The notes under the pieces: generated by a model
Databases searched by the model: none
Seen by the model: the letters and a program-made list of their open reading frames with translations, nothing else
What the model was told of the DNA's origin: nothing
Origin: an uncultured Acidimicrobiaceae bacterium
Lineage (GTDB): Bacteria; Actinomycetota; Acidimicrobiia; Spongiisociales; SHLN01
Reading direction: 5' to 3'
Assembly (NCBI GenBank): GCA_947259275.1
Contig: CAMYMH010000012.1
Span: forward strand, 1-64,000
DNA length: 64,000 nt
In this document: piece by piece, positions 1-64,000 of the stretch
How positions within the stretch are numbered: the first letter of the stretch is position 1
How the letters are laid out: every line of letters starts with the position of its first letter
Program-made: the position numbers and the translations under genes

Positions 1-91
1 CCGCCACCCTGGCCCCGAGGCCCAAGCACGATCTCACCATCGGGGGCTGAGGAACCTCATTCGACCGCGGACCACGGACCCCGCTAGATAT

Positions 92-150
92 GTGCCGATC
101 TCGCGCATCTCCTGCGGTAGGCGATATCGCTCATAACGGTTGATCTGGCT
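92..150 (+). repeat. Repeat A, copy 1
   Basis: GTGCCGATC starts at 92 and GCGATATCG at 121 (29 nt apart); TGATCT starts at 141 (20 nt later, subtype I). The sequence just before, TAGATAT, is like the end of repeat B, so B and A look fused here. The repeat overlaps the last codons and stop of the minus-strand gene that follows. Confidence 0.75.
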
Positions 151-580
151 CGGCTACTTCCATGTGGTAGACGTTCTCGTGCAATGTCTGGTCGTTGACA
201 ACGAGCCAATCGACAACTGACCAGAACTCGGCAAGCTCCGGGTGCTCAAGGGCTGAGGACCGATCGAGTTTCGAACCAAACATCGGATGGTCCGATCGCA
301 TCCGGCCACCCTCCACGAGAGAGGCAGCGGGTGCTTCTCGACTCGGGACGGGTCCAATCCGGCATCCGAACGTCACTTGGTTCGGGTACTCCGGTTCCTC
401 CCATGGACCGAGGATCACGTCGATCCACGCCTCATGGGTATGCGGATACCAATCGGCGAAGTACACGGCGTGGACAGAACCATCCTGGAGCACGAAGCCT
501 GTTGCAGACGCGTGGGTCTCCCCACAGTCCGGACACTCCCGGTCCTGCACCGATGGATCGCCATCAAACGAATAGGTCAT
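131..580 (-). CDS. Hypothetical protein with N-terminal CxxC
   Basis: This 149-residue protein is not one I recognise. It starts at the ATG read from 580 and ends at TGA 131-133. There is no signal peptide or membrane segment, so it is probably cytoplasmic. A CPDC knuckle at residues 16-19 could bind a metal. The rest is acidic and rich in aromatic residues, as in small actinobacterial hypothetical or immunity-like proteins, but nothing diagnostic is visible. Its stop codon lies inside A repeat 1 and its upstream side is cut off about 45 nt away by the IS110 element, so it is the first cargo gene of the array and may have lost its promoter. Confidence 0.7.
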   Translation of the reverse strand: MTYSFDGDPSVQDRECPDCGETHASATGFVLQDGSVHAVYFADWYPHTHEAWIDVILGPWEEPEYPNQVTFGCRIGPVPSREAPAASLVEGGRMRSDHPMFGSKLDRSSALEHPELAEFWSVVDWLVVNDQTLHENVYHMEVAEPDQPL

Positions 581-713
581 TCCTCGATGAAGATACCCCT
601 GCCCCAGCCTGCCGCACCCAGACGTGATGCGATGAGCGGGCGGGGCCTCCCCGCTCGTCGGTGACCCGGTCAGTATCCGGGTTGCTGTATCCATCGAGTA
701 GAGGAGGCCCCGG

Positions 714-1733
714 ATGACAGCGTACGTGGGTATTGATTTGCATCGTCGTCGATCGTTGGCGGTGTGTTTGGACGAGGCGGGTGAGAGGCGGTGGTGGAAG
801 CGGTTTGAGAACTCGCCTCGGACGTTGACCGAGGTGGTGTCGGAGGCTGGCCCGGACCCGGAGGTGGTCCTGGAGGCCACCTGGGGTTGGTATTGGGCGG
901 CTGATGTGCTCGCCGATATGGGTGCTCGGGTGCATCTGGCGCATCCGTTGGGTATCAAGGGCTATGAGAACCGGCGGGTGAAGAACGACCTGGTTGATGC
1001 GACGATGCTGGCTGACTTGTTGCGGTTGGGGAGCTTGCCGGAGTCGTGGATTCCGCCTGGTTCGGTCCGGCAGCTGCGGGAACTGGTGCGGTATCGCAAT
1101 AAGTTGTCACGACTGCGTACCGGGTTGAAGTGCCAGGTGCATGCGGTGTTGGGCAAGGAAGGGGTGATCCCGCAGTTACGGGAGATGTGGGGTCCGGCCG
1201 GGTTTGGCTACCTGAACGAAATCAACCTGGGTGAGGCCTATGCGATTCGTCTCGAGTCGCTGCGGGATCTGATCGAAACCCTCAACGGTGAGATCCGACA
1301 GCTCGACGGCCTCGTCCATCGCAAGCTCAGAGACGATCCCGGGTATCGGGCGATTCAACAGCTAAACGGGGTAGGTCGAGTCCACGCCGCGGTGTTCGTG
1401 GCTGAGATCGGTGACGTGACCCGGTTCCCTAACCCGCGACGGTTGTGTTCCTGGGCCGGACTTACTCCCCGGCTGCGTGAGTCCGACACCAAGACCTACC
1501 GGGGTGGGATAACCAAGCAGGGATCAGCGCTGGTGCGCTGGTCAGCGGTCGAGGCGGTTTCCCGCTATTACGGTGGCGCCCCCATCCGGGATTCCTACCA
1601 ACGGATTGCTGACCGTCGGGGCCGCAACATCGCCCGGGTGGCTGCCGCCCGCAAACTGCTAACGCTGGTGTTCTACGGGCTCCGGGACCATGAGATCCGC
1701 TGCCTCCACCATGACAAGGAGGAGGCGGCGTGA
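714..1733 (+). CDS. IS110-family transposase
   Basis: A 339-residue recombinase of the IS110/IS1111 family. The N-terminal RuvC-like DEDD domain shows Asp8 (GIDLH), Glu54 (LEATWGWY) and Asp92/Asp95 (NDLVDA). The C-terminal Transposase_20 domain shows LNGVGRVHAAVF and GLTPRLRES, with Ser257 the likely catalytic serine. It looks full length and intact. The ATG at 714 follows a GAGGAGG site at 701-707. Members of this family are known to be targeted by a bridge RNA made from a non-coding end of the element. Here the 294-nt right end, or less likely the short left end, would be where to look; I cannot define it by eye. Confidence 0.93.
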   Translation: MTAYVGIDLHRRRSLAVCLDEAGERRWWKRFENSPRTLTEVVSEAGPDPEVVLEATWGWYWAADVLADMGARVHLAHPLGIKGYENRRVKNDLVDATMLADLLRLGSLPESWIPPGSVRQLRELVRYRNKLSRLRTGLKCQVHAVLGKEGVIPQLREMWGPAGFGYLNEINLGEAYAIRLESLRDLIETLNGEIRQLDGLVHRKLRDDPGYRAIQQLNGVGRVHAAVFVAEIGDVTRFPNPRRLCSWAGLTPRLRESDTKTYRGGITKQGSALVRWSAVEAVSRYYGGAPIRDSYQRIADRRGRNIARVAAARKLLTLVFYGLRDHEIRCLHHDKEEAA

Positions 1734-2027
1734 GGTTCGGACACGGCCCGGCTGCGAGCTCGCTGGATCGGCTGACCCCGCTTGTGGTGCGTGGCGAAGG
1801 GATGCCCAGGCAACCGAACCCGGTTCGCCTCCCGCCCACTCACGGGCACGGAGCAGGACCCGTCGTGTCCGCCACCAGAGGAGACTCACCCGCACCACCC
1901 TGACAACCCGAACTACCCCCGGCCGGAATCGCCGGCCCACCTCAACGCGCTTCCAACACCTCACCCGCCCCTCCGCCACGCGAAAACCCGGACAAAAGGC
2001 CCCTTGACAACTCAGCCCCGCTCAGGG
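1734..2027 (+). ncRNA. Possible bridge RNA region of IS110 right end
   Basis: About 294 nt without a convincing gene lie between the transposase stop and the inferred element end, closing with CCCTTGACAACTC. In the IS1111 branch of the family the bridge RNA lies in the right end. No structure was folded here, so this is inference from position and length only. Confidence 0.3.
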
Positions 2028-2100
2028 ATGCCGATCCAGAGCACTCGTCAAGGTGATCGTTACTGTGCGAGATCAGGGCGATCTGAGCGGCGTAGGTACA
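2028..2100 (+). repeat. Repeat A, copy 2 (split by IS110)
   Basis: The box CCGATC resumes at 2031 after the IS. TCGTTACTG at 2057 is 29 nt from the box start and CGATCT at 2079 is 22 nt further, which makes it subtype II (GAGATCAGGG in place of CCCATATTTGG). The left part of the box, ACGTG, lies at 622-626. Confidence 0.7.
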
Positions 2101-2124
2101 CCCAATGGTGCGAGCAGTTCGCTA

Positions 2125-3114
2125 TTACGGATCGCAGGTAAGGCCATCAGGCGCTCCAGGGTTGGAGAACTCCACGGGGTCCGGACAGGGGTCCAGGACT
2201 TCAACTGACTGGTCGAACATCCCCAGAGTGAACTCAACTCGCATTGTCGCGTCGATTGGTCCCTCCGGCAGCACGGTTGCCATTACTTGGTCCCACCACT
2301 CGTCGAGATCCATGTCGACTGCAATCACCATGTCCTCAGGGTCCACGGTGACAACCGCAATGGAGTCGATTTGGGTCGAACCCTCGAACCCTGCTGCTGA
2401 GAGTCGCTGCTGGACACCGCCTGTGGTCACGAGCGGGAGCAGATCATCGGCCCGAATTCGGACGGTCCAGCTGACCGATCCGTCACTGAGGAGTTCCCGC
2501 TCAACCACCTCAATGAGTGCGTCTCCGACGACGAGGATGAAGAGGTCGCCATCCATCGAGAGTGTGGGATCGCCGCCAACGGCCGATGCGTACTCGAAGA
2601 CATCGAAACCCACCCACCCCGACGGCTCTGCGATCGGATTGAACAGCCAGTACGTGTCATCGACCAGTCGAAACTCGAATTCGCCCTCTCCCAACAACCG
2701 GGCAATCTCATCCGATTCTGCGGCGAATCGCAGGGTCCCCCTTCCCGTCAGCGTCGAATCGTCGAAACTACCCGTCCGCGATGTTGTTGCTCCGTTCTCA
2801 CCGGATACTGGGAGCGTCTGTGTGATCTTCAGTTCGTAGGACGCGGTGCGGCGTGCAACGGTCCTTTCTATGGAGTTCAGTAGCTCTTTCTTGTCGGCAA
2901 ACGGATCGTCTGAATCTTGGATCGAGGAAGTCGTCGCTGCGGTCGGTCGGGTGGTCGTGGATCGCTCCTGACCTGTCTCGGATGTAGATGTTGGAAGTGA
3001 GGTAGTCGACTCCGAACCAAGGTCTGCCTCGGCGCATCCTCCAACAGCGAGGGCGAGAAACAAGAACGGCCAACTTGACCGCGGGTTTAGCTTTCCGAAG
3101 GTCGAAGCTGACAT
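2125..3114 (-). CDS. Predicted lipoprotein, LprG/LolA-like candidate
   Basis: A 329-residue exported protein. The ATG at 3114 is chosen because it gives a proper signal peptide ending in the lipobox VGGC; the upstream in-frame ATG at 3153 adds a non-signal extension. After the Cys comes a Ser/Thr linker, then about 230 residues of alternating beta-type sequence with repeated Val/Asp strands, which could be a lipid- or polymer-binding LprG/LppX/LolA-type fold. That assignment is a guess from pattern only. It is a singleton on the minus strand, with A repeat 2 about 25 nt past its stop. Not operonic. Confidence 0.75.
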   Translation of the reverse strand: MSASTFGKLNPRSSWPFLFLALAVGGCAEADLGSESTTSLPTSTSETGQERSTTTRPTAATTSSIQDSDDPFADKKELLNSIERTVARRTASYELKITQTLPVSGENGATTSRTGSFDDSTLTGRGTLRFAAESDEIARLLGEGEFEFRLVDDTYWLFNPIAEPSGWVGFDVFEYASAVGGDPTLSMDGDLFILVVGDALIEVVERELLSDGSVSWTVRIRADDLLPLVTTGGVQQRLSAAGFEGSTQIDSIAVVTVDPEDMVIAVDMDLDEWWDQVMATVLPEGPIDATMRVEFTLGMFDQSVEVLDPCPDPVEFSNPGAPDGLTCDP

Positions 3115-3299
3115 GTTCTCATGATGACACGGACTCGATCCTTCGCCCGTCATTCTCGCAACCCTCGCCGAGCTTCAGTGCGGGTAGCCCGCAACCACGC
3201 CCACCCACCCCTGTCAGCCACCCAAGACCGAGAAGCAACCGGCATTCGGCGCTAGCTCTGCCGCTATCTGTGAGATCGGTCAACCATCGGGGGAAGGCA
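3115..3299. other. Upstream region, no gene seen
   Basis: Between the start of the 2125-3114 lipoprotein gene and repeat B copy 1 there are about 185 nt with no convincing reading frame. It presumably contains the promoter of the lipoprotein gene; no consensus boxes stand out. Confidence 0.5.
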
Positions 3300-3375
3300 C
3301 GCATAATCACGGTCGCCTCACCCTCCCGGCGGCGTTGAAAGCGCACTAGATCCGGCAGTTATGCGCCGTCGCCGC
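3300..3375 (+). repeat. Repeat B, copy 1
   Basis: It begins with GCATAATCACGG and runs through GCGCACTAGATCCGG to ATGCGCC at 3361. Closely matched by copies at 17230 and 20939. The ATGCGCC box is 94 nt before the GTGCCG box of A copy 3. Confidence 0.75.
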
Positions 3376-3454
3376 TCACGATCTGCGCGGATCCCTGGAG
3401 CACGACCCGAACGTCACGCCGGTGATGAACCAGTGGAGGAGAACCGAGCGCTAC

Positions 3455-3515
3455 GTGCCGATACAGTGCACTCGGCGGAATGTGCGATATCGCCCATATT
3501 TGGTGATCTCGGGCG
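3455..3515 (+). repeat. Repeat A, copy 3
   Basis: GTGCCGAT at 3455 is preceded by CGAGCGCTAC. GCGATATCGCCCATATTTGG starts at 3484 (29 nt) and TGATCTCGGGCG at 3504 (20 nt). This is the best example of subtype I. Confidence 0.85.
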
Positions 3516-3598
3516 CTCTAAGGGGACGTAGGTCTCTTCGAGACCGGTTCAGCACTGTTGGATCTCGACGAGCACGGCTTCGAAGGTAAACGTTCGAT

Positions 3599-4279
3599 TC
3601 AGAGCCCGTATCGCTGTGGGGGAGTGAATTCCCCCGGACCAAGAACCGTCACCTCGATCCCGAGTTCCTTCGCCCGCACTTCTATCGCGTCGGCTAGTGC
3701 CTGGTCGCCGCTCGTTGCAACGATGGAGCCGTCCGGGTTCACTGCCACACCGCAAGGACAGCCGACACCGAGGTCAGCGCCAATGGCCAGCATCTCCCGT
3801 GCAATCGTGTTTGCGTCCTCATCCCCGAGATCCGGTTCGTTGCTGACGGGACCGGAGACATCTGGGCTGAGGAACGAGCCACAGCCGATCTCGATCTCCA
3901 TGTCGTCCCGAATGTTTTCCGGCAACTGGTTTCGCAGGATTTCGGCTGCTGCCTCGTCACGAACCGCCACCATCGGTGGGTCCCAGCCGTAGGCGCAGAT
4001 GGGGTTCTCGGCCTGTCGAAGCAGTTGGTTGCCCATCGCCTTCCACAGATCAGGCCTGTCGCAGGGCACCCCGGTTGTCAGGTAGGCGGTTTGATCGGCT
4101 TCAGGGATCAACGCGAAGTCGGTGAGGTCGGGGCACGGTAGGAACGCGTTTGGCCCTGGGGGCGCCGGGGGCGTGGTGGTGGTCCTGAACGTCTCTGCAG
4201 GCCGATCTTGGCTGCTGCAACCCGACGCCACGAGCACCCCAGAGGCCAGTAGGAAGAAGATCAATGCAGGCCACCTCAT
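3599..4279 (-). CDS. Predicted lipoprotein, Cys-rich, unknown function
   Basis: A 226-residue exported protein that I do not recognise. The start at 4279 gives a compact signal peptide with lipobox VASGC; earlier in-frame ATGs add unneeded residues. After the Cys comes a short Thr/Pro linker and then a domain with several cysteines (LPCPDL, GVPCDR, NPICAYG, EIGCGS, GCPCG), suggesting disulfides outside the cell. The C-terminal stretch ALADAIEVRAKELGIEVTVL looks like an alpha/beta subdomain. A singleton, with A repeat 3 about 80 nt past its stop. Confidence 0.75.
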   Translation of the reverse strand: MRWPALIFFLLASGVLVASGCSSQDRPAETFRTTTTPPAPPGPNAFLPCPDLTDFALIPEADQTAYLTTGVPCDRPDLWKAMGNQLLRQAENPICAYGWDPPMVAVRDEAAAEILRNQLPENIRDDMEIEIGCGSFLSPDVSGPVSNEPDLGDEDANTIAREMLAIGADLGVGCPCGVAVNPDGSIVATSGDQALADAIEVRAKELGIEVTVLGPGEFTPPQRYGL

Positions 4280-4397
4280 ACGATCACGGTAATCCCCATA
4301 CTCCCGGGGTGCACCGCCCGACAACCCGCCATCCGTGGACATCACGTCAGATGACGCACGCGGTGGTCAACCCGTCCTCGGAGAGCCGAACGCCGAG

Positions 4398-4462
4398 GTG
4401 CCGCTCGGCGCTATTCGGCGACGCGATCGTTCTCGTCCGGGATCAGGGTGATCTGGGGCGGA
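4398..4462 (+). repeat. Repeat A, copy 4
   Basis: GTGCCGCTC at 4398; TCGTTCTCG at 4427 (29 nt); GGGATCAGGG then TGATCTGGGGCGG at 4449 (22 nt). Subtype II, matching copies 2 and 12. It lies just past the stop of the serpin gene. Confidence 0.8.
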
Positions 4463-4490
4463 TAGCGGTCACTAGACGTTCGGGACTCCG

Positions 4491-5792
4491 CTATTCAGTG
4501 GTGGGATCGGTTACCTGGCCGGCGAAGAGCACGAGGCCCGAGTCGATGTGGCGGATGAGGTAGAGGAACGGCCGGTCGGCCCATACTGCGAGCTCGGGTT
4601 CGGGGGGTCCCGAGTCTGCGAAACCGAAGGCGGTGGCGGCGGCGGCGACTGTGCCCCATTCATCCACCGCAATGTCGGCTCCGTGCACTGCATCGCCGAG
4701 GAATACGCCATCGGCAATGGCTGGGTAGTGGCCTGGGGCGGCGCCGATGTCGGTCAGCCAGGGAATCAGGTCGATCTCGGTGGTTGAGGACCATTGGGGA
4801 AGCCGCAGCTCATAGGGACCCATGGTGAAGGAGTTGTCGATCTCGTCGAGGAGGTTCTGGCTGAGACGCTCGCGTAGCTCATCGAATCGTCCCGGGTCAG
4901 GAACGATGATCAGCATCGAGAACTGATCACCCGTGTAGGGGAGCTCGGCTCCGACGTATCCGTCTCCTCGGCCCCGGGGACCGGGCAATTCGAGCTGTTG
5001 CATGAACTCGATCGGTTCAGTGGTTCCATCCAGGTGGGTGAAGGTGCCGGGTACGGGCCCGTACTTGCCGAAGATGGTCTCCCAACGGGCCTTGAAGTAG
5101 AGGGCGTCGGTTAGCACCAGGACGGTGTTGGCTGGATCGATGAACCCGGGGGGAAGCAATTCGGGGATCAATCCTTGGGTCTGGTCGCTGATCCAATCGT
5201 TGATGACGTCAGTGCTTCCATCCGGATCCCTCGTGAAGTCGAGGGGCTGGACGTCGGCGCCATGTTCGGTGGCCAGTAGGTCGATCCACTGTTGGTCGGG
5301 TTGGATGTCGAGGCGGGGCCAGATCCGGTCGGCGAGAGTGATCGTCATGTCCACTTCGGCCGCGGCCGCCGAGCTGATCGCCTGATCGATAGCGTTCCAG
5401 GCTTGGTGTGCCGAGACTCCATCCGGTAGCTGGAGGGCAGCGTCGATAGCGGCTCCTGTGGGCTGGTCGGCGGCAGCTCGTGCCATCAGCAACGCATGCG
5501 CGACGCTGGCGGGACTCAGGATGACATTTCCCTCCAACGCTTGGGTACGGAGGAGGTCGAACCCGGCCTCGTTGAAACCCGCAGACAGACCGGCCACCGG
5601 AGCTTCTGGCGCCGGCACGGAACGTGTCAAGTTGGCAGTGGGTGCAAAGGAGTTCGGAACCGTTGCCGGCGGAAGGGGGACCGTAGCCGTGGTTGTTGAC
5701 GAGTCGGGCACGGTGGGCTCGGCATTCGGTGAATCACCGCACGCGGCCGCCACTAGTGAGAACGCCAAGACGACCGCTATCCACCGAATCAT
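4491..5792 (-). CDS. Serpin-family lipoprotein
   Basis: A 433-residue serpin with a lipoprotein signal (lipobox AAAC, Cys18) and a Thr/Pro linker; normal serpin core length. Family features include the N-terminal helix region with NVILSPASVAHAL, the strand motif VLVLTDALYFKARWE, and near the C-terminus the reactive-loop hinge EWGTVAAAATA (about residues 378-388) followed by the closing strands ADRPFLYLIRH and VLFAGQV. Small residues through the hinge are what inhibitory serpins need, so it probably traps serine or cysteine proteases outside the cell, anchored to the membrane. The P1 residue is not certain (around FADSG). A minus-strand singleton between A repeats 4 and 5. Confidence 0.93.
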   Translation of the reverse strand: MIRWIAVVLAFSLVAAACGDSPNAEPTVPDSSTTTATVPLPPATVPNSFAPTANLTRSVPAPEAPVAGLSAGFNEAGFDLLRTQALEGNVILSPASVAHALLMARAAADQPTGAAIDAALQLPDGVSAHQAWNAIDQAISSAAAAEVDMTITLADRIWPRLDIQPDQQWIDLLATEHGADVQPLDFTRDPDGSTDVINDWISDQTQGLIPELLPPGFIDPANTVLVLTDALYFKARWETIFGKYGPVPGTFTHLDGTTEPIEFMQQLELPGPRGRGDGYVGAELPYTGDQFSMLIIVPDPGRFDELRERLSQNLLDEIDNSFTMGPYELRLPQWSSTTEIDLIPWLTDIGAAPGHYPAIADGVFLGDAVHGADIAVDEWGTVAAAATAFGFADSGPPEPELAVWADRPFLYLIRHIDSGLVLFAGQVTDPTTE

Positions 5793-5827
5793 GTTGTTGC
5801 TATGACGCTACATCTCACTGCTCGGTT

Positions 5828-5885
5828 CCCCGGCGGGAGCGCCTCGACCTTCGGTAGATGTGTGCCATCGCCGTTCACTATCTGC
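5828..5885 (+). repeat. Repeat B, copy 2 (diverged)
   Basis: Only the 3' part is clear: GGTAGATGTGTGCCATCGCCG at 5853 resembles GGTAGATATGCGCCATGGCCG of copy 3. The GTGTGCC box at 5860 is 95 nt before the GTGCCG box of A copy 5. Confidence 0.55.
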
Positions 5886-5954
5886 AGGAACCGTTGGCCA
5901 TCACCGCGAGTGATGTTCGGTGGTCGACCAGTGCGCGGACAACCGCTCCTCGAA

Positions 5955-6012
5955 GTGCCGATATCGCTCACCCTGAGTTTCGGGCGATATCGCCCATATC
6001 TGGGGGAATGCT
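5955..6012 (+). repeat. Repeat A, copy 5
   Basis: GTGCCGATATCG at 5955; GCGATATCGCCCATATCTGG at 5984 (29 nt). The third box is degraded (GGGAATGC in place of TGATCTCG). GGGCGATATCGCCC is a perfect 14-bp palindrome. Confidence 0.8.
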
Positions 6013-6029
6013 GCAACGTCTGGTCCCGC

Positions 6030-6641
6030 TCACGGTGCGCAAGCCAGGTCATCGACGACCTCGCAGTACTCCACACCCCCGACAAGCACCACCACTTCTG
6101 AGATACCGGGGAACTGGAGGCCCGTAGCCGAGACCAGGGCCCAAACCCCACCGGCAAGAGTGAAAAAGCCGGTCTCGTTCTGTACGGCGGGATCGAGATT
6201 CACCACCAGCGTGTCACCCTCGGTGAGAACGTCGAGGAGCGCCCCCATCGAGATGTCGGTGAATACCGAGAAATACCCTTCTGCGCGCTCCTCGGGCGTC
6301 GCCCCGTTGTCAATGAGCTGCGCAAGCGTCCATTGGATCTCGTCCTCTACCCCAGGGGGAACGCTTCGGGGCACTAGTCCCACGAGCGCGTCTTCCCCGA
6401 AGCAATACAACGCAATCCCCACCTCATCCTCAGCGAGATCCGGTGTTCTCTCTACCTCAGCAACGCACGGTAGATCGGCAGTCGTTGTCGTTGAGGTCGG
6501 TGCCAGGGGCGTAGTTGGGCTGGCCACTGTCGTGGTGGTGGACGCGGTGGGCCGAAACGTCGAACTCGAAGCCTCGTTGCTGGTGTCGGCCGTGCAGCTA
6601 GTCAGCACCACCACGCACAGGACCAGAGCCGCTCGCGTCAT
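6030..6641 (-). CDS. Predicted lipoprotein with possible GerMN-like domain
   Basis: A 203-residue exported protein. The start at 6641 gives a signal peptide with lipobox LTSC followed by a Thr-rich linker. The C-terminal half contains ALLDVLTEGDTLVVNLDPAV and a terminal Cys pair, resembling the GerMN domain found in GerM/LpqB-type lipoproteins, where a short strand repeat is followed by a hydrophilic VDL motif. The assignment is tentative. Singleton on the minus strand; A repeat 5 ends about 18 nt past its stop. Confidence 0.7.
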   Translation of the reverse strand: MTRAALVLCVVVLTSCTADTSNEASSSTFRPTASTTTTVASPTTPLAPTSTTTTADLPCVAEVERTPDLAEDEVGIALYCFGEDALVGLVPRSVPPGVEDEIQWTLAQLIDNGATPEERAEGYFSVFTDISMGALLDVLTEGDTLVVNLDPAVQNETGFFTLAGGVWALVSATGLQFPGISEVVVLVGGVEYCEVVDDLACAP

Positions 6642-6859
6642 CAGCACTCCTTCAGTGTGGGGGAACGGGCCAGAACTCACCATTTGCTCCATTCAGTATC
6701 GGAGCCAGCCAGACGCTAGGACGGTCCCGACGGATCATGCAGTTCCTGCAGCCGCCCATATCACTCATGCAGCCACACCATGTGGCGCACCCCCACCTAC
6801 GCGATAACCGGCAATCACGAGCGCCCTTCCGCCCGTGGCCACCTAGCTCCGATACCACG
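6642..6859. other. Intergenic region, no gene seen
   Basis: About 220 nt between the lipoprotein start and the element-end-like site at 6860. It probably holds the lipoprotein promoter. CCGCCCATATCACTCATG at 6753 is vaguely like the middle of an A repeat but lacks the other boxes. Confidence 0.4.
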
Positions 6860-6892
6860 CACGATAAGTGAGGATATGGGGGTTATCGGGGG
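6860..6892 (+). repeat. Site like the left end of the recombinase module
   Basis: GTGAGGATATGGGGG followed by TTATCGGGGG at 6868-6892 matches GTGAGGATATGGGGG plus TAATCGGGGG at 17913-17937 with one base change, and the preceding ACGCACGAT is also shared. Same orientation, 11 kb apart. Confidence 0.8.
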
Positions 6893-6925
6893 CCCGGGCG
6901 ATATCGCCCGTATTTGGTGAGAACA
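6868..6925 (+). repeat. Repeat A, copy 6 (hybrid)
   Basis: The right half is standard: GGGCGATATCGCCCGTATTTGG with GCG at 6898 and TGAGAA at 6918 in place of TGATCT (20 nt). The left half is the module-end motif, with its GTG at 6868, 30 nt before GCG instead of 29. CGGGCGATATCGCCCG is a 16-bp palindrome. Confidence 0.75.
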
Positions 6926-7024
6926 CCGCTCAATGTCCGGTGCTGGTTGGACTCGGACCGGCCGCCTGTTCCCTGGGATGGCGAACGATGACCGGCCCTG
7001 GTCGAGTCATCGGCCGATATCGAG

Positions 7025-8707
7025 CTAGTCGCCTCTGGACACCGGCGAGCCCAGCAAGACGATGAGATGAGGAACGAGGCTGCCGAAGAGCAGAATGGCG
7101 ACGAGCATCATTAGTGCCATGGGTTCGCTCGGGCTATCAACCCAAAGGGCAAGCTGGGGAAGAAGGACGAACAGGGGCGGCGCGGCAGCCAGAGCGAGCA
7201 CGGGGAGTGCCGCACTCGCCGGAGCGAACGTCCAAACGATCACTCCCACGACTCCGGCCAAGAGCGACCAGGTGGTGAGCGCTATGGCGAGCGGACTGGC
7301 CGCCATGAGCAGCACGTGAACGGCGCTCAGCCACACGAGGGCGCCCAGCGCGACTTGGAGAGGGTCACGTCGAGAGGCGTAGTATCGGAGTGCCAGAGCG
7401 AACGCCGCACCGGCGACGCCGTACAGCAACGTGAGAGCGATATTGCTGCCGTTGAAGTCGGGGAAGTCGGCGGTATCGGTGCCCCCCCATGCTCTGATCA
7501 CTATCGCCCAGATCACCGCGGCGGCGATGATGAGGGCTGCGATTGCTACGCCCATGGCGAGGGTCCCGCGCAGCACCCCCCACCAGTTGATACGTCGCTG
7601 GCGAATTACGAGCCCGATGAGCGCTCCAAGCGCGACCAGGGCCACGACAGCAACAACGTTGGCGGCCTTCGCATCCAGCGACACGATGCCGACCATCGGC
7701 AGGGTCGTGAACACGCGGTCGTTGTCGTCCCAGTCTCGGCGCAAATCAAGTTCCCCGAATCGTTCGACCAGTGACATGACGGTATCGCCGTGGCTCTGTA
7801 GATGACCAAGGTCGATCGCCTCCACGGTGTCGCGTGGGGAGTGGTAGCGGGTCGCGTCCTTGGGGTTGGCGAACTCGACGCCAACTAGCCCGCCCCGACT
7901 CAAAACGTCGAAGTCGCTGTCGAAGTCGTCGCGCTCAGCGCTGTTGCTCACCGAACTCACCCATGCGGGCGGATCGGCAGCGATCAGCTGGCGTATCAAC
8001 CACCCATCTCCGCGGCTCGTCTGTTGCAGAGTGGTCGGTCCGTTTCCCGGCTCGGATTCCATCGCCACCACCACCGCGACCTGCTCGACCTCCGGCGAAC
8101 CGACAAAGGCGTTCGATCCGAGCCAACCCGCCTCCTCCCCGTCGGAGAACAGAAACGCTACGTCGTTGCGCAGCTGCGGCCCCGCTGCGAGTGCCCGCAT
8201 CGACTCAAGCAGGGAAGCCACCGCAACCCCGGCATCGCCTGCCCCTGGTGCAGATGGGGCTGCGTCATAGTGGGCGGTGAGCAACACCGCACCAGTCGAA
8301 GCAGCTCCGGGAAGCCGCACGATGACGTTCTCTGCACCGTCATCGCCGCGCTGCGTATCCACCGACAGACCGATCTCTCGAGCACGCTGCACCAGGTGCT
8401 CGCGAACGAGCATGTTCGCCTCGGAGCCGACCGGGTGCGGGCGCGCCGCAACGACACTCAGCTCGGCGCGGGCTCGTTCCGCCGAGAACACTGTGCTCGG
8501 GGCTTCAAGACCCCGGGGAATCGGTGTCGACAATGGCGTAACGGCAGCCACCGCGAGCGCCATTAGCACAGCAGCCAAAGCGACACGCGACCACATGGGC
8601 GCTCGTTTGTCTCGAACGGCGGATCCCCTCGATGTATGCGGGCGCCTCATTCGGCCTCGGACAGATCCGGGGTCGCGATGTCCAGTAGGCAACAACGTAT
8701 CCATCAT
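7025..8707 (-). CDS. M28-family membrane metallopeptidase
   Basis: A 560-residue membrane-bound zinc aminopeptidase-type protein. One N-terminal membrane segment (about 40-58) is followed by an extracellular M28 domain (about 75-330) and then about eight membrane helices to the C-terminus, the layout of ER-metallopeptidase/Fxna-like proteins. Probable metal ligands and catalytic residues are AHYD (His146), GAGDAG (Asp158), DGEE (Glu191/192), MESE (Glu217) and YHSP (His289). It should cleave peptides outside the membrane; the substrate is unknown. The first ATG at 8707 is used, but the ATG at residue 20 or 38 could also serve. Singleton with A repeat 6 past its stop. Confidence 0.88.
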   Translation of the reverse strand: MMDTLLPTGHRDPGSVRGRMRRPHTSRGSAVRDKRAPMWSRVALAAVLMALAVAAVTPLSTPIPRGLEAPSTVFSAERARAELSVVAARPHPVGSEANMLVREHLVQRAREIGLSVDTQRGDDGAENVIVRLPGAASTGAVLLTAHYDAAPSAPGAGDAGVAVASLLESMRALAAGPQLRNDVAFLFSDGEEAGWLGSNAFVGSPEVEQVAVVVAMESEPGNGPTTLQQTSRGDGWLIRQLIAADPPAWVSSVSNSAERDDFDSDFDVLSRGGLVGVEFANPKDATRYHSPRDTVEAIDLGHLQSHGDTVMSLVERFGELDLRRDWDDNDRVFTTLPMVGIVSLDAKAANVVAVVALVALGALIGLVIRQRRINWWGVLRGTLAMGVAIAALIIAAAVIWAIVIRAWGGTDTADFPDFNGSNIALTLLYGVAGAAFALALRYYASRRDPLQVALGALVWLSAVHVLLMAASPLAIALTTWSLLAGVVGVIVWTFAPASAALPVLALAAAPPLFVLLPQLALWVDSPSEPMALMMLVAILLFGSLVPHLIVLLGSPVSRGD

Positions 8708-8806
8708 CTACCCACCCTTCCCCATGAGCAAACCTCCCGAGCTTCCGACAAACCACCACTCACCGGTAGAGGACAAGGCCACAGACGCGCCGTGACACTG
8801 CGGAAC

Positions 8807-8856
8807 GTCCCGATCACCGACCCACTCGATATCGCCCATAGTTGCTGATCTCGGCC
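8807..8856 (+). repeat. Repeat A, copy 7 (10 nt shorter)
   Basis: GTCCCGATC at 8807; TCGATATCGCCCATAG at 8826, 19 nt later, so exactly one helical turn shorter than the other copies; TGATCTCGG at 8846 (20 nt). It abuts the stop of the EamA gene. Confidence 0.75.
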
Positions 8857-9826
8857 TCACCGCTGCAACCCCCTAGTGGTGCGAGCGGAGGGAAGGTTTC
8901 GTTTGAGACCGATGAGAGCGGTTTGGGTCATAAGAACTCCCGCAGAAACCAGGACGATGCCGGCTGCTTCTCCAGGGCCAAGGGGCTCGTCGAGGAAGAT
9001 CCACGCCAGAATTGCGATCTGGACCAGCATGGTGTTGTTAATGGCTGCGGACTCCAAAGCCGAGAGCTTGCGCAGGGAGAGATTCCAGAGAGTGAAGGCC
9101 AGGGCGGTGTTGACCACCGCGAGCCAGGCGATGATGAGCCATGCCCGGAGCGAGACTACCGGCGCGCCCTCCACCGCGACCCCGGCGCCCACGAGAAGGG
9201 CCGCACCCACGGCCATGCTCAACGCTGTGACGATGACGGGCGCAATGTCGGATTGGCGGTTGATGTGACGTCCAAGCAACGCACTGACAACGTTGGCGCC
9301 TAACCCGATCAAGGCAGCTGTCATTCCGGCCGCGGTGGCCCCCGAGATCGCCCGCGAAGTAGAACCAGGCACCTGCCACCACTAGAAAGGTCCCGGTGAG
9401 TTGGCGTTTCGATGTTCTCTCAGCGATCGACCAAGAGCCGAAGACAGCCACGAGCAACGGTGTCCAGGACAGGACAAGGCTTGTGGTGGCGGCCGGTTGG
9501 CTGTCGATGGCTACAAACTGGGCACCCTGGGTCAGCGCATAGAAGACCACACCGAGGACGACGATCGGGGCAACGGATGCTCGGTCTAGCGCAGCTAGGT
9601 TCTGGCGGAAGCGGTGTTGTGCCAGGACCCAGCCGATCAGCACCATCGCCGCCAACCCGTAGCGAAGCGCAGCGAACGTGATCGGTTCCAGTGCCTCTTC
9701 ATCGAGGCCCCACCGGATCAACACCCATGAAGAGCTCCATAAGAAGGTGACCAACAAAGCCGTACCGACAGCCCTGAGATGGATCGGTCGACTGTGACTG
9801 GCCATGGTGGCCTCTATGGCCGGCAT
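8857..9826 (-). pseudogene. EamA/DMT-family transporter, frameshifted
   Basis: A drug/metabolite-type permease of about 10 membrane segments, split between two frames. The N-terminal half reads from 9826 (or the ATG at 9805) to about 9345; the C-terminal half reads in another frame to TGA at 8857. The join falls at a run of five G/C bases near 9340, where the first frame gives AWFYFAGDLGG and the second continues ISGATAAGMTAALIG. Either a real one-base indel in a homopolymer has killed the gene or there is an assembly error. EamA proteins export amino acids or other small metabolites. Singleton, minus strand. Confidence 0.8.
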
Positions 9827-9836
9827 GCGCAGGCTC

Positions 9837-9880
9837 TTGCCGATCTATCCGCTCGGTGACTGTCGGTCATTGCTCAGCCG
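9837..9880 (+). repeat. Possible degenerate repeat A, copy 8
   Basis: TTGCCGATC at 9837, with GTCATTGCTCA at 9866 (29 nt) vaguely like GCGATATCGCTCA of copy 1, and the next minus-strand gene ends 8 nt later as in copy 1. Geometry fits; sequence match is weak. Confidence 0.3.
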
Positions 9881-10323
9881 GTATCCTCACACAAATCGAG
9901 GGTGGCGAAATCGGGCACCGCCCCGTCGACAGCCGGAACGGTCACGTCCCGATCGCCGCTCGGACACGGAGCAGTCAGGGATATCTCGGCGAGGCCCCCC
10001 CGAAACTCACACAAATCAATCGTGTTTACGGCGTCGTCCACCATCTCGAGGTCGCCGGCCGGGATCTCAGCCGAACCGTCCTCACCATTTCCGCAAACGT
10101 ATGCGACGGAAATGGAATCGGGGATGGTCGTGGTCGACTCTGATGGGGGCGGTGGTCCAGGTGGCCCGGTCGTTGTCGATTCAAATGGTGGGAGGGAATT
10201 CTCCGTCGACGTTGTCCCCACGGCGTCGTCATCACCACAGCCAAGCAGCACGAGCAACAAAACAGCTACCAACATGGACACATGCGATCGCACTGTTGCT
10301 GCCTCCGCAACCAAGCTATGCAT
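9874..10323 (-). CDS. Predicted lipoprotein, paralogue of the next gene
   Basis: A 149-residue exported protein. The start at 10323 gives a signal sequence ending in the lipobox LLGC and then an Asp-rich, Thr/Pro-rich linker; the ATG at 10275 is an alternative. The 75-residue C-terminal domain contains VNTIDLCEFRGGLAEIS, CPSGDRDVTVPA and FATLDLCE, nearly identical to the gene immediately upstream (10475-10957), so the pair arose by tandem duplication. Four conserved cysteines suggest two disulfides. Function unknown. Confidence 0.72.
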   Translation of the reverse strand: MHSLVAEAATVRSHVSMLVAVLLLVLLGCGDDDAVGTTSTENSLPPFESTTTGPPGPPPPSESTTTIPDSISVAYVCGNGEDGSAEIPAGDLEMVDDAVNTIDLCEFRGGLAEISLTAPCPSGDRDVTVPAVDGAVPDFATLDLCEDTG

Positions 10324-10474
10324 CAGCCCGGGTTGTCGTCCAGAGTCCAACGTCACGTCCAGAACGGCAACAGGAGTAAGACGGCGGCGCGACCCGGAGC
10401 CAGTCGATGTAGTGAAGCCGCTTCGATTCGATCGTTGCTGGTTCGTTCCACTTTCGTCACCTCCAATCAGATTC

Positions 10475-10957
10475 CTAGGCGGCGGTCTCACAGAGGTCGA
10501 GGGTGGCCAGATCGGGTAGGCCCCCGTCGGTCGCCGGCACGGTCACCGGGCGGTCTCCGCTCGGGCACGACGCGACGAACGAGATCTCAGCGAGGCCGCC
10601 ACGGAACTCGCAAAGGTCGATCGTGTTCACGGTGTCGTCGATCAGTTCGAGGTCTCCCGTCGGAACTTCCGCCGAGCCGTTCGATCCGTCGTCGCAGCTG
10701 TAGTCGATAGCGATCGAAAGGACAGCCGGGACGGCTGGCGACTTGCCTGTTGTCGGTTCTGCCGTTGTCGGCGGCGTGGTCGACCCCGGCAACGTCGACG
10801 GTGCCGACGGCAGCACCGAGGAAGGGGTCGTGGCGGGCGTCGCGGAAAGGGCATCGCTGCCGTCGTCACCACGACTGCCGAGCATGAGCAGAACGGCTCC
10901 TGCCACGATCAGACTAACGAGCGCAACGATGGTGCGCTTTGGGAAGTGGGGATGCAT
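10475..10957 (-). CDS. Membrane-anchored paralogue of the preceding protein
   Basis: A 160-residue exported protein. The ATG at 10957 is fixed by an AAGGAGG site (complement of 10962-10968). It has an N-terminal hydrophobic segment (RTIVALVSLIVAGAVLLML) with no lipobox Cys, so it is either cleaved by signal peptidase I or anchored. The C-terminal domain shares VNTIDLCEFRGGLAEIS, CPSGDRPVTVPA and LATLDLCE with the downstream gene. The two genes are about 150 nt apart on the same strand. Function unknown; divergent from the BTAD regulator, which could control it. Confidence 0.78.
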   Translation of the reverse strand: MHPHFPKRTIVALVSLIVAGAVLLMLGSRGDDGSDALSATPATTPSSVLPSAPSTLPGSTTPPTTAEPTTGKSPAVPAVLSIAIDYSCDDGSNGSAEVPTGDLELIDDTVNTIDLCEFRGGLAEISFVASCPSGDRPVTVPATDGGLPDLATLDLCETAA

Positions 10958-11102
10958 TTTGTCCTCCTTCTGGGTGGCTTCCGGTCCTACTCCACAGGGT
11001 GTCAGACGGGACTGGACGTTGACTGAACGGCCGCTGAACGACATGAGGGTCCGGGGCGAAAGCCCCTTCTTTGCCGGGACGGTTGGCGCGTACTGTTCGG
11101 GT

Positions 11103-14100
11103 ATGGAGTTCCTGGTACTCGGGCCTTTGGAGGTGCGAGCGGAGGACCGGTATCTCCCGCTGGGCACTCCGGCCGAGCGGCATCTGTTGGCAGTGCTCCT
11201 GGTGTACGCCAACGAGACGGTGTCAACGGACCGGCTGGTGGATGAGCTGTGGGGCAATGATCCGCCACAGACTGCGCGCAACATGATCCAGCGCTACGTA
11301 TCCCGATTGCGAGTGGCGCTGGGAGATGCGGGCGGGGAGCGGCTCGCGACGGAGTTGCACGGCTATCAGCTTCGAGTGGAAGACCGGGAGCTGGATGCAA
11401 GGCAGTTCGAGCGACTGGTGGCTGAAGGCCGAGCTGCCCCGGACCCCGAAACTGCCGTGGCCCGGTTGCGTGAGGGGCTGGGGCTCTGGCGGGGGGTATT
11501 CCTGGACGGGATCGATGCGGGCTCCGCTGTGGGCGCCGAGCGAGTGAGATGGCAAGAGTCCGGCCTCGTAGCTCTCGAAGAGCGCATCGAGCTGGACCTC
11601 GCTCTCGGCAATCACCGCGACCTGGTGCCGGAGCTCCAAGGACTGACAGGACGGTTTCCGCTACGGGAGCGCCTGTGCGCCCAATTAATGCTCGCCCTGC
11701 ACCGGTGCGGTCGCCAGGCGGAGGCGCTCCGAGCGTTTACCGCGTATCGGGACCACCTTGGTGAGGAAGCAGGTCTCGAACCAAGTTCGGACCTCCTCCA
11801 ACTCGAGGAGCAGATCCTGCTCGGCGATCCCCGCCTGGCTGCGCCTGGCCTTGGAGCGAAGCTGCCGGCAGGCGAGGTCACGTTCTTGTTTACCGACATC
11901 ATCGACTCCACCACGCTGTGGGAGGAGCACCCCGAGGCGATGCCGGGAGTGTTGGCCCGCCACGAGGACGTGCTGTCCGAGGCGGTCGAGAACTGCGACG
12001 GGGTCGTGTTCAAGAGCGTCGGCGACGGCGTGCGTGCCGCTTTCTCTTCGGCGCAGGATGCCGTACGGGCAGCGCTCAACGCGCAGAAACGACTAGCCGC
12101 AGACTCGTGGGACGGCGTCGCCCTCGAGGTTCGGATGGCCTTGCACACCGGAGCAGCCCAGCCCAGCAGCGACGACTACGTCGGCCCGAGCATCAATCGA
12201 ACAGCCCGGCTGCTGGCCACGGCGCACGGCGGTCAGATCGTAGCCACCCAGGCGACCGTCCAGTTGGCTCGGGACCAGCTACCCGTCGACGCCTCGCTCA
12301 CCGACCTTGGCGAGCACCATCTCAAGGGTCTCATTCGACCCGAGCGAGTGTTCCAGATCGACCATCCCGAGCTGTGCAGCGAGTTCCCACTCTTACGGTC
12401 GCTGGGCTCATATACGCACAACCTGCCCCACCGGCTCACCGAATTCATCGGTCGCCGTCGAGAGATCGAAGTCGTGGCCGGCCAATTACGGAACCGCCGG
12501 CTCGTCACACTCATCGGCGTCGGCGGGGTCGGCAAGACCAGCCTCGCGATCCGTGTCACTGCCGAGATCGTCGACGCGTTCCCCGGCGGCGTCTGGCTCG
12601 TCGAACTCGCCGCGCTGCCGCAGCCCGATTTGATCGGCGACGCGGTAGCCGGGGTGCTCGGCATCAAGCTGCGTCCCAGCGAGAACGTCGCCCAAACGCT
12701 GGCCCGACATCTGGCGGATTCCGAGACGCTGTTAGTCCTGGACAATTGTGAACACCTCATCGACGGCGCCGCCAAGTTCACCGCAGCCCTGCTCGAAGCG
12801 TCCAACAGTGTGCGGGTCCTAGCCACGAGCCGCGAGCCACTAGCGATTGCGGGCGAGGGTACGCTCCATGTTCCGTCCCTGGACCTGCCCGCGACGGCTG
12901 ACCTGCCCCCTGCTGAACTCGAGGCGATCGAAGCGGTGGCCTTGTTCCTCGACAGAGCGCGCCTCGTGGTCGCAGGCTTCACGCTGGATGCCGACAACGC
13001 CTCAGCGGTAGCGGAGATCTGCTGCCGGCTCGACGGTATCCCCTTAGCCATCGAACTCGCCGCAGCACGCCTCAACACGCTGACCCCGCGTCAGATCGCC
13101 GACGAGCTCGACGATCGGTTCCACCTCCTCACCAAGGGCCTCCGGACGGCGCCATCCCGCCACCGGACCCTCCAGGCACTCGTCGACTGGAGCCACAATC
13201 TTCTCACCGAGCCAGAACAGGTGCTGCTCCGCCGCCTCTCCGCCTTCTCCTCCAGCTTCACACTCGAAGCTGTCGAACAGGTGTGCGGATTCGATCCCCT
13301 CGACGAGCCAATGATCGCCGATTTGCTCGAGCGCCTCTGCGACACCTCGATGGTTATTCCCCCCCAACCACCAGCTTCCCGATACCGAATGCTGGAAACC
13401 ATCCATCAATACGCCCGCCGCCACCTCAATACAGCAGGCGAAACCAACCCAGCCATGAAGCGGCTCGCCGAGTACCTGGATGGAGCTGCCCCCGGTTCGT
13501 GGGTCGATCTCAACCTGCCCGACCCAAGAGCCTGGTACGCCTGGCTCGATCAGGAGAGCGACAACTACCGCGCATGTCTGACGTGGGCGCTCACTACGAA
13601 GAGCAAGGAGGCAGCCGCCCGAGCGGCCATCGAATTCCAGGAGTACCTGACCCACGCCGGCCACCCGAGGGAAGCAGAGACCTGGGTTACCGGCGTCCTC
13701 GACGTCCTCGGCGACGAGCCGACGCCACTGCGCCTTCGGCTCCTCGGCATCGCAGCGGGCGCCTTCCTAGGTCACCGTGACCCGAGCGGATCGCGGCACC
13801 TGATCGAGCGCTTGCGCACCGACGCGGAGGCTCTTGGCGACGAGGGCGCGGCCGGCATCGCGACGTGGTTGGAAGCCACGCTTGTGGAACGGACCGGAAA
13901 CCTCGCAATCGCCGACACCCTGCACAAAGAGGCCGAACGTTGCCTGAGAGCCGCCAATGACCCGCGGCATCAGAATGCATTGGCCGGGCGGATCATCTGC
14001 CTGATACAACTGGGTCGCCACCAAGAGGCAGAAAACGTCGCCGAGCGACTCGAAGCCGCCTCTGGCGAAGCAGGCAGCTGGCCCATTGAGCCCATTGAAA

Positions 14101-14729
14101 CGGCCGAAACATTGCGGGTGTGGACCGCTCTCGCCCGTGGTGATCACGACGAAGCACAACGGCGACTCGACGACGCAAACATCTTCGCCAACGGAGCCGG
14201 CTACCCCGATTTGCTCTTCCGACTCGAAACGCTGCGATGCGAGCTCGCCTTGCAGCGAGGCGACCTCGACGCCGCCCGCGATGTCGCCACCCGCTGCCGA
14301 TTGCTGGCCGACGAACTGGGGCTCACTGCGGGGCAGTATCTCGTCGAGCGGCTGCAGAGCCTCATCGAACTCGACGCCGCTGAACCGGGCGCCGCCGCTG
14401 CCCACGTTCGCGTCGCCATTGAATGCGCGGAGACGTTGGCAAACCGCATCGACCAGACCGAGGTGGTGGCCATCACGGGCGACATCGCGCTAGCAGTAGG
14501 CGATCCGGCCGAAGCGACCCTGCTCCACGCCGCCGCCAGCGCGGCCCGGCACCGCACGCACCTGGTTCTCGGCCAATGGAACCAGAGGCGCCACGATCAA
14601 GCCCTCCACGGGATGCGCACCGCCATCGGCAGCGTCGGCTTCGAACGGAAGTGGACCGAAGGAAACGCCCTCTCCCTCAATGACGCCATGGCCCGTGCCC
14701 GGCACTTCATCCAGGACCTCATCGCATAG
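11103..14729 (+). CDS. BTAD / class III cyclase / NB-ARC-type ATPase regulator
   Basis: A 1208-residue multidomain signalling protein. In order: a winged-helix DNA-binding domain of the OmpR/SARP type (1-95), a bacterial transcriptional activation (BTAD) domain (about 100-245), a class III nucleotide cyclase domain (258-420), an NB-ARC/AAA-type ATPase (Walker A GVGGVGKTS at 472-480, Walker B LLVLDNCEH) and a long TPR-like C-terminus. The cyclase keeps both metal Asp residues (Asp265 in FTDIIDST, Asp308 in KSVGDG) and the NR pair (Asn365, Arg366), so it may make cAMP. Start ATG 11103; the open frame extends further upstream but lacks domain sequence. It lies between the two repeat blocks and diverges from 10475-10957. 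Confidence 0.92.
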   Translation: MEFLVLGPLEVRAEDRYLPLGTPAERHLLAVLLVYANETVSTDRLVDELWGNDPPQTARNMIQRYVSRLRVALGDAGGERLATELHGYQLRVEDRELDARQFERLVAEGRAAPDPETAVARLREGLGLWRGVFLDGIDAGSAVGAERVRWQESGLVALEERIELDLALGNHRDLVPELQGLTGRFPLRERLCAQLMLALHRCGRQAEALRAFTAYRDHLGEEAGLEPSSDLLQLEEQILLGDPRLAAPGLGAKLPAGEVTFLFTDIIDSTTLWEEHPEAMPGVLARHEDVLSEAVENCDGVVFKSVGDGVRAAFSSAQDAVRAALNAQKRLAADSWDGVALEVRMALHTGAAQPSSDDYVGPSINRTARLLATAHGGQIVATQATVQLARDQLPVDASLTDLGEHHLKGLIRPERVFQIDHPELCSEFPLLRSLGSYTHNLPHRLTEFIGRRREIEVVAGQLRNRRLVTLIGVGGVGKTSLAIRVTAEIVDAFPGGVWLVELAALPQPDLIGDAVAGVLGIKLRPSENVAQTLARHLADSETLLVLDNCEHLIDGAAKFTAALLEASNSVRVLATSREPLAIAGEGTLHVPSLDLPATADLPPAELEAIEAVALFLDRARLVVAGFTLDADNASAVAEICCRLDGIPLAIELAAARLNTLTPRQIADELDDRFHLLTKGLRTAPSRHRTLQALVDWSHNLLTEPEQVLLRRLSAFSSSFTLEAVEQVCGFDPLDEPMIADLLERLCDTSMVIPPQPPASRYRMLETIHQYARRHLNTAGETNPAMKRLAEYLDGAAPGSWVDLNLPDPRAWYAWLDQESDNYRACLTWALTTKSKEAAARAAIEFQEYLTHAGHPREAETWVTGVLDVLGDEPTPLRLRLLGIAAGAFLGHRDPSGSRHLIERLRTDAEALGDEGAAGIATWLEATLVERTGNLAIADTLHKEAERCLRAANDPRHQNALAGRIICLIQLGRHQEAENVAERLEAASGEAGSWPIEPIETAETLRVWTALARGDHDEAQRRLDDANIFANGAGYPDLLFRLETLRCELALQRGDLDAARDVATRCRLLADELGLTAGQYLVERLQSLIELDAAEPGAAAAHVRVAIECAETLANRIDQTEVVAITGDIALAVGDPAEATLLHAAASAARHRTHLVLGQWNQRRHDQALHGMRTAIGSVGFERKWTEGNALSLNDAMARARHFIQDLIA

Positions 14730-14842
14730 ATCACCCCTCCCGAACCAACACGAGCGACTCGCAGCTGCCCGGCTGTCGCCCAAGACGACCTCGACTAGGC
14801 TGCTCACTCACTCAACAATCGGCCTCGACAAACCCTCAGTTG

Positions 14843-14869
14843 GAAGACCCAGGCAGTGCCTGGGTCTTC
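14843..14869. terminator. Strong hairpin terminator
   Basis: A 13-bp perfect inverted repeat with arms GAAGACCCAGGCA and TGCCTGGGTCTTC around one base. It sits after the BTAD gene and, on the other strand, directly after the tRNA 3' end, so it is probably the original tRNA terminator and may serve both. Confidence 0.75.
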
Positions 14870-14875
14870 TGGTCG

Positions 14876-15161
<286 letters not shown>

Positions 15162-15225
15162 GTGCCGATCCCGAGCACACTGAGAAGTGTGCGATATCGT
15201 CCGAGATGTGGGTGATCTCGGGTGG
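15162..15225 (+). repeat. Repeat A, copy 9
   Basis: CGAGCGCTAC precedes GTGCCGATC at 15162, as in copy 3. GCGATATCG at 15191 (29 nt); TGATCTCGGG at 15213 (22 nt, subtype II spacing). The variable middle forms a hairpin, GCACACT/AGTGTGC. Confidence 0.85.
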
Positions 15226-15308
15226 CTTGACAAGGCTCGATGGCCTCAACTCAGCAGCCCTAGCGGTCGATGGCAAGACTGAATGGACGTCGTTTCAGGA
15301 GTAGAACA

Positions 15309-16418
15309 ATGACACGGGGTCGTGGCACCGCGGTAGTGCTTGTTCTCATCGGCGTGTTGGCAACGAGTTGTTCTGGAGGCGACACTGCACCTGCCACGTC
15401 AGCGATCACTGCGCCGACTCCGACCACCACGATCGCGCCGAACCGGGCCGCGTTCGTGGGGCTGTTGGCCGAAAGCTTTGTGAGCGAAGTGACTGCTGAA
15501 TCGGGGGAACTGGTCGTGGACCGGGAGGAGGCGACGTGCCTCGCCGAGGGTGTGTATGCCGGGTCAACCGAAGATCGACTCCGTCAACTGGGCTATGACC
15601 CCGCCGCCGGACAGTTTCCCGAAGAGGAGGACCTGCTCGACGCCCAAACCGATGTCGAGAAAGTCCACATGGTCGACCTGATGCGAGACTGCGTCAATCT
15701 GGTTGGCCAGCTCACCGATCTCGTCCTGGTTGGGGAGCTCACAGATTCGGAGGAGATCGCTCGTTGTGCAGCCGAGACCTACACAGCAAGCGACACCTTT
15801 GCCAAGTCCGTAACCACACCCGAGTTCGATCCTGAACTCAACGACGAAATCGACCGTACCTTGGCCGATGCGCTCACCGACTGCACCAGCCGCTACCCGT
15901 CGGCCGACAACGAAGCAACCGACCAGGCGTTGCGGCCGGGCGAAACCGTCTCATATGTCGACTACACCGACGAGGAGGACGGGTTTTCGATCTCCTACCC
16001 GGAGGGATGGGCGGCCTTCACGAATCCGGATCCCACTGGTGGCATCACTGCGCTGTTCGCTGGGCCTGGCTACCCGAACGGGCCGTCGGTGCACATCTTC
16101 ACGAACGAGCCGGAGCCAGGAACCACTCTCGAGGAATTCGTGGAGTGGCGCATCAATGACATTCAGGCAGGCTCACCTGGCCAGGAATTCATTGAACAAG
16201 GAGCCACAGTTCTCGGTGACGCCAGAGCCTGGTTCGTCGCCTACGAGGCCACCCTTCACCCGGATGAATTGGATCTGTTCTTCGGCGAAGTCATGGCTCT
16301 CCATGACGGCCACGGCTACATAGTGACCTACACCAGCCCATCCGATACGTGGCGAGAGTGGGCGGGCGTGCAGGGCCCAATGGTCATCTCTTTCAGGCCG
16401 CCCACCGTCGGATCCTGA
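15309..16418 (+). CDS. Lipoprotein with PsbP/DcrB-like C-terminal domain
   Basis: A 369-residue lipoprotein starting at ATG 15309 (CAGGAG about 8 nt upstream), with lipobox ATSC and a Thr/Pro linker. Two parts are visible: an N-terminal helical region (about 50-205) with several Cys (ATCLAEG, DCVNL, RCAAETY, DCTSRY), and a C-terminal domain opening with DGFSISYPEGWAAF, the hallmark of PsbP/DcrB/LpqN-like extracytoplasmic domains. Role unknown. Plus-strand singleton with A repeats 9 and 10 on either side. Confidence 0.78.
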   Translation: MTRGRGTAVVLVLIGVLATSCSGGDTAPATSAITAPTPTTTIAPNRAAFVGLLAESFVSEVTAESGELVVDREEATCLAEGVYAGSTEDRLRQLGYDPAAGQFPEEEDLLDAQTDVEKVHMVDLMRDCVNLVGQLTDLVLVGELTDSEEIARCAAETYTASDTFAKSVTTPEFDPELNDEIDRTLADALTDCTSRYPSADNEATDQALRPGETVSYVDYTDEEDGFSISYPEGWAAFTNPDPTGGITALFAGPGYPNGPSVHIFTNEPEPGTTLEEFVEWRINDIQAGSPGQEFIEQGATVLGDARAWFVAYEATLHPDELDLFFGEVMALHDGHGYIVTYTSPSDTWREWAGVQGPMVISFRPPTVGS

Positions 16419-16503
16419 TCATCGCCCTTCGCAATTGTCAACTCCATGGTCGAACGCGTCGCCGGGCGTGCTTGCCATGAAACGTCCCGGACCGCACGCC
16501 TAC

Positions 16504-16565
16504 GTGCCGATCGGCGTGGTTTCTCCAACTGGGCGATAGCGCCCATATTTGGTGGTCCGGCGAAT
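16504..16565 (+). repeat. Repeat A, copy 10
   Basis: GTGCCGATC at 16504 preceded by CCTAC; GCGATAGCGCCCATATTTGG at 16533 (29 nt); TGGTCCGG at 16553 (20 nt). Subtype I. Confidence 0.85.
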
Positions 16566-16615
16566 GGGTTCGGAGTGGTATCAACGCAACGGTCCATGTG
16601 AGCGACAATGAGAAC

Positions 16616-17206
16616 ATGCCCACGCGTCCTGCGGCAATGGTTCTGGCATTGTTGGTTGCTATCGCTGGCTGCTCGTCAGCAGGTGAGTCTGCGACGACAT
16701 CCAACCAAAAGGGCCCCTTGGGCACCGCTCCTCCCCAGCGAGTCTTCCAAAGCGACTGGCAACCTGCTAGCGATCCTGCGGCGCGCGTAGCTGCGGATGA
16801 GGGTCTTGAGCGGCACGGTGCGATCAGCCTCGTCCCTGAACATGGTGGAGACGAGACCGGATCACGTGCCAGCATTGACGTGTTTGTGGCAGCAAGCGGA
16901 TCGGTCTTCTCACTCCTGTTCGTCACGCTCGACTTCCCGGATGGCGAGGTGTCCATATCGGTGACCAGCCAGTCCAGTGCAGAGGGTGCTCCCGCCTGTG
17001 AGGAACGCATCAACAACACGACGGGGGAAGGTTCACCGACCTGGCTACCGATCCTCATCAGAGGACGAGACGGTTGCGCGGGCACTAACGACGCTGGGCT
17101 GACCTTCTTGGAGTGGGGTGAGTCCAGCTACTGGTTCCGTGTCGAGACATTCGTACCCGTCGATGCTGCACGCACACCGCTTGGCACTTGGCAGCTGGTC
17201 CCTTAA
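16616..17206 (+). CDS. Predicted lipoprotein, unknown function
   Basis: A 196-residue exported protein not recognised as any family. ATG 16616 gives a short signal peptide with lipobox IAGC; a GTG at 16598 in frame would add six residues, and neither has a strong ribosome site. After a Ser/Thr linker there is a beta-rich domain with two Cys (APACEE, RDGCAG) and a Trp/Phe-rich end. Singleton between A repeats 10 and 11, and the last plus-strand cargo gene before the recombinases. Confidence 0.68.
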   Translation: MPTRPAAMVLALLVAIAGCSSAGESATTSNQKGPLGTAPPQRVFQSDWQPASDPAARVAADEGLERHGAISLVPEHGGDETGSRASIDVFVAASGSVFSLLFVTLDFPDGEVSISVTSQSSAEGAPACEERINNTTGEGSPTWLPILIRGRDGCAGTNDAGLTFLEWGESSYWFRVETFVPVDAARTPLGTWQLVP

Positions 17207-17229
17207 CGACCGATTCAATCGCAGCCAAC

Positions 17230-17300
17230 GCATAATCACGGCCACCTCACCCTGTCTGCGCCGTTGCAGGCGCACTAGAACCGGTAGATATGCGCCATGG
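17230..17300 (+). repeat. Repeat B, copy 3
   Basis: CGCATAATCACGG at 17229, then GGCGCACTAGAACCGGTAG and ATGCGCC at 17290, 96 nt before the GTGCCG box of A copy 11. Begins about 23 nt after the stop of the preceding gene. Confidence 0.75.
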
Positions 17301-17385
17301 CCGGTGCTCGTTAGCCGAGAGACGCCAGTGACACCACAAAAGGTGTGCTCGGGTGGTCAGAGTGCTCGGAGACCCGAGCGCATCA

Positions 17386-17445
17386 GTGCCGATCCCGGAC
17401 AGTCGGCAGGATGCGTGTTATCGCCCATACCGGGTGATCGGAGCG
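17386..17445 (+). repeat. Repeat A, copy 11
   Basis: GTGCCGATCCCGG at 17386; GTGTTATCGCCCATAC at 17415 (29 nt); TGATCGG at 17435 (20 nt). It ends just before the stop of the minus-strand gene 17452-17883. Confidence 0.8.
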
Positions 17446-17451
17446 ATTCGG

Positions 17452-17883
17452 TCAGCCCGTCGTCTTTCCCGGTATCCAACGGCGGGCTGCGCGATCCAGC
17501 GCGGCCATGTCCTCGCCAGCATCGATCTGCGGGCCGGTCATCGACACCTCCCACGTGGGGACCGGGCCATCGCGAACAGTGAAGTGAAGCTGACAGTGCC
17601 CTTGCGAATCGGACGTGGCCGCGATCGAGAGGTCGTGCTCGATGGAGTGCCACCGCTTCTCACCGTCCCAACCTTTCCACGAATCGGCCAGGTCTGCGAA
17701 GAACGCGCCGAGGTTGTCCCAATCGAAGCTGAACATGAACACGGTGTGTTCGGCACGAAGTCCCTCTGCGCGAAGCTCGATCACGAAGCTTCCCTCACCG
17801 GTATATGAAGTGTCACCATCGGACCGGCTCGCGTCGCGAAAGATGGCCACTTGAGGTCCCCGACCTACCACCAACTCGTCCAT
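17452..17883 (-). CDS. DUF6228-like protein
   Basis: A 143-residue soluble protein starting at ATG 17883 (the longer frame upstream runs into the recombinase module end and is discarded). The central pattern FVIELRAEGL, LGAFFADLADSWKGWDGEKRW and AGEDMAALDRAARRW matches what I know of DUF6228 proteins, which are small actinobacterial proteins of unknown function often near polymorphic or defence loci. No signal peptide. Its stop lies against A repeat 11, and its start is only about 30 nt from the left end of the tyrosine-recombinase module, so it lacks much native promoter. Confidence 0.7.
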   Translation of the reverse strand: MDELVVGRGPQVAIFRDASRSDGDTSYTGEGSFVIELRAEGLRAEHTVFMFSFDWDNLGAFFADLADSWKGWDGEKRWHSIEHDLSIAATSDSQGHCQLHFTVRDGPVPTWEVSMTGPQIDAGEDMAALDRAARRWIPGKTTG

Positions 17884-18001
17884 TGGCCCATGCTCGCATG
17901 AGCACGCACGATGTGAGGATATGGGGGTAATCGGGGGCTTGTTTTGTCGACGGTGGGTGGGTGGTGGTGGACTTTGGGTGGTGGTCCCGTCGGGGCCGGA
18001 A

Positions 18002-19050
18002 ATGGATGCCCGCATGTTTTGGTCCCCGTGCTTGGTTCGTTGGTCGCCGTCGCGTGATCGGGTGCATATGAAGCTCGGCCACGAGTTGGTTGATTCCTAT
18101 CTCGAGTTTCTGGCTGCCCGTTGTCGTCCGAACACGGTGCTGGCGGCGGGGCATGATTTGAAGGTCTTCTTCGCCCTGGTCCCGAAAGAGCCCGCTGAGG
18201 TGAGTACGGCTGATGTGTTGGCGTTTATTACCGCGCAACGGTCGGCGGGTGATCCGAAGGTGGTCCGGTTGTCGGATGGTGAGTCGGGGTTGTCGTCGCG
18301 GACGATCCAGCGGCGGTTGTCGTCGTTGTCTAGTTTGTTCTCGTTTCTGGTGACCCGTGGTGATGTGGCAGTCAATCCGGTGCCGCGGGGGTTGTCCACC
18401 CGCCGGTCCCGGCAGCGGGGTGGGCGGGGTGTCCCGTTGATTCGCACCCCGCGAACGTTGCCGCGGGTGGCGGATCCCGCTGAGGTGGATGCGTTGTTGG
18501 GGGCGTGTCGGACCCGGCGGGACCGGGCGATGTTCGAAGCGATGGTGCTGGGTGGGTTACGCCGCTGTGAGGTGTTGGGCTCGAGGATCTGGACGCCGTT
18601 CACCGGCAGGTGTTCATCGTCGAGGGTAAAGGTGGTCATCAGCGCCGGATCCCGATCTCGGCTCGATGGTTCACAACAGTCGGTGATTATCTGCAGGCCG
18701 AACGACCCCGGGAGGTGTCCACGGATCGGGTCTTTGTGGTGTTGAAGGGCCCCCGCCGCGGCCAACCACTCTCAGATGAGGGACTCAAGCAGGTGTTCGT
18801 CTCGGCGCGGGAACGGGCGGGGCTGCGGCGGATCACCTGCCATGAGTTGCGCCACACCTGTTTCACTCGGCTGCGGGAGGCCGGCATGGAGTTGGAAGCA
18901 CTCCAAGCCCAGGCTGGGCATCGTTCGATCGAGACCACCCGCCTGTATGTGCACCTGGCGAATGAGTGGCTGGCCGAGGAGTATCACCAAGCCGCCGCCA
19001 TCATCGACGCCGATCTGTTCCTGGCTGCTGCCGAGGAGGTGGGGAAATGA
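18002..19050 (+). pseudogene. Tyrosine recombinase (first of pair), frameshifted
   Basis: The N-terminal part starting at ATG 18002 (or 18068) carries a SAM-like core-binding domain and the first catalytic Arg in GGLRRCEVLG. Near 18580 the frame is lost. The true continuation reads LEDLDAVHRQVFIVEGKGG in another frame and contains HELRHTCFTRL and GHRSIETTRLYVHL, so the H-x-x-R, H and Tyr residues are present. Compared with relatives the GLRLED turn is missing a few residues, consistent with a small deletion of 3n+1 bases. It ends at TGA 19050, overlapping the ATG of the second recombinase by 4 nt. Either dead, or needing a frameshift to be made. Confidence 0.85.
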
Positions 19051-20333
19051 CAGCCCCAGCGTTGACGACAGCCGAGTCGTCGGCGCCGGGTCGGCCCCGG
19101 CCTCGCGAGTTCGACTGGTCACAGATCGCCGAAACGGCGCCGGTGTTGGCGGCAACGATGCTGCGCTACCTCGACCAGATCAGCCTGTCGCTGCGTCCAG
19201 CCAGTGTGCAACGCACCGATGGGATGCTGCGCGGCTTCGCGGGCTGGCTCACCGCCAATCATTCCGACATCGGAGCCTTGGTTGACGTTGACCGCAGTCA
19301 TATCGAGGCGTTCAAGCAATACCTCCCGACCCGGGCAGGCAAGAGCGGCCGGCCGCCACTATCACCGCAGACGATCCGGATGACCCTCGGCACGCTGCGG
19401 ACGTTCTTTGAACGGGTTTCGGAATGGGACTACCCCGACGCCCCCCGGCGAGTGTTGATCTTCAACGGTGATCTCCCCACCCCTGATGATCCGCTCCCCA
19501 AGTTCCTCACCGACCCTGACGCGGCCAAGTTGATGCGCGCCGCCGCTGGGGCTGAACCAACTCAGCGGTTAGTGATTGAGATGCTGGCCCGTACCGGGCT
19601 ACGAGTCGGGGAACTATGCGCACTCACCAGCGACGCGGTGGTCAGAATGAACGGCCGGCATTGGCTCCGGGTCCCGATCGGGAAGCTCCACAACGACCGG
19701 TATGTGCCGCTCCATCCCCAACTAGTTGAGCTCCTCGAGATACACCGGGCTGGTCGTGGTGATGACATCGATCGGCTCATCACCTGGAAAGGCCGGCCCC
19801 TCAACCGGCATCAGATCACCCGCATCCTCAACCGGGTCGCCAAGACGGCGGGGATCGGTCACGTCCACCCCCATCAGCTGCGTCATACCCTCGCCACCCA
19901 AGCCATCAACCGGGGTATGAGCCTGGAAGCAGTCGCGGCCATGTTGGGTCACAAGACACTGCGCATGACCCTCGTGTATGCCCGAGTCGCCGACCAAACC
20001 GTCGCTGACGCCTACGACCGTGTCAGCGACCAAGTTGATGCCCTCTACACCAAACCATCCGGCCTCCGATCTGACGGGACCGGCTCGGCGGGCATGACCC
20101 AACTAGCGGTCGAATACCACCAGCGGATGCTCGGCAACGGTTACTGCAACCGGCCCACCCAACTCGACTGTCAATTCGAATCGATCTGCGAATCCTGCGC
20201 CTACTACTCGACCAACACCAGCTTCGACCCCGTCCTCCAAGCCCAACGTGACCACGCCGCCGACCGAGCCCAACACCACCGGGTTGACCTCTTCGAAATG
20301 CTCCTCAACCGCAACCAACAGGCCACCCCGTGA
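19047..20333 (+). CDS. Tyrosine recombinase (second of pair), intact
   Basis: A 428-residue XerC/D-type recombinase. It has an N-terminal core-binding domain (about 30-130) and a catalytic domain with Arg186 (TGLRVGELCAL), Lys213 (PIGKLHNDRYV), His276 and Arg279 (HQLRHTLA), His302 (LGHKTLRMT) and nucleophile Tyr311 (LVYARVAD). The tail has Cys367, Cys375, Cys381 and Cys384, a likely zinc-binding knuckle as in Tn554-type TnpB proteins. ATG 19047 overlaps the stop of the first recombinase (ATGA), so the two are translationally coupled. All catalytic residues are present, making this the candidate enzyme for the array. Confidence 0.92.
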   Translation: MTAPALTTAESSAPGRPRPREFDWSQIAETAPVLAATMLRYLDQISLSLRPASVQRTDGMLRGFAGWLTANHSDIGALVDVDRSHIEAFKQYLPTRAGKSGRPPLSPQTIRMTLGTLRTFFERVSEWDYPDAPRRVLIFNGDLPTPDDPLPKFLTDPDAAKLMRAAAGAEPTQRLVIEMLARTGLRVGELCALTSDAVVRMNGRHWLRVPIGKLHNDRYVPLHPQLVELLEIHRAGRGDDIDRLITWKGRPLNRHQITRILNRVAKTAGIGHVHPHQLRHTLATQAINRGMSLEAVAAMLGHKTLRMTLVYARVADQTVADAYDRVSDQVDALYTKPSGLRSDGTGSAGMTQLAVEYHQRMLGNGYCNRPTQLDCQFESICESCAYYSTNTSFDPVLQAQRDHAADRAQHHRVDLFEMLLNRNQQATP

Positions 20334-20384
20334 CCCTCGATTACCCCCATATCACGAAATCGTTTGACACGATTACCCCCATAA

Positions 20385-20448
20385 GTGCCGCTCTCGCGCA
20401 CTTTGGGAACTGGGCGTTATGGCGCGAGATCAGGGTGTTCTTGGGCGG
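20385..20448 (+). repeat. Repeat A, copy 12
   Basis: GTGCCGCTCTCGCGC at 20385; GCGTTATGG at 20414 (29 nt); GAGATCAGGG then TGTTCTTGGGCGG at 20436 (22 nt, subtype II). CTCGCGC at 20392 pairs with GCGCGAG at 20422. The recombinase module ends exactly at its first box. Confidence 0.82.
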
Positions 20449-20468
20449 TTGAGGCGGGCTGTCCGTCA

Positions 20469-20894
20469 TCACTCGCATCCAGGGAATTCGGGATCGGGTG
20501 TGTAGGTGACCGTGACATCCATTTCGAGGTCTGTCGCTTGAAGGGTGGTGGCATCGAGCAAGGTGACTATCAGATCGAGCGGTTCATCTGCCTGCCCCCA
20601 TGCGCTTGGCACCCGGTCGATCCCACCTGCATCGGTCCTGTCGAGATCAGTGGCTCGCCAGAATTGCCCGTTGATGGATACCAGTAGCCAATCGACTCCG
20701 CAGTGGGTATTGATTCCGTTGGCGATCCGTGATTCGCCGACCGCCAAGGAACCGTCGGCTCCCAACGGTGGGAAATCGGCACCTGAGGAGTTCGTGCAAC
20801 CCGCGACAGCAAGGGCGAGAAGTGCTGCCCCAACCACTCGTCGAGTTCGCACGCTCCCGAATCCCCACTGGCCTCGTGCTGCCGTTCTCACCAC
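20469..20894 (-). CDS. Small predicted lipoprotein
   Basis: A 141-residue exported protein of unknown function. The signal peptide has lipobox LAVAGC. ATG 20894 is taken, but a GTG at 20852 (VRTRRVVGAALL) would give a more typical lipoprotein leader. The mature part has two Cys (NTHCGVDW and the terminal PGCE) and LLVSINGQFWRATDL, a pattern seen in small immunoglobulin-like or secreted domains. Minus-strand singleton with A repeat 12 just beyond its stop. Confidence 0.68.
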   Translation of the reverse strand: MVRTAARGQWGFGSVRTRRVVGAALLALAVAGCTNSSGADFPPLGADGSLAVGESRIANGINTHCGVDWLLVSINGQFWRATDLDRTDAGGIDRVPSAWGQADEPLDLIVTLLDATTLQATDLEMDVTVTYTPDPEFPGCE

Positions 20895-20935
20895 TCAAGT
20901 GTATGAGCGCACCGCAACGTTGGCGGGTGCTGCAG

Positions 20936-21007
20936 CGCATAATGACAGTTACCTCCCCCTGTCAGCGCCGCCGAACGCGTCCTAGATCCGGCACTATCTA
21001 GCGCCCT
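20936..21007 (+). repeat. Repeat B, copy 4 (no A follows)
   Basis: GCGCATAATGACAGTTACCTC at 20935-20955, then CCTAGATCCGGCACTATCTAGCGCC to 21005. No GTGCCG/GCGATATCG pair follows in the next 60 nt before the VOC gene, so this may be the truncated right edge of the array. Confidence 0.7.
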
Positions 21008-21066
21008 ACGCGGAGACATCCAGCCTGAATCTGAGGCTGGGAAGGTTTGCGCGGGGGTGCTGAGGC

Positions 21067-21438
21067 TCACGGGCCGGGATCGGCGGTGACGTGCCACAGG
21101 ACGCCCGACGGATCCCACAGGTACAGAACTTGCATGCCCCAGTCCTCGAGCTGCGGACCCCTTGCGCGAACTCCGGGGAATTCTCCTGAGTCGACCAGCG
21201 CTTGGATCTCGGTCCACCACTCCTCGAGATCGTCCACATGCATCGCCATCATGAAGTTGTCGGCCCACTTCTTCACGTAGAAGTTCTGTAGCAGGAATCC
21301 GGTAGTGCCGCGGCCGTAATACCGCACGTCGGGATCATCGTCACCCGCCTGAAAGCCGAGGGCCTCATAGAACCGGCACGACACCCCGAAGTCCTTGGCA
21401 GGGAGGAAAGTGAGAACGCTCTTCGGATCTTCCGGCAT
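21067..21438 (-). CDS. VOC-family (glyoxalase/bleomycin-resistance-like) protein
   Basis: A 123-residue single-domain protein with the beta-alpha-beta-beta-beta pattern of the vicinal oxygen chelate fold: FLPAKDFGVSCRFYEALGF at the start, a central AMHVDDLEEWWTEI and the closing QVLYLWDPSGVLWHVTAD. Such proteins bind metals or small toxins; the ligand set here is not complete enough to name a reaction. Start ATG 21438. It follows repeat B copy 4 and could be the last cargo gene or the first chromosomal one. Confidence 0.85.
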   Translation of the reverse strand: MPEDPKSVLTFLPAKDFGVSCRFYEALGFQAGDDDPDVRYYGRGTTGFLLQNFYVKKWADNFMMAMHVDDLEEWWTEIQALVDSGEFPGVRARGPQLEDWGMQVLYLWDPSGVLWHVTADPGP

Positions 21439-21503
21439 TAAGGCCTCGGGACCACCCTATCCGAGTTGGTTTGGAATGCGATAAACGGGAGCCGCCGGCC
21501 GCT

Positions 21504-22181
21504 CTAGGCGATAGGAGCCGTAATCGCCGTGGTGTCCGATAGGTCGCGAAAGTCCGTTTGGACCGTTGCCAGCAAACCCTCGCGGTGTGACGAGTATCGA
21601 GCGGATGCCAGCCGCCCGCCGTCAATCGTAAGGGTGACGACCAAATCGGAGCCACTCTGCATGAACGCTTCGGCCGGATAGGTCGCTTCGAGCACGACGA
21701 CTTGCCCGTTCTCGGACCTCACGGCGACGGAGGTCGGTGCCCGGAAGGACCCGAGTGGTAGCGAAGTCGTGCCATCCTCCACGACCGCATCCCACGCCCC
21801 ATCGGGAGAACGCGCCCAGCGATCGGAGCCGACAGCGAGGTATTCGATCTCACCCTCGCCGGACCGGATGGTCATCTCGAATGCGCCGTCAATGGTCCGA
21901 CCGTTGACCGAGACGGCGTCTTCGCCGTTGACGATCACCCGGGACGCGAACTCGTATCCTGCCTCGTAACGCTCCAGGGCCTCTGCCAGGAGCGGGCGGG
22001 TCTCGGAAGCGGCCGGCCGCGTGACGCTGGGACGAGCGGTCAGGGTCGTAGATGGTGCCGCCGCCGGCTCAGCCGCGCTGCAGGCAGCCAGCATCAAGCC
22101 GAACGCGACGACGGCCCCGAAGCGGGGCCGTGGTCGCAAACGCGGCGGGGCGCTAGTCGTCGTCGTTGTCGTCGCTGTCAT
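21504..22181 (-). CDS. Predicted lipoprotein, LppX/LprAFG-like candidate
   Basis: A 225-residue protein. ATG 22181 overlaps the end of the upstream Asp-rich gene by 29 nt in another frame; a TTG near 22138 would avoid the overlap and still keep the signal (RFGAVVAFGLMLAAC). After the lipobox Cys comes a short linker, then a domain of paired strands with RVIVNGEDAV, GAFEMTIRSGEG and VVTLTIDGGRLASARY, like lipid-carrier lipoproteins. The assignment is tentative. Downstream of and probably co-transcribed with 22153-23262. Confidence 0.65.
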   Translation of the reverse strand: MTATTTTTTSAPPRLRPRPRFGAVVAFGLMLAACSAAEPAAAPSTTLTARPSVTRPAASETRPLLAEALERYEAGYEFASRVIVNGEDAVSVNGRTIDGAFEMTIRSGEGEIEYLAVGSDRWARSPDGAWDAVVEDGTTSLPLGSFRAPTSVAVRSENGQVVVLEATYPAEAFMQSGSDLVVTLTIDGGRLASARYSSHREGLLATVQTDFRDLSDTTAITAPIA

Positions 22182-23262
22182 GCTCCCGGCGGTCCCGGTC
22201 ATCATTGTCCTTGTGACGCTTGTCCTTGTGCCCCGACTCGCCGTCGCCATCAGCGCCGCGCTCGTGCTTGCATTTCTCGGTGGTCTTCGAGTCGACCTTG
22301 AGTTCCCAGCTGCCGTCATCCTTCTCACCAAACTTGACCCGGACCCGGGCCTTCGAGTCGTCGAAGCGGACCTCGAAGCCGTTCCCCTTGTCTTTGATGC
22401 TGAATCCGTCTGCGGCGGCGGCCTCGTCCCCGATGCTCACGGCCACCAGTTCGGCTGTGCCGCCGTCTCCGATCACGTACTCAACTCCGACCGGCGTCCC
22501 GTCACAGAGCAGGCCACTCCATTCATGAGATCCGAGGAACAGATCGATCGAGTCCTGACGCAGCCGCTGGCGATCCTTGGCCCGCAGCTCCACCTTGAGC
22601 ACCGCCGAAGGCCCATCGTCATCATCGTCATCGTCATCGTCATCGTCATCCACGTCGACCTTGATCTTGAGCACCTTGGTGAAACCCATCCAGCTGAACG
22701 TGACCTCGACCTTGGCTTCATCTTCGTCGTCGGTGTCGTCGTCGGCCTCGATGAGGGCTTCAACCCCGTCAGGCAATCCGGAGATAACCACGTCGGTCAG
22801 AAGCGGAAGGCCGGCCTCGTCATGATCGACGGTGAACATCACGGTCGTGGCTTCTTCGGCAAGATCGGGGAATAGCACGGCCGACCACTCGTGGATTCCA
22901 AGCAGATCATCGAGCCCGCCCGCCTGGACTTTGCCCGTCAGCTTGTGTTTCTTGGCCATGACCGCGAAACGGGTGCCGTCTTCGGTGAGATCGAAGCGCA
23001 TCTTGTGCGCAGTCTCGGGCTCCTCCGCGCTCCCGTCCTCTCCCAACTCCGGTTCGACGGTGGGATCGATGACGTCGACCGATGCGATATGCCCGAACTC
23101 GTCCAGCATCACATCGACGTTGAGCCCTACGCCGGGCAGGGTCAGCGAGAAGCCGCCGGTTTCAGCAATTGCCTCGGTGGTGTTGGCGGCCGCGATTCCG
23201 GGGATGGCGAGCGAACTCGCCACCATCCCACAAGTAGTTAGCCACGCCAGCCTTTTCCTCAC
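22153..23262 (-). CDS. Exported Asp-rich repeat protein
   Basis: A 369-residue exported protein with a Sec signal (about 1-26, cleaved after AAA) preceded by an AGGAAGGGG site. The mature protein holds two related units, each with a HEWSAVLF/HEWSGLLC motif preceded by a basic turn and followed by beta strands. They are joined by a run of 12 consecutive Asp encoded by GAC/GAT triplets (complement of about 22619-22654). The last 45 residues are almost entirely charged (KHERG, KDKRHKD, REHDSDDNDDD). Poly-Asp suggests calcium or mineral binding outside the cell, but that is inference. I recognise no family. Confidence 0.75.
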   Translation of the reverse strand: MRKRLAWLTTCGMVASSLAIPGIAAANTTEAIAETGGFSLTLPGVGLNVDVMLDEFGHIASVDVIDPTVEPELGEDGSAEEPETAHKMRFDLTEDGTRFAVMAKKHKLTGKVQAGGLDDLLGIHEWSAVLFPDLAEEATTVMFTVDHDEAGLPLLTDVVISGLPDGVEALIEADDDTDDEDEAKVEVTFSWMGFTKVLKIKVDVDDDDDDDDDDDDGPSAVLKVELRAKDRQRLRQDSIDLFLGSHEWSGLLCDGTPVGVEYVIGDGGTAELVAVSIGDEAAAADGFSIKDKGNGFEVRFDDSKARVRVKFGEKDDGSWELKVDSKTTEKCKHERGADGDGESGHKDKRHKDNDDRDRREHDSDDNDDD

Positions 23263-23412
23263 TTTTTCCCCTTCCTCTACTCCTCATGCTACGCACAGCG
23301 TTCGCTGCACATACACAACGTGGGCATCGACGGGAACACCAAAACCTTTAGTCGCCGGGGTCACGTGCCGGTTTCGGTTTGCGGATAGGCCAAAGCCACG
23401 TGGGGACGCCGG

Positions 23413-26400
23413 CTAGAGCAAGTGATACTCCCGAGCCAGTTCGAGCGCCGCACGCATGCCATGCTCATCATGAGCCGCTTCCACTGCCGCCGCCAGATCT
23501 GCCGGCATCGCTCGCTCCCAAGGGGAATTCAGGTAGCTGAAGTAGCGAGCTGCTTCGTCGAGGTCGCCTGCATCGACGGCAATCGACACCATCGGCCAAA
23601 CCAGCATCCAGGCGAACTCGGTGCCCAGGCCTGTGCCGCGCTCGTCTTCGAACTCCCTCCAGCTCGTGATCGCCTTTTCCGCCCACCGATGGGCAGCTGC
23701 GATGTTCCCGTCGCTCCAGGCGACCCAGCACAAAGTGGCGAGTGCGTGTCCCGAGTAGTAGGTGTCGTTGAGCGATCCGGCCACCTCGAGGCTGCTCAGG
23801 GCCGCTTGGCGGGCCTCATCCACCCTGCCAAGTCGACGGAGCGCGATGGCGTAGTAGGCGCGGGCCCGGTTTCCCAACATCACATCCCCGATTCGGTCGG
23901 CATCTCGGACCGTCAGGCCGAGTAGCCGCTCCGCGTCCTCCAACCGGTCACCCCACAGCGAGGCAAAGCCGGCCGAGAAGCGCCCCCCGGCAATCCGGCC
24001 AAGGTCGGCAGCGTCCTCAGCCAGCCGGAGTGCTCGATTCACGCGATCGATCGCTTCCGGTGGGATCGCATATCGTTGAGCCCGGAATTCCGCCATCGGA
24101 CTGGTCAGAAGGAAGTCGATCTGGTGACCCTCGGTCCCGTGTGCTTCCACTACCGGCGCAGTCTGGGCAGTGAGTGCCGGCAATTCAGCAGCCCGACCGC
24201 CGAAATAGAGGGCCGCGGCCCGTTCATTCTGGAGGTCGATCCAGCTTTGGTGAAAGTCGGACGAGTCCCTTTCGGGAGAGGCGTCGAGCGTTGCTTCGGC
24301 TTGGTCGTAGGCGGCGTGAGCCTCATCCAGATGCTGTTCGAGTCGATGGGTCTGCCCGATCAGCCGGTAGAGCCTGGCCGACTCGAGCGAACCCTGGTCA
24401 CTCAATTCGAGCGCGGCTTCCAGCTCGGCACGAGCCTCTTCGTGACGGGCCAGCCGCTCCAGCAGCTCTCCCCGCCGGACTCGAAAGCGCGAGGCTGGAC
24501 GGGCACGCTCCTCAGAAGGCAACTCTTCGACTCGTTCGAGACCTCGGTCCAGATACCCAAACGCAGCCTCCGTCAGGTAGGCGTGCATCGCCTTCTCTCC
24601 TGCCACCAGCAAGGCGTCGACGGCCTTTCTGTGATTGTGGCTTCGCTCGAAGTGATAGGCGCGCCGCTCTGCCTCCGCGGGCAGCAGTTCTAAGAACACA
24701 TCACCGGCCCGTTCGTGCAACTCGGCCCGTCGGGTCGGGAGGAGCGTCTCGTACACACCCTCCTGGGTGAGGGCGTGGGCAAACGAGTACTCCTCGATCG
24801 GTGTGAGTCGCTCCGGGTAGAGGAGGCCGGCGTTGGCGAGTACCTGAAGACTCTCGCCCACGTCGGGGTCGGCCATTGCCTCCAGAACCGGACGGGTGAA
24901 TGTACGACCGAGCACCGACGCGACCTGAGCGCAGCGGCGGACGGCGGGCTCCAGCCGGTCGACCCGGCTCATCACGACCGCCTGGACACTATCCGGCACC
25001 TCAACATCGGCCGCCCCTTCCACCGCGGTCCAGGACGGTCCCGTCCGGTACACGACGCCCTTCTGAATCAAAGAGCGGACGATCTCTTCCACGTAGAAGG
25101 GATTCCCCTCCGCCCGACTGAGTATGAGATTCTCGAGATCGGCAGGAAGGTCGTCGATGTCGAGCAGGGAAGTAATCATCTGACGCGCTTCGGTCGGGGA
25201 CAATTCGGCCAGGCGATGGGTGTCGATCAACTCGGGGCTTCCTTCGGCTATTCGTTCAACCAGCCGACCGGCCGGTGATCCGTCGCCGGGTCGGTAGGAG
25301 CCCAGCTCGAGCACGGGAAGCTTTGAGATCCGAGGGAACACTTCGGCCAGCAAATCAATCGAAAGCGCATCTGACCAGTGCAGATCATCGACGAAGATAA
25401 CCACCGGGCCCCCGCGGGCGATGGCCGCCAGATAGTCTCCCACCGCCGCAGTTGTCAAGGCCCTGCGCTGGGCGGGCGACGCATTCTCGACCCGGGGATC
25501 GGAGGGGATGCCTTCCGAAACGATGTGGAGCAGGAACGGCGCCATTTCTTCCATCCAGGTGTCGTCGAGCCGGGTTTGGGTTGAGGAACGGACCGCGTCG
25601 AGGCTGGGCTCATCACCCAGACATCGGGTCAATAGGTCCCGGATCGGACCGTAGGCGACATCCCGTGACAGCTCCGTGCACCGACCTTCGAGCCATCGGG
25701 ACCCGGAGTCGACGACCCGGCGATGAAGCTCTGCCGCCAGGCGCGACTTCCCGACGCCGGCCTCACCGACGAGGGATACAAACCGCCCACCGGCAGCCAA
25801 GGCCGCCTCCAGTTGCGCCATCTCCTTCTCCCGCCCAATCATCGGCGCCTTCAGGCCCTCGATCCCCCGCACCTTGTCGGGATGGTCCAGTAACCGATCG
25901 GCTACGTAGGCGGTCACCGGCTCATCGAAGCCTTTCAGATCCACGGTCCTCGGAGTCAGCTCGAAGGCGGCGTGCACATGATCCCTGGTGGCTTGTCCCA
26001 CCATGACCTCGCCGTCGGATGCCTTGCCCTGGAGCCGGGCAGCCAGATTCACCGCTGGGCCCATCACGGTGAGTTCCTCGTGGAGACTGGACCCCATCGG
26101 ACCGAAATACACGCGGCCCGTGTTCACGCCGACTGTGGCACCGAGGCCGATCTCCCGGGCACGCTCGCGAATGTCGAGCGCGGCGCGGACGGCACGCTCC
26201 GGGTCGTTTTCGTGGGTTTCGGGGATGCCAAACACCGCCAGTGCCCCGTCCCCCAAGAAACGGTCGATCCGGCCGCCGTACCGAATCAGGGCGTCGACCA
26301 TCGTTTCCAGGAGGCTGTTGACGAGCTGGGCTGCCTCTTCGGGATGAAGTTCCCGGGTGCGGGCCACCGAGGCTGTGAGGTCGGCGAACACGACCGTGAC

Positions 26401-26655
26401 CAGCCGGTGTTCGCCTTCGACATCCGTAAGCAGTCGTCGGCGGTCTTCAACTCCGAGGTTGAGTTGCCCGAAGCCTCCGGCGATCGTCGAGTCGTCGGCG
26501 ATTGTGGCGGGGGAACCACACTGGCTACAGAACCGCGCTCCCGCGGCCAAGCGCGATCCGCATGAGCGGCAATCTCCGAGGTCCGAGCTGCCGCAGTGCG
26601 GACAGATGTGGGTGTCCGCCAGGGTGTCCTGACCACAACTGGGGCAAGCGGACAT
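23413..26655 (-). CDS. Zinc-ribbon, class III cyclase and AAA ATPase protein
   Basis: A 1080-residue signalling protein. Four CxxC pairs (Cys4/7, 18/21, 29/32, 43/46) form two N-terminal zinc ribbons. The cyclase domain (about 84-255) keeps metal Asp92 (FADLT) and Asp135 (FLGDG) and the transition-state pair Asn202/Arg206. An AAA ATPase follows with Walker A GEAGVGKS (296-303) and a Walker B around VVIFVDDLHWSD. The last 450 residues are TPR-like. This is the guanylate/adenylate cyclase-ATPase type common in actinobacteria; it may make cAMP in response to an unknown partner. It differs from 11103-14729 in having zinc ribbons instead of the BTAD part. Confidence 0.93.
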   Translation of the reverse strand: MSACPSCGQDTLADTHICPHCGSSDLGDCRSCGSRLAAGARFCSQCGSPATIADDSTIAGGFGQLNLGVEDRRRLLTDVEGEHRLVTVVFADLTASVARTRELHPEEAAQLVNSLLETMVDALIRYGGRIDRFLGDGALAVFGIPETHENDPERAVRAALDIRERAREIGLGATVGVNTGRVYFGPMGSSLHEELTVMGPAVNLAARLQGKASDGEVMVGQATRDHVHAAFELTPRTVDLKGFDEPVTAYVADRLLDHPDKVRGIEGLKAPMIGREKEMAQLEAALAAGGRFVSLVGEAGVGKSRLAAELHRRVVDSGSRWLEGRCTELSRDVAYGPIRDLLTRCLGDEPSLDAVRSSTQTRLDDTWMEEMAPFLLHIVSEGIPSDPRVENASPAQRRALTTAAVGDYLAAIARGGPVVIFVDDLHWSDALSIDLLAEVFPRISKLPVLELGSYRPGDGSPAGRLVERIAEGSPELIDTHRLAELSPTEARQMITSLLDIDDLPADLENLILSRAEGNPFYVEEIVRSLIQKGVVYRTGPSWTAVEGAADVEVPDSVQAVVMSRVDRLEPAVRRCAQVASVLGRTFTRPVLEAMADPDVGESLQVLANAGLLYPERLTPIEEYSFAHALTQEGVYETLLPTRRAELHERAGDVFLELLPAEAERRAYHFERSHNHRKAVDALLVAGEKAMHAYLTEAAFGYLDRGLERVEELPSEERARPASRFRVRRGELLERLARHEEARAELEAALELSDQGSLESARLYRLIGQTHRLEQHLDEAHAAYDQAEATLDASPERDSSDFHQSWIDLQNERAAALYFGGRAAELPALTAQTAPVVEAHGTEGHQIDFLLTSPMAEFRAQRYAIPPEAIDRVNRALRLAEDAADLGRIAGGRFSAGFASLWGDRLEDAERLLGLTVRDADRIGDVMLGNRARAYYAIALRRLGRVDEARQAALSSLEVAGSLNDTYYSGHALATLCWVAWSDGNIAAAHRWAEKAITSWREFEDERGTGLGTEFAWMLVWPMVSIAVDAGDLDEAARYFSYLNSPWERAMPADLAAAVEAAHDEHGMRAALELAREYHLL

Positions 26656-26812
26656 ACCAAAGCGTACCGATCGGTGCGCGCTGGTGGTCGGTGGACCCAG
26701 AGCCGCAGCTCACCTGCTCGATTTCCGCGAGGGCGAACCGGGGACCTTCGACTCTGGCCCCGCGCCCGTCGGCTTCCAATAGTGGAGGAAGCCCACGAAA
26801 GGGGTGTCCTGC

Positions 26813-27082
26813 ATGACGGTCGAGCCGGGCACAGCCACTACTGACCCCGACCTCGGACATGCACTGGCCGCGGCAGCCAACGCCGTCGAGAACGCGGTCA
26901 ATGAGCTGAACGCAGGGACGATCGATGAGCACGTCTTCCAGGCGCGGTGTCTCGAAGCAGGCATCATCAAACACGATGGTGTCGCCTACATCTGGGACTG
27001 GGTCAACGGCATGCTGTACGGCTACGACGGGCTGCAACTCGTGACCCTCGAGAGCACGAGGGCGCCAACCCCGGAGGCCTGA
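26813..27082 (+). CDS. Small hypothetical protein, first gene of membrane operon
   Basis: An 89-residue acidic protein without signal or membrane segment. ATG 26813 follows AAAGGGG; a GTG at 26804 in frame adds three residues. The helix HALAAAANAVENAVNELNAG and the C-terminal VAYIWDWVNGMLYGYDGLQLV look like a small helical plus beta fold. Not recognised. Its stop is one base before the next ATG, so it is co-transcribed with 27084-28286 and 28283-29047. Confidence 0.7.
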   Translation: MTVEPGTATTDPDLGHALAAAANAVENAVNELNAGTIDEHVFQARCLEAGIIKHDGVAYIWDWVNGMLYGYDGLQLVTLESTRAPTPEA

Positions 27083-27083
27083 G

Positions 27084-28286
27084 ATGCCGGGACCGGTCGT
27101 CGGAACGAAGGACTTCATCGAGTTCATGCGCAACCGGGCCTCCCGGCTCCGCAACCTGATCGGGCCACAAGAGTGGGGCCGCATCCGCTCGGTGAGCAGT
27201 ACACGCTTGCGCACCGCCGTCTCCCGTTTGCGCGACCTCATGATGCGCCAGGCATCGTTCCCACCCAGTCAGGTCGGTGCCCGGGCCGAGATCCACGCTC
27301 TCCAGGGTCAGATTCAGCGGGCAATGGCTCGTGGCAAAGCTCGCACCATGGTCATGCGGGCAGTCGGCTCGGCCGGCCGCTCGAGCGGAACACAGGTCAT
27401 GCAGGCGGCTCGTCCGGTTGCCCGCCACGGCATCGGCGCCGCGCTCCGGACATTCGGACCCGCCCTCGCCCACCCGGTCACCGTTCTCGCGGTCGTGGCC
27501 GTCATCCTGGTGGGCATCGGCCTCAATTACCGCAGCGGCGGCTTCCAGGTCGCACCCCGCACTGCCGACCCCAACCCGAACACCCGTTATGTCGGACCGC
27601 CGGGCGATCGCTGCGCCGAGGATGTCATGGCCTCGCACGGCTTCATCTGGTACAGCGAGGCAGAAGGATGGCGGGCGCCGTCGAGCGGCGCCCAGTACTC
27701 AGAACCCATCGTGGCGGACTACGAGAACCCCGATGGCACCTGGCGGATGGGCGAGTACGGCGATGACATGGATCACTGGGAGGCCGCCGTCCGGGCCAAG
27801 CTGGAACCCGCCCTGGCCGAGGCTCGTGAAGATTGCGGCCCCGAGTCGCTCGGTGAGCTCCCACCGGGCGAGGGCATCAAGCTCCCGGTTCCCGAAGAGG
27901 TGTGCTTCTTCATGCCGGAGAATACAGTTCCGGTTCCGATTACCGCCGCCATTCACGCCACGCCAGATATGAGCACGATCTGCGTCCACAAGGACAACCT
28001 CGGCTACGAGGGCGTCAAGCTGTGGGCAGAGATCATCGCCTACGAGGATGCCTTCGTCGCCATCGACCGAGCCTCAGGCTATCCGGGCACCACGGAGGAT
28101 CTGGAGATCGGCGACGGCGCCAGGCTTTACCATCAGGACCGGCGCGACATTCTGGTGGGCACCGCCGGGCCGTTACTGTACTACTTGTTTGCCTGCAACC
28201 AATGTGAGGCGACCATGGCTCCACAGCTGCCGGCACTCGCCCAGGAGGTCGTTGAAAACTACCTGTTTTGGCTGGAGGCGTTATGA
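27084..28286 (+). CDS. Membrane protein of unknown function
   Basis: A 400-residue protein. The basic N-terminal 125 residues (rich in Arg, helical) are followed by one membrane segment (about 130-147, VTVLAVVAVILVGIGL) and a 250-residue outer domain with paired Cys (GDRCAEDV, REDCGPES, EVCFFMP, TICVHK, FACNQCEAT). The basic inner part could bind DNA, RNA or lipid head groups. It overlaps the next gene by ATGA. Function unknown; a cell-surface structural or sensing role is a guess. Confidence 0.75.
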   Translation: MPGPVVGTKDFIEFMRNRASRLRNLIGPQEWGRIRSVSSTRLRTAVSRLRDLMMRQASFPPSQVGARAEIHALQGQIQRAMARGKARTMVMRAVGSAGRSSGTQVMQAARPVARHGIGAALRTFGPALAHPVTVLAVVAVILVGIGLNYRSGGFQVAPRTADPNPNTRYVGPPGDRCAEDVMASHGFIWYSEAEGWRAPSSGAQYSEPIVADYENPDGTWRMGEYGDDMDHWEAAVRAKLEPALAEAREDCGPESLGELPPGEGIKLPVPEEVCFFMPENTVPVPITAAIHATPDMSTICVHKDNLGYEGVKLWAEIIAYEDAFVAIDRASGYPGTTEDLEIGDGARLYHQDRRDILVGTAGPLLYYLFACNQCEATMAPQLPALAQEVVENYLFWLEAL

Positions 28287-29047
28287 ACCTGACCCGAAAC
28301 CAACAGATCGTCCTCGGCGGCGGCCTGGCACTCATCATCTCCAGCTTCCTGCCCTGGTATGGGGTGCTCGGCTTCAGCATCAACGCCTGGGATGCCGAAT
28401 TCTGGGCGTGGGGAGGAGTGCTGGCCGGCACCGCTGCCGCCGTGGTGCTCGCGGTGGTGGTGTTTGGTGGGATGCGGTTCTCGCTGGGCCGCTGGGGAGT
28501 TGAGGAAGTCGTGCTGGTTCTGGCTGCAACCAGCGTGGTGCTGATACTCGTGAGACTGTTCACCGAGTCGCGGGCGGTGGACTTCGGCCTATACCTGGGC
28601 CTGGCGTCGGCCATCGTCATCGGCTATGGCGCCTTCATGAGCTGGCGAGCCACCGGAGCCGACCTGAACCCGTTCGCAGGTATGTCCACCGGTCAACCGA
28701 CGCCGCCCCCAGCCGGCTCTTTCCCGAGCCCGCCTCCGGCGTCACCGATGGCCACTCCTCCACCAGAGACGATAGCTGCGCCCCCGCCGAGCCCGACGCC
28801 TCAACCGGCCGCCCTGCCTGCGCCGCCGAAGCCGGCGGCCCCGCCGCCCCAACCCACCTTCAGCGGCTACTGGTTCTATGTCACCGATACCGCTCCGCTC
28901 ACCTCCTCGGGCGGGTACACCGTTGCCCAGCTCAACCCGGGCGCCTGGTATTGGGCGAGCGCCGAACGCGACGGCTGGGTCGAGACCCGAACGGACCAAG
29001 GCGCCGCCGGTTGGGTGGCGGCGACGGCCGTGCACCGGCAGGTATGA
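28283..29047 (+). CDS. Membrane protein with Pro-rich linker and SH3-like end
   Basis: A 254-residue protein with four predicted membrane helices (about 10-125), a long Pro/Ala linker (about 140-195) and a C-terminal 60-residue domain ending GWVAATAVHRQV. The stretch LNPGAWYWASAERDGWVETRTDQGAAGWV is the shape of a bacterial SH3-like domain, often peptidoglycan or peptide binding. It starts inside the stop of the previous gene (ATGA). Completes an unannotated three-gene operon. Confidence 0.75.
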   Translation: MNLTRNQQIVLGGGLALIISSFLPWYGVLGFSINAWDAEFWAWGGVLAGTAAAVVLAVVVFGGMRFSLGRWGVEEVVLVLAATSVVLILVRLFTESRAVDFGLYLGLASAIVIGYGAFMSWRATGADLNPFAGMSTGQPTPPPAGSFPSPPPASPMATPPPETIAAPPPSPTPQPAALPAPPKPAAPPPQPTFSGYWFYVTDTAPLTSSGGYTVAQLNPGAWYWASAERDGWVETRTDQGAAGWVAATAVHRQV

Positions 29048-29098
29048 CTAGGTTCATCTTGCGTTGAGGAAACTGAACCGTTGTCCTGAGGAGACTTC

Positions 29099-30034
29099 AT
29101 GAGCTGGACCGCATCCGACATTCCCGACCAAACCGGGCGGGTCGCCGTCGTCACCGGAGCCAACGGAGGCCTCGGCCTCGAGACCGCTCGGGAGCTCGCC
29201 CGCAAGGGGGCACATGTCGTCATGGCGGCTCGCAACCTCGAGAAGGCGGCCACCGCCGAGCAGGACATCCGCCGCCAGATCCCCAACCCGTCGCTCGAGG
29301 TTCGGAAGCTAGACCTCGGATCGCTCGACTCGGTCAAGACATTCGCCACCGAAGTTCTCAACGCTCACCCGCGCGTCGACATTCTGGTCAATAACGCCGG
29401 CGTGATGGGGACCCCGCGCCAGGAGACCGCCGACGGGTTCGAACTGCAGTTCGGCACCAACCACCTCGGCCACTTCGCCCTCACCGCCCGGCTGATGCCG
29501 GCACTGCTCCGATCCCAAGCCGCCCGGGTGGTCACGGTCACCAGCACCGCCCGCCACTTCTGGGGAAAGCTCAACGTCGACGATCCTCATCTGACCGAGA
29601 ACTACGGACCCTGGCGGGCCTATGGGCAATCGAAGCGCGCCAACTCGCACTTCGCGCTCGAGCTGGATCGCCGTCTCCGGGCGGCCGGGGCACCGGTGGC
29701 GAGCCTGGTTGCCCACCCCGGTTACTCGAACACCAACCTGCAAGCGCAGAGCTACCAATCCACCGGCGGGGAGGGCCGATCCCAGAAGTTCTTCCACACC
29801 ATGGTGCAGCGGGTGGGCATGAGTCCGGCCGACGGCGCGCTCCCCCAACTGCGGGCCGCCACCGACCCGGAGGCGAAGGGAGGCGAGCTGTACGCGCCCC
29901 GCTTCGTCAACAGTGGCCCGGCGGTCCGGCGCCCCATCCTCCAGGCCTCGCGCCGGCCGCGAGATCTCGAGATCCTGTGGGAGTTGTCCGAGCGAGAGAC
30001 CGGAATCAGCTTCGACATCTCGGGGGTTCGCTGA
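29099..30034 (+). CDS. Short-chain dehydrogenase/reductase
   Basis: A 311-residue SDR of the retinol/WW-domain oxidoreductase-like branch. The cofactor motif TGANGGLG is at 19-26, NNAG at 98-101, the catalytic Ser near 149, Tyr175 and Lys179 (YGQSK). The basic pair after strand 2 (AARN) suggests NADP(H). It reduces or oxidises an alcohol or ketone substrate that cannot be named. GAGGAG lies upstream of ATG 29099. About 50 nt downstream of the membrane operon but with its own spacer. Confidence 0.92.
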   Translation: MSWTASDIPDQTGRVAVVTGANGGLGLETARELARKGAHVVMAARNLEKAATAEQDIRRQIPNPSLEVRKLDLGSLDSVKTFATEVLNAHPRVDILVNNAGVMGTPRQETADGFELQFGTNHLGHFALTARLMPALLRSQAARVVTVTSTARHFWGKLNVDDPHLTENYGPWRAYGQSKRANSHFALELDRRLRAAGAPVASLVAHPGYSNTNLQAQSYQSTGGEGRSQKFFHTMVQRVGMSPADGALPQLRAATDPEAKGGELYAPRFVNSGPAVRRPILQASRRPRDLEILWELSERETGISFDISGVR

Positions 30035-30188
30035 CCGGATCGATCCGAGGACATCTCCAGCCGGGAACTCTGTTCGCGAGATATCCCCAGTTACTACCCG
30101 GCCCACCCTGTCGCAGGCGTCCGTCCCAAGCGCACACAGAGGATCGAGCACATCTGCATCCGTTATCTCTGGGATGTCAAACCGAAGA

Positions 30189-30216
30189 CCGGCCGGGGGC
30201 GGCTCAAGTCGGCCGG
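30189..30216. terminator. Hairpin between convergent genes
   Basis: CCGGCCG (30189-30195) and CGGCCGG (30210-30216) flank a 14-nt loop, between the SDR and LLM genes that converge here. Stem of 7 bp and no U-run, so weak support. Confidence 0.3.
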
Positions 30217-30223
30217 CCGAACC

Positions 30224-31081
30224 TCAAGCGGCGAACTGAGCCACCAGCGGCGCCATCTCATCCATGGCGGCCTCGACCTCGGATGGCGTGCCTTGGGGGA
30301 GGCCGAGCACCGCCCGACTCACACCGTGACCGGCCAGCCACTCCAGCTGCTTGGCGTCGGCCGGAGCGCCAAAGAGACCCAGTTCGATCTCCGACGCGTC
30401 GCGGCCCACCGCTTCGCAAGCAGCCTGGAGCATCTCGATCTTGGCGACCAGTTCGTGACGGCCGCTGAGCGGCATCCACCCGTCGCAGAACTCGGCAATG
30501 TCCCGAAAGGTCTTCGGCCCGGCCCCGCCGCCGAGGATCACGGGCGGATGAGGTTTCTGGATGGGCTTGGGCCAGGACCAGGACGCATCGAGTTGCACGT
30601 GCTCTCCATGGAACGACGCTTCATCAGCCGCCCACAGCTCCTGCATGGCCAACACCTTCTCACGCAGGATCGCCCGCCGCTCGGTGTAGCGGATGCCGTG
30701 GTGGGCCATCTCTTCCTTATTCCACCCATAGCCCACGCCGAACAGCACTCGACCTCCGGAGATCAGGTCAAGCGACGCCACCTGCTTGGCGAGCCAGATT
30801 GGATCGCGCTGGGCAACCAGCGTGATACCGGTGCCGAGCCTCAGGGTGGTGGTCACCGCCGCACATGCGGCCAGGGCCACGAACTGGTCATGGGTCCGCC
30901 AGTAATGCTCGGGGAGTGGCGGCGCGCCCTCCCGGCCACCCCATGGCGTCGTACGAGCGCTCGGGATGTGGCTGTGCTCGGGAAACCACAACGACTCGAA
31001 TCCGCGTTCCTCGGCGCCGCGGGCCAAGGGAACCGGCTGCAACGTTTGGTCGGTTGGGAACACAGACAGGCCGATATGCAC
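30224..31081 (-). CDS. LLM-class F420-dependent oxidoreductase
   Basis: A 285-residue luciferase-like monooxygenase-fold protein: HIGLSVFPTDQTLQ at the start, GFESLWFPEHSHIP, TLRLGTGITLVAQRDPIWLAKQVASLD, RVLFGVGYGWNKEE and the late PPVILGGGAGPKTFRDIAEFCDGWMP. This pattern is that of the TIGR03619-type family, which uses coenzyme F420, common in actinobacteria. Substrate unknown. ATG 31081; divergent from the tetR gene across about 175 nt. Confidence 0.92.
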   Translation of the reverse strand: MHIGLSVFPTDQTLQPVPLARGAEERGFESLWFPEHSHIPSARTTPWGGREGAPPLPEHYWRTHDQFVALAACAAVTTTLRLGTGITLVAQRDPIWLAKQVASLDLISGGRVLFGVGYGWNKEEMAHHGIRYTERRAILREKVLAMQELWAADEASFHGEHVQLDASWSWPKPIQKPHPPVILGGGAGPKTFRDIAEFCDGWMPLSGRHELVAKIEMLQAACEAVGRDASEIELGLFGAPADAKQLEWLAGHGVSRAVLGLPQGTPSEVEAAMDEMAPLVAQFAA

Positions 31082-31210
31082 AGGCGCCAGGCTAGGGCTC
31101 AGCTTTCATCAGTGGTACTGCCTCCAATGGGGCGACCGGCCGGCGAGCGGCGACGACTGAGATCGAACGCCGGCCGACCCAGCCCGGCATGGGACCTTGG
31201 ACTCTATTCT

Positions 31211-31240
31211 TATAGTTTCTCTAAATTTAGAGTAGCTATA
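31211..31240. promoter_or_regulatory. Palindromic operator upstream of tetR
   Basis: The 14-bp perfect palindrome CTCTAAATTTAGAG (31219-31232) lies in a 30-bp imperfect palindrome with TATAG/CTATA ends, 25 nt before the tetR start. It is an AT-rich island in GC-rich DNA and is the likely TetR autoregulatory site overlapping the promoter. Confidence 0.75.
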
Positions 31241-31256
31241 TGAAACGGAGAACAAG

Positions 31257-31874
31257 ATGACCGGCCTGCGAGAGCGAAAGAAGCAGCAAACCCGAGACCG
31301 CATCGTCGAACAGGCAGGCCGCCTCTTCGCCACCCAAGGTTTCCAGGCCACCACCATGGAGGAGATCGCGGCGGCGGCGGGCGTCTCCCCCGGCACCCTT
31401 TACAACTACTACGGGACCAAGAACACCGTCCTCCTCGCCGACCTCGGGTCGCGGGTGGCCGACATGACCCAATCCGGAGCGGCGGTGCTCTCCGATCCCC
31501 CGGGGGACATCATTGAGGCCGTGCAAACCCTGGCCGGGCTGTACCTCGATCGATTCGTCAGCTTCGAACGCGAACTGCTGCGCGAGCTCTTCGCCGCCGG
31601 CTTCAGCCCGGCATCCGACCTCCTGCCGGAACTCATTCGCCTCGACGAGCTCCTCCTTGACCAGCTCGGAAGCTTGCTGAGCCACTTCGCCGCCTCAGGA
31701 GACCTCGATCCTGACGTCGAGGTTGGCGAAGCGGCCATCGCCATCTATTCGCTTCTCATCACTCAACTCATCATGTACATCGCGATGGAAGACATGCCGG
31801 AGAACAAGCTCCGCCGGGCGGTAGCCCGCCACATCGAAATCGTGTTTGCGGGCCTCAGAGCCCCGGAAAGGTAA
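31257..31874 (+). CDS. TetR-family regulator
   Basis: A 205-residue repressor. The N-terminal helix-turn-helix ALEEIAAAAGVSPGTLYNYYGTK type is seen here as TMEEIAAAAGVSPGTLYNYYG (residues 36-56); the C-terminus is a ligand-binding helical bundle. Four nt after its stop comes the ATPase gene, then the FtsX permease, so it probably represses a three-gene export operon through the palindrome at 31211-31240 and is released by the exported compound. Start ATG 31257 after CGGAG. Confidence 0.92.
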   Translation: MTGLRERKKQQTRDRIVEQAGRLFATQGFQATTMEEIAAAAGVSPGTLYNYYGTKNTVLLADLGSRVADMTQSGAAVLSDPPGDIIEAVQTLAGLYLDRFVSFERELLRELFAAGFSPASDLLPELIRLDELLLDQLGSLLSHFAASGDLDPDVEVGEAAIAIYSLLITQLIMYIAMEDMPENKLRRAVARHIEIVFAGLRAPER

Positions 31875-31878
31875 GCCC

Positions 31879-32583
31879 ATGGCCGTTTCCCTCACCAACG
31901 TCTGGAAGACCTACGGCGAAGGGCCGACCGCCGTCCATGCCCTCGCCGGCATCGATGCCGACATTCCGTCGGGCGACTTCACCGTCATCCTGGGACCGAG
32001 CGGGTCGGGCAAGACCACCCTGCTGAACCTCATCGGTGGCATCGACGACGTCACCTCAGGTGACCTGGTGGTCGAGGACGAGAAGCTCACCGGGCTGGGC
32101 ACGGACGAGCGGACTGCGTTCCGGCGCAATCAAGTCGGATTCGTGTTCCAGTTCTTCAACCTGATTCCGACCCTGACCGCCACCGAGAACGTTGAGCTGG
32201 TGGCCAACCTCACCATGCACGACGGGTCCGAGCGTGCCATCGAGGTGCTCAAACAAGTCGGGCTCGGTGACCGTCTCGATCACTTCCCCGCCATGCTCTC
32301 GGGCGGCGAACAGCAGCGAGTAGCTATCGCCCGCGCCCTCGCCAAATCGCCGCCGGTGTTGCTGTGCGATGAGCCAACCGGCGAGCTCGACTTCGAGACC
32401 GGACGCCTCATCCTCGGGTTGCTTCGCCGGCTCAATCGCGAGCAGGGCCAAACCGTGCTGCTGGTCACCCACAACGCCGCCATCGGGGAAATGGCCGACC
32501 GGGTTGTGCGATTGCGCTCGGGCGAGATCGTCGAGGACCGCCGCATCGCCGACCCGATTGAGGCCGGAGAGCTGATCTGGTGA
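31879..32583 (+). CDS. ABC transporter ATPase, LolD/MacB type
   Basis: A 234-residue nucleotide-binding subunit with Walker A GPSGSGKT, Q-loop in FVFQFFNLIP, signature LSGGEQQRV and Walker B VLLCDEPTGELD. The LolD/MacB type pairs with FtsX-fold permeases and works as a mechanotransmitter rather than a classic pump. ATG 31879; its stop overlaps the GTG start of the permease (GTGA). Between tetR and the permease in one operon. Confidence 0.93.
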   Translation: MAVSLTNVWKTYGEGPTAVHALAGIDADIPSGDFTVILGPSGSGKTTLLNLIGGIDDVTSGDLVVEDEKLTGLGTDERTAFRRNQVGFVFQFFNLIPTLTATENVELVANLTMHDGSERAIEVLKQVGLGDRLDHFPAMLSGGEQQRVAIARALAKSPPVLLCDEPTGELDFETGRLILGLLRRLNREQGQTVLLVTHNAAIGEMADRVVRLRSGEIVEDRRIADPIEAGELIW

Positions 32584-34928
32584 GCCCCCTTCGCCACAAA
32601 CTACTGCGGGACATCCGCACCCAGCGGGCCCAATTCACCGCCGTCATCGTCACGATTTTCCTGGGCGTGACCATGTTCGCCGCTTCCTACGACTCGTATC
32701 AAAACCTCAGCACCTCCTATGAGAGCACCTTCACCGAGTTCCGCTTCGCCAATCTCACCGTGGCAGGCGGCGACGTCACCGGTTTCGCCGACACGGCCGC
32801 CGGCCGGTCCGGCGTCGAGTCCATCGAGCTGCGCACCGTGGCGGATGTGCCGATGCAGGTGGGAGGCCTCAAGCTGCTTGGGCGGGTAGTGGGCCTCCCG
32901 GCCGAAACCCAGCCGTCGGTCAACCAAGTGCGAGTGGCCAGCGGCCGCTACCTGTCTTCCGCCCAACCGACCGGCGTCCTCGTGGAAGAGCATATGGCCG
33001 ACCACTTCGAGCTCACCCCCGGCAGCAGCTTCGAAATCCTCGGACCCTCCGGCTGGCAGACGGTGACTACCAGCGGCACCGCGTCCTCCCCCGAGTACAT
33101 CTGGCCGGCTCGCGATCGCCAGGAGTTGCTCACCACTCCGGACAACTTCGGCGTGGCCTTCGTACCCGAGCCGTTGGCCCGGCAACTGGCCGGGACGAGC
33201 ACCCCCAACGAGGCAATCGTCTACTTCTCCGGCGGCGCCGACAACGAAGCGCTTGCCAACCTGCTTCTCACCGAAGCCGCCGATTCCGGTGCCACCGTCA
33301 GCTTCACCCGTGACGAGCAACCCTCCAACGCCGCCCTGTCCGAGGACCTGAAAGGCTTCGAGGAACTGGCGGTGTTCTTCCCGATGTTGTTCCTGACCGC
33401 GGCCGCCCTTGCCACCTATGTGATGATCAGCCGCCTCGTCCATGCCCAGCAGCCCCACATTGGTGTACTGCTCGCCAACGGCTTCACCCGACGCCAAGTG
33501 CTCGCTCACTATCTCGGGTATGGCGTGGTGCCGGGGCTGGTGGGGGCGCTCCCCGGGGCCGTGGCCGGTGTTCTGATGGCCCGGATCATCACCGGGTTCT
33601 ACACGAGCATGCTGTCGGTGCCGGTCACCCTCGTCCAGTTCTACCCAGCCACGCTGGTGGCGGGAGTGGCTTTCGGCCTCATCACGAGCGTGCTGGCCGT
33701 CATAGCTCCCGCCCGATCGGCTTCCCGTCTCGCACCCGCCGAGGCGATGCGAGGCACCGTCCCGGCCGGTGGCGGCCGGCCCAGCATCCCCGAGCGCATC
33801 GCACCCCCACTACGCCGCCTGCCGATCCCGTGGCGGATGGCCCTGCGCGGGATCGAGCGCAATCCGCGTCGCACGGTCTTCACGGTGCTCGGCGTGGTGC
33901 TGTCGCTCACCCTCGTGCTGGTTTCCTGGGGAATGCTCGACACGATCGTGAACCTGATGGACCGCCAATTCGTCGAGATCCAGCAGGAAGACGCCACCGT
34001 ATACTTCACCGGGCCGGTGGAGTCGGGGGACGTCGCCGATCTCGGGCAGTTGCCGGGCATCGCTGAGGCCGAGCCGGTGCTGCAGGCCCCAGTGGTCCTC
34101 ACGTCCGGGGAACGGTACGAAACGGCGCTCGTGGTGTACGAAACGGACACCACCATGCACCGGTTCTTCGGGGAAGACGGGGAACGATCACTACCGACCG
34201 AGGGGATCCTCGTCGGACAGGCCGTCGGCGGCCTGCTCGATATCGCCGAGGGAGATGTTGTGGCCCTGACCGCGGCCGGAGCCACCATCGAGGTACCGAT
34301 CGCCGGCTTCGTGAACGAACCGCTCGGCACCATGGCCTACGTCTCGCGCAGTTACCTGGAGCAGGCGACCGGATTTGACCTTCCGGCCACCAGCGCTCTC
34401 ATCCGCTACACCGAGGGCAGCGACCTGGCGAGCGTGCGCGCCGCCCTCGTGGAACGGGAATCGGTGGCGGCCTTCGAAGACGCCAACGCTCTCTACGACA
34501 CCGTTCAGCGGTACATGATCCTCTTCTACGTGTTTGTCGGCGTGATGCTCGTGTTCGGCGGAGCGATGGCGTTCGCCCTCATCTTCAGCGCCATGTCCGT
34601 CAACATCGCCGAGCGCACCCGGGAGGTGGCAACCCTGCTGGCGGTCGGGACCGAGCGCCGCCAGATCAGCCGGATGATCACCGCCGAGAACATGATGGTG
34701 GCGCTGGTTGGCATCCCACTCGGGCTCGGCGCCGGCTACCTCGCGGCCAAACAAGCGATGGCGTCGTTCAACAGCGACTTGTTCGCCTTCGACCTGTACA
34801 TCCGGCCCAGCACGCTCGTCATCTCCGGGCTCGCCATCCTCGTGGTCGCCCTGCTCTCCCAGTGGCCGGGCCTGCGAGCCATCGGACGGCTGGAAATCGC
34901 GAAGATTGTGAAAGAGAGATCGTTGTAG
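32580..34928 (+). CDS. FtsX-family ABC permease
   Basis: A 782-residue membrane protein starting at GTG 32580 inside the ATPase stop. One N-terminal membrane segment (about 20-38) is followed by a large outer domain, then two FtsX cores, each with three to four helices (first around 255-380, second around 640-770), separated by a second outer domain. This is the duplicated FtsX/MacB layout used to export lipids, peptides or lipoproteins. Substrate unknown; regulated by the upstream tetR. Confidence 0.92.
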   Translation: MSPLRHKLLRDIRTQRAQFTAVIVTIFLGVTMFAASYDSYQNLSTSYESTFTEFRFANLTVAGGDVTGFADTAAGRSGVESIELRTVADVPMQVGGLKLLGRVVGLPAETQPSVNQVRVASGRYLSSAQPTGVLVEEHMADHFELTPGSSFEILGPSGWQTVTTSGTASSPEYIWPARDRQELLTTPDNFGVAFVPEPLARQLAGTSTPNEAIVYFSGGADNEALANLLLTEAADSGATVSFTRDEQPSNAALSEDLKGFEELAVFFPMLFLTAAALATYVMISRLVHAQQPHIGVLLANGFTRRQVLAHYLGYGVVPGLVGALPGAVAGVLMARIITGFYTSMLSVPVTLVQFYPATLVAGVAFGLITSVLAVIAPARSASRLAPAEAMRGTVPAGGGRPSIPERIAPPLRRLPIPWRMALRGIERNPRRTVFTVLGVVLSLTLVLVSWGMLDTIVNLMDRQFVEIQQEDATVYFTGPVESGDVADLGQLPGIAEAEPVLQAPVVLTSGERYETALVVYETDTTMHRFFGEDGERSLPTEGILVGQAVGGLLDIAEGDVVALTAAGATIEVPIAGFVNEPLGTMAYVSRSYLEQATGFDLPATSALIRYTEGSDLASVRAALVERESVAAFEDANALYDTVQRYMILFYVFVGVMLVFGGAMAFALIFSAMSVNIAERTREVATLLAVGTERRQISRMITAENMMVALVGIPLGLGAGYLAAKQAMASFNSDLFAFDLYIRPSTLVISGLAILVVALLSQWPGLRAIGRLEIAKIVKERSL

Positions 34929-34929
34929 T

Positions 34930-34988
34930 TGGTGCCCGCGGACCGATGCCCGACATCGTTACCCGGTGCCCGTTACCCGTTACCCGAT
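34930..34988. repeat. Period-7 tandem tract
   Basis: Heptads such as GTTACCC, GGTGCCC, GTTACCC, GTTACCC run in phase, upstream of element C copy 1. Same kind of heptad tract at 37333, 39004 and 46010. Confidence 0.65.
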
Positions 34989-35010
34989 TGTGGAACAGGT
35001 GGGCTACCAG

Positions 35011-35143
35011 CGAAGAGTGTCGCGCGTGATTGGGGTTTCTCTGGGCCTGGCGCCGGCGGCGCCGGCCGTCGATCAGCTCAGGCTCGGCGGCAGCTCGCAT
35101 TTCTCCGCCATGGTTACGCGCTATTCATGACGCGGCGGAGAAA
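35011..35143. repeat. Element C, copy 1 (with hairpin)
   Basis: Starts CGAAG and shares ATTGGGGTTTC, CGCCGGCGGCG, CGGCCGTCGATCA and CTCGGCGGCAG with copy 2 at 39041. It ends in a 10-bp hairpin TTTCTCCGCC (35100-35109) / GGCGGAGAAA (35134-35143), 8 nt beyond the stop of a minus-strand gene. Confidence 0.8.
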
Positions 35144-35151
35144 TCGAACGG

Positions 35152-35910
35152 CTAATACGGCGGCGGCAGGCTCTCGCCCGTCTCCAGCACGCTCTTGAGG
35201 CCGGAGACGATGTACGGGAAACCATTCGTGAAGTCGGCGTACGTCTTGCTATCGACGGCGACGTCGTACAGCTCGACGGTCAACTTGGAGGCACCGTTGG
35301 CGTCTTCCACCACCCAGACCTCACGAGCCGGGCCCTCGGCTTCCAACTCCGGGTCCCAATGGGGCGTGAAGGTGTATTCGAGGCGGTGAGGCGGGTCGAT
35401 GGCGATGACATGGCCGTCGGCAACTACCGAGCCATCGTCGCCCAGGTACCGAATCGCGCTGCCCTCGGTCCAGTCGGACTCCACCCGGGTGCCATAGAAG
35501 TACCGCACGGTGTAGTCGCCATCGGTGATGGCTTTCCAGACCTCCTTGACCTCGGCGGCAATGTAAGCCTGATATACGTGGACGGGTTTCGTCATGGGTC
35601 CTCCTCCTTCGAATCGAGCCTTCAGGTCGGCGATGGCGCCCACCGTCGGCTCCGTGTACTTGCTGATCCAGCGGTCATGGACCAGCCGGATCGGGACGGG
35701 GTTCAGATAATGGAGCTTGCTCCGCCCCTGCCGGCGGGTCGTCACCAACCCGCCCGCTTCGAGAACCCGCAGATGGCTCATCACACCGAACCGGGTCATC
35801 CCGGGAAGATGCGCACACAACTGCCCGAGCGTCTGGCCGTCTTCGACAAACAGCTTGTCGAGCAGCAGCCGCCGGCTCGGATCGTTGAGTGCCCTGAACA
35901 CCTCATCCAT
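35152..35910 (-). CDS. ArsR-type regulator fused to SRPBCC (AHSA1-like) domain
   Basis: A 252-residue fusion. Residues 1-95 are an ArsR winged helix (MDEVFRALNDPSRR, GVMSHLRVLEAGGLVTTRRQGR). From residue 106 an AHSA1/START-type SRPBCC domain follows (VYQAYIAAEVKEVWKAIT, VRYFYGTRVESDW, PHRLEYTF). The two are usually separate adjacent genes. Here they are in one frame, but an AAGGAGGAGG site precedes an in-frame ATG at 35595, so the second domain may also be made alone. Start ATG 35910 is preferred to GTG 35940 because the latter lies in the operator. Probably a ligand-sensing autorepressor. Confidence 0.9.
   Translation of the reverse strand: MDEVFRALNDPSRRLLLDKLFVEDGQTLGQLCAHLPGMTRFGVMSHLRVLEAGGLVTTRRQGRSKLHYLNPVPIRLVHDRWISKYTEPTVGAIADLKARFEGGGPMTKPVHVYQAYIAAEVKEVWKAITDGDYTVRYFYGTRVESDWTEGSAIRYLGDDGSVVADGHVIAIDPPHRLEYTFTPHWDPELEAEGPAREVWVVEDANGASKLTVELYDVAVDSKTYADFTNGFPYIVSGLKSVLETGESLPPPY
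35595..35609 (-). promoter_or_regulatory. Internal ribosome site inside the fusion gene
   Basis: On the minus strand AAGGAGGAGG (complement of 35600-35609) precedes an in-frame ATG (codon 106) by a few bases, a far better site than either upstream start has. It suggests a second translation product of 147 residues, the SRPBCC domain. Confidence 0.6.
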
Positions 35911-35922
35911 AGCCTGGATTAT

Positions 35923-35942
35923 ATGTGAGTGTTTACTCACAT
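35923..35942. promoter_or_regulatory. ArsR-type inverted-repeat operator
   Basis: A perfect repeat ATGTGAGT (35923-35930) and ACTCACAT (35935-35942) around GTTT, between the divergent fusion gene and the 35969 lipoprotein gene. It covers the GTG alternative start of the regulator and is well placed to control both promoters. Confidence 0.8.
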
Positions 35943-35968
35943 GTCAACTCCCGGTAGGCTCCCAACGC

Positions 35969-36925
35969 ATGTTCCGCCTACTCCTCCCCCTGCTCGCGCT
36001 CCTGGCCACCGCCTGCAGCCAGAGCGCGGCGGAGCCGTCCACCCTTTTGGCGACCTCCACCACTCCCGCCACCACCGCGCCCGCTACCACCCAACCTGCC
36101 AGCGGCCGGCCTCCGCGGTGCGATGTCACGTGGGAGCAGGATCGCATCGGTTCGGTGGCCTCTACCGACCTCGATGAGATCTCAGGCGCGGCGGTCAGCC
36201 GCCGGCACCCCGGGGTCATGTGGCTGCACAACGACTCGGGCGACGAAGCCGCGGTCTATGCGGCCGAGATTGGCGGCACGGATGTTGGCCGGGTCTTGCT
36301 TCCCGACCTGTCGGCCCGCGATTGGGAGGACATGGCGCGGGGGCCGGGACCAGACCCGGAGGGCGACTATCTGTACCTGGCCGACATCGGAGACAACGAC
36401 GAGCAGCGCGAGCAGGTTCTCATCCACCGCATCCCCGAGCCATTGCCCGAGTCGGGGGTCCGGACCGGCGGAGAGACCCTGCATGTCACCTATCCACAGG
36501 GACCAATCGAGGCCGAAACGCTGCTGGTCGATCCCCTGACAGGAGACATGGTGATCGCCGGCAAGGACGTGTCGGGTATCACGGCGCTGTACGGGTTGTC
36601 CGGAGAACTCGACTGGTCGGTCCCCCAGGAGGCAACATATCTGGGGGAGATCAGGCTGGGCGCATTTGCTCCCGCCACCGGCGGCGACGCCGGCACCGGC
36701 CGAATCGTGATCCGCACCTACGACGAGGTGTTCATCTGGCAGCGCCGCTCAGGCCAAAGCCTCTCCGAGGCCCTGCTTGCCCCCGGCTGCCGGGTGGCCT
36801 CGGTCGACGAGCCGCAGGGAGAAGCCATCGCGCTTACCCCAGACGAGCAGGGGTTCTACACCGTCAGCGAAGGCGTCGGCCAACCGATCTACCGGTTCCT
36901 GGGTGGCAATGAGGACGGGTCATGA
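35969..36925 (+). CDS. Predicted lipoprotein, beta-propeller-like
   Basis: A 318-residue lipoprotein (lipobox ATAC after a leucine-rich signal, Thr/Ala/Pro linker). The mature part has repeated short strands with Asp turns (RHPGVMWLHNDSGDE, YLYLADIGDNDEQRE, GPIEAETLLVDPLTGDMVI, QGFYTVSEGVGQ), the texture of a beta-propeller or NHL-like protein, possibly related to phytase-like or esterase-like extracytoplasmic proteins. Function unknown. Divergent from the ArsR-SRPBCC fusion and perhaps under the same operator. Confidence 0.75.
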   Translation: MFRLLLPLLALLATACSQSAAEPSTLLATSTTPATTAPATTQPASGRPPRCDVTWEQDRIGSVASTDLDEISGAAVSRRHPGVMWLHNDSGDEAAVYAAEIGGTDVGRVLLPDLSARDWEDMARGPGPDPEGDYLYLADIGDNDEQREQVLIHRIPEPLPESGVRTGGETLHVTYPQGPIEAETLLVDPLTGDMVIAGKDVSGITALYGLSGELDWSVPQEATYLGEIRLGAFAPATGGDAGTGRIVIRTYDEVFIWQRRSGQSLSEALLAPGCRVASVDEPQGEAIALTPDEQGFYTVSEGVGQPIYRFLGGNEDGS

Positions 36926-37004
36926 GCACCAGCCGGGAGGGCCCTTTCAGGCTCCCTTCAGGTCCGACCTCCTAGTTTGAGAGCACATCGTGAAAGGACC
37001 ACGA

Positions 37005-37328
37005 ATGAAGAAACGGACCAAGCTCATCCTCACCGGCGTGGCAGTTGTCGCGCTTTCGGCGGCCGGTGCCGGGACGGCGCTCAGCTCGGATGATGACGAC
37101 GGAACCGAGGTTCCGATAACCGGCGTCGAACTCGAGCGGGCCAGCCGGGCGGCTCTCGAGCACACCGGCGGGGGAACCGTGACCGAAACGGAAGTCGACG
37201 ACGAGGAGAGCTACTACGAGGTCGAGGTCCGCAAGCCGGACGGATCATCGGTGGATATACAGCTCGACGAGCAGTTCAACGTGGTCGATTCCACCCCCGA
37301 CGACGACGGAGCCGAGGACGACGACTGA
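37005..37328 (+). CDS. PepSY-domain exported protein
   Basis: A 107-residue protein with a Sec-type signal (about 1-30) and one PepSY unit (GVELERASRAALEHT through DIQLDEQFNVVDS), flanked by acidic runs (DDDDGTE, DDDGAEDDD). PepSY domains inhibit proteases or act in cell-envelope regulation. ATG 37005 is chosen over GTG 36990 because AAAGGA lies 6 nt upstream. Singleton. Confidence 0.88.
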   Translation: MKKRTKLILTGVAVVALSAAGAGTALSSDDDDGTEVPITGVELERASRAALEHTGGGTVTETEVDDEESYYEVEVRKPDGSSVDIQLDEQFNVVDSTPDDDGAEDDD

Positions 37329-37332
37329 CTCA

Positions 37333-37388
37333 GGCGGTAGGCATCAGGCATCCGGCATCCGGCGGTAGGCGGTGCGCGGTAGGCGGTA
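37333..37388. repeat. Period-7 tandem tract
   Basis: Eight heptads in phase, such as AGGCGGT, AGGCATC, AGGCATC, CGGCATC, CGGCGGT, AGGCGGT. Located just past the PepSY gene. Same unit family as the tract at 39004. Confidence 0.75.
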
Positions 37389-37428
37389 GCTACGGCCACC
37401 GACGCACACAATACCGGGACCCGCTGTG

Positions 37429-38952
37429 CTACCCCTGTGAAGCAAGCGCGTCGACCAGGGCCCCGGCCAGGATGTCGTAGCCGATCGGCAAGGGGTGGAT
37501 GTCAGGCGCGGCATCCAGCATATGAGTGGTGGCAGCGGTGGTGAGGCGCATCGGGCCGAATCCGTCCGCCACCACGACCCCGAGGTCATCTGCGACGGCG
37601 GCGGCGATGTCGTTGAACTCGACCAATGTCGCGTCGGTGGCCGCTTCGAGGGCGGTGCCAAGCCCGAGACTGAACGGGTTGTAGGCGGTGAGAAACATGA
37701 TGGTGGCATCTGGTGCCGCGTCCCGGATCTGCTCGAGAATGATCTTGATATCGGGGCCGTATGAGTCGAAGGTGACGCTCACGCGACTCTGACACTCGGC
37801 AGCCTCCAGCGTGTCGCTGCAGGCGTCCGATCCGAGGTGTCCAAGCAGGTTGTTGGCACCAATGTCAACCGTCACGTAGGCAACGTCGCTTGCCTCCATG
37901 AAAGCAACGGCAGCTTCCAGTTGACCTCCCCGAATGAGCGTTCCGGTGGTCTCACCCGAGATCCCGAAGTTACGAAGGCCGTAATCGGCGTTGTCACGCA
38001 TCTCGAGCTGGTGGTGAAACCGGGACACGTACCCGTCGCGAGCATCAACCACGCCAACGTTGGCGGCGAGCGAGTCGCCGAGCGCCACGTAGACCGGGCT
38101 GCCGGCAGCCGTCGTCGAGTCCACCACACCCGGCCCGAGGCGCTCGGGCGGCGCGCTAATTGCTTCCACCGCCGAGGCCGCAGCCTGCTGCAAGCCCGCC
38201 AGCAGCGCATCAGAAGTCAGGAGGTCGGTGCTGGTCTGAGTGCCGGTGATGACGATCCGATCATCGGCCAACGTGATTGATTGAACGTCGGCATCCGCCG
38301 TCGCCAGGGTCTCGTTGAAATCGGCGACTCGCTCAACCAGATCCTCGAGTGAGGTCTGTGCCAAGCCCGGCATGTCGAAGGATCCAACCGAGATGTCGGC
38401 AAGCTCAACGTGGACAGTCCCGCCTTCCAGCTCGACGCTGACCGACCCACTCGCACCGACGCCGCCACTCTTGAACTCGGCCTCGAAATCCAGCCGGCCG
38501 GCGCCGCCGTCGGCGGCTTCGACGACATCGAGAACCACCGACCGCAGAGGATTGTCTTCGACACCTTGCAGACCGTCGAGCACATAGGCGGTCATCTCCG
38601 CCTCGGTGAGTTCGAGCCGAAAGGCCACCGCGTCCCGAACGTCATCCACTTTGTCATCGGCGGATGCCAGAGCCGCCGGATCGGGAAGGTCGACTTCGCC
38701 CTCGGTGGTGGCGAGGGCATTTGCCAACTGAACGGCGCCATAGGTGATGAACGCCGCACTGGCTAGAAACACGACGAGAACGCCCACTAGCAGGCTGCGC
38801 ACGACGGGACGACTCGCAAAGAACGCGGCGATAGCGGCGGCCAGCAGCAGGATGACCACCACCAGCGCCTGAACCTCTCCCAACGTGAACAGGACCGCCA
38901 CCCCGCCGAACAGCGCCGCCAGCAACCCGAAGATGAACAGCGCAGCTTTCAT
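37429..38952 (-). CDS. Membrane SGNH/GDSL hydrolase with N-terminal LmeA-like region
   Basis: A 507-residue protein. Three hydrophobic segments (about 1-80) are followed by a 190-residue region with LmeA/DUF2993-like texture (AVAFRLELTEAEMTAYVL, GASGSVSVELEGGTVHVELADI). The C-terminal half is an SGNH hydrolase with GDS (ALGDSLAANVG, block I), DIGANNLLG (block III) and DIHPLPIGYD (block V Asp-x-x-His). It probably acts on an ester in the cell envelope or outside the cell. Start ATG 38952. Minus-strand singleton. Confidence 0.87.
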   Translation of the reverse strand: MKAALFIFGLLAALFGGVAVLFTLGEVQALVVVILLLAAAIAAFFASRPVVRSLLVGVLVVFLASAAFITYGAVQLANALATTEGEVDLPDPAALASADDKVDDVRDAVAFRLELTEAEMTAYVLDGLQGVEDNPLRSVVLDVVEAADGGAGRLDFEAEFKSGGVGASGSVSVELEGGTVHVELADISVGSFDMPGLAQTSLEDLVERVADFNETLATADADVQSITLADDRIVITGTQTSTDLLTSDALLAGLQQAAASAVEAISAPPERLGPGVVDSTTAAGSPVYVALGDSLAANVGVVDARDGYVSRFHHQLEMRDNADYGLRNFGISGETTGTLIRGGQLEAAVAFMEASDVAYVTVDIGANNLLGHLGSDACSDTLEAAECQSRVSVTFDSYGPDIKIILEQIRDAAPDATIMFLTAYNPFSLGLGTALEAATDATLVEFNDIAAAVADDLGVVVADGFGPMRLTTAATTHMLDAAPDIHPLPIGYDILAGALVDALASQG

Positions 38953-39003
38953 TGCGGGCGAACTTACCCGTGAGGGTGGGGATAGTGGTGGCTATCGGGA
39001 AAT

Positions 39004-39040
39004 AGGATCCGGCATCCGGCATCCGGCTTCAGGGATCAGG
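39004..39040. repeat. Period-7 tandem tract leading into element C
   Basis: AGGATCC, GGCATCC, GGCATCC, GGCTTCA, GGGATCA in phase directly before element C copy 2 at 39041. Confidence 0.7.
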
Positions 39041-39175
39041 CGAAGCGTGCCGGGCGTCAATGGGGTTTCCCTGCGCCTGACGCCGGCGGCGGCGGCCGTC
39101 GATCAAGCCCCGTCTCGGCGGCAGCCGTCGACTTCTCGGCCTGACGTCCCTGCCCTATCAGTGGGCCGAGAAGTG
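39041..39175. repeat. Element C, copy 2 (with hairpin)
   Basis: About 130 nt aligned over its length with 35011-35143. The 11-bp hairpin ACTTCTCGGCC (39131-39141) / GGCCGAGAAGT (39164-39174) differs from copy 1 at two paired positions, both compensated. It lies 11 nt past the stop of the minus-strand gene 39186-40349. Confidence 0.8.
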
Positions 39176-39185
39176 ACAATGGGCA

Positions 39186-40349
39186 TCAGCCATCAAACCA
39201 CTCGAAGTGTCCGGGATCGGGATTGACCCACACGTGGCCCGATGTGAGGCCGGCGGTGTAGAGGGCGACGAGCAGATCAGGATCGGTTGGCGAGAACGAC
39301 CCGTCCAACGGTTCAAAGAAGTTGATGTCGGCGGCGGCGCCGAACGAGTGGTGAGATATCGCCTGACGGCCGGAGATGAAGCGGGCGTTCCAGCAGCCCT
39401 GGAACGAGCCCCGATTGATGACCGACCCATTGCCGTCTTCATCGAGAGCCGTCATCGCTTGACGCAGCATGTCTACGAACTCTCGATGGCAAGTCACACT
39501 CCCCAGCAGGGGAATGGTCTCAGTCACGATGTTCTCGTCGCGCCAGGCCCGCTCTTGCTCAAACCCGTTGCCGGCGGGACGGATGGTGAACTCGCCGAAC
39601 CGATCCTTGAAGGCCGCCTGGGATCGCACCGAATCACCGTGTCGAAACACCAGGACCTCGCCCCAGGCGCGGATGGTGACCGGTTCGCCATCGAACGACT
39701 CAACCGCCGCCTCTAGGTCGGCGCGCCGGCCTTCGAACCAGAAAACTGCGTACTTGTCGAGGAAGTCGCCGAACACTTCCGGGTCGGGGCGGGTGGTGAT
39801 GATCTCGGCGTCTCCAACGTATTCATCGTCGATGATGCCGGCCACGGTCGCCACCAGCCCGCCCGAGAATGCGATGGTGTCACCGACCGCAAGGCGGCGC
39901 AGGGTCGCCGAGGTCGAGCCGAGCATGATCTCGTCATCGGCAAGTTCGGCGAGGGTGGCGGCTACCTCGGCCGGGACGAACTCGGCATGAGCGTCGCCGT
40001 CGAACGCGTGCACTTCAACCGGGATGACGAAGCCGCCGGTTGGCCTATCGACGATCGTGCCATCTGCCCTGGCGGTCTCCACAATCCGGGTATCTCCCAC
40101 CCGGACCATCGACACGGTTCCAACTCCGGGGATGGCCGCCAGGTCGGCAGCAAACCCCTCAATGAGGGCAGTCGGCTGCCAGGCGAGGTGCCAGTTGCTG
40201 GGGGGCTGGGTGGTGGTCGTCGTCACCGTCACGGTGGTCGTAGATTGCGGAACCGTCGTTGGCACCGTCCCGGGATCGGGCACATCATCTCCCCCGGCCG
40301 CGCTGCAAGCGGCGGCGAGGAGAGCGATCAGCAGGACGATTGGGCGCAC
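39186..40349 (-). CDS. M15-type D-Ala-D-Ala carboxypeptidase-like lipoprotein
   Basis: A 387-residue lipoprotein (lipobox AAAC, then a Thr-rich linker). The N-terminal 220 residues are of unknown fold. The C-terminal part has the VanY/M15 zinc motif: SHHSFGAAADIN (His and Asp ligands) and PDPGHFEWF (final His). Peptidoglycan trimming at the cell surface is likely. The N-terminal part may position the enzyme. Start ATG 40349; singleton, with element C copy 2 past its stop. Confidence 0.87.
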   Translation of the reverse strand: MRPIVLLIALLAAACSAAGGDDVPDPGTVPTTVPQSTTTVTVTTTTTQPPSNWHLAWQPTALIEGFAADLAAIPGVGTVSMVRVGDTRIVETARADGTIVDRPTGGFVIPVEVHAFDGDAHAEFVPAEVAATLAELADDEIMLGSTSATLRRLAVGDTIAFSGGLVATVAGIIDDEYVGDAEIITTRPDPEVFGDFLDKYAVFWFEGRRADLEAAVESFDGEPVTIRAWGEVLVFRHGDSVRSQAAFKDRFGEFTIRPAGNGFEQERAWRDENIVTETIPLLGSVTCHREFVDMLRQAMTALDEDGNGSVINRGSFQGCWNARFISGRQAISHHSFGAAADINFFEPLDGSFSPTDPDLLVALYTAGLTSGHVWVNPDPGHFEWFDG

Positions 40350-40657
40350 CGAGCGACGTTAGTGCGAGGTCGGGCCCAAGTGACCGATTCTCGAACCCCG
40401 AGTACTCCCGGCAGCCGGATCGGCAGAAGCATGTGAGCAGAGAACGTGCGGTCATTCATCGAGGAGATCCGAAAGTCGCTCTCCGAATCCGAGAAAACGC
40501 GCTATCTCGCGCTCATCGAGGAATACCGCAACCCCCGAACCGGCCGACGACGGGTAGTGCCCGCGGGCGCGGTAGCGTCACACCCGTTCCGTTTTGGCAT
40601 TACGCTTAGTGGCCGAACACCACAGAAAGTGGTCTAGTTCTAGGCGGGTGGAGAACA
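40350..40657. other. Intergenic gap, only a doubtful small frame
   Basis: 308 nt between divergent genes. It should hold promoters for the M15 lipoprotein and for the SGNH gene at 40658. The only frame is the 63-residue one at 40446. No repeat A, B or C is seen. Confidence 0.5.
40446..40637 (+). CDS. Small hypothetical protein (doubtful)
   Basis: A 63-residue frame starting at GTG 40446 that reads SFIEEIRKSLSESEKTRYLA then EEYRNPRTGRRR, plausible amphipathic helix plus basic tail. There is no clear ribosome site and no family. It ends 20 nt before the SGNH gene, so it might be a leader or nothing. Confidence 0.3.
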   Translation: MRSFIEEIRKSLSESEKTRYLALIEEYRNPRTGRRRVVPAGAVASHPFRFGITLSGRTPQKVV

Positions 40658-42175
40658 ATGCGCTCAATCAAACTGCGATTTGCCGCCGCGGCCCTCCTCA
40701 TCATGGCCGCCGGGCTCAGCGCCCCGCCCGCAATCGCGGACGCGGCCCCCCCAACCCGGATTCTGCTGGTCGGCGACTCGATCACCGCAGGCGTCGACGG
40801 CGATACCGCCTATCGCTGTGACCTGTGGAACACGCTGACTCCGGAGTATGCGGTCGATTTCGAGGGAAACGGGTCACGAGTTGGGGATTGCGGGACGGCC
40901 GGCTTCGACGCCGACCATGCGGGACAAGGCGGGATTACGACCGCCGGTTGGGTCGCAGATGTCGGACCAGGCGCGACCGCCCTCAGCTATGACGCGGCGC
41001 TCGTCCACCTCGGGACGAATGACAAGAACGGTGTCGATTTCGGATGGAACCAGGCGTACGTGAGCGGCACGCTCGAGCCCGCCTACCGCAACCTCATCAG
41101 CCAACTACGCCAGAACAACCCCACGGTCACCATCTATCTCGCCCAGATCATCCCCTGCCTGGATGGGCCCAACCCGGCCACCGGCTTCCTCGGCTGCGAG
41201 GTCACTCATGATGGGGGCGAAGATAACAACGGACAGCCGGTCGAAGGCATGAACGACGTGTGGGCCCGGATCGCAGGCGATTCCTCCACCCCCCAGTCTC
41301 CGATCGTGCTGGTCGACCACGGGTTGACGGCCGGAGATATCAAGCCCGACCGGGTACATCCGAACTCCTCGGGAAAGGCCAAAATGGCGGCTGCGTGGGC
41401 ATCAGCCCTCAGACCGCAGCTGGACGCCAACAACGCGTCCGACCAGGTCGTCCTGGTGGAGCCGAGCGGCCGCTGGCACATCCGCATTCCCGGGCAAGCC
41501 GACCGAACCTTCTTCTACGGCGTGCCGGGAGACGTCCCGCTGTTTGGAGACTGGGACGGCGACGGGCTGTCGACGCCCGGCGCCTGGCGTCAGGGAGCCG
41601 GGGGCGGGTTCGCCTATCTGACCAACACGTTGCCGCCGGACGGTGGAGTCGGCGTCGCCGAGGTCGACTTCTTCTTCGGCATTCCCGGCGACCAGGTGTT
41701 CGTCGGCGACTGGAACGGCGACAACCAGGACACGTTGGGCATCAACCGAGGTGGCCACATCTTCCTGACCGACACCAACGGGTCAGGCGGGGGCGCGGTG
41801 CCAACCGACTACGACTTCTGGTTCGGAACCCTCGGCGACCGGGCCTTCGGCGGTGACGCCGACGGCAACGGACGCGACAGCGTGTTCCTGTACCGCCAGT
41901 CCGACGGTTTTGTGTATTACACGAATCAGACGCCGGCCGGACCCGGCGCCGTCGCCGGCACCGCCGATTTCTTCTTCTTCGGCCTCGCCTCGGACAGCTT
42001 TGTCGCCGGCGACTGGAACCAGGACGGGGTCGACACCGCCGGCATATTCCGGGGCTCGAACACCACCGTGTACCTGAGCAACACGAATGCCAGTGGCGGT
42101 GCGCCGGCCCCGACGGACCTTTCTTACACTTGGGGGACGGCCGGCTGGACCCCGGTCAGCGGCCGCTGGCGGTAG
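40658..42175 (+). CDS. Exported SGNH hydrolase with C-terminal beta repeats
   Basis: A 505-residue exported enzyme. After a signal peptide (about 1-29) comes an SGNH domain (30-250) with GDS in ILLVGDSITAG, the block III Asn in HLGTNDKN and the Asp-x-x-His dyad in PDRVHPN. The last 240 residues contain four related repeats with a GDW/GDA turn (PLFGDWDGDG, VFVGDWNGDN, AFGGDADGNG, FVAGDWNQDG), the FG-GAP-like carbohydrate- or wall-binding type common in actinobacterial exoenzymes. It likely deacylates a polysaccharide or lipid outside the cell. Confidence 0.9.
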   Translation: MRSIKLRFAAAALLIMAAGLSAPPAIADAAPPTRILLVGDSITAGVDGDTAYRCDLWNTLTPEYAVDFEGNGSRVGDCGTAGFDADHAGQGGITTAGWVADVGPGATALSYDAALVHLGTNDKNGVDFGWNQAYVSGTLEPAYRNLISQLRQNNPTVTIYLAQIIPCLDGPNPATGFLGCEVTHDGGEDNNGQPVEGMNDVWARIAGDSSTPQSPIVLVDHGLTAGDIKPDRVHPNSSGKAKMAAAWASALRPQLDANNASDQVVLVEPSGRWHIRIPGQADRTFFYGVPGDVPLFGDWDGDGLSTPGAWRQGAGGGFAYLTNTLPPDGGVGVAEVDFFFGIPGDQVFVGDWNGDNQDTLGINRGGHIFLTDTNGSGGGAVPTDYDFWFGTLGDRAFGGDADGNGRDSVFLYRQSDGFVYYTNQTPAGPGAVAGTADFFFFGLASDSFVAGDWNQDGVDTAGIFRGSNTTVYLSNTNASGGAPAPTDLSYTWGTAGWTPVSGRWR

Positions 42176-42189
42176 CAGCAAAAGCCGGG

Positions 42190-43422
42190 CTATGGGGTGA
42201 CCGGAACCAGCCTCGACCGGTAGCGCACCAGCACCGCAACCGGAATCGCCACCAGCGACGCTCCGATCAGCGCCAGCAGTGAATAGCTTCCTGCTTCCAG
42301 CAGTGCTCCCGACGACAGCGACGCCATCGCCGCCGAGGTCCACACGATCGAGTCCGCCAGCCCCTGCAGTGGCACCCGGGCCTCGGCCGGCGCATCCTCG
42401 GTTAGGAGCGCGCTGGCGGCCACGAATCCGAAGTTCCAGCCGAGCCCCAGCAAGAAAAGCGAAGCGACCAGCAGCACCCGATCGTCACCGGCAGCGAACG
42501 AAGCCGTTACCGCCGATACCACCAGCATCATCTGTCCTGCCACGATGACCCTGGGCCGTCCGAAGCGATCGCTCAGGAATCCGGTCAGCGGCGAAAAGGC
42601 GAACATCCCGAGCGTGTGGGCTGCGATGACCAGGCCGACGATGCCGAGCTCCTCGCCTGCCCTCCGAACATGCACCGGCGTCATGGTCATGATCATGACC
42701 ATCACCACCTGTCCGGTGATGAGGGCGGCTACCGCCACCCGAACCTTCGGGTCGGCGAGTTGTGAACCTGCGGGTGCTCTCGTGGTCTCCCGACCGCGCT
42801 CCGCCGCGAACGAGAGAGGGTCGGGGCGCAGCCCGCGGGCGATCACAGCCGATGCCACCGCTGCAAAGCCGGCGGCCATTACGAACGGCCCGGTCAGGCC
42901 CTCCAGGCCGAGGCCTGCTGCCAACCTCCGGGCCGGGGCCAGCACGGCCGGGCCGACCACCGAGCCGATGGTGCCGGCCCACACCACCAGGCTGATCGCG
43001 AACGCCTGGCGGCTCACGGGCGTGATGTCCGCCGCCGCATAGCGAGACAGCCGCTCGGCCGCGATGCCGCCACCGAACACGAACATGCCGACCACGAACA
43101 GGGGAAACGATCCGGCGTTGACGGACACCGCCGCCAGCCCGGCACCGGTGGCGCTTACCGCCAGGCCAACCGCCAAGCCGACCCGGCGTCCCGACCGGGC
43201 CATGAGCCAAGCCACCGGTGGTGTGCCGACCGCGATCCCGACGGTGGCGGTCGCCGCCGGCAGCCCTCCCAGGGTGGCCGAGCCGAGCATGTCCTCGGCC
43301 GCCAGGGCGGCCACGGTCAAGACGGCGATAAACCCCGTCCGGCTGAGGGCACTGCCGGCGAACAACACCGCCAGCAGCCGTCGGCGAACCGGAGGCGGAG
43401 GCAGCTGGGCGGCTTCGGACAT
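42190..43422 (-). CDS. MFS transporter
   Basis: A 410-residue permease with about 12 membrane segments. The motif-A-like loops are WLMARSGRRVGLAVGL after helix 2 and FLSDRFGRPRVIV after helix 8. No substrate-specific motif stands out. The C-terminal sequence matches the drug/sugar type of MFS proteins in general only. Start ATG 43422; 14 nt from the SGNH stop on the other strand, so the genes converge. Confidence 0.9.
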   Translation of the reverse strand: MSEAAQLPPPPVRRRLLAVLFAGSALSRTGFIAVLTVAALAAEDMLGSATLGGLPAATATVGIAVGTPPVAWLMARSGRRVGLAVGLAVSATGAGLAAVSVNAGSFPLFVVGMFVFGGGIAAERLSRYAAADITPVSRQAFAISLVVWAGTIGSVVGPAVLAPARRLAAGLGLEGLTGPFVMAAGFAAVASAVIARGLRPDPLSFAAERGRETTRAPAGSQLADPKVRVAVAALITGQVVMVMIMTMTPVHVRRAGEELGIVGLVIAAHTLGMFAFSPLTGFLSDRFGRPRVIVAGQMMLVVSAVTASFAAGDDRVLLVASLFLLGLGWNFGFVAASALLTEDAPAEARVPLQGLADSIVWTSAAMASLSSGALLEAGSYSLLALIGASLVAIPVAVLVRYRSRLVPVTP

Positions 43423-43436
43423 CCCGGCAGTGTACG

Positions 43437-43453
43437 GCTGCCGTTACGGCAGC
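43437..43453. terminator. Short palindromic hairpin
   Basis: GCTGCCGT, one base, ACGGCAGC: a perfect 8-bp inverted repeat upstream of the MFS gene and about 58 nt past the stop of 43511-43984 on the minus strand. Could be the terminator of that gene. Confidence 0.4.
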
Positions 43454-43510
43454 TTCGGCTGCACCCAAAGACAGCTCCACTATGGGCAGCTACGGCCACC
43501 CGCTACTTAC

Positions 43511-43984
43511 TCAGTAGATCTCTTTGTCGGCGTATTCGCCGGTCCGGTCTTCCGCGCGGCGTTCGTCGGCAGCGGCGTCGGTGAGGAGCGGTACGTACTG
43601 GGCGGCGATGCCCGTTGCCACCGCGGCCGCGGCCGGTGCCATCAGGTGGCCGAGCGGGATGATGATGGGGTCGTCGCCGATGTTGAAGCTGAACTCGGGC
43701 AGCAGCAGCGTCACCAGGGTTACCAGCGCCCAGATGGCGGTGGTGCTCATCGCAATGCCGATCCAGGCGTTTCGCTGGTCGCCTGGAGTCGGGTGCCTCG
43801 TGACGAGGGCCCGGAGCACGTAGCTGGAGGCGGCGGCCCCCGACATCCAGGTGACCGCCGGGATCAGCGGAAAGGTGTCACGGTCGGCTCCATAAACGAG
43901 ATCCGGTGAGGCGAGACTGATGATGGCAACCGCCAGCCAGATGCTCCCCAGCGCGAGAGCGACCCACGCCAGGTTCCGTTGCAT
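43511..43984 (-). CDS. Small four-helix membrane protein
   Basis: A 157-residue integral membrane protein with four helices (LAWVALALGSIWLAVAII; AVTWMSGAAASSYVLRAL; AWIGIAMSTTAIWALVTLV; LMAPAAAAVATGIAAQYV) and a charged C-terminal tail ending in TGEYADKEIY. ATG 43984 follows AAGGGGCAGGC. I do not recognise the family. A singleton. Confidence 0.75.
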   Translation of the reverse strand: MQRNLAWVALALGSIWLAVAIISLASPDLVYGADRDTFPLIPAVTWMSGAAASSYVLRALVTRHPTPGDQRNAWIGIAMSTTAIWALVTLVTLLLPEFSFNIGDDPIIIPLGHLMAPAAAAVATGIAAQYVPLLTDAAADERRAEDRTGEYADKEIY

Positions 43985-44075
43985 GCCTGCCCCTTCGTCT
44001 TCGGTATCTGCCGTCCACTTACGGCTCCAAATGCGGTCCCCAAGGTAGCGCAGAAGATGAACGCTCGCAGTCGCC

Positions 44076-45314
44076 TCAGTCCGGGGGGGTGACCGGCTTC
44101 TCCATTCCTTCCCCATCGACGAGGACCGTCAGGGTCGAGCCCGCCGCCCGGAGGGTCGTCTCGACCGCATCGGCGTCGGCGCCCCCGGCGAACACGAACC
44201 CGAGATACCTGTCTCCCTCTGGGAGGGCGGTCACTCTCCGACCGGGCGCGATGGTCAGCGTCACACCGTCGATCCCCGCCATGTCCTCAACCTCCTCAAC
44301 CCCCTCGATGGCCGTGAGAACACCGGTCGCCGGGATCGGCACCATCAGCACACCGCTAGCCGGACGAGCCGGTGATGTATCCAGCGTCGGCATGCCGAGC
44401 GCGCTCCGTAGGAGAATCACTTCCAGCGACTCTCCCACCAGCCCGAAGCTCAACGCTCTCCCGCACAGCCCGCCAATGGAGCGGGCCGCCACCTCGAGCA
44501 GGCGGAGGGAGCCATCGGGGTCGACGCGAACCTCAACGTGGACCGGCCCGGCCACCAACCCGAGAGCACTGGTGCCGGCGGTGGCGAGCGCGATGGCCGC
44601 CTCCTGGACTGCCACCGGGTGCCGGGAGGGGGTGACCAGCAGCGTTTCCTCGAAGAACGGCCCATCCATTGGGTCGGGCTTGTCGATGAGGGCCAGCACT
44701 TCCAGTTCCCCGCCAATGAGCAAGCCCTCGACGACCAGCTCCGAGCCCGGCAGGTACTCCTCGGCCAGGAGCGCCTCCCCGGCCTCCAGACCGGAACCGC
44801 CAAGCATCTCCCGAATGCGCGCCTCCGCCCGCCGGGCGGAGGCGGCGTCGTCGGCCCGTATCACCCCCCGGCTGGCCGAGAGGCCGACCGGCTTGATCAC
44901 CACCGGGAACCCCAGTTCAGCCGCCACCGCCGGGCCGGTCCCGGGCAGGACCAGAGCAAACCGGGGCTGGGCTACACCGCCCGCTGCCAGCAACTCCCGC
45001 ATGAGGCCCTTGTCCCGGGTGGCGGCGACCGCCTCCGCCGGATTGTGCGCCAGCCCCAGTTCTTGCGAAACGCGGGTCGCGACCGCGACTCCCTGATCGT
45101 CGATTGCCACTACCGCATCGGGGGGCGGGTCGAGCGAACGAATCCGGGCACAGGCTGCCTCCGGGTCCGCCAGATCTATCTGCAACTGGCCGCTGGAGAT
45201 GGGGGGTGTCACGTCGGTTGCCACCACCGGCTCCACCTGCAGCAGCTCGGCAGCACTCACAAAATCACCGGTCCGGTACGACTGGCCGGAGGCCACGATC
45301 ACCACGCGTTTCAT
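44076..45314 (-). CDS. ATP-grasp domain protein
   Basis: A 412-residue ATP-grasp ligase-type enzyme. The N-terminal Rossmann-like part (about 1-95) is followed by the ATP-grasp core with FPVVIKPVGLSASRGVIRA, EEYLPGSELVVEGLLIGGE and HVEVRVDPDGSLRLLEVAAR. The C-terminal 90 residues resemble a small accessory domain. The type is that of carboxylate-amine ligases such as carboxylate-forming biosynthetic or dapdiamide/carnosine-like synthetases; the substrate is unknown. ATG 45314 preferred over 45326. Divergent from the NifU gene across 54 nt. Confidence 0.88.
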   Translation of the reverse strand: MKRVVIVASGQSYRTGDFVSAAELLQVEPVVATDVTPPISSGQLQIDLADPEAACARIRSLDPPPDAVVAIDDQGVAVATRVSQELGLAHNPAEAVAATRDKGLMRELLAAGGVAQPRFALVLPGTGPAVAAELGFPVVIKPVGLSASRGVIRADDAASARRAEARIREMLGGSGLEAGEALLAEEYLPGSELVVEGLLIGGELEVLALIDKPDPMDGPFFEETLLVTPSRHPVAVQEAAIALATAGTSALGLVAGPVHVEVRVDPDGSLRLLEVAARSIGGLCGRALSFGLVGESLEVILLRSALGMPTLDTSPARPASGVLMVPIPATGVLTAIEGVEEVEDMAGIDGVTLTIAPGRRVTALPEGDRYLGFVFAGGADADAVETTLRAAGSTLTVLVDGEGMEKPVTPPD

Positions 45315-45368
45315 GGAAGCAATCATGGCGCGGCCCCGGAAGCAGCCGGAGTCACCTACGATGTCTCC

Positions 45369-45998
45369 ATGCAAAGCGAGCCAGTACTCACCGTACAGCC
45401 GCAGGCCCTCAGCCGGCTGCTCGACATTCGCGCTGAGGAGCCCGACGCCGAGGAACTCGGGCTGGTGCTGGCCATTTCCGGCGTCGCCGGGGATCGGTTC
45501 AGCTACGAGATGGCGCTCATGCTGCTCGAGACCGCACCCGAGGACGTCCACCTGGAGGAGCACGGCGGGCTGACCTTCGTAATCCCGGCGGCCGACGTCG
45601 AGAACATGCGCGGCGCCGAAGTCAAAATGTCACGCGATTTGCTGAACCCCGGTCTCATCCTCGAGAATCCCAACTCGCCCAGCCCGCGGGTGCTCGGAGA
45701 TGGGCCGCTGCCGGAGCTGGAGGGTCCCGTCGCCGAGCGCGTGGTTCAAGTCGTCACCGAGATGATCAACCCGGCGATCGCATCGCACGGCGGCGTCGCC
45801 GAGGTGGTTGCGGTCGAAGACAGCACCGTCTACGTGCGCCTGGGTGGCGGGTGCCAGGGGTGCGGAATGGCCACCGTCACGCTTTCCCAGGGCATCGAAT
45901 CGACGCTCAAGCAGACCGTCCCCGAGATCACCAAGGTGGTCGACGTGACCGATCATGCCGGTGGGACGAATCCCTACTACGAACAGGCGAAGAAGTAG
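45369..45998 (+). CDS. nfuA: NifU/NfuA-type iron-sulfur scaffold
   Basis: A 209-residue Fe-S assembly protein. The N-terminal half (1-105) resembles an IscA/HesB-like beta fold with VHLEEHGGLTFVIPAADV. The C-terminal NifU domain (about 120-200) has the cluster-binding pair Cys162/Cys165 in GGGCQGCGMA, followed by QGIESTLKQTVPEI and the terminal DVTDHAGGTNPYYEQ. NfuA proteins assemble and hand [4Fe-4S] clusters to enzymes. ATG 45369 is used (ATG 45361 is in another frame). Divergent from the ATP-grasp gene. Confidence 0.9.
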   Translation: MQSEPVLTVQPQALSRLLDIRAEEPDAEELGLVLAISGVAGDRFSYEMALMLLETAPEDVHLEEHGGLTFVIPAADVENMRGAEVKMSRDLLNPGLILENPNSPSPRVLGDGPLPELEGPVAERVVQVVTEMINPAIASHGGVAEVVAVEDSTVYVRLGGGCQGCGMATVTLSQGIESTLKQTVPEITKVVDVTDHAGGTNPYYEQAKK

Positions 45999-46009
45999 CC
46001 AGCAGCCGC

Positions 46010-46038
46010 TTCCCGCCTCCCGCCTCCCGCCTCCCGCT
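46010..46038. repeat. Period-7 tandem tract
   Basis: TCCCGCC three times and then TCCCGCT, in phase, 12 nt after the nfuA stop. Confidence 0.8.
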
Positions 46039-46127
46039 CAGACTGTGCCGATGATCCCTAGGCGGACGCTTCCCCGAGAGCTGGACTGGGGTCATCCCCA
46101 ATAGGCAGGCGGCTTCAGTGAGACACA

Positions 46128-46739
46128 ATGTCGTTGATGACCAGGCACTACTTGATGACGCCCCCGCCGCCGAGGTATCGCCGCGTGTCCCTCTTCTCCA
46201 CCGACCGGGAGCGGCGCCTGTGGGCATGGACGCTGGCGGTCGTGGTGGCGATCTACTCGACCCTGGGCCTGGCCGGGACACTGGCCGCTGCGCTACGCAA
46301 CCGGGGCTTGTTCGACGCCGCTTTCGGCTGCGGCCTGCTGCTGATCGGGGCGGCGATCGCGACGATCGCGCTCAAGACTCGGCCGGGCGGCGCCGAGATC
46401 GGCGTTGCCTTCGGAGTTGCGGCCGTCTACCTGATGGTGTTCCTGCGCATGGCGATCCCGGAGGAACGAACCCACCTGATCGAATACAGCGCGGTAGCCA
46501 TCTTCACATACGAGGCGCTTGCCGAGCGAGCGAGCCAGGGTCGCCGCGTCCCGGTACCTGCCCTGCTCGCCGTGCTGGCGGTGTCTTTGATCGGAGTGCT
46601 CGACGAAGGCATCCAGGCCTTTCTGCCCAACCGGGTATTCGACCCTCTCGACATCGGCTTCGATGTCCTGGCTGGCGTGATGGCGGTCATCGCCAGCCTG
46701 GCTTTGGGGCGAGCGCGGCTTCGAAGACCGGTTCGATAA
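46128..46739 (+). CDS. VanZ-like membrane protein
   Basis: A 203-residue membrane protein with about five helices. The late motif LDEGIQAFLPNRVFDPLDIG is the VanZ-like family signature, in which an E-x-x-Q followed by R-x-x-D-x-x-D-x-x-x-N pattern is usual. VanZ-like proteins are linked to glycopeptide and membrane-lipid phenotypes but often unknown. ATG 46128 is taken; ATGs at 46137 and 46155 also fit. Converges with the MFS gene 25 nt later. Confidence 0.85.
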   Translation: MSLMTRHYLMTPPPPRYRRVSLFSTDRERRLWAWTLAVVVAIYSTLGLAGTLAAALRNRGLFDAAFGCGLLLIGAAIATIALKTRPGGAEIGVAFGVAAVYLMVFLRMAIPEERTHLIEYSAVAIFTYEALAERASQGRRVPVPALLAVLAVSLIGVLDEGIQAFLPNRVFDPLDIGFDVLAGVMAVIASLALGRARLRRPVR

Positions 46740-46764
46740 CGTTGAAGGCCGGCCTGATGCAACC

Positions 46765-47955
46765 CTATGCCATAGCTTCGCGCCGCGCCCACGCCCGCAA
46801 CGGCAACACCGCGAGCACGAAGGCAGCGATAGCGATCCACCACATCCAGGTGTACACCCCGGTGGTGTCGACGGTCCAGCCATAGAGCGGGGGACCCACA
46901 GCGAGGCCGGCCAGGAAGCCAAGCAGCACGATCCCCGACGCCCGACCTGCCCGGCCGGGACCCGCCACTGTGATCACGCCGAGCATCCCTACCGAGTTCC
47001 ACGACGAGACACTGAAGCCGAACAACACTGCGGCGATCCACACCGCCCACAAACCCACTACCTGGGCGAGGAGAAACGTCAGCGTGGCAGCCACGCCACC
47101 CAACGCAATCGCACCCAGCGACCCCGAAAAGCGACCCGCCTGTTCGGCGTGGCGCGCCCAGCCGATCCGACCGAAGAATGCCGCCAGACCCACGAGTCCG
47201 ATGGCCAAGCCGCCGAGAGTGGGCGTGCCGCCGAGCGCTTCCTCAACAAACAGGGGCAGCAGGAATGTAACCGAGCCCCCGAAGCCGAGCAGGAAGCCGT
47301 AGATCGCCATCTCTCGGATCGCCGGCGACAACTTTCCGCGGGCCCGCTCGGCGACCGTGCCCGCCGCCGGCCGATCAACGGGAACCACTCGCAGAACGAC
47401 GGGAACGACCGCCGTCGTCAAGGCAGCCAAGATGATGAGGGTGGCTCGCCATCCGATCGACTCGGCGCCAACCGGCACCAGGACCCCGCCGAGGAAGATT
47501 GCCGCCTGCACTCCCGACTGCTTGACGCCCATCATCACTCCCTGCCTGCCCGGCGGCAGGTGCAGCGCGATCAGCTTGTTGGTCGCCGGGTTCCCCGCCG
47601 CTTGTCCAAAACCAGCCGGTATCGCGGCCAGCAGCAACACCAGGTAGACCGGGGACAAGGCCAGGGCCAAAAAGCCGGTGGCGCCGGCCACAAAGATGAA
47701 CACAAGAGCTCGCTTGCCCCCGACCCGGTCGGTGATCCGTCCGGTGAGAGGCGACAATGAGGCGGAAACCGCAATGTTGGCGGTGACGATCAGGCCGACC
47801 TCGGCCCGGCTGATGTCGAAATCGTCGATGAGGAATGTGGCCAACACGCCGAGCACCGCGGCCGGATAGGTGGCGACACCCATGGCGATCAGCAGCAAGG
47901 AGCCCAGCACGACACGGCTTCGAGTTGTGTCGTAGGCGGCAGGTTCGACACTCAT
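46765..47955 (-). CDS. MFS transporter
   Basis: A 396-residue permease with 12 predicted helices. Loop motifs RITDRVGGKRALVF (after helix 2) and RIGWARHAEQAGRF (after helix 8) mark the MFS repeat. The sequence of the N-terminal half (FDISRAEVGLIVTANI) resembles the nitrate/monocarboxylate-type or hexuronate-type MFS branches, but no substrate can be assigned. ATG 47955; alone on its strand. Confidence 0.9.
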   Translation of the reverse strand: MSVEPAAYDTTRSRVVLGSLLLIAMGVATYPAAVLGVLATFLIDDFDISRAEVGLIVTANIAVSASLSPLTGRITDRVGGKRALVFIFVAGATGFLALALSPVYLVLLLAAIPAGFGQAAGNPATNKLIALHLPPGRQGVMMGVKQSGVQAAIFLGGVLVPVGAESIGWRATLIILAALTTAVVPVVLRVVPVDRPAAGTVAERARGKLSPAIREMAIYGFLLGFGGSVTFLLPLFVEEALGGTPTLGGLAIGLVGLAAFFGRIGWARHAEQAGRFSGSLGAIALGGVAATLTFLLAQVVGLWAVWIAAVLFGFSVSSWNSVGMLGVITVAGPGRAGRASGIVLLGFLAGLAVGPPLYGWTVDTTGVYTWMWWIAIAAFVLAVLPLRAWARREAMA

Positions 47956-48101
47956 CGATTCCCCGCCGGTCTGAGATGCATGCCGGCGAGTATATGGACG
48001 CGGCTCAGGCGGCGAGCTGTGTCACAAACTCGCCGCGGTCCGTTCGCCGCACCCAACCCCCGCCGCGGCCGGTTGAGCACCGAGGAACTCGTGCATCGCG
48101 G

Positions 48102-48644
48102 CTAGGCCACCTCGCGGACGGCGGCTTGATCGAGCTGATCGGAGAGAGCCAGCAGAGCCCGCCGCATCTCGAGCTCATTCATGACCAGGCGGGCCAGGGC
48201 ACGCAGCGCCTCCTCCTGGTCGTCCGTGAGCTGGCGTGGGACCCGATCGATCACACACAACGTTCCCAACGCGTTGCCGTTTGCAGTCTGAAGTGGAGCA
48301 CCTGCGTAGAAGCGGATCGATGGGTCTGCAATCACGAGCGGGTTATTGGAGAACCGCGGGTCGTAGGCGGCATCCTCGACCACCATCACCTCGGTCGGGT
48401 CCCAAATGGCATGGGCACAGAACGCAAGGTCGCGGTGAGTTTCCGGCACTGCCAGGCCGACCGATGATTTGAACCATTGGCGGTCGCTGTCGACAAGGCT
48501 CATGAGAGCGATAGGAGTTTCATAGATCTGAGATGCCAGGTAGGTGATGTCATCGAATACCTGTTCGGGGGGCGTCCCCATGATCCGATACGACTGCAGC
48601 TCGGCGAGTCGTTCGGCTTCGTTCGGCGGAATCTGGGCGGTCAT
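48102..48644 (-). CDS. GAF-domain protein
   Basis: A 180-residue single GAF-domain protein. Typical landmarks are LASQIYETPIALMSLVDSDRQWFKSSVGL, RDLAFCAHAIW, DPRFSNNPLV, IRFYAGAPLQTANGNALGTLCVID and the final helix. This version (with AFCAHAI) is found alone or with histidine kinases and diguanylate cyclases in actinobacteria and proteobacteria. Ligand unknown. ATG 48644 (after GAGGTACC) is preferred to the upstream ATG at 48713. Confidence 0.9.
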   Translation of the reverse strand: MTAQIPPNEAERLAELQSYRIMGTPPEQVFDDITYLASQIYETPIALMSLVDSDRQWFKSSVGLAVPETHRDLAFCAHAIWDPTEVMVVEDAAYDPRFSNNPLVIADPSIRFYAGAPLQTANGNALGTLCVIDRVPRQLTDDQEEALRALARLVMNELEMRRALLALSDQLDQAAVREVA

Positions 48645-48709
48645 CGGTACCTCGGTCTTGCGGTTGATTGAGACAATGTCGGCGCAGCGCCTGATTACTT
48701 GATCCGATG

Positions 48710-49414
48710 TCAAACCAGGTAGGCGCCCACCGTTGCCAGGGAATTGGCGGCCACGTGAGCCAGGTAGGGCGCCGCCAAGCTCTCACTTCTCAGGCGGAGC
48801 CAACACAATGCGAGGCCGCCGACGGTGGTGGCGACCACGGCACCAACCACTGCCAGGATCCGCTCGGGCCCATCGGTAGCAGCATCGTTCTCGTTCAGCA
48901 GTTCGAGCGCGGGCCGAACATGCCATAGCCCAAAGACGAGACTGGACCCCACTGCTGCTCTTCCGGCGGTCGAGATCCGCCTCCAGGCGCCAAGCAGGAC
49001 GCCGCGAAACGCCACCTCCTCGAGCAGGGCGGTTCCCAGCGGGATGCGAACGAGGGTACGGTAGGCGAGCAGACCGGGACCGATTCCGGCAGCCCTGGCA
49101 TCGTCGAACAACGGCCGGGTGGCCGGAATCACCGCCCCGAGAATCAGCCCAACGCCCATCGCGAGCCCGGCCGCAGCACCCCACCTCAGTCCTGCCGGGA
49201 CCCGATCCCGTTCCAAACCGAGCTTCCCTTGGGTCAGACCTACCCATCGGGCCACAAGTAGCAGGCCGATGGTTACTACCAGATTGACCGGCACGTACCA
49301 GGCGGGGGGAAGTCCGTAGGCGCTGAAAGCCAGCAGCCCGACGGAGGTCACCACCAGGAAAACCCTCCAGGGACTGGCACGAACTGCTGGCGCGCGATGA
49401 TCGGGCACAGACAC
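48710..49414 (-). CDS. CPBP-family intramembrane protease-like protein
   Basis: A 234-residue membrane protein starting at GTG 49414. It has about seven helices and the CPBP (Rce1/abortive-infection) motifs EExxxR (Glu132, Glu133, Arg137 in LLEEVAFRGVL), FxxxH (His165 in FGLWHVRP) and HxxxN-like (HVAANSLAT). These intramembrane metalloproteases cleave prenylated or bacteriocin-type peptides; many have unknown roles. Divergent from the fadJ gene across 58 nt. Confidence 0.88.
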   Translation of the reverse strand: MSVPDHRAPAVRASPWRVFLVVTSVGLLAFSAYGLPPAWYVPVNLVVTIGLLLVARWVGLTQGKLGLERDRVPAGLRWGAAAGLAMGVGLILGAVIPATRPLFDDARAAGIGPGLLAYRTLVRIPLGTALLEEVAFRGVLLGAWRRISTAGRAAVGSSLVFGLWHVRPALELLNENDAATDGPERILAVVGAVVATTVGGLALCWLRLRSESLAAPYLAHVAANSLATVGAYLV

Positions 49415-49472
49415 GGGGTGACCGTAGCGACTTCGATTGGTGATAAGCGACTTCGCTGAGCAGACTCCGGGT

Positions 49473-51653
49473 ATGGATCTCACACACTTCATATTCGACG
49501 TTGACGGCGACGGTATCGCCACCGTGCTCATGGATCGCGCCGGCGAAGCGATGAACACGTTCTCACCCGAGACCGGCGAAGACCTCGTCGTGATCCTCAA
49601 CCGCCTCGAGCAAGACGATGCCATCCGGGGTGTCGTCATCGGATCGGCCAAACCCGACAACTTCCTGGCCGGGGCGGATATTCGCTGGTTCGCCACCCTG
49701 GTCGATCCGGCCGAGGCCGAGGCCGCCATGCAAGCGGCCCAGGATGGTTTCGGGCGGCTGGAGGCGCTGCACCTCCGGCGCGGCAAGCCGGTGGTGGCAG
49801 CCATCCATGGCGCCTGCCTGGGTGGCGGACTGGAACTGGCGCTGGCGTGCGGAGCCCGGGTGTCTTCGGACGACGAGAAGCGGACCCAACTCGGCCAGCC
49901 CGAAGTCCAGCTCGGGCTGTTGCCCGGTGGCGGCGGCACCCAGCGGCTTCCGCGGCTCATCGGGATTGCTTCGGCGCTCGACCTCATCCTCACCGGCCGG
50001 CCGGTGAGACCCCGCAAGGCGCTCAAGCTTGGCCTGGTCGATGCGGTGGTGCCCCGCTCCGGCCTCTTGGAAGCCGCCCGGACACGTGCTTTGCAGTTGC
50101 TTCACCCGCCTCCGCCTGAGCCACAAACCCTCACCGAGCGCCTGAACGCATACCTCAACCCGGCCGCCCTCCAAACCGTCGTGCTCGAACGGAATCCGAT
50201 CGGTCGTCGCGTCCTGTTTGCCCAGGCTGAAAAGGCGATGCTGAAGGAGACCAAGGGCAACTACCCGGCTCCACCGGCCGCTCTCGAGTGTGTGCGGGTG
50301 GGAGTAGAGAAGGGAATGGCGGCCGGCCTGGCCGCCGAGCAGGCGGCGTTCGGGCGCCTGGTGGTGTCGCCCGAGTCGAAGGCGCTCCGTTCCATCTTCT
50401 TCGCCACCCAGGAGCTGAAGCGGGATCCCGGAATCGCCACCGACGCCGAAGCCCGCGATATCAGCCGCGTCGGGGTGCTGGGTGGCGGCCTCATGGGCGG
50501 CGGCATCGCCGCCGTCAACACCACCCGGGCGGGCGTCTCGTCCATCATCAAGGAGGTCGACCAAGCCGGCGTCGACCGTGGCATCGGCTACGTCCAAAAG
50601 GTGGTCGACGGCCAGGTCAAGAGACGCCGGATGCAAAAGGCCGATGCCTGGCTCGCCATGCAACGACAGGTGACCGCAACCACCGACTACCGCGATCTGA
50701 CCGACGTGGAGCTGGTGATCGAGGCCGTGTTCGAGGATCTCGACCTGAAACGGTCCGTTTTGGCCGAGACCGAGGAGGTGACGGCCTCCGGAACTATCTT
50801 CGCTACCAACACATCGTCGATACCGATTTCCGACATCGCCCGAGGAGCAGCCCGACCGGCCAATGTGGTGGGAATGCACTATTTCTCCCCGGTCGAGAAG
50901 ATGCCGCTGCTAGAGGTCATCGTCACCGACCAAACGGCCGATTGGGTCACGGCCACCGTTGTGGCCTTCGGAAAGCGCCAGGGGAAAACGGTCATCGTGG
51001 TGAACGACGGGACTGGTTTCTACACCACCCGCATCATCGGGCCGTACTCGGCCGAGGTGATGTACCTGCTGAAGGACGGGGCCACGATCGAAGAGATCGA
51101 TGGAGCCATGGTCCAGTGGGGCTTCCCGGTTGGACCGGTCACCCTCAGCGATGAGGTGGGCATCGACGTTGGCGCCAAGATCGGCAAGATTCTCGAGAAC
51201 GCGTTCGGCGAGCGAATGGAGGCCCCTCCCGCCTTCGGCGCCCTCACCGCCGACGACCGGAGGGGTCGCAAGAACGGCCGCGGCTTCTACCGGTACGAGG
51301 ACGGCGTCAAGGCAGGCGTAGATGAATCCGTCTACGCCGTGCTCGGAGTTACGCCCCGTCCCGGCACCATTAGCCGTCAGGAGATACAGGACCGGCTGTC
51401 ACTCCAGATGATCAACGAGGCGGCCCGGTGCCTGGGGGAAGGGATTTTGCGATCGGCTCGCGACGGTGACATCGGCGCCGTCATGGGCCTGGGATTCCCG
51501 CCGTTCCGGGGCGGCCCGTTCCGCTGGGTCGACGAACTCGGCGCCGACACCATCGTCGAGCGTCTCCGGGAGCTCGCCAAGGTACACGGCGACCGATTCG
51601 CCCCCGCCCCGCGGCTGGCGGAGATGGCGGACAAAGGCGAGAGCTTCTACTAG
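49473..51653 (+). CDS. fadJ: FadJ-type fatty-acid oxidation protein
   Basis: A 726-residue fusion of enoyl-CoA hydratase and 3-hydroxyacyl-CoA dehydrogenase. The hydratase domain (1-200) shows Glu121 (GGGLELALACGAR) and Glu144 (QPEVQLGLLPGGGGTQRLPR). The NAD-binding domain (about 320-510) shows VLGGGLMGGGIA, FATNTSSIPISDIA and MHYFSPVEKMPLLEVI with the catalytic His. C-terminal domains follow (GPVTLSDEVGIDVG, LGFPPFRGGPFRWVD). It performs steps 2 and 3 of beta-oxidation; a separate thiolase is not in the window. ATG 49473 avoids the GTG-led extension. Convergent with gdh. Confidence 0.93.
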   Translation: MDLTHFIFDVDGDGIATVLMDRAGEAMNTFSPETGEDLVVILNRLEQDDAIRGVVIGSAKPDNFLAGADIRWFATLVDPAEAEAAMQAAQDGFGRLEALHLRRGKPVVAAIHGACLGGGLELALACGARVSSDDEKRTQLGQPEVQLGLLPGGGGTQRLPRLIGIASALDLILTGRPVRPRKALKLGLVDAVVPRSGLLEAARTRALQLLHPPPPEPQTLTERLNAYLNPAALQTVVLERNPIGRRVLFAQAEKAMLKETKGNYPAPPAALECVRVGVEKGMAAGLAAEQAAFGRLVVSPESKALRSIFFATQELKRDPGIATDAEARDISRVGVLGGGLMGGGIAAVNTTRAGVSSIIKEVDQAGVDRGIGYVQKVVDGQVKRRRMQKADAWLAMQRQVTATTDYRDLTDVELVIEAVFEDLDLKRSVLAETEEVTASGTIFATNTSSIPISDIARGAARPANVVGMHYFSPVEKMPLLEVIVTDQTADWVTATVVAFGKRQGKTVIVVNDGTGFYTTRIIGPYSAEVMYLLKDGATIEEIDGAMVQWGFPVGPVTLSDEVGIDVGAKIGKILENAFGERMEAPPAFGALTADDRRGRKNGRGFYRYEDGVKAGVDESVYAVLGVTPRPGTISRQEIQDRLSLQMINEAARCLGEGILRSARDGDIGAVMGLGFPPFRGGPFRWVDELGADTIVERLRELAKVHGDRFAPAPRLAEMADKGESFY

Positions 51654-51703
51654 GGGTCACCGGCTCTGGTCGAAGACGAGGCTGTTGACCAGCAACTGGC
51701 GAC

Positions 51704-51729
51704 CTGCTGGCAGCTGCTGCTGCCAGCAG
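51704..51729. terminator. Bidirectional hairpin terminator
   Basis: Arms CTGCTGGCAGC and GCTGCCAGCAG (11 bp, perfect) around TGCT, ending directly at the stop codon of the glutamate dehydrogenase gene and 51 nt past fadJ. It probably stops both convergent transcripts. Confidence 0.75.
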
Positions 51730-54700
51730 CTACGTGAGGACGGTCCTTATCTGATGGGTGGCCACCATCAGGGAGTCGAGGTCGCCGCCGCCGTCCCGGG
51801 TCAGCAGCTCAAGGAAGTGGTTGAGGCGAGCATGTTGGTCGGATCGGGTGGTCCGGTAATACTCCAGCAGGGCCTTGCCGTTTGCGATGTCGCCGGCCGC
51901 CAGCACCTGCTCGGCGAGGTCTCGGCGCAGTCGCAGCAGATCGTTCTCCAAGGTTCGGACCGCCCAACGCTCCCAGCGGGTCTTCGCCGGGAGCTGCTCG
52001 GCCCGGGTCTCGAGCCAATCGAGCCGGTAGGCATCACCGACCAGGAAGAACACATCAGCAACGTCTGCGACGGGTCGGGCGGAAAGGTCGGCCAAGTCGA
52101 TGATGTCCGGTGCGTGCAAAAGGTCATCCTGGAACGCATGACGCCTGGCCAGCTCCTCCGGAACTCCGGCCTGGACCAGCGAAGCAACCGCGTCCTCCCG
52201 GTCGGCCTTCCAATCGGCCGTACCGACGAGGTGGATCACACCGGTCAGCTCCTCGAAGGCTGCCCGGGACGGGCCGGTCGCACCGGTGACCGCCAAGATA
52301 GACGCCCGCCCGAGGAACCAACGGGTCATCGCCTCCACCAGCCGGTCGACGCCATCCATGAGCTCGCCCCGTACCTGAGGTCCGATCGAAGGATCGAGTG
52401 CCTCGACTGCCTCCCAGCGCTCCTCGGCACCAGTCAGGCCGAGGGCGGCCTGATAGGCGAGGACAACTTCGGCCGGTGAGGCGCCGGTCTCGACGACCAG
52501 CCGGTTCACAAAAGTGATGCCCTCCGAGTTCACCACCCGGTTGGCTACCCGGGTGGCGATGATTTCACGACGCAGCGGATGCTGAGCTGCGAGGTGCCCA
52601 AACCGCTTCACGACCCGCTGGGGGAAGTAGTCCATGAGATCCGCCGCGAAGTCGAATCCGTCCGGCACATCTGATAGCAGCAACTCGCGGCGCAGCCACC
52701 GCTTGGCGTAGGCAAGCAAGACTGCCAGCTCGGGACGCTCCAGCCCGCGGCGTTCACGCATCCGCTCGTCGAGTTCTTCCGTAGACGGCAGATCCTCGAT
52801 GGACCGGTCCAGCATTCCAACCTTCTCGAGCTCCTTCATGAGGTCGTCGTAAGCCTCGAGATTGTCCGCCGACCGCCCGGCCTCCTGCGACATGATTTGA
52901 GCCTGCAGGTAGTTGTCGTAGACAACCTGGCCGGTTACATCTTTGGTGACCGCCGCGATCAGATCGGCGCGATCTTCCGCCGCCAGCTCGCCGTGCTCTT
53001 CGGCCAGACGGAGCAGGATCTTCAGGTTCACCTCGCGATCGGAACAGTCAACCCCGCCGGAGTTGTCGATGAAGTCGGTGTTGATCCGGCCACCCCGGGC
53101 GGCATATTCGATGCGGCCCCGTTGAGTGAAGCCGAGGTTCCCGCCCTCACCAACCACCCAGCAGCGCAGCTCTTCGCCGTTCACCCTGATGGCGTCGTTC
53201 TGCCGGTCGTCGACTTCGGCGTCGGTTTCGGATGTCGCCTTGACGTACGTGCCGATGCCGCCATTCCACAGCAGGTCCACCGGGGCCAGCAATATCCTCC
53301 GTATCAACTCGGCGGGAGTCAGTGAACTCGCTTCGATCTCGAGAACCTGCCGGATCTCCTCGGATAGGTCGATGCGCTTGGCGTCGCGCCGGAACACTCC
53401 CCCGCCCGCCGACAGCAGGCTTCTGTCGTAGTCGTCCCAGCTGGACCCCGGCAGCTCAAAGAGCCGTCGACGCTCCCGGAACCCGGCCTCAGCGTCCGGA
53501 TGCGGATCAACGAAGATGTGGCGGTGATCGAACGCCGCCACCAGCTGGAGGTGCTGTGATTGGAGCATCCCATTTCCGAACACGTCGCCCGACATGTCTC
53601 CGATGCCCACCACCGTCACCGGAGTGTGGGTCAGGTCGGTCCCGAGGTCATGGAAGTGACGTTTGACCGATTCCCAGGCCCCCCGCGCCGTGATGGCAAG
53701 CGCCTTGTGGTCATATCCGGCCGATCCTCCCGAGGCGAAGGCATCGCCAAGCCAGAAGCCATACTCGGCGGCGATGGCATTGGCGGTGTCTGAGAATCGG
53801 GCAGTTCCGCGGTCTGCTGCCACCACCAGGTAGGTGTCATCGTCATCGTGGACCCGCACTTGCGGGGGCCGAATGACGGTGCCGCTGACGAGGTTGTCGG
53901 TCAGGTCGAGCAGCCCCCGAATGAAAGTGGAGTAGGCACGCTCGACCGCGGCGGCCATCGTCTCTCCCGGTTGGGCCGGGCGACGCAGCACGAATCCACC
54001 CTTGGCGCCACCCGGCACAATGATGGCGTTCTTGGTGCGCTGGGCCTTCATGAGACCCAACACCTCAGTTCGATAATCCTCCCTGCGGGAAGACCAGCGG
54101 ATCCCACCGCGTGCCACCATCCCGCCGCGCAGATGAATGCCCTCGACCTGAGCGGCGTACACGTAGATCTCAAACAGCGGATGTGGCTCGGGCATGTCCG
54201 GCACGTCGGCCGACCGGAGCTTGAAGCTGAGACAACCCCGGCCGGGTTGGTAGGCGTTGGTGCGCAGCGTGGCATCAATGAGACCGAGCATCGCCCGCAG
54301 GATCAGGTCTTGATCGAGCGATCGCACCGAGTCGAGCGCCTCGAGGATCTCGGAACCCAGCGCCTCGATGCGATCACCTTCCACGGACGGGTCAAAGCGC
54401 TCGCGGAACAGGGCCATCAGCTTCTCGGCGATGGGGGGATGCTCAACGAGGGCATCGTTCATGTAGTCGTTGGTGAATCGAGGCATGACCCGTCGCCAAT
54501 ACATGCGATAGGCCCGCAGGATGCCGACCTGGTGATGGTCCAGTCGGGAGCCAGTAATGAGGCGGTCGAGCGAATCGAACTCGGCTTCAAATTCCAGCAC
54601 GTTGACGACGGCCTCCGCCACTCGCTCGGCACAGCTCGCCAGGTCGAGCAGCCCACCCCCCGGGCCCCGGACTCCGAAGTCGTGGATGAGGATGTCGTCG

Positions 54701-56505
54701 CCTTCGCCGGACAGCCTGGTCGGGACCTCTTCCACCACCCGAAGGCCGAGCGCTTCCAGGACGGGAAGGATGGCCGAGAGCTCCCGCTTCCCTCCCCGGG
54801 AATAGACCGCTAGCCGGGTGAGAGCTTCCGACGGGTGAGTGTCGTTCTGGAGGCCGACCGCCACCGAAGCGTCCCCGTCCATGAGACGATCAAGCATCGC
54901 AAGGTCCCCGGCCGCGATCTCGAGGCGGGTGGATGCCTTGTAGTAGTCGGGGATGCGAGGTGACCAACGGTCCACCAACCCATCGCCGGCCGTCCCGAAG
55001 CGGTCCCGCACTACTTCTGCGAGGCGATCCTCCCACGTGCGAGAAAGCTCAATCACCTCGTGCTGCAGCTCCTCGAAGGGAACGTTTGGCACCGCACCAC
55101 CTGCCACCCACAGGGTGAAGTGAATGCGAGCCGGGCCGCCCTCACCCAGCGACAGCTGATAGTCGATGTTTGAGCCCTCGAACCGTTCGAGAAACAGCCG
55201 TTGCAGCCTGCGTCGCAAGGTGGCCGAGAATCGGTCGCGCGGCATCACCACCAGCAGCGAAACGCTGCGTTCCAGCAGGTCGCGATGCACGAACAGGCGG
55301 ACTTTCTCTCGCTGAGCCGACTGCTGCAGGGCGTGAATGCTGTGGCGAAGGTCGTCGATCGACATGGACCACAGCTCATCCTTGGGGAAGCTGTTGAACA
55401 GTTGGACCATGGCCTTGTGATCGTGCGAGCCCTCGATGAGGTCATCCTCTTCGAGAACCCGCTGCAGCTTTCCCGCCAGGATGGGCACGGATGCAGCCTC
55501 TGACATGTAGGCCCGGGACGTGAACAGCCCGATCAGGCGAGCCTCGCCAACCACGTCGCCATCCGGCCCGATGTGGCGAACGCCGATGTAGTCCATGCGG
55601 GCGGGACGATGGACCGTCGAGATTCGGTTCGTCTTGCTGACCACTACCAGGAAGCCTTCTGCATAGCGAGCCCGGAGATCCACCGGGAGTTCGGACAACG
55701 GCACCGGCGCCGCGTACTTGGAGGTGCCGATGTCGGACAAGACCCCGAGGCCGGTCCCGGGAACCACCGACAGCGCCGGAACTCCATCGTGATCGGTGAT
55801 CTTGTACTCGCGATACCCAAGGAAGATGAAGTTGAGGTCGAGCAGCCAATCGAGGAATTCCTCGGCTTCGCTCACGGTCTGCGCCGGGTAGCGATTCGCT
55901 CCGTCCCGGGCAACCTGCTTCATGCGCTCGACGATGCGCTGCATCGGCTCGAAGTCACGCACGGCCGCTTGCACGTCCGCCAGCACGGTTCGCAGGTCGG
56001 CTTCCAGCTGGTCCTTCTCCGCATCGGTGAGACGGGCATCGAGCTCGTAGTGCTGGATCGCTTCTCTCCGTTGGGCGCCCCGGGCGGGCGTCACGTCGAG
56101 CACGTTGCCATCGGCCGACCGGATAACCCCCACCACCGTGTGCACGTCCATCACAACCTGGCGTCCCGACCGATCGAGGGCGGCCGTTATCGAATCGACG
56201 AGGAAGGGGCCGTCGGCGACGTTGATATCCACCACGGTGCCGGTCGTGTCATATCCGTCCCCATCCTCGGTGGGGTCGAACACCCGCACCGCGATGGCCT
56301 CGTTTCGGCGGGACGCGGCGAAGTCGAAGACGCTCTCGATCTTTGCCCACAACACATCAGCTGGGACGGAAGCGGCGTACTCGTCGGACAGGCGCCGGAG
56401 GAAGGCTTGCGAGAATTCTGCCAGGGCAGCGTTCCGAGTGGCCGGCGAGTCGCCGGGCTGAGCAGCTTGGTCGGTTTCCGTCGTCTGCCGATCGGAGGTT
56501 GTCAC
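51730..56505 (-). CDS. gdh: NAD-dependent glutamate dehydrogenase, GDH-180 type
   Basis: A 1591-residue enzyme, the normal length of the large NAD-GDH class. It deaminates glutamate to 2-oxoglutarate. The N-terminal 700 residues hold the ACT-like regulatory domains. The catalytic core is marked by GGIRWSSRREDYRTEVLGLMKAQRTKN and PGGAKGGFV with the active-site Lys. NAD-binding sequence follows around GIGDMSGDVFGNGML. ATG 56505; stop at 51730. Usually activated by aspartate and important for amino-acid catabolism. A monocistronic minus gene facing fadJ; next gene (MFS) is only 32 nt upstream. Confidence 0.95.
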   Translation of the reverse strand: MTTSDRQTTETDQAAQPGDSPATRNAALAEFSQAFLRRLSDEYAASVPADVLWAKIESVFDFAASRRNEAIAVRVFDPTEDGDGYDTTGTVVDINVADGPFLVDSITAALDRSGRQVVMDVHTVVGVIRSADGNVLDVTPARGAQRREAIQHYELDARLTDAEKDQLEADLRTVLADVQAAVRDFEPMQRIVERMKQVARDGANRYPAQTVSEAEEFLDWLLDLNFIFLGYREYKITDHDGVPALSVVPGTGLGVLSDIGTSKYAAPVPLSELPVDLRARYAEGFLVVVSKTNRISTVHRPARMDYIGVRHIGPDGDVVGEARLIGLFTSRAYMSEAASVPILAGKLQRVLEEDDLIEGSHDHKAMVQLFNSFPKDELWSMSIDDLRHSIHALQQSAQREKVRLFVHRDLLERSVSLLVVMPRDRFSATLRRRLQRLFLERFEGSNIDYQLSLGEGGPARIHFTLWVAGGAVPNVPFEELQHEVIELSRTWEDRLAEVVRDRFGTAGDGLVDRWSPRIPDYYKASTRLEIAAGDLAMLDRLMDGDASVAVGLQNDTHPSEALTRLAVYSRGGKRELSAILPVLEALGLRVVEEVPTRLSGEGDDILIHDFGVRGPGGGLLDLASCAERVAEAVVNVLEFEAEFDSLDRLITGSRLDHHQVGILRAYRMYWRRVMPRFTNDYMNDALVEHPPIAEKLMALFRERFDPSVEGDRIEALGSEILEALDSVRSLDQDLILRAMLGLIDATLRTNAYQPGRGCLSFKLRSADVPDMPEPHPLFEIYVYAAQVEGIHLRGGMVARGGIRWSSRREDYRTEVLGLMKAQRTKNAIIVPGGAKGGFVLRRPAQPGETMAAAVERAYSTFIRGLLDLTDNLVSGTVIRPPQVRVHDDDDTYLVVAADRGTARFSDTANAIAAEYGFWLGDAFASGGSAGYDHKALAITARGAWESVKRHFHDLGTDLTHTPVTVVGIGDMSGDVFGNGMLQSQHLQLVAAFDHRHIFVDPHPDAEAGFRERRRLFELPGSSWDDYDRSLLSAGGGVFRRDAKRIDLSEEIRQVLEIEASSLTPAELIRRILLAPVDLLWNGGIGTYVKATSETDAEVDDRQNDAIRVNGEELRCWVVGEGGNLGFTQRGRIEYAARGGRINTDFIDNSGGVDCSDREVNLKILLRLAEEHGELAAEDRADLIAAVTKDVTGQVVYDNYLQAQIMSQEAGRSADNLEAYDDLMKELEKVGMLDRSIEDLPSTEELDERMRERRGLERPELAVLLAYAKRWLRRELLLSDVPDGFDFAADLMDYFPQRVVKRFGHLAAQHPLRREIIATRVANRVVNSEGITFVNRLVVETGASPAEVVLAYQAALGLTGAEERWEAVEALDPSIGPQVRGELMDGVDRLVEAMTRWFLGRASILAVTGATGPSRAAFEELTGVIHLVGTADWKADREDAVASLVQAGVPEELARRHAFQDDLLHAPDIIDLADLSARPVADVADVFFLVGDAYRLDWLETRAEQLPAKTRWERWAVRTLENDLLRLRRDLAEQVLAAGDIANGKALLEYYRTTRSDQHARLNHFLELLTRDGGGDLDSLMVATHQIRTVLT

Positions 56506-56537
56506 CCGCCAACGTTACCTTTCGACCGTCGTTTCGG

Positions 56538-57788
56538 TCACACTTTGCGTTCCGCCCCGGGCGGGTGGTGCCGGTCACCGGCGTTGACCCGGGAGGCCGT
56601 GAGGACCAGTGCGAATCCCAGCGCCGCCCAGGCCGGCCGATAGTTCGAGTCCGCCAGGTCGACCAACAATCCGAACAGCGGCGGGGCGGCCACCAAACCC
56701 AGCTGATTGGCGGTCATGGCCAGGGCCAGGGTCAATCCCACTGCCTGCCCATCGGCCGCTTCGGCCACCAGGACCACCCACGGCCCATACCAGCCGAACG
56801 TCCAAAAACCAACCACGGCAGCCAGGACGTACAGGGCTCCCAGGGGGATACCCCCGGGGATTGCCGCCAGGACAAACGCGCCGGCGGCCGAAGCCAGGAT
56901 GGCGGTCAGAACCGCCCTCAGGCGTCCGGCACCAATCTGGTCGCTCCAACGGGCGAGAACCACCCGCCCGGCCACGCCGCTCATCTGAGCCACGAACAGC
57001 ACCCAGGCGCCCCGTGTGAGTGGGACTTCGTGCACGTCCCGTAGATAGAGCATCAGATAAGCGAGCAGGGCGAACTGGGCGCTCACCATGGCGAGACCTG
57101 CCCACATGGCGGTCCGGATCCTGAACTCGGCCAGCAGAGAGCGCAGCTGGCGACCGAAGCGGTAGGCAGGTTCGGCGGCCAGGGGCGCCGGGCGATACAG
57201 GGCGTAGAACAGCAGACCACCGGAGATCGAAGCGAAGGCGGCGGTCAGCAGCGCGGCGTCGACTCCAAAGCGCTCTGCGGTCCACGGAAGCACCGCCGCC
57301 GCCAGGGCGCCTCCCAGCGGGAGCCCGGTCTGGCGGATACCCATCGCAACTCCCCGTTCCTCAGCTGGAAACCAGGCCGCAACCACCTTGCTCCCGCCGG
57401 GCTGGGCGGTGGCGTATCCGGCTCCGGCCGCGGTGAACACCAGCAGCACCACCAGGTAGGTGTCGACCATGGATGCGAGCGCCATTCCTCCGCCAAGCAG
57501 CAGGGCGCCCCCGGTAATGATGGCCCGCTCCGAGTGGTGGTCGAGGAAGCGACCGACGGGAATGAGCGCGAACAGGGGGACGATGCCGATGGCGGTGATC
57601 AGCAACCCGGTCTGCGCTCCGGACAGATCAAACCGCTCTTGAATAAACCCTGCCAGCACCCCAACTCCCAGGTACAGCACCGCGGTTCCGATTTGGGCGG
57701 TGGTCGCCGCCACCAGAACTGTCCAGCGGTATCGGTCGACAGCTTGTCTCTCGGCAGCCGTCACGGGAGAGCTGGCGCCGCCACTCAC
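56538..57788 (-). CDS. MFS transporter, last gene of liv operon
   Basis: A 416-residue permease with 12 helices and motif-A loops (GRFLDHHSERAIITGG after helix 2, LARWSDQIGAGRLRAVL after helix 8). GTG 57788 overlaps the stop of the ATPase gene by GTGA, so it is the last gene of the liv operon. An MFS here may recycle or export an amino acid or keto acid. The gdh gene begins 32 nt downstream and may share its transcript. Confidence 0.88.
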   Translation of the reverse strand: MSGGASSPVTAAERQAVDRYRWTVLVAATTAQIGTAVLYLGVGVLAGFIQERFDLSGAQTGLLITAIGIVPLFALIPVGRFLDHHSERAIITGGALLLGGGMALASMVDTYLVVLLVFTAAGAGYATAQPGGSKVVAAWFPAEERGVAMGIRQTGLPLGGALAAAVLPWTAERFGVDAALLTAAFASISGGLLFYALYRPAPLAAEPAYRFGRQLRSLLAEFRIRTAMWAGLAMVSAQFALLAYLMLYLRDVHEVPLTRGAWVLFVAQMSGVAGRVVLARWSDQIGAGRLRAVLTAILASAAGAFVLAAIPGGIPLGALYVLAAVVGFWTFGWYGPWVVLVAEAADGQAVGLTLALAMTANQLGLVAAPPLFGLLVDLADSNYRPAWAALGFALVLTASRVNAGDRHHPPGAERKV

Positions 57789-58510
57789 CGTCCGCCGAGG
57801 AACGCCCGGCGCACCTCGGGGTTTTCGATGAGCTCTTGTCCGGTCCCCTCGAAGCTGTTCTGTCCCAGCTCGAGCACATAGCCGCGATCGGAGGTCTCCA
57901 AACCCTGGCGAGCGTTTTGCTCGATCATCAGGATGGTCAGGCCGATCTCGTCGTTGAGGCGGCGGACATGATCGAAGATCTGGCGGGTAATCGATGGCGC
58001 CAGCCCGGCGGATGGCTCGTCCATCATCAGCAGTTTGGGCTCGAGCAGCAGTGCCCGTCCGATCTCCAGCATTCTCTGCTCCCCGCCGCTCATGGTGTGA
58101 ACCTGCTGGGTAGTCCGCTCGGCCAACCGGGGAAACAGGTCGAGCACCACACCAATTCTCTCCCGGACCCGGGCTTTGTTGCTCTCGACGAACATGCCCA
58201 TCTCCAGGTTCTCATAAACCGTCATCTGCGGGAACACACTCCGCAGCTGGGGAACAATCGCGATGCCACTGCGCAGCACCTGCTGCGGTGTGAGATTGGT
58301 GATCTCCTCGCCGTTAAACAGCACCTGGCCCTTTCGCACTTTGAGGAGCCCATAGACGGCGCGAAACACCGTCGATTTTCCGGCTCCGTTTGGGCCTATC
58401 ACACACACGATCTCGCCCGGGTGCACCACCAGATTGGTTCCCCGGAGGATGTCGAAGTCGAGGTACCCGGCGTAGACATCACGAACTTCCAGAAGAGGGT
58501 CGCCGTTCAT
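57785..58510 (-). CDS. livF: Branched-chain amino-acid ABC transporter ATPase LivF
   Basis: A 241-residue ATPase: Walker A GPNGAGKST, signature TMSGGEQRMLEIGRAL and Walker B LLMMDEPSAGLAP. The LivF type is recognised by PQLRSVFPQMTVYENLEMGM. ATG 58510 overlaps the livG stop (ATGA), and its own stop overlaps the MFS start. It pairs with LivG in the HAAT-type importer. Confidence 0.93.
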   Translation of the reverse strand: MNGDPLLEVRDVYAGYLDFDILRGTNLVVHPGEIVCVIGPNGAGKSTVFRAVYGLLKVRKGQVLFNGEEITNLTPQQVLRSGIAIVPQLRSVFPQMTVYENLEMGMFVESNKARVRERIGVVLDLFPRLAERTTQQVHTMSGGEQRMLEIGRALLLEPKLLMMDEPSAGLAPSITRQIFDHVRRLNDEIGLTILMIEQNARQGLETSDRGYVLELGQNSFEGTGQELIENPEVRRAFLGGR

Positions 58511-59259
58511 GCTCCGAAATACGCCTCGATAACGGCCTCGCTCTTCATGACCTCCGCCGGTGTGCCCTCGGCCAGCCGCTCCCCGTAGTTGAGGACATAG
58601 ACCCGGCTGCACAGGTCGGAGATGAAGCGCATGTCGTGCTCAACCAGCAAGAAGGTCTTGCCATGGTCCTGGTTGAGCACCCGGATCCGGTCTTTGATCG
58701 TCTCAACCAGGGTGGGATTCACCCCCGACGCCGCCTCGTCGAGCAGCAGGAGATCGGGGTCGGGCATTAGCGCCATTCCGATTTCGAGCAGCCGGCGCTG
58801 GCCACCCGAGAGCGTGCCGGCAGGCGAATCCACCAGGTGGCTGAGGGCGACGAATTCAATCAGCTCCCGAGCCCTGTCTTCCAGGTCGACATTGGCGCGG
58901 GTGAGCTGGCCGAACAGCGATTCACCTCGCCATTGCCGGCTCACCAGCAGATTCTCCAGGACCGTGAGCTTCCGATACACCCGGATCACCTGGAAGGTGC
59001 GAGCCATGCCAAGGTGGGCAACCTGGTGCGGCTTCTTGGCGGTGATATCGATCCCTTTGAAGAGAACCTGCCCCTCGTCTATGGGCTGCACCCTGCTCAG
59101 GCAGTCGAACAGGGTGGTCTTCCCGCTGCCGTTCGGCCCGATCAGCCCGACCATCTCTCCCTGCCGAACCACGAAGTCGATGTTGTTGACGGCAACCAGG
59201 CCTCCGAAACGTTTGGTGACGTGCCGGCCTTCCAGCAGGGCCTCGCCGTTCTCGATCAT
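58507..59259 (-). CDS. livG: Branched-chain amino-acid ABC transporter ATPase LivG
   Basis: A 250-residue ATPase: Walker A GPNGSGKTT, signature TLSGGQRRLLEIGMAL and Walker B LLLLDEAASGVNP, with the LivG-type ARTFQVIRVYRKLTVLENL. Start ATG 59259 is supported by GGAGGAAAC just upstream; the longer frame from 59289 overlaps livM more. Overlaps livM by 4 nt (ATGA). Confidence 0.93.
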   Translation of the reverse strand: MIENGEALLEGRHVTKRFGGLVAVNNIDFVVRQGEMVGLIGPNGSGKTTLFDCLSRVQPIDEGQVLFKGIDITAKKPHQVAHLGMARTFQVIRVYRKLTVLENLLVSRQWRGESLFGQLTRANVDLEDRARELIEFVALSHLVDSPAGTLSGGQRRLLEIGMALMPDPDLLLLDEAASGVNPTLVETIKDRIRVLNQDHGKTFLLVEHDMRFISDLCSRVYVLNYGERLAEGTPAEVMKSEAVIEAYFGA

Positions 59260-60269
59260 GTTTCCTCCGGCGGGCTCTTTCCGAGCCATTTACCCCACAG
59301 CTCACCCAGCGACGTGCCGGAGCGGTCGCCGAACATCCCGACAATGCCGCGCGGGATGAAGAGCACGATGAGGATGAGCAACAAGCCCTCAACGATCAGG
59401 TGATAGTCGAGGAAGCTGGCCCAAACCACGTCACGCATCCAATAGATGGTGGCTGCACCGAGGACGGGCCCGAGCACCGTCCCCAGGCCGCCCAGCATGG
59501 TCATCATCACCAGCTCGATTGTGCGGCTCTCGATGAACACGATGTCGGGGTCGATGAACGTGTTCTGATAGGCCCACATTCCCCCGACTACCCCGGAGAG
59601 GAAGCCGGCCACGATGAACGCGGTCATCTTTTGCACGGTGGTGTTGATGCCGCGCATCTCCGCACCGATCTCGTCCTCCCGGATGGCGATCAAGCTGGCT
59701 CCGAACTCGGAGCGGCGGATCCACCACATGATGGCTACGACGAAGAGGGCAAAGGCGAGCGTGTAGTAGTAGAAGGCAACCCGGTTGAGATACGGCGGGA
59801 GGGTGAGGCCGACGCCACCCCCGGTGACCCCTTTCCAGACGCGGACGATCTCACGCACCGCCACAAACGTTCCAAGCATGGCAATCGAGAAATAGGGACC
59901 TTTGAGGCGCAGTGTCGGGTACCCGACGATGAGCGCGTAAACGGCGGCGAATATCGCACCCGCGATCAAGGCAGGAGGAAACTCCCAGCCGTTGTGCATG
60001 AGCACCCCGGTCCCATAGGCCCCGATGCCGAAGAAGACGGCGTGCCCGAAGTCGACGTACCCGGTGAACCCGCCGGTGAGATTCCAGTTGCTGGCGAGCG
60101 CAACCAGCATGAACATCTGGGTGAAGGAGAACAGCCGGGAGTTCGTGATCCAGTCCACCTGATCCCTCAGCAGCGGCATTGCGAACAGGCTGGCGATGAC
60201 GAGTGCCATCAGACCTATCCGCCACCGCGGCATGGTCGAGCGCATGGGCGAGAGGGTGTCGGTTGTCAC
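59256..60269 (-). CDS. livM: Branched-chain amino-acid ABC permease LivM
   Basis: A 337-residue permease with about nine helices, with the LivM landmarks GGFTGYVDFGHAVFFGIGAY, LRLKGPYFSIAMLG, REDEIGAEMRGIN and TMLGGLGTVLGPVLGA. GTG 60269 is chosen because it overlaps the livH stop as GTGA; an ATG at 60341 would overlap livH by 76 nt. Forms the membrane pore with LivH. Confidence 0.93.
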   Translation of the reverse strand: MTTDTLSPMRSTMPRWRIGLMALVIASLFAMPLLRDQVDWITNSRLFSFTQMFMLVALASNWNLTGGFTGYVDFGHAVFFGIGAYGTGVLMHNGWEFPPALIAGAIFAAVYALIVGYPTLRLKGPYFSIAMLGTFVAVREIVRVWKGVTGGGVGLTLPPYLNRVAFYYYTLAFALFVVAIMWWIRRSEFGASLIAIREDEIGAEMRGINTTVQKMTAFIVAGFLSGVVGGMWAYQNTFIDPDIVFIESRTIELVMMTMLGGLGTVLGPVLGAATIYWMRDVVWASFLDYHLIVEGLLLILIVLFIPRGIVGMFGDRSGTSLGELWGKWLGKSPPEET

Positions 60270-61150
60270 AGCGGTTGTGGCTCTTCTGCTGGCCGTAATC
60301 CGCCGAACAAGCCTTGCGGTCGGGTGACGAGGATCACCCACAGCAGCGCAAACGACGCCACGATGGCCAGGTTGGTGCCGATGCCTTCAACGTAGATGCC
60401 GATGAAGCTCTCGACCAGGCCGAGCGTGATCCCCCCCATGAGCGCACCTGGGATACTGCCGAGCCCGGCCAGGGCCGTGATCGTGAAAGCGCGTAGCGTC
60501 AGGGGTGGGCCCATGAAGGGAAAGACTGCCTGCGTTGAGCTGATGAGGGCCCCCGCCACGCCGGTTATGGCGATGCAGATCCCGAACGTGATGGCATAGA
60601 TCTTGTTCACATCGATCCCGACGATGCGGGCCGCCTGCTTGTTCTGCGCCGCCGCTCTGATTGACTTACCGAGCTTGGTGCGATGCAGGAACAGGTAGAG
60701 ACCGGCCATGATGAGCAGTGCTACCACCAGGATCCCGGTCTTGGTGCGGGGAATCGTCACACCCCCGTACGGGCTCCACACTCCGCTGAGGGCGGTATCT
60801 GTCAGGCGCGGCGTCGCTGTGTACCGGAGCTTGACCGCGTTGGCCATGATGATCGACAGACCAAACGTAACAAGCAGCGCCACCAGATGGGGTCGATCGA
60901 CGATCCGATTGATGAGGACTCGCTGGAGCACGTAGCCGAATACGAACATGATCGGAAAGACCAGGAGAATGGCCACAAAGGGGTCGATGCCGGCACCATC
61001 GCTCATGAGCCAGGTGAGATAGGCGCCGACCATCACGAACTCACCGTGCGCGAGGTTGATGACCCCCATGACTCCCCAGATGACGGAAAAACCGAGCATC
61101 ATGGCCGCATAGAACCCTCCCAGCATGATGCCGTTGATGATGGCTTGCAC
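60266..61150 (-). CDS. livH: Branched-chain amino-acid ABC permease LivH
   Basis: A 294-residue permease with about eight helices. Landmarks are MLGFSVIWGVMGVINLAHGEF, RRAAQNKQAARIVGIDVNKIYAITFGI type (here RAAAQNKQAARIVGI) and ALMGGITLGLVES. ATG 61150. Separated from livK by 86 nt that contain a strong hairpin, as is common where the binding protein is made in excess. Confidence 0.93.
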   Translation of the reverse strand: MQAIINGIMLGGFYAAMMLGFSVIWGVMGVINLAHGEFVMVGAYLTWLMSDGAGIDPFVAILLVFPIMFVFGYVLQRVLINRIVDRPHLVALLVTFGLSIIMANAVKLRYTATPRLTDTALSGVWSPYGGVTIPRTKTGILVVALLIMAGLYLFLHRTKLGKSIRAAAQNKQAARIVGIDVNKIYAITFGICIAITGVAGALISSTQAVFPFMGPPLTLRAFTITALAGLGSIPGALMGGITLGLVESFIGIYVEGIGTNLAIVASFALLWVILVTRPQGLFGGLRPAEEPQPL

Positions 61151-61187
61151 GAACTGGTCGATGGACCTGCCTCCCGGTTGTGGGGAG

Positions 61188-61213
61188 GGGGAGCGGCCCG
61201 CAGGCCACTCCCC
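61188..61213 (-). terminator. Hairpin between livK and livH
   Basis: Minus-strand stem GGGGAGTGGCC (from 61213) and GGCCGCTCCCC (to 61188), 11 bp with one G-T pair, loop TGCG, 24 nt past the livK stop. It likely attenuates transcription or protects the livK 3' end, so more binding protein than permease is made. Confidence 0.75.
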
Positions 61214-61236
61214 TTCACCTTGTCGCTATCTGTCGA

Positions 61237-62571
61237 TCAGCGTTCGTCCCACGCCGGCATCGGATACACGAGATCCGCCACGCTTGCCTCAGCGGGTGCG
61301 ATCACCTGCGTTGCTCCGTCGAGGATCTGGATGGCGCCCATCGGCTTGCCGGCGTTCTTGCCGGTGTCGTCGAAGTCGATGGGACCGTAGAACGTGTCGA
61401 CATTCAGGTCGCGCAAGGCCTGGCGCACCGCATCGGTATCGAGACTGCCCGCCAGTTCGATCGCCAGGTGCAGCGCCAGCCCGGTGGCGGTCGATTCCGC
61501 CGCCTGGTAGGACGGCTTCTCGCCCCATTTCGCCTCGTAGCGGGCGGCGAACTCCGCCGCCGTTCCGAACCACTCATCCGACCATGACATCGACGCTTCC
61601 CACTGAGTGGGGCCGATGATGTAGTTGGCATCGACGCCGACTTCAGCCGCGAACTCCGGGTTGGATGGACCGACCGTGATCACCATTCCCTTGGGCGTCC
61701 AACCGGCCTCCTTGGCGCCCCGAACGAACAACAAAGCGTCATTGAAGTGCCCGCCTCCGACGAAGATGTCCGGATCGAGATCCCGGAACTTGGTCATGAT
61801 GGCCGAGACGTCCGCGACATTGAGCGGATAGGTTTCTTCTGCCAGCACCTCGACACCGTACTCCGCAGCCCACTTGACGGCACCGGCACCGACCGAAGTC
61901 GGAAACGCTGTGTCCTCATAGGCGATCACCATCGTCTCGGCGCCCGCATCGGCCAGGGCCTTGATCGCCGACTGCGTGTAATTCCCAGCCGGCGTGAGGA
62001 CCGCAAAGATATTCTGGAACCCGCGTTCGAAAATGGTCTCCGAGGCGCCGTTGCCTTCCACCATCAACACGTCGTACCTCTCGGCGATGGCTGAGGTACC
62101 CATGGTGAGACCACTCGAATAGGGGCCCAGCAAGAAGTCGACCTCATCCTCGGTGATGAGGCGCTCGACCAGGTTGGCGGCCGTGTCGGCGTCTCCCTCA
62201 TCGTCGTATTGGATGAGCTCAACCAGGTAACGGTCCTCACCCACCTTGATGCCGCCGTACTCCTCATTCAGCCAGTCGACCCAGGTTCCATAGCCCTGCC
62301 GCGTGTCTTTGCCCTCCCGGGAAAACCGCCCGGTCTCGCTCACCGCGGCGCCCAATAGAATTGTCCCGGCACACCCGTCTGGCGTGCTGGTCGAGCAGGG
62401 GATCATTTCGGCTTCAGTGGTGGTAGTCGTATCGTCGGTTCCGGCCGCAGCCGTCGTCGTCGTAGCCGCGGGGGGTGCGCTGGTGGTATCGGCTGTGTCG
62501 TCACTGCCGCAGGCGGCGGCGACCATCGCGAGTACCAGCATCAACACCCAAAGTTTTCGTTGTTTCCTCAC
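61237..62571 (-). CDS. livK: Branched-chain amino-acid type substrate-binding lipoprotein
   Basis: A 444-residue periplasmic-binding-type lipoprotein (lipobox AAAC; Thr/Ala linker to about 60). Peripla_BP_6-type sequence follows: ILLGAAVSETGRFSREGKDTRQGYGTWVDW, LVERLITEDEVDFLLGPYSSGLTMG and FVGGGHFNDALLFVRGAKEAGW. It captures amino acids or related small molecules for LivHMGF. GTG 62571 follows AGAGGAGGAGC. First gene of the operon. The ligand might also be an amide or urea-type compound. Confidence 0.92.
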   Translation of the reverse strand: MRKQRKLWVLMLVLAMVAAACGSDDTADTTSAPPAATTTTAAAGTDDTTTTTEAEMIPCSTSTPDGCAGTILLGAAVSETGRFSREGKDTRQGYGTWVDWLNEEYGGIKVGEDRYLVELIQYDDEGDADTAANLVERLITEDEVDFLLGPYSSGLTMGTSAIAERYDVLMVEGNGASETIFERGFQNIFAVLTPAGNYTQSAIKALADAGAETMVIAYEDTAFPTSVGAGAVKWAAEYGVEVLAEETYPLNVADVSAIMTKFRDLDPDIFVGGGHFNDALLFVRGAKEAGWTPKGMVITVGPSNPEFAAEVGVDANYIIGPTQWEASMSWSDEWFGTAAEFAARYEAKWGEKPSYQAAESTATGLALHLAIELAGSLDTDAVRQALRDLNVDTFYGPIDFDDTGKNAGKPMGAIQILDGATQVIAPAEASVADLVYPMPAWDER

Positions 62572-62596
62572 AGGCCGTGCTCCTCCTCTAGCGAGC

Positions 62597-62614
62597 CCCC
62601 GGCTGACGCCGGGG
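62597..62614 (-). promoter_or_regulatory. Leader hairpin just upstream of livK
   Basis: CCCCGGC (62597-62603), loop TGAC, GCCGGGG (62608-62614): a 7-bp perfect stem, 7 nt upstream of the livK ribosome site on the minus strand. It may stabilise or regulate the leader. Confidence 0.4.
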
Positions 62615-62646
62615 ATGCAGTGACCGTATCGGCGAGCCGAAAACCC

Positions 62647-62678
62647 GCACCAGGGCAGGAAGACCCTATGCCTGGTGC
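62647..62678 (-). terminator. Terminator after universal stress gene
   Basis: Arms GCACCAGGGCA (62647-62657) and TGCCTGGTGC (62669-62678), 10 bp with one bulged base. About 70 nt past the stop of the universal stress gene on the minus strand and upstream of livK, so it probably separates the two units. Confidence 0.6.
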
Positions 62679-62748
62679 CAACCGGCATGCAGGTTGCCAG
62701 CAACCGTCTAGTCGCGGTTTGGATCCTAGTCTGACGGACGAACGATCC

Positions 62749-63162
62749 TCAGGAGGACCCTTCGGCGGCTTGGATGGCCAGTACCGGGCAGGGTGCCTCG
62801 AGCAGCACATCCTGGGCGATGCTTCCCAGGAGATATTTTCCAGTCTTGGTACGAGCCCGAAGCCCGATCACGATGAGCTCGGCCCCGGTATTCTCGGCAC
62901 ACTCGATGATGTCTTCGGCGGGCGTCTGGCCCTTGATGTAGTCGTGGGTGCCGTGTTCGATGCCGGCCGCCTCGAGCTGCTGGCTGATTTCCTCCAGCAC
63001 CTCGACATACCGCTGGATGTCGGCGGCGTCGCGTTCCGAGCCCTCCTTGCGAGAGTGAACGACTTCGAGGCGTGCCTCACGCAACTTGGCCTCCTCCATC
63101 GCCCGCGCCAGGGCGGCGTCCCCTTCTGGTGTGTTGGTGTATCCAACAACAATCGTCGTCAC
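62749..63162 (-). CDS. Universal stress protein (UspA family)
   Basis: A 137-residue single-domain UspA protein. The start GTG 63162 follows GAGGAGGG. Landmarks are TIVVGYTNTPEGDAALARAM, the ELIVIGLRAR strand and the ATP-binding loop in LRARTKTGKYLLGSIAQDVLLEAPCPVL (G-x2-G-x9-G-S type), so it probably binds ATP. A stress or metabolic sensor of unknown partner. Upstream of the liv operon with a terminator between. Confidence 0.92.
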   Translation of the reverse strand: MTTIVVGYTNTPEGDAALARAMEEAKLREARLEVVHSRKEGSERDAADIQRYVEVLEEISQQLEAAGIEHGTHDYIKGQTPAEDIIECAENTGAELIVIGLRARTKTGKYLLGSIAQDVLLEAPCPVLAIQAAEGSS

Positions 63163-63187
63163 AGTCCCTCCTCTTTCGCTTTCGACA

Positions 63188-64000
63188 CTAGCCCTGCTCG
63201 ACGTGGCGGCTGACGCCAACCAGACGGGCGAACGCAGCCCGCAGGTCCCGGTGGAGCGCGGCGACCTGCTTCCCGTCCCAGCTCTGCCTATCTTCCCGAA
63301 GAAACGAGGTGCGATCGACTCGATTATCCAGACGGACCACGGGAACGTAGAAGGTCCGGCCATGGGCCGACACCGTCACCGTATCGGGCCGATCGGTGTG
63401 CTCGGTGAGCCACTCCATATCGTCGGTGCCGTACTCCCGGGTCATCACGGCCTCGGGCACTCCGTGGTGGAGAATCGAAGCATCTCCCGCCGATCCCGGC
63501 TCGGCGCGCTGACGATTGCGACGTCGACTCTCTTCGGGCTCAACCCAAACATGCAAGATGACCGCCGATTGCAGGATCGGAGCCGCCAGGAGCCCGAGCG
63601 AATATGCATACCCGTGGGGCGGCTCTAGCGGCATAGGAGCATGGTCGGGCCCACCACGTGCGAACTCGATCACAACCGTCTTGGCGGACAGATCGATCGG
63701 TGCGAGGCGCTCGAGTGCGGCCGCCTCGTCTTCGAGAGCGGCGCAAAGCTGGGTGCGAACCCGATCGTCGAGGGAGCCAAACGGAGCCGGGGCGCCGACG
63801 GCACTTCGAGCTGCGTCCAATCGGTCGAGCAGCGCCTGGGCGGCCGCTCCGGCCGGCAACGGCACCGGGCGAGTGAGTGCGGCGTAGTCCTCGTTCAGCA
63901 GGTGGATGAGCGCTCCCCAGTCGCGCGGTTCCAGCCACCCCTGGTCGGGCGAGGCAAAGAACACCGGGTCGGCCCCGAGTGCGGTGAGCTCGGCGGAGAT
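63188..64000 (-). CDS. Hypothetical protein, N-terminus beyond window
   Basis: At least 271 residues; the reading frame is open to the last base, and ISAELTALGADP continues upstream of the GTG at 63964, so the true start is outside the window. The visible part is soluble with SAKTVVIEFARGGP, GYAYSLGLLAAPILQSAVILHVWV and FYVPVVRLDNRVDRTSFLR. The strand-helix pattern with WVEPEESRRRNRQR suggests a P-loop-like or nucleotide-binding fold, but no family is recognised. Ends 25 nt from the universal stress gene. Confidence 0.75.
   Translation of the reverse strand: MSAELTALGADPVFFASPDQGWLEPRDWGALIHLLNEDYAALTRPVPLPAGAAAQALLDRLDAARSAVGAPAPFGSLDDRVRTQLCAALEDEAAALERLAPIDLSAKTVVIEFARGGPDHAPMPLEPPHGYAYSLGLLAAPILQSAVILHVWVEPEESRRRNRQRAEPGSAGDASILHHGVPEAVMTREYGTDDMEWLTEHTDRPDTVTVSAHGRTFYVPVVRLDNRVDRTSFLREDRQSWDGKQVAALHRDLRAAFARLVGVSRHVEQG

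Follow-up and report, generated by a model that had tools for sequence, protein, structure and literature searches.

A two-gene tyrosine recombinase element inserted at the GTG of a cassette-array repeat in an uncultured Acidimicrobiaceae bacterium

Background

The closest described systems are the Tn554-related tandem recombinases of actinobacteria (the Famint36/Famint41 group) described by Van Houdt et al. in 2012 (PMC3414803). The section of that paper on these elements marks the Tn554-related actinobacterial group by one abnormally long recombinase (611-828 aa), lists a pREL1 pair as Tn554-related and lacking TnpC, and gives no ends or targets for the Famint36/Famint41 group. Further afield are the strand-biased circularizing elements (SE), with four genes and a 6-bp spacer, and the RIT elements, with three recombinases and 34-bp terminal repeats (PMC10214605).

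Here we analyse a pair of adjacent recombinase genes that lies in an array of small genes separated by a repeat (repeat A), within a 64,000-nucleotide stretch of DNA from an uncultured Acidimicrobiaceae bacterium (the window). An earlier sequence-only reading had taken the pair and its inverted ends either for the mobilising machine of the array or for a transposon that targets repeat A.

Results

Positions 17913-20387 form a compact element of about 2.5 kb, with one left end and two inverted copies of this end at the right (Table 1). These borders are exactly those proposed in the sequence-only reading, and the last GTG is indeed the start of GTGCCG in a copy of repeat A. At the left the order is GTG, AGGA and the arm TATGGGGGTAATC, while at the right a single A separates the terminal arm GATTACCCCCATA from the GTG. 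The left and right terminal arms match perfectly as inverted copies, and near-matches to the end motif are strongly enriched in the window (4 observed against 0.12 expected). The element carries no repeat A of its own.

Table 1. Positions of the element, its target and the associated features (window coordinates unless a locus is named)
Feature	Position	Strand
GTG core, left copy (spacer positions 2-4 of the 8-bp spacer)	17913..17915	+
Left 13-bp recombinase arm TATGGGGGTAATC	17920..17932	+
ORF1, the shorter tyrosine recombinase; loss of 7 bp near 18579 shifts the frame	about 18014..19050	+
ORF2, intact; 428-aa tyrosine recombinase with a Cys-rich C-terminal tail	19047..20333	+
Subterminal right arm copy GATTACCCCCATA, 32 bp inward of the outer arm	20339..20351	-
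Right terminal 13-bp arm GATTACCCCCATA	20371..20383	-
GTG core, right copy (shared with the start of the target A repeat)	20385..20387	+
Target repeat A, cut off from its left flank by the element	20385..20451	+
Hybrid site that joins an element left end (6872-6888) to the right half of an A	6867..6920	+
308-aa XerD-like recombinase, L170	6404-7330	
308-aa XerD-like recombinase, L172	3200-4123	
308-aa XerD-like recombinase, L173	4747-5673	
308-aa XerD-like recombinase, L186	9604-10509	
308-aa XerD-like recombinase, L219		
308-aa XerD-like recombinase, L222		

The space between the ends is filled by two recombinase genes, which leaves no room for more. The tandem pair noticed earlier is thus present, but only its second member is intact: ORF1 lacks 7 bp found in a second copy of the element on contig C89 (TTGGG-CTCGAGG in the window against TTGGGGCTGCGCCTCGAGG), so that its reading goes on in another frame. 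An assembly error may be the source of this deletion. For ORF2 the expected catalytic residues and the Cys-rich tail were recovered: the protein matches Pfam Phage_integrase, its R, HxxR, H and Y motifs are those of an active tyrosine recombinase, and the tail (CX8CX5CX2C) is common to its relatives. Calling an integron integrase (IntI) only above 265 bits for TIGR02249, the window proteins scored 45.9 and 51.2 bits and stayed below this cut-off.

A scan of genome contigs yielded 42 loci with relatives of the pair, of which the nearest (71-80% identity) are found in actinobacterial MAGs and further ones in Nocardioides, Tetrasphaera, Micropruina and Rhodococcus. The ends could be mapped in 18 copies; throughout, 13-bp arms (left and right differing at 0-2 positions) would enclose a spacer of 8 bp at the predicted junction of the circle, and in most of these copies spacer positions 2-4 are identical at both ends. 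For the window's element the predicted junction reads GATTACCCCCATA-AGTGAGGA-TATGGGGGTAATC. Since loxP has the same geometry of 13-bp arms around an 8-bp spacer, we regard this junction as a putative loxP-like site. The borders can be considered precise because identical Rhodococcus elements occur at different places, one of them reversed in the same kind of target. The Rhodococcus elements and the two Nocardioides soli copies appear to share one target stretch, lying in what we take to be an IS3-type transposase gene. Judging from the flanking sequences, several of which come from metagenome assemblies, subgroups of the family differ in target.

Three further ideas about the family were dropped. 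The CGCCGGTT target of L058 and L063 gave 27 forward against 15 control matches (at most 2 mismatches), which is too weak for a repeated array site. A junction promoter composed of the TTGACA near many right ends and the left end has no convincing -10, and phage records gave no match at E 1e-30 that would speak for a phage origin.

Searching the genome with the element sequence revealed, besides the full copy on C89 (79% DNA identity, with ORF1 intact), short left-end pieces on C25, C38 and C32 and in the window itself (6858-6893). The latter belongs to a hybrid site (Table 1) that is probably a decayed copy of the element. On C25 a right-end-like sequence follows 0.76 kb past the left-end piece, with an unrelated gene between them. 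A unit of this composition (element left end, unrelated gene, right-end-like sequence) was noted at L008 4907-5695 and is possibly a non-autonomous derivative with cargo.

To what extent the element targets repeat A can be read from its flanks. When the two flanks in the window are joined, an intact A is restored (nhmmer E 1e-14, with a profile built without that copy). The left ends on C89, C25, C38 and C32 all abut sequence that resembles the left flank of A (top 0.6% of GTG flanks); for the copy in the window this flank is a weaker match (top 18%). All seven A-associated left ends, including the hybrid at 6867 and the closest foreign relative (L029), have the same orientation, and in L029 the element ends on GTGCCG. 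These results support the earlier idea of a transposon that targets repeat A, for the clade of the window's element. The core in this clade is GTG, with one case of GTT on one side.

The pair is present in 4 of the 138 genomes of the order and all four carry A arrays (Fisher p 0.025, ignoring shared ancestry). Three clade members from other genomes (L030, L031 and L032) had to be rejected as A-type insertions: their sites carry the same GTG or GTT core and gave no match to the A profile. For this reason we consider A targeting established in the window's own genome and suggested in one other (L029). The A profile gave no match for L056 either, a weak result as the joined flank is slightly short.

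A second, unrelated element uses the same triplet. At about 626-2030 of the window, an A copy has an IS110-type element inserted at its GTG. The left end of this element recurs at a GTG on C89 and another on C38, and C70 and C51 seem to have IS110-like right ends ahead of A copies. Two unrelated machines therefore strike the GTG of A, which makes this triplet the likely crossover point of the repeat.

Repeat A itself occurs in about 40 copies in this genome (profile search), clustered on several contigs and single on others. It separates small, mostly co-oriented genes in the window (1-23000) and on C4, C9, C24, C26, C89 and C95. Within the order, A matches were obtained in 56 of 138 genomes with the same type of search. 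Given that the pair is found in 4 of them, A arrays mostly exist without it, and relatives of the pair often occur at places with no A match. Folding of A like an attC site was not borne out: the copies tested had z-scores between -0.5 and -3.1 and shared no fold.

A palindromic second repeat of about 70 bp is located at 3300-3370, 17229-17300 and 20936-21000 of the window; GCATAAT...TATGCGCC is shared by two of these three copies, and at two places the repeat lies about 90 bp upstream of A. Separately, the minus strand at 14876-14930 resembles a tRNA gene's 3' half and is a possible old attachment site; across the window ARAGORN detected no complete tRNA.

Several genomes of the order contain a 308-aa XerD-like tyrosine recombinase inside their A arrays (Table 1), which in L219 and L222 starts about 100 bp after an A repeat. 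Its best match is XerD (137.6 bits, below the cut-off of that family), and it reaches 74 bits for the integron integrase against the cut-off of 265. It is present in 11 of the 138 genomes, 9 of which have A (Fisher p 0.005, ignoring shared ancestry), and is absent from the window's own genome. In that genome no integron integrase scored above the cut-off, the best match being a Xer-type gene with 66.5 bits; the two best Xer-type genes adjoin what we presume, from reading the translations, to be a FliA-type sigma gene and an alanine dehydrogenase gene. Across the 138 genomes no integron integrase matched at E 1e-60, a threshold at which the control likewise matched nowhere.

Discussion

Very probably, we are dealing with a small Tn554-related transposon of two genes, which would circularise and insert at the GTG of repeat A without being an engine of the array. 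From the end architecture, the common GTG, the identity and orientation of the target, the homology of the pair and the broken ORF1, all read from the sequence, we infer the following course. The two recombinases would act together and pair the two ends of the element, giving a circle with the loxP-like junction. This circle would recombine with a repeat-A box at its GTG triplet, by strand exchange within the 8-bp spacer, after which the element would have the right part of A beside its right end and the left flank of A beside its left end. Because ORF1 is broken, the window copy is probably immobile by itself, and the intact copy on C89 could in principle move it in trans. Overall, the element appears to exploit the many copies of repeat A as landing sites, and resembles a parasite of the array more than its engine.

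That the tandem recombinases nonetheless drive the array, shuffling A-bounded cassettes in cis or in trans, is a reading we hold to be highly improbable. The presence of A arrays in all pair-bearing genomes of the order would fit it, as would the resemblance of single A copies to the arm motif (for instance GATGTGGGTGATCT in the copy at 15162). However, the pair is lacking in 52 of the 56 A-bearing genomes, its relatives occupy other targets, and the element splits one A copy rather than standing at the end of the array. The arm motif itself is not significant in the A consensus (p 0.17); even though the mean best score over 29 copies exceeds that of shuffles, these copies are mutually related, and for both reasons we do not claim the motif for A. 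The sequence-only reading's 'mobilising machine of the array' is consequently not upheld: A arrays without the pair and related pairs away from A, both named there as speaking against it, were each found.

It is likewise improbable that the module is an ordinary cassette, inserted through A by a separate array recombinase while its own recombinases do something else. Its borders do fall exactly on the cassette-boundary triplet, and the XerD-like gene shows that another recombinase is present in A arrays of other genomes. Against this, the module has perfect inverted ends of its own, ends of the same kind flank relatives at unrelated, A-free targets, and it has no A repeat to bring along. Returning to the preferred reading of a transposon landing on A, the array's own recombinase may instead be the 308-aa XerD-like protein, a better candidate than the pair. 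We propose tentatively, as something possible rather than probable, that repeat A belongs to an undescribed cassette system of the order that is free of an integron integrase and run by a XerD-like recombinase, and that its GTG serves independently as landing site for the tandem-recombinase transposon and the IS110-type element.

Integron attC sites are parasitised in a comparable way by IS1111-attC elements and group IIC-attC introns. The likeness is that a cassette array is entered specifically at its recombination site; the difference is that another enzyme class is at work here, and that the status of repeat A as an attC site is only putative.

With the Famint36/Famint41 elements, as far as the relevant section of PMC3414803 describes them, the element shares two adjacent and homologous tyrosine recombinase genes and the lack of TnpC. 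Compared with the pREL1 pair (WP_003943780 and WP_006359314), ORF1 is 58% identical over 332 aa and ORF2 52% over 421 aa; judging from protein sizes and the lack of TnpC, this pREL1 locus is presumably the one listed. The long recombinase of the Tn554-related group is not found here, as ORF2 (428 aa) is without about 185 N-terminal residues of its 611-aa pREL1 partner. Short forms of ORF2 also occur elsewhere, for example in Nocardioides pCHL (412 aa). The element is therefore probably a short-ORF2 variant related to this actinobacterial group and working like it. Tn554 sensu stricto has a third gene, tnpC, which is absent here as it is in the Famint36/Famint41 group.

The SE and the GInts resemble the element in tyrosine-recombinase mobility, target specificity and inverted end motifs brought together at the junction of the circle (predicted in our case), yet it has two genes and an 8-bp spacer where SE have four and 6 bp, and partner genes of the Tfp/GinC and Srap/GinD types are absent. 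RIT elements share co-directional tyrosine recombinases with inverted ends but differ through their RitA, RitB and RitC trio, against two recombinases and 13-bp arms here.

Neither these ends nor the repeat-A target were found in the open-licence literature searched. The recombinase family itself is already known; what is new are the mapped ends, the loxP-like junction predicted in 18 copies and the subgroup-specific targets. A poorly characterised recombinase family is hereby given exact ends and a predicted loxP-like core, which opens its mobility to direct tests in culturable Rhodococcus or Nocardioides, and the likely crossover triplet of repeat A is pinpointed.
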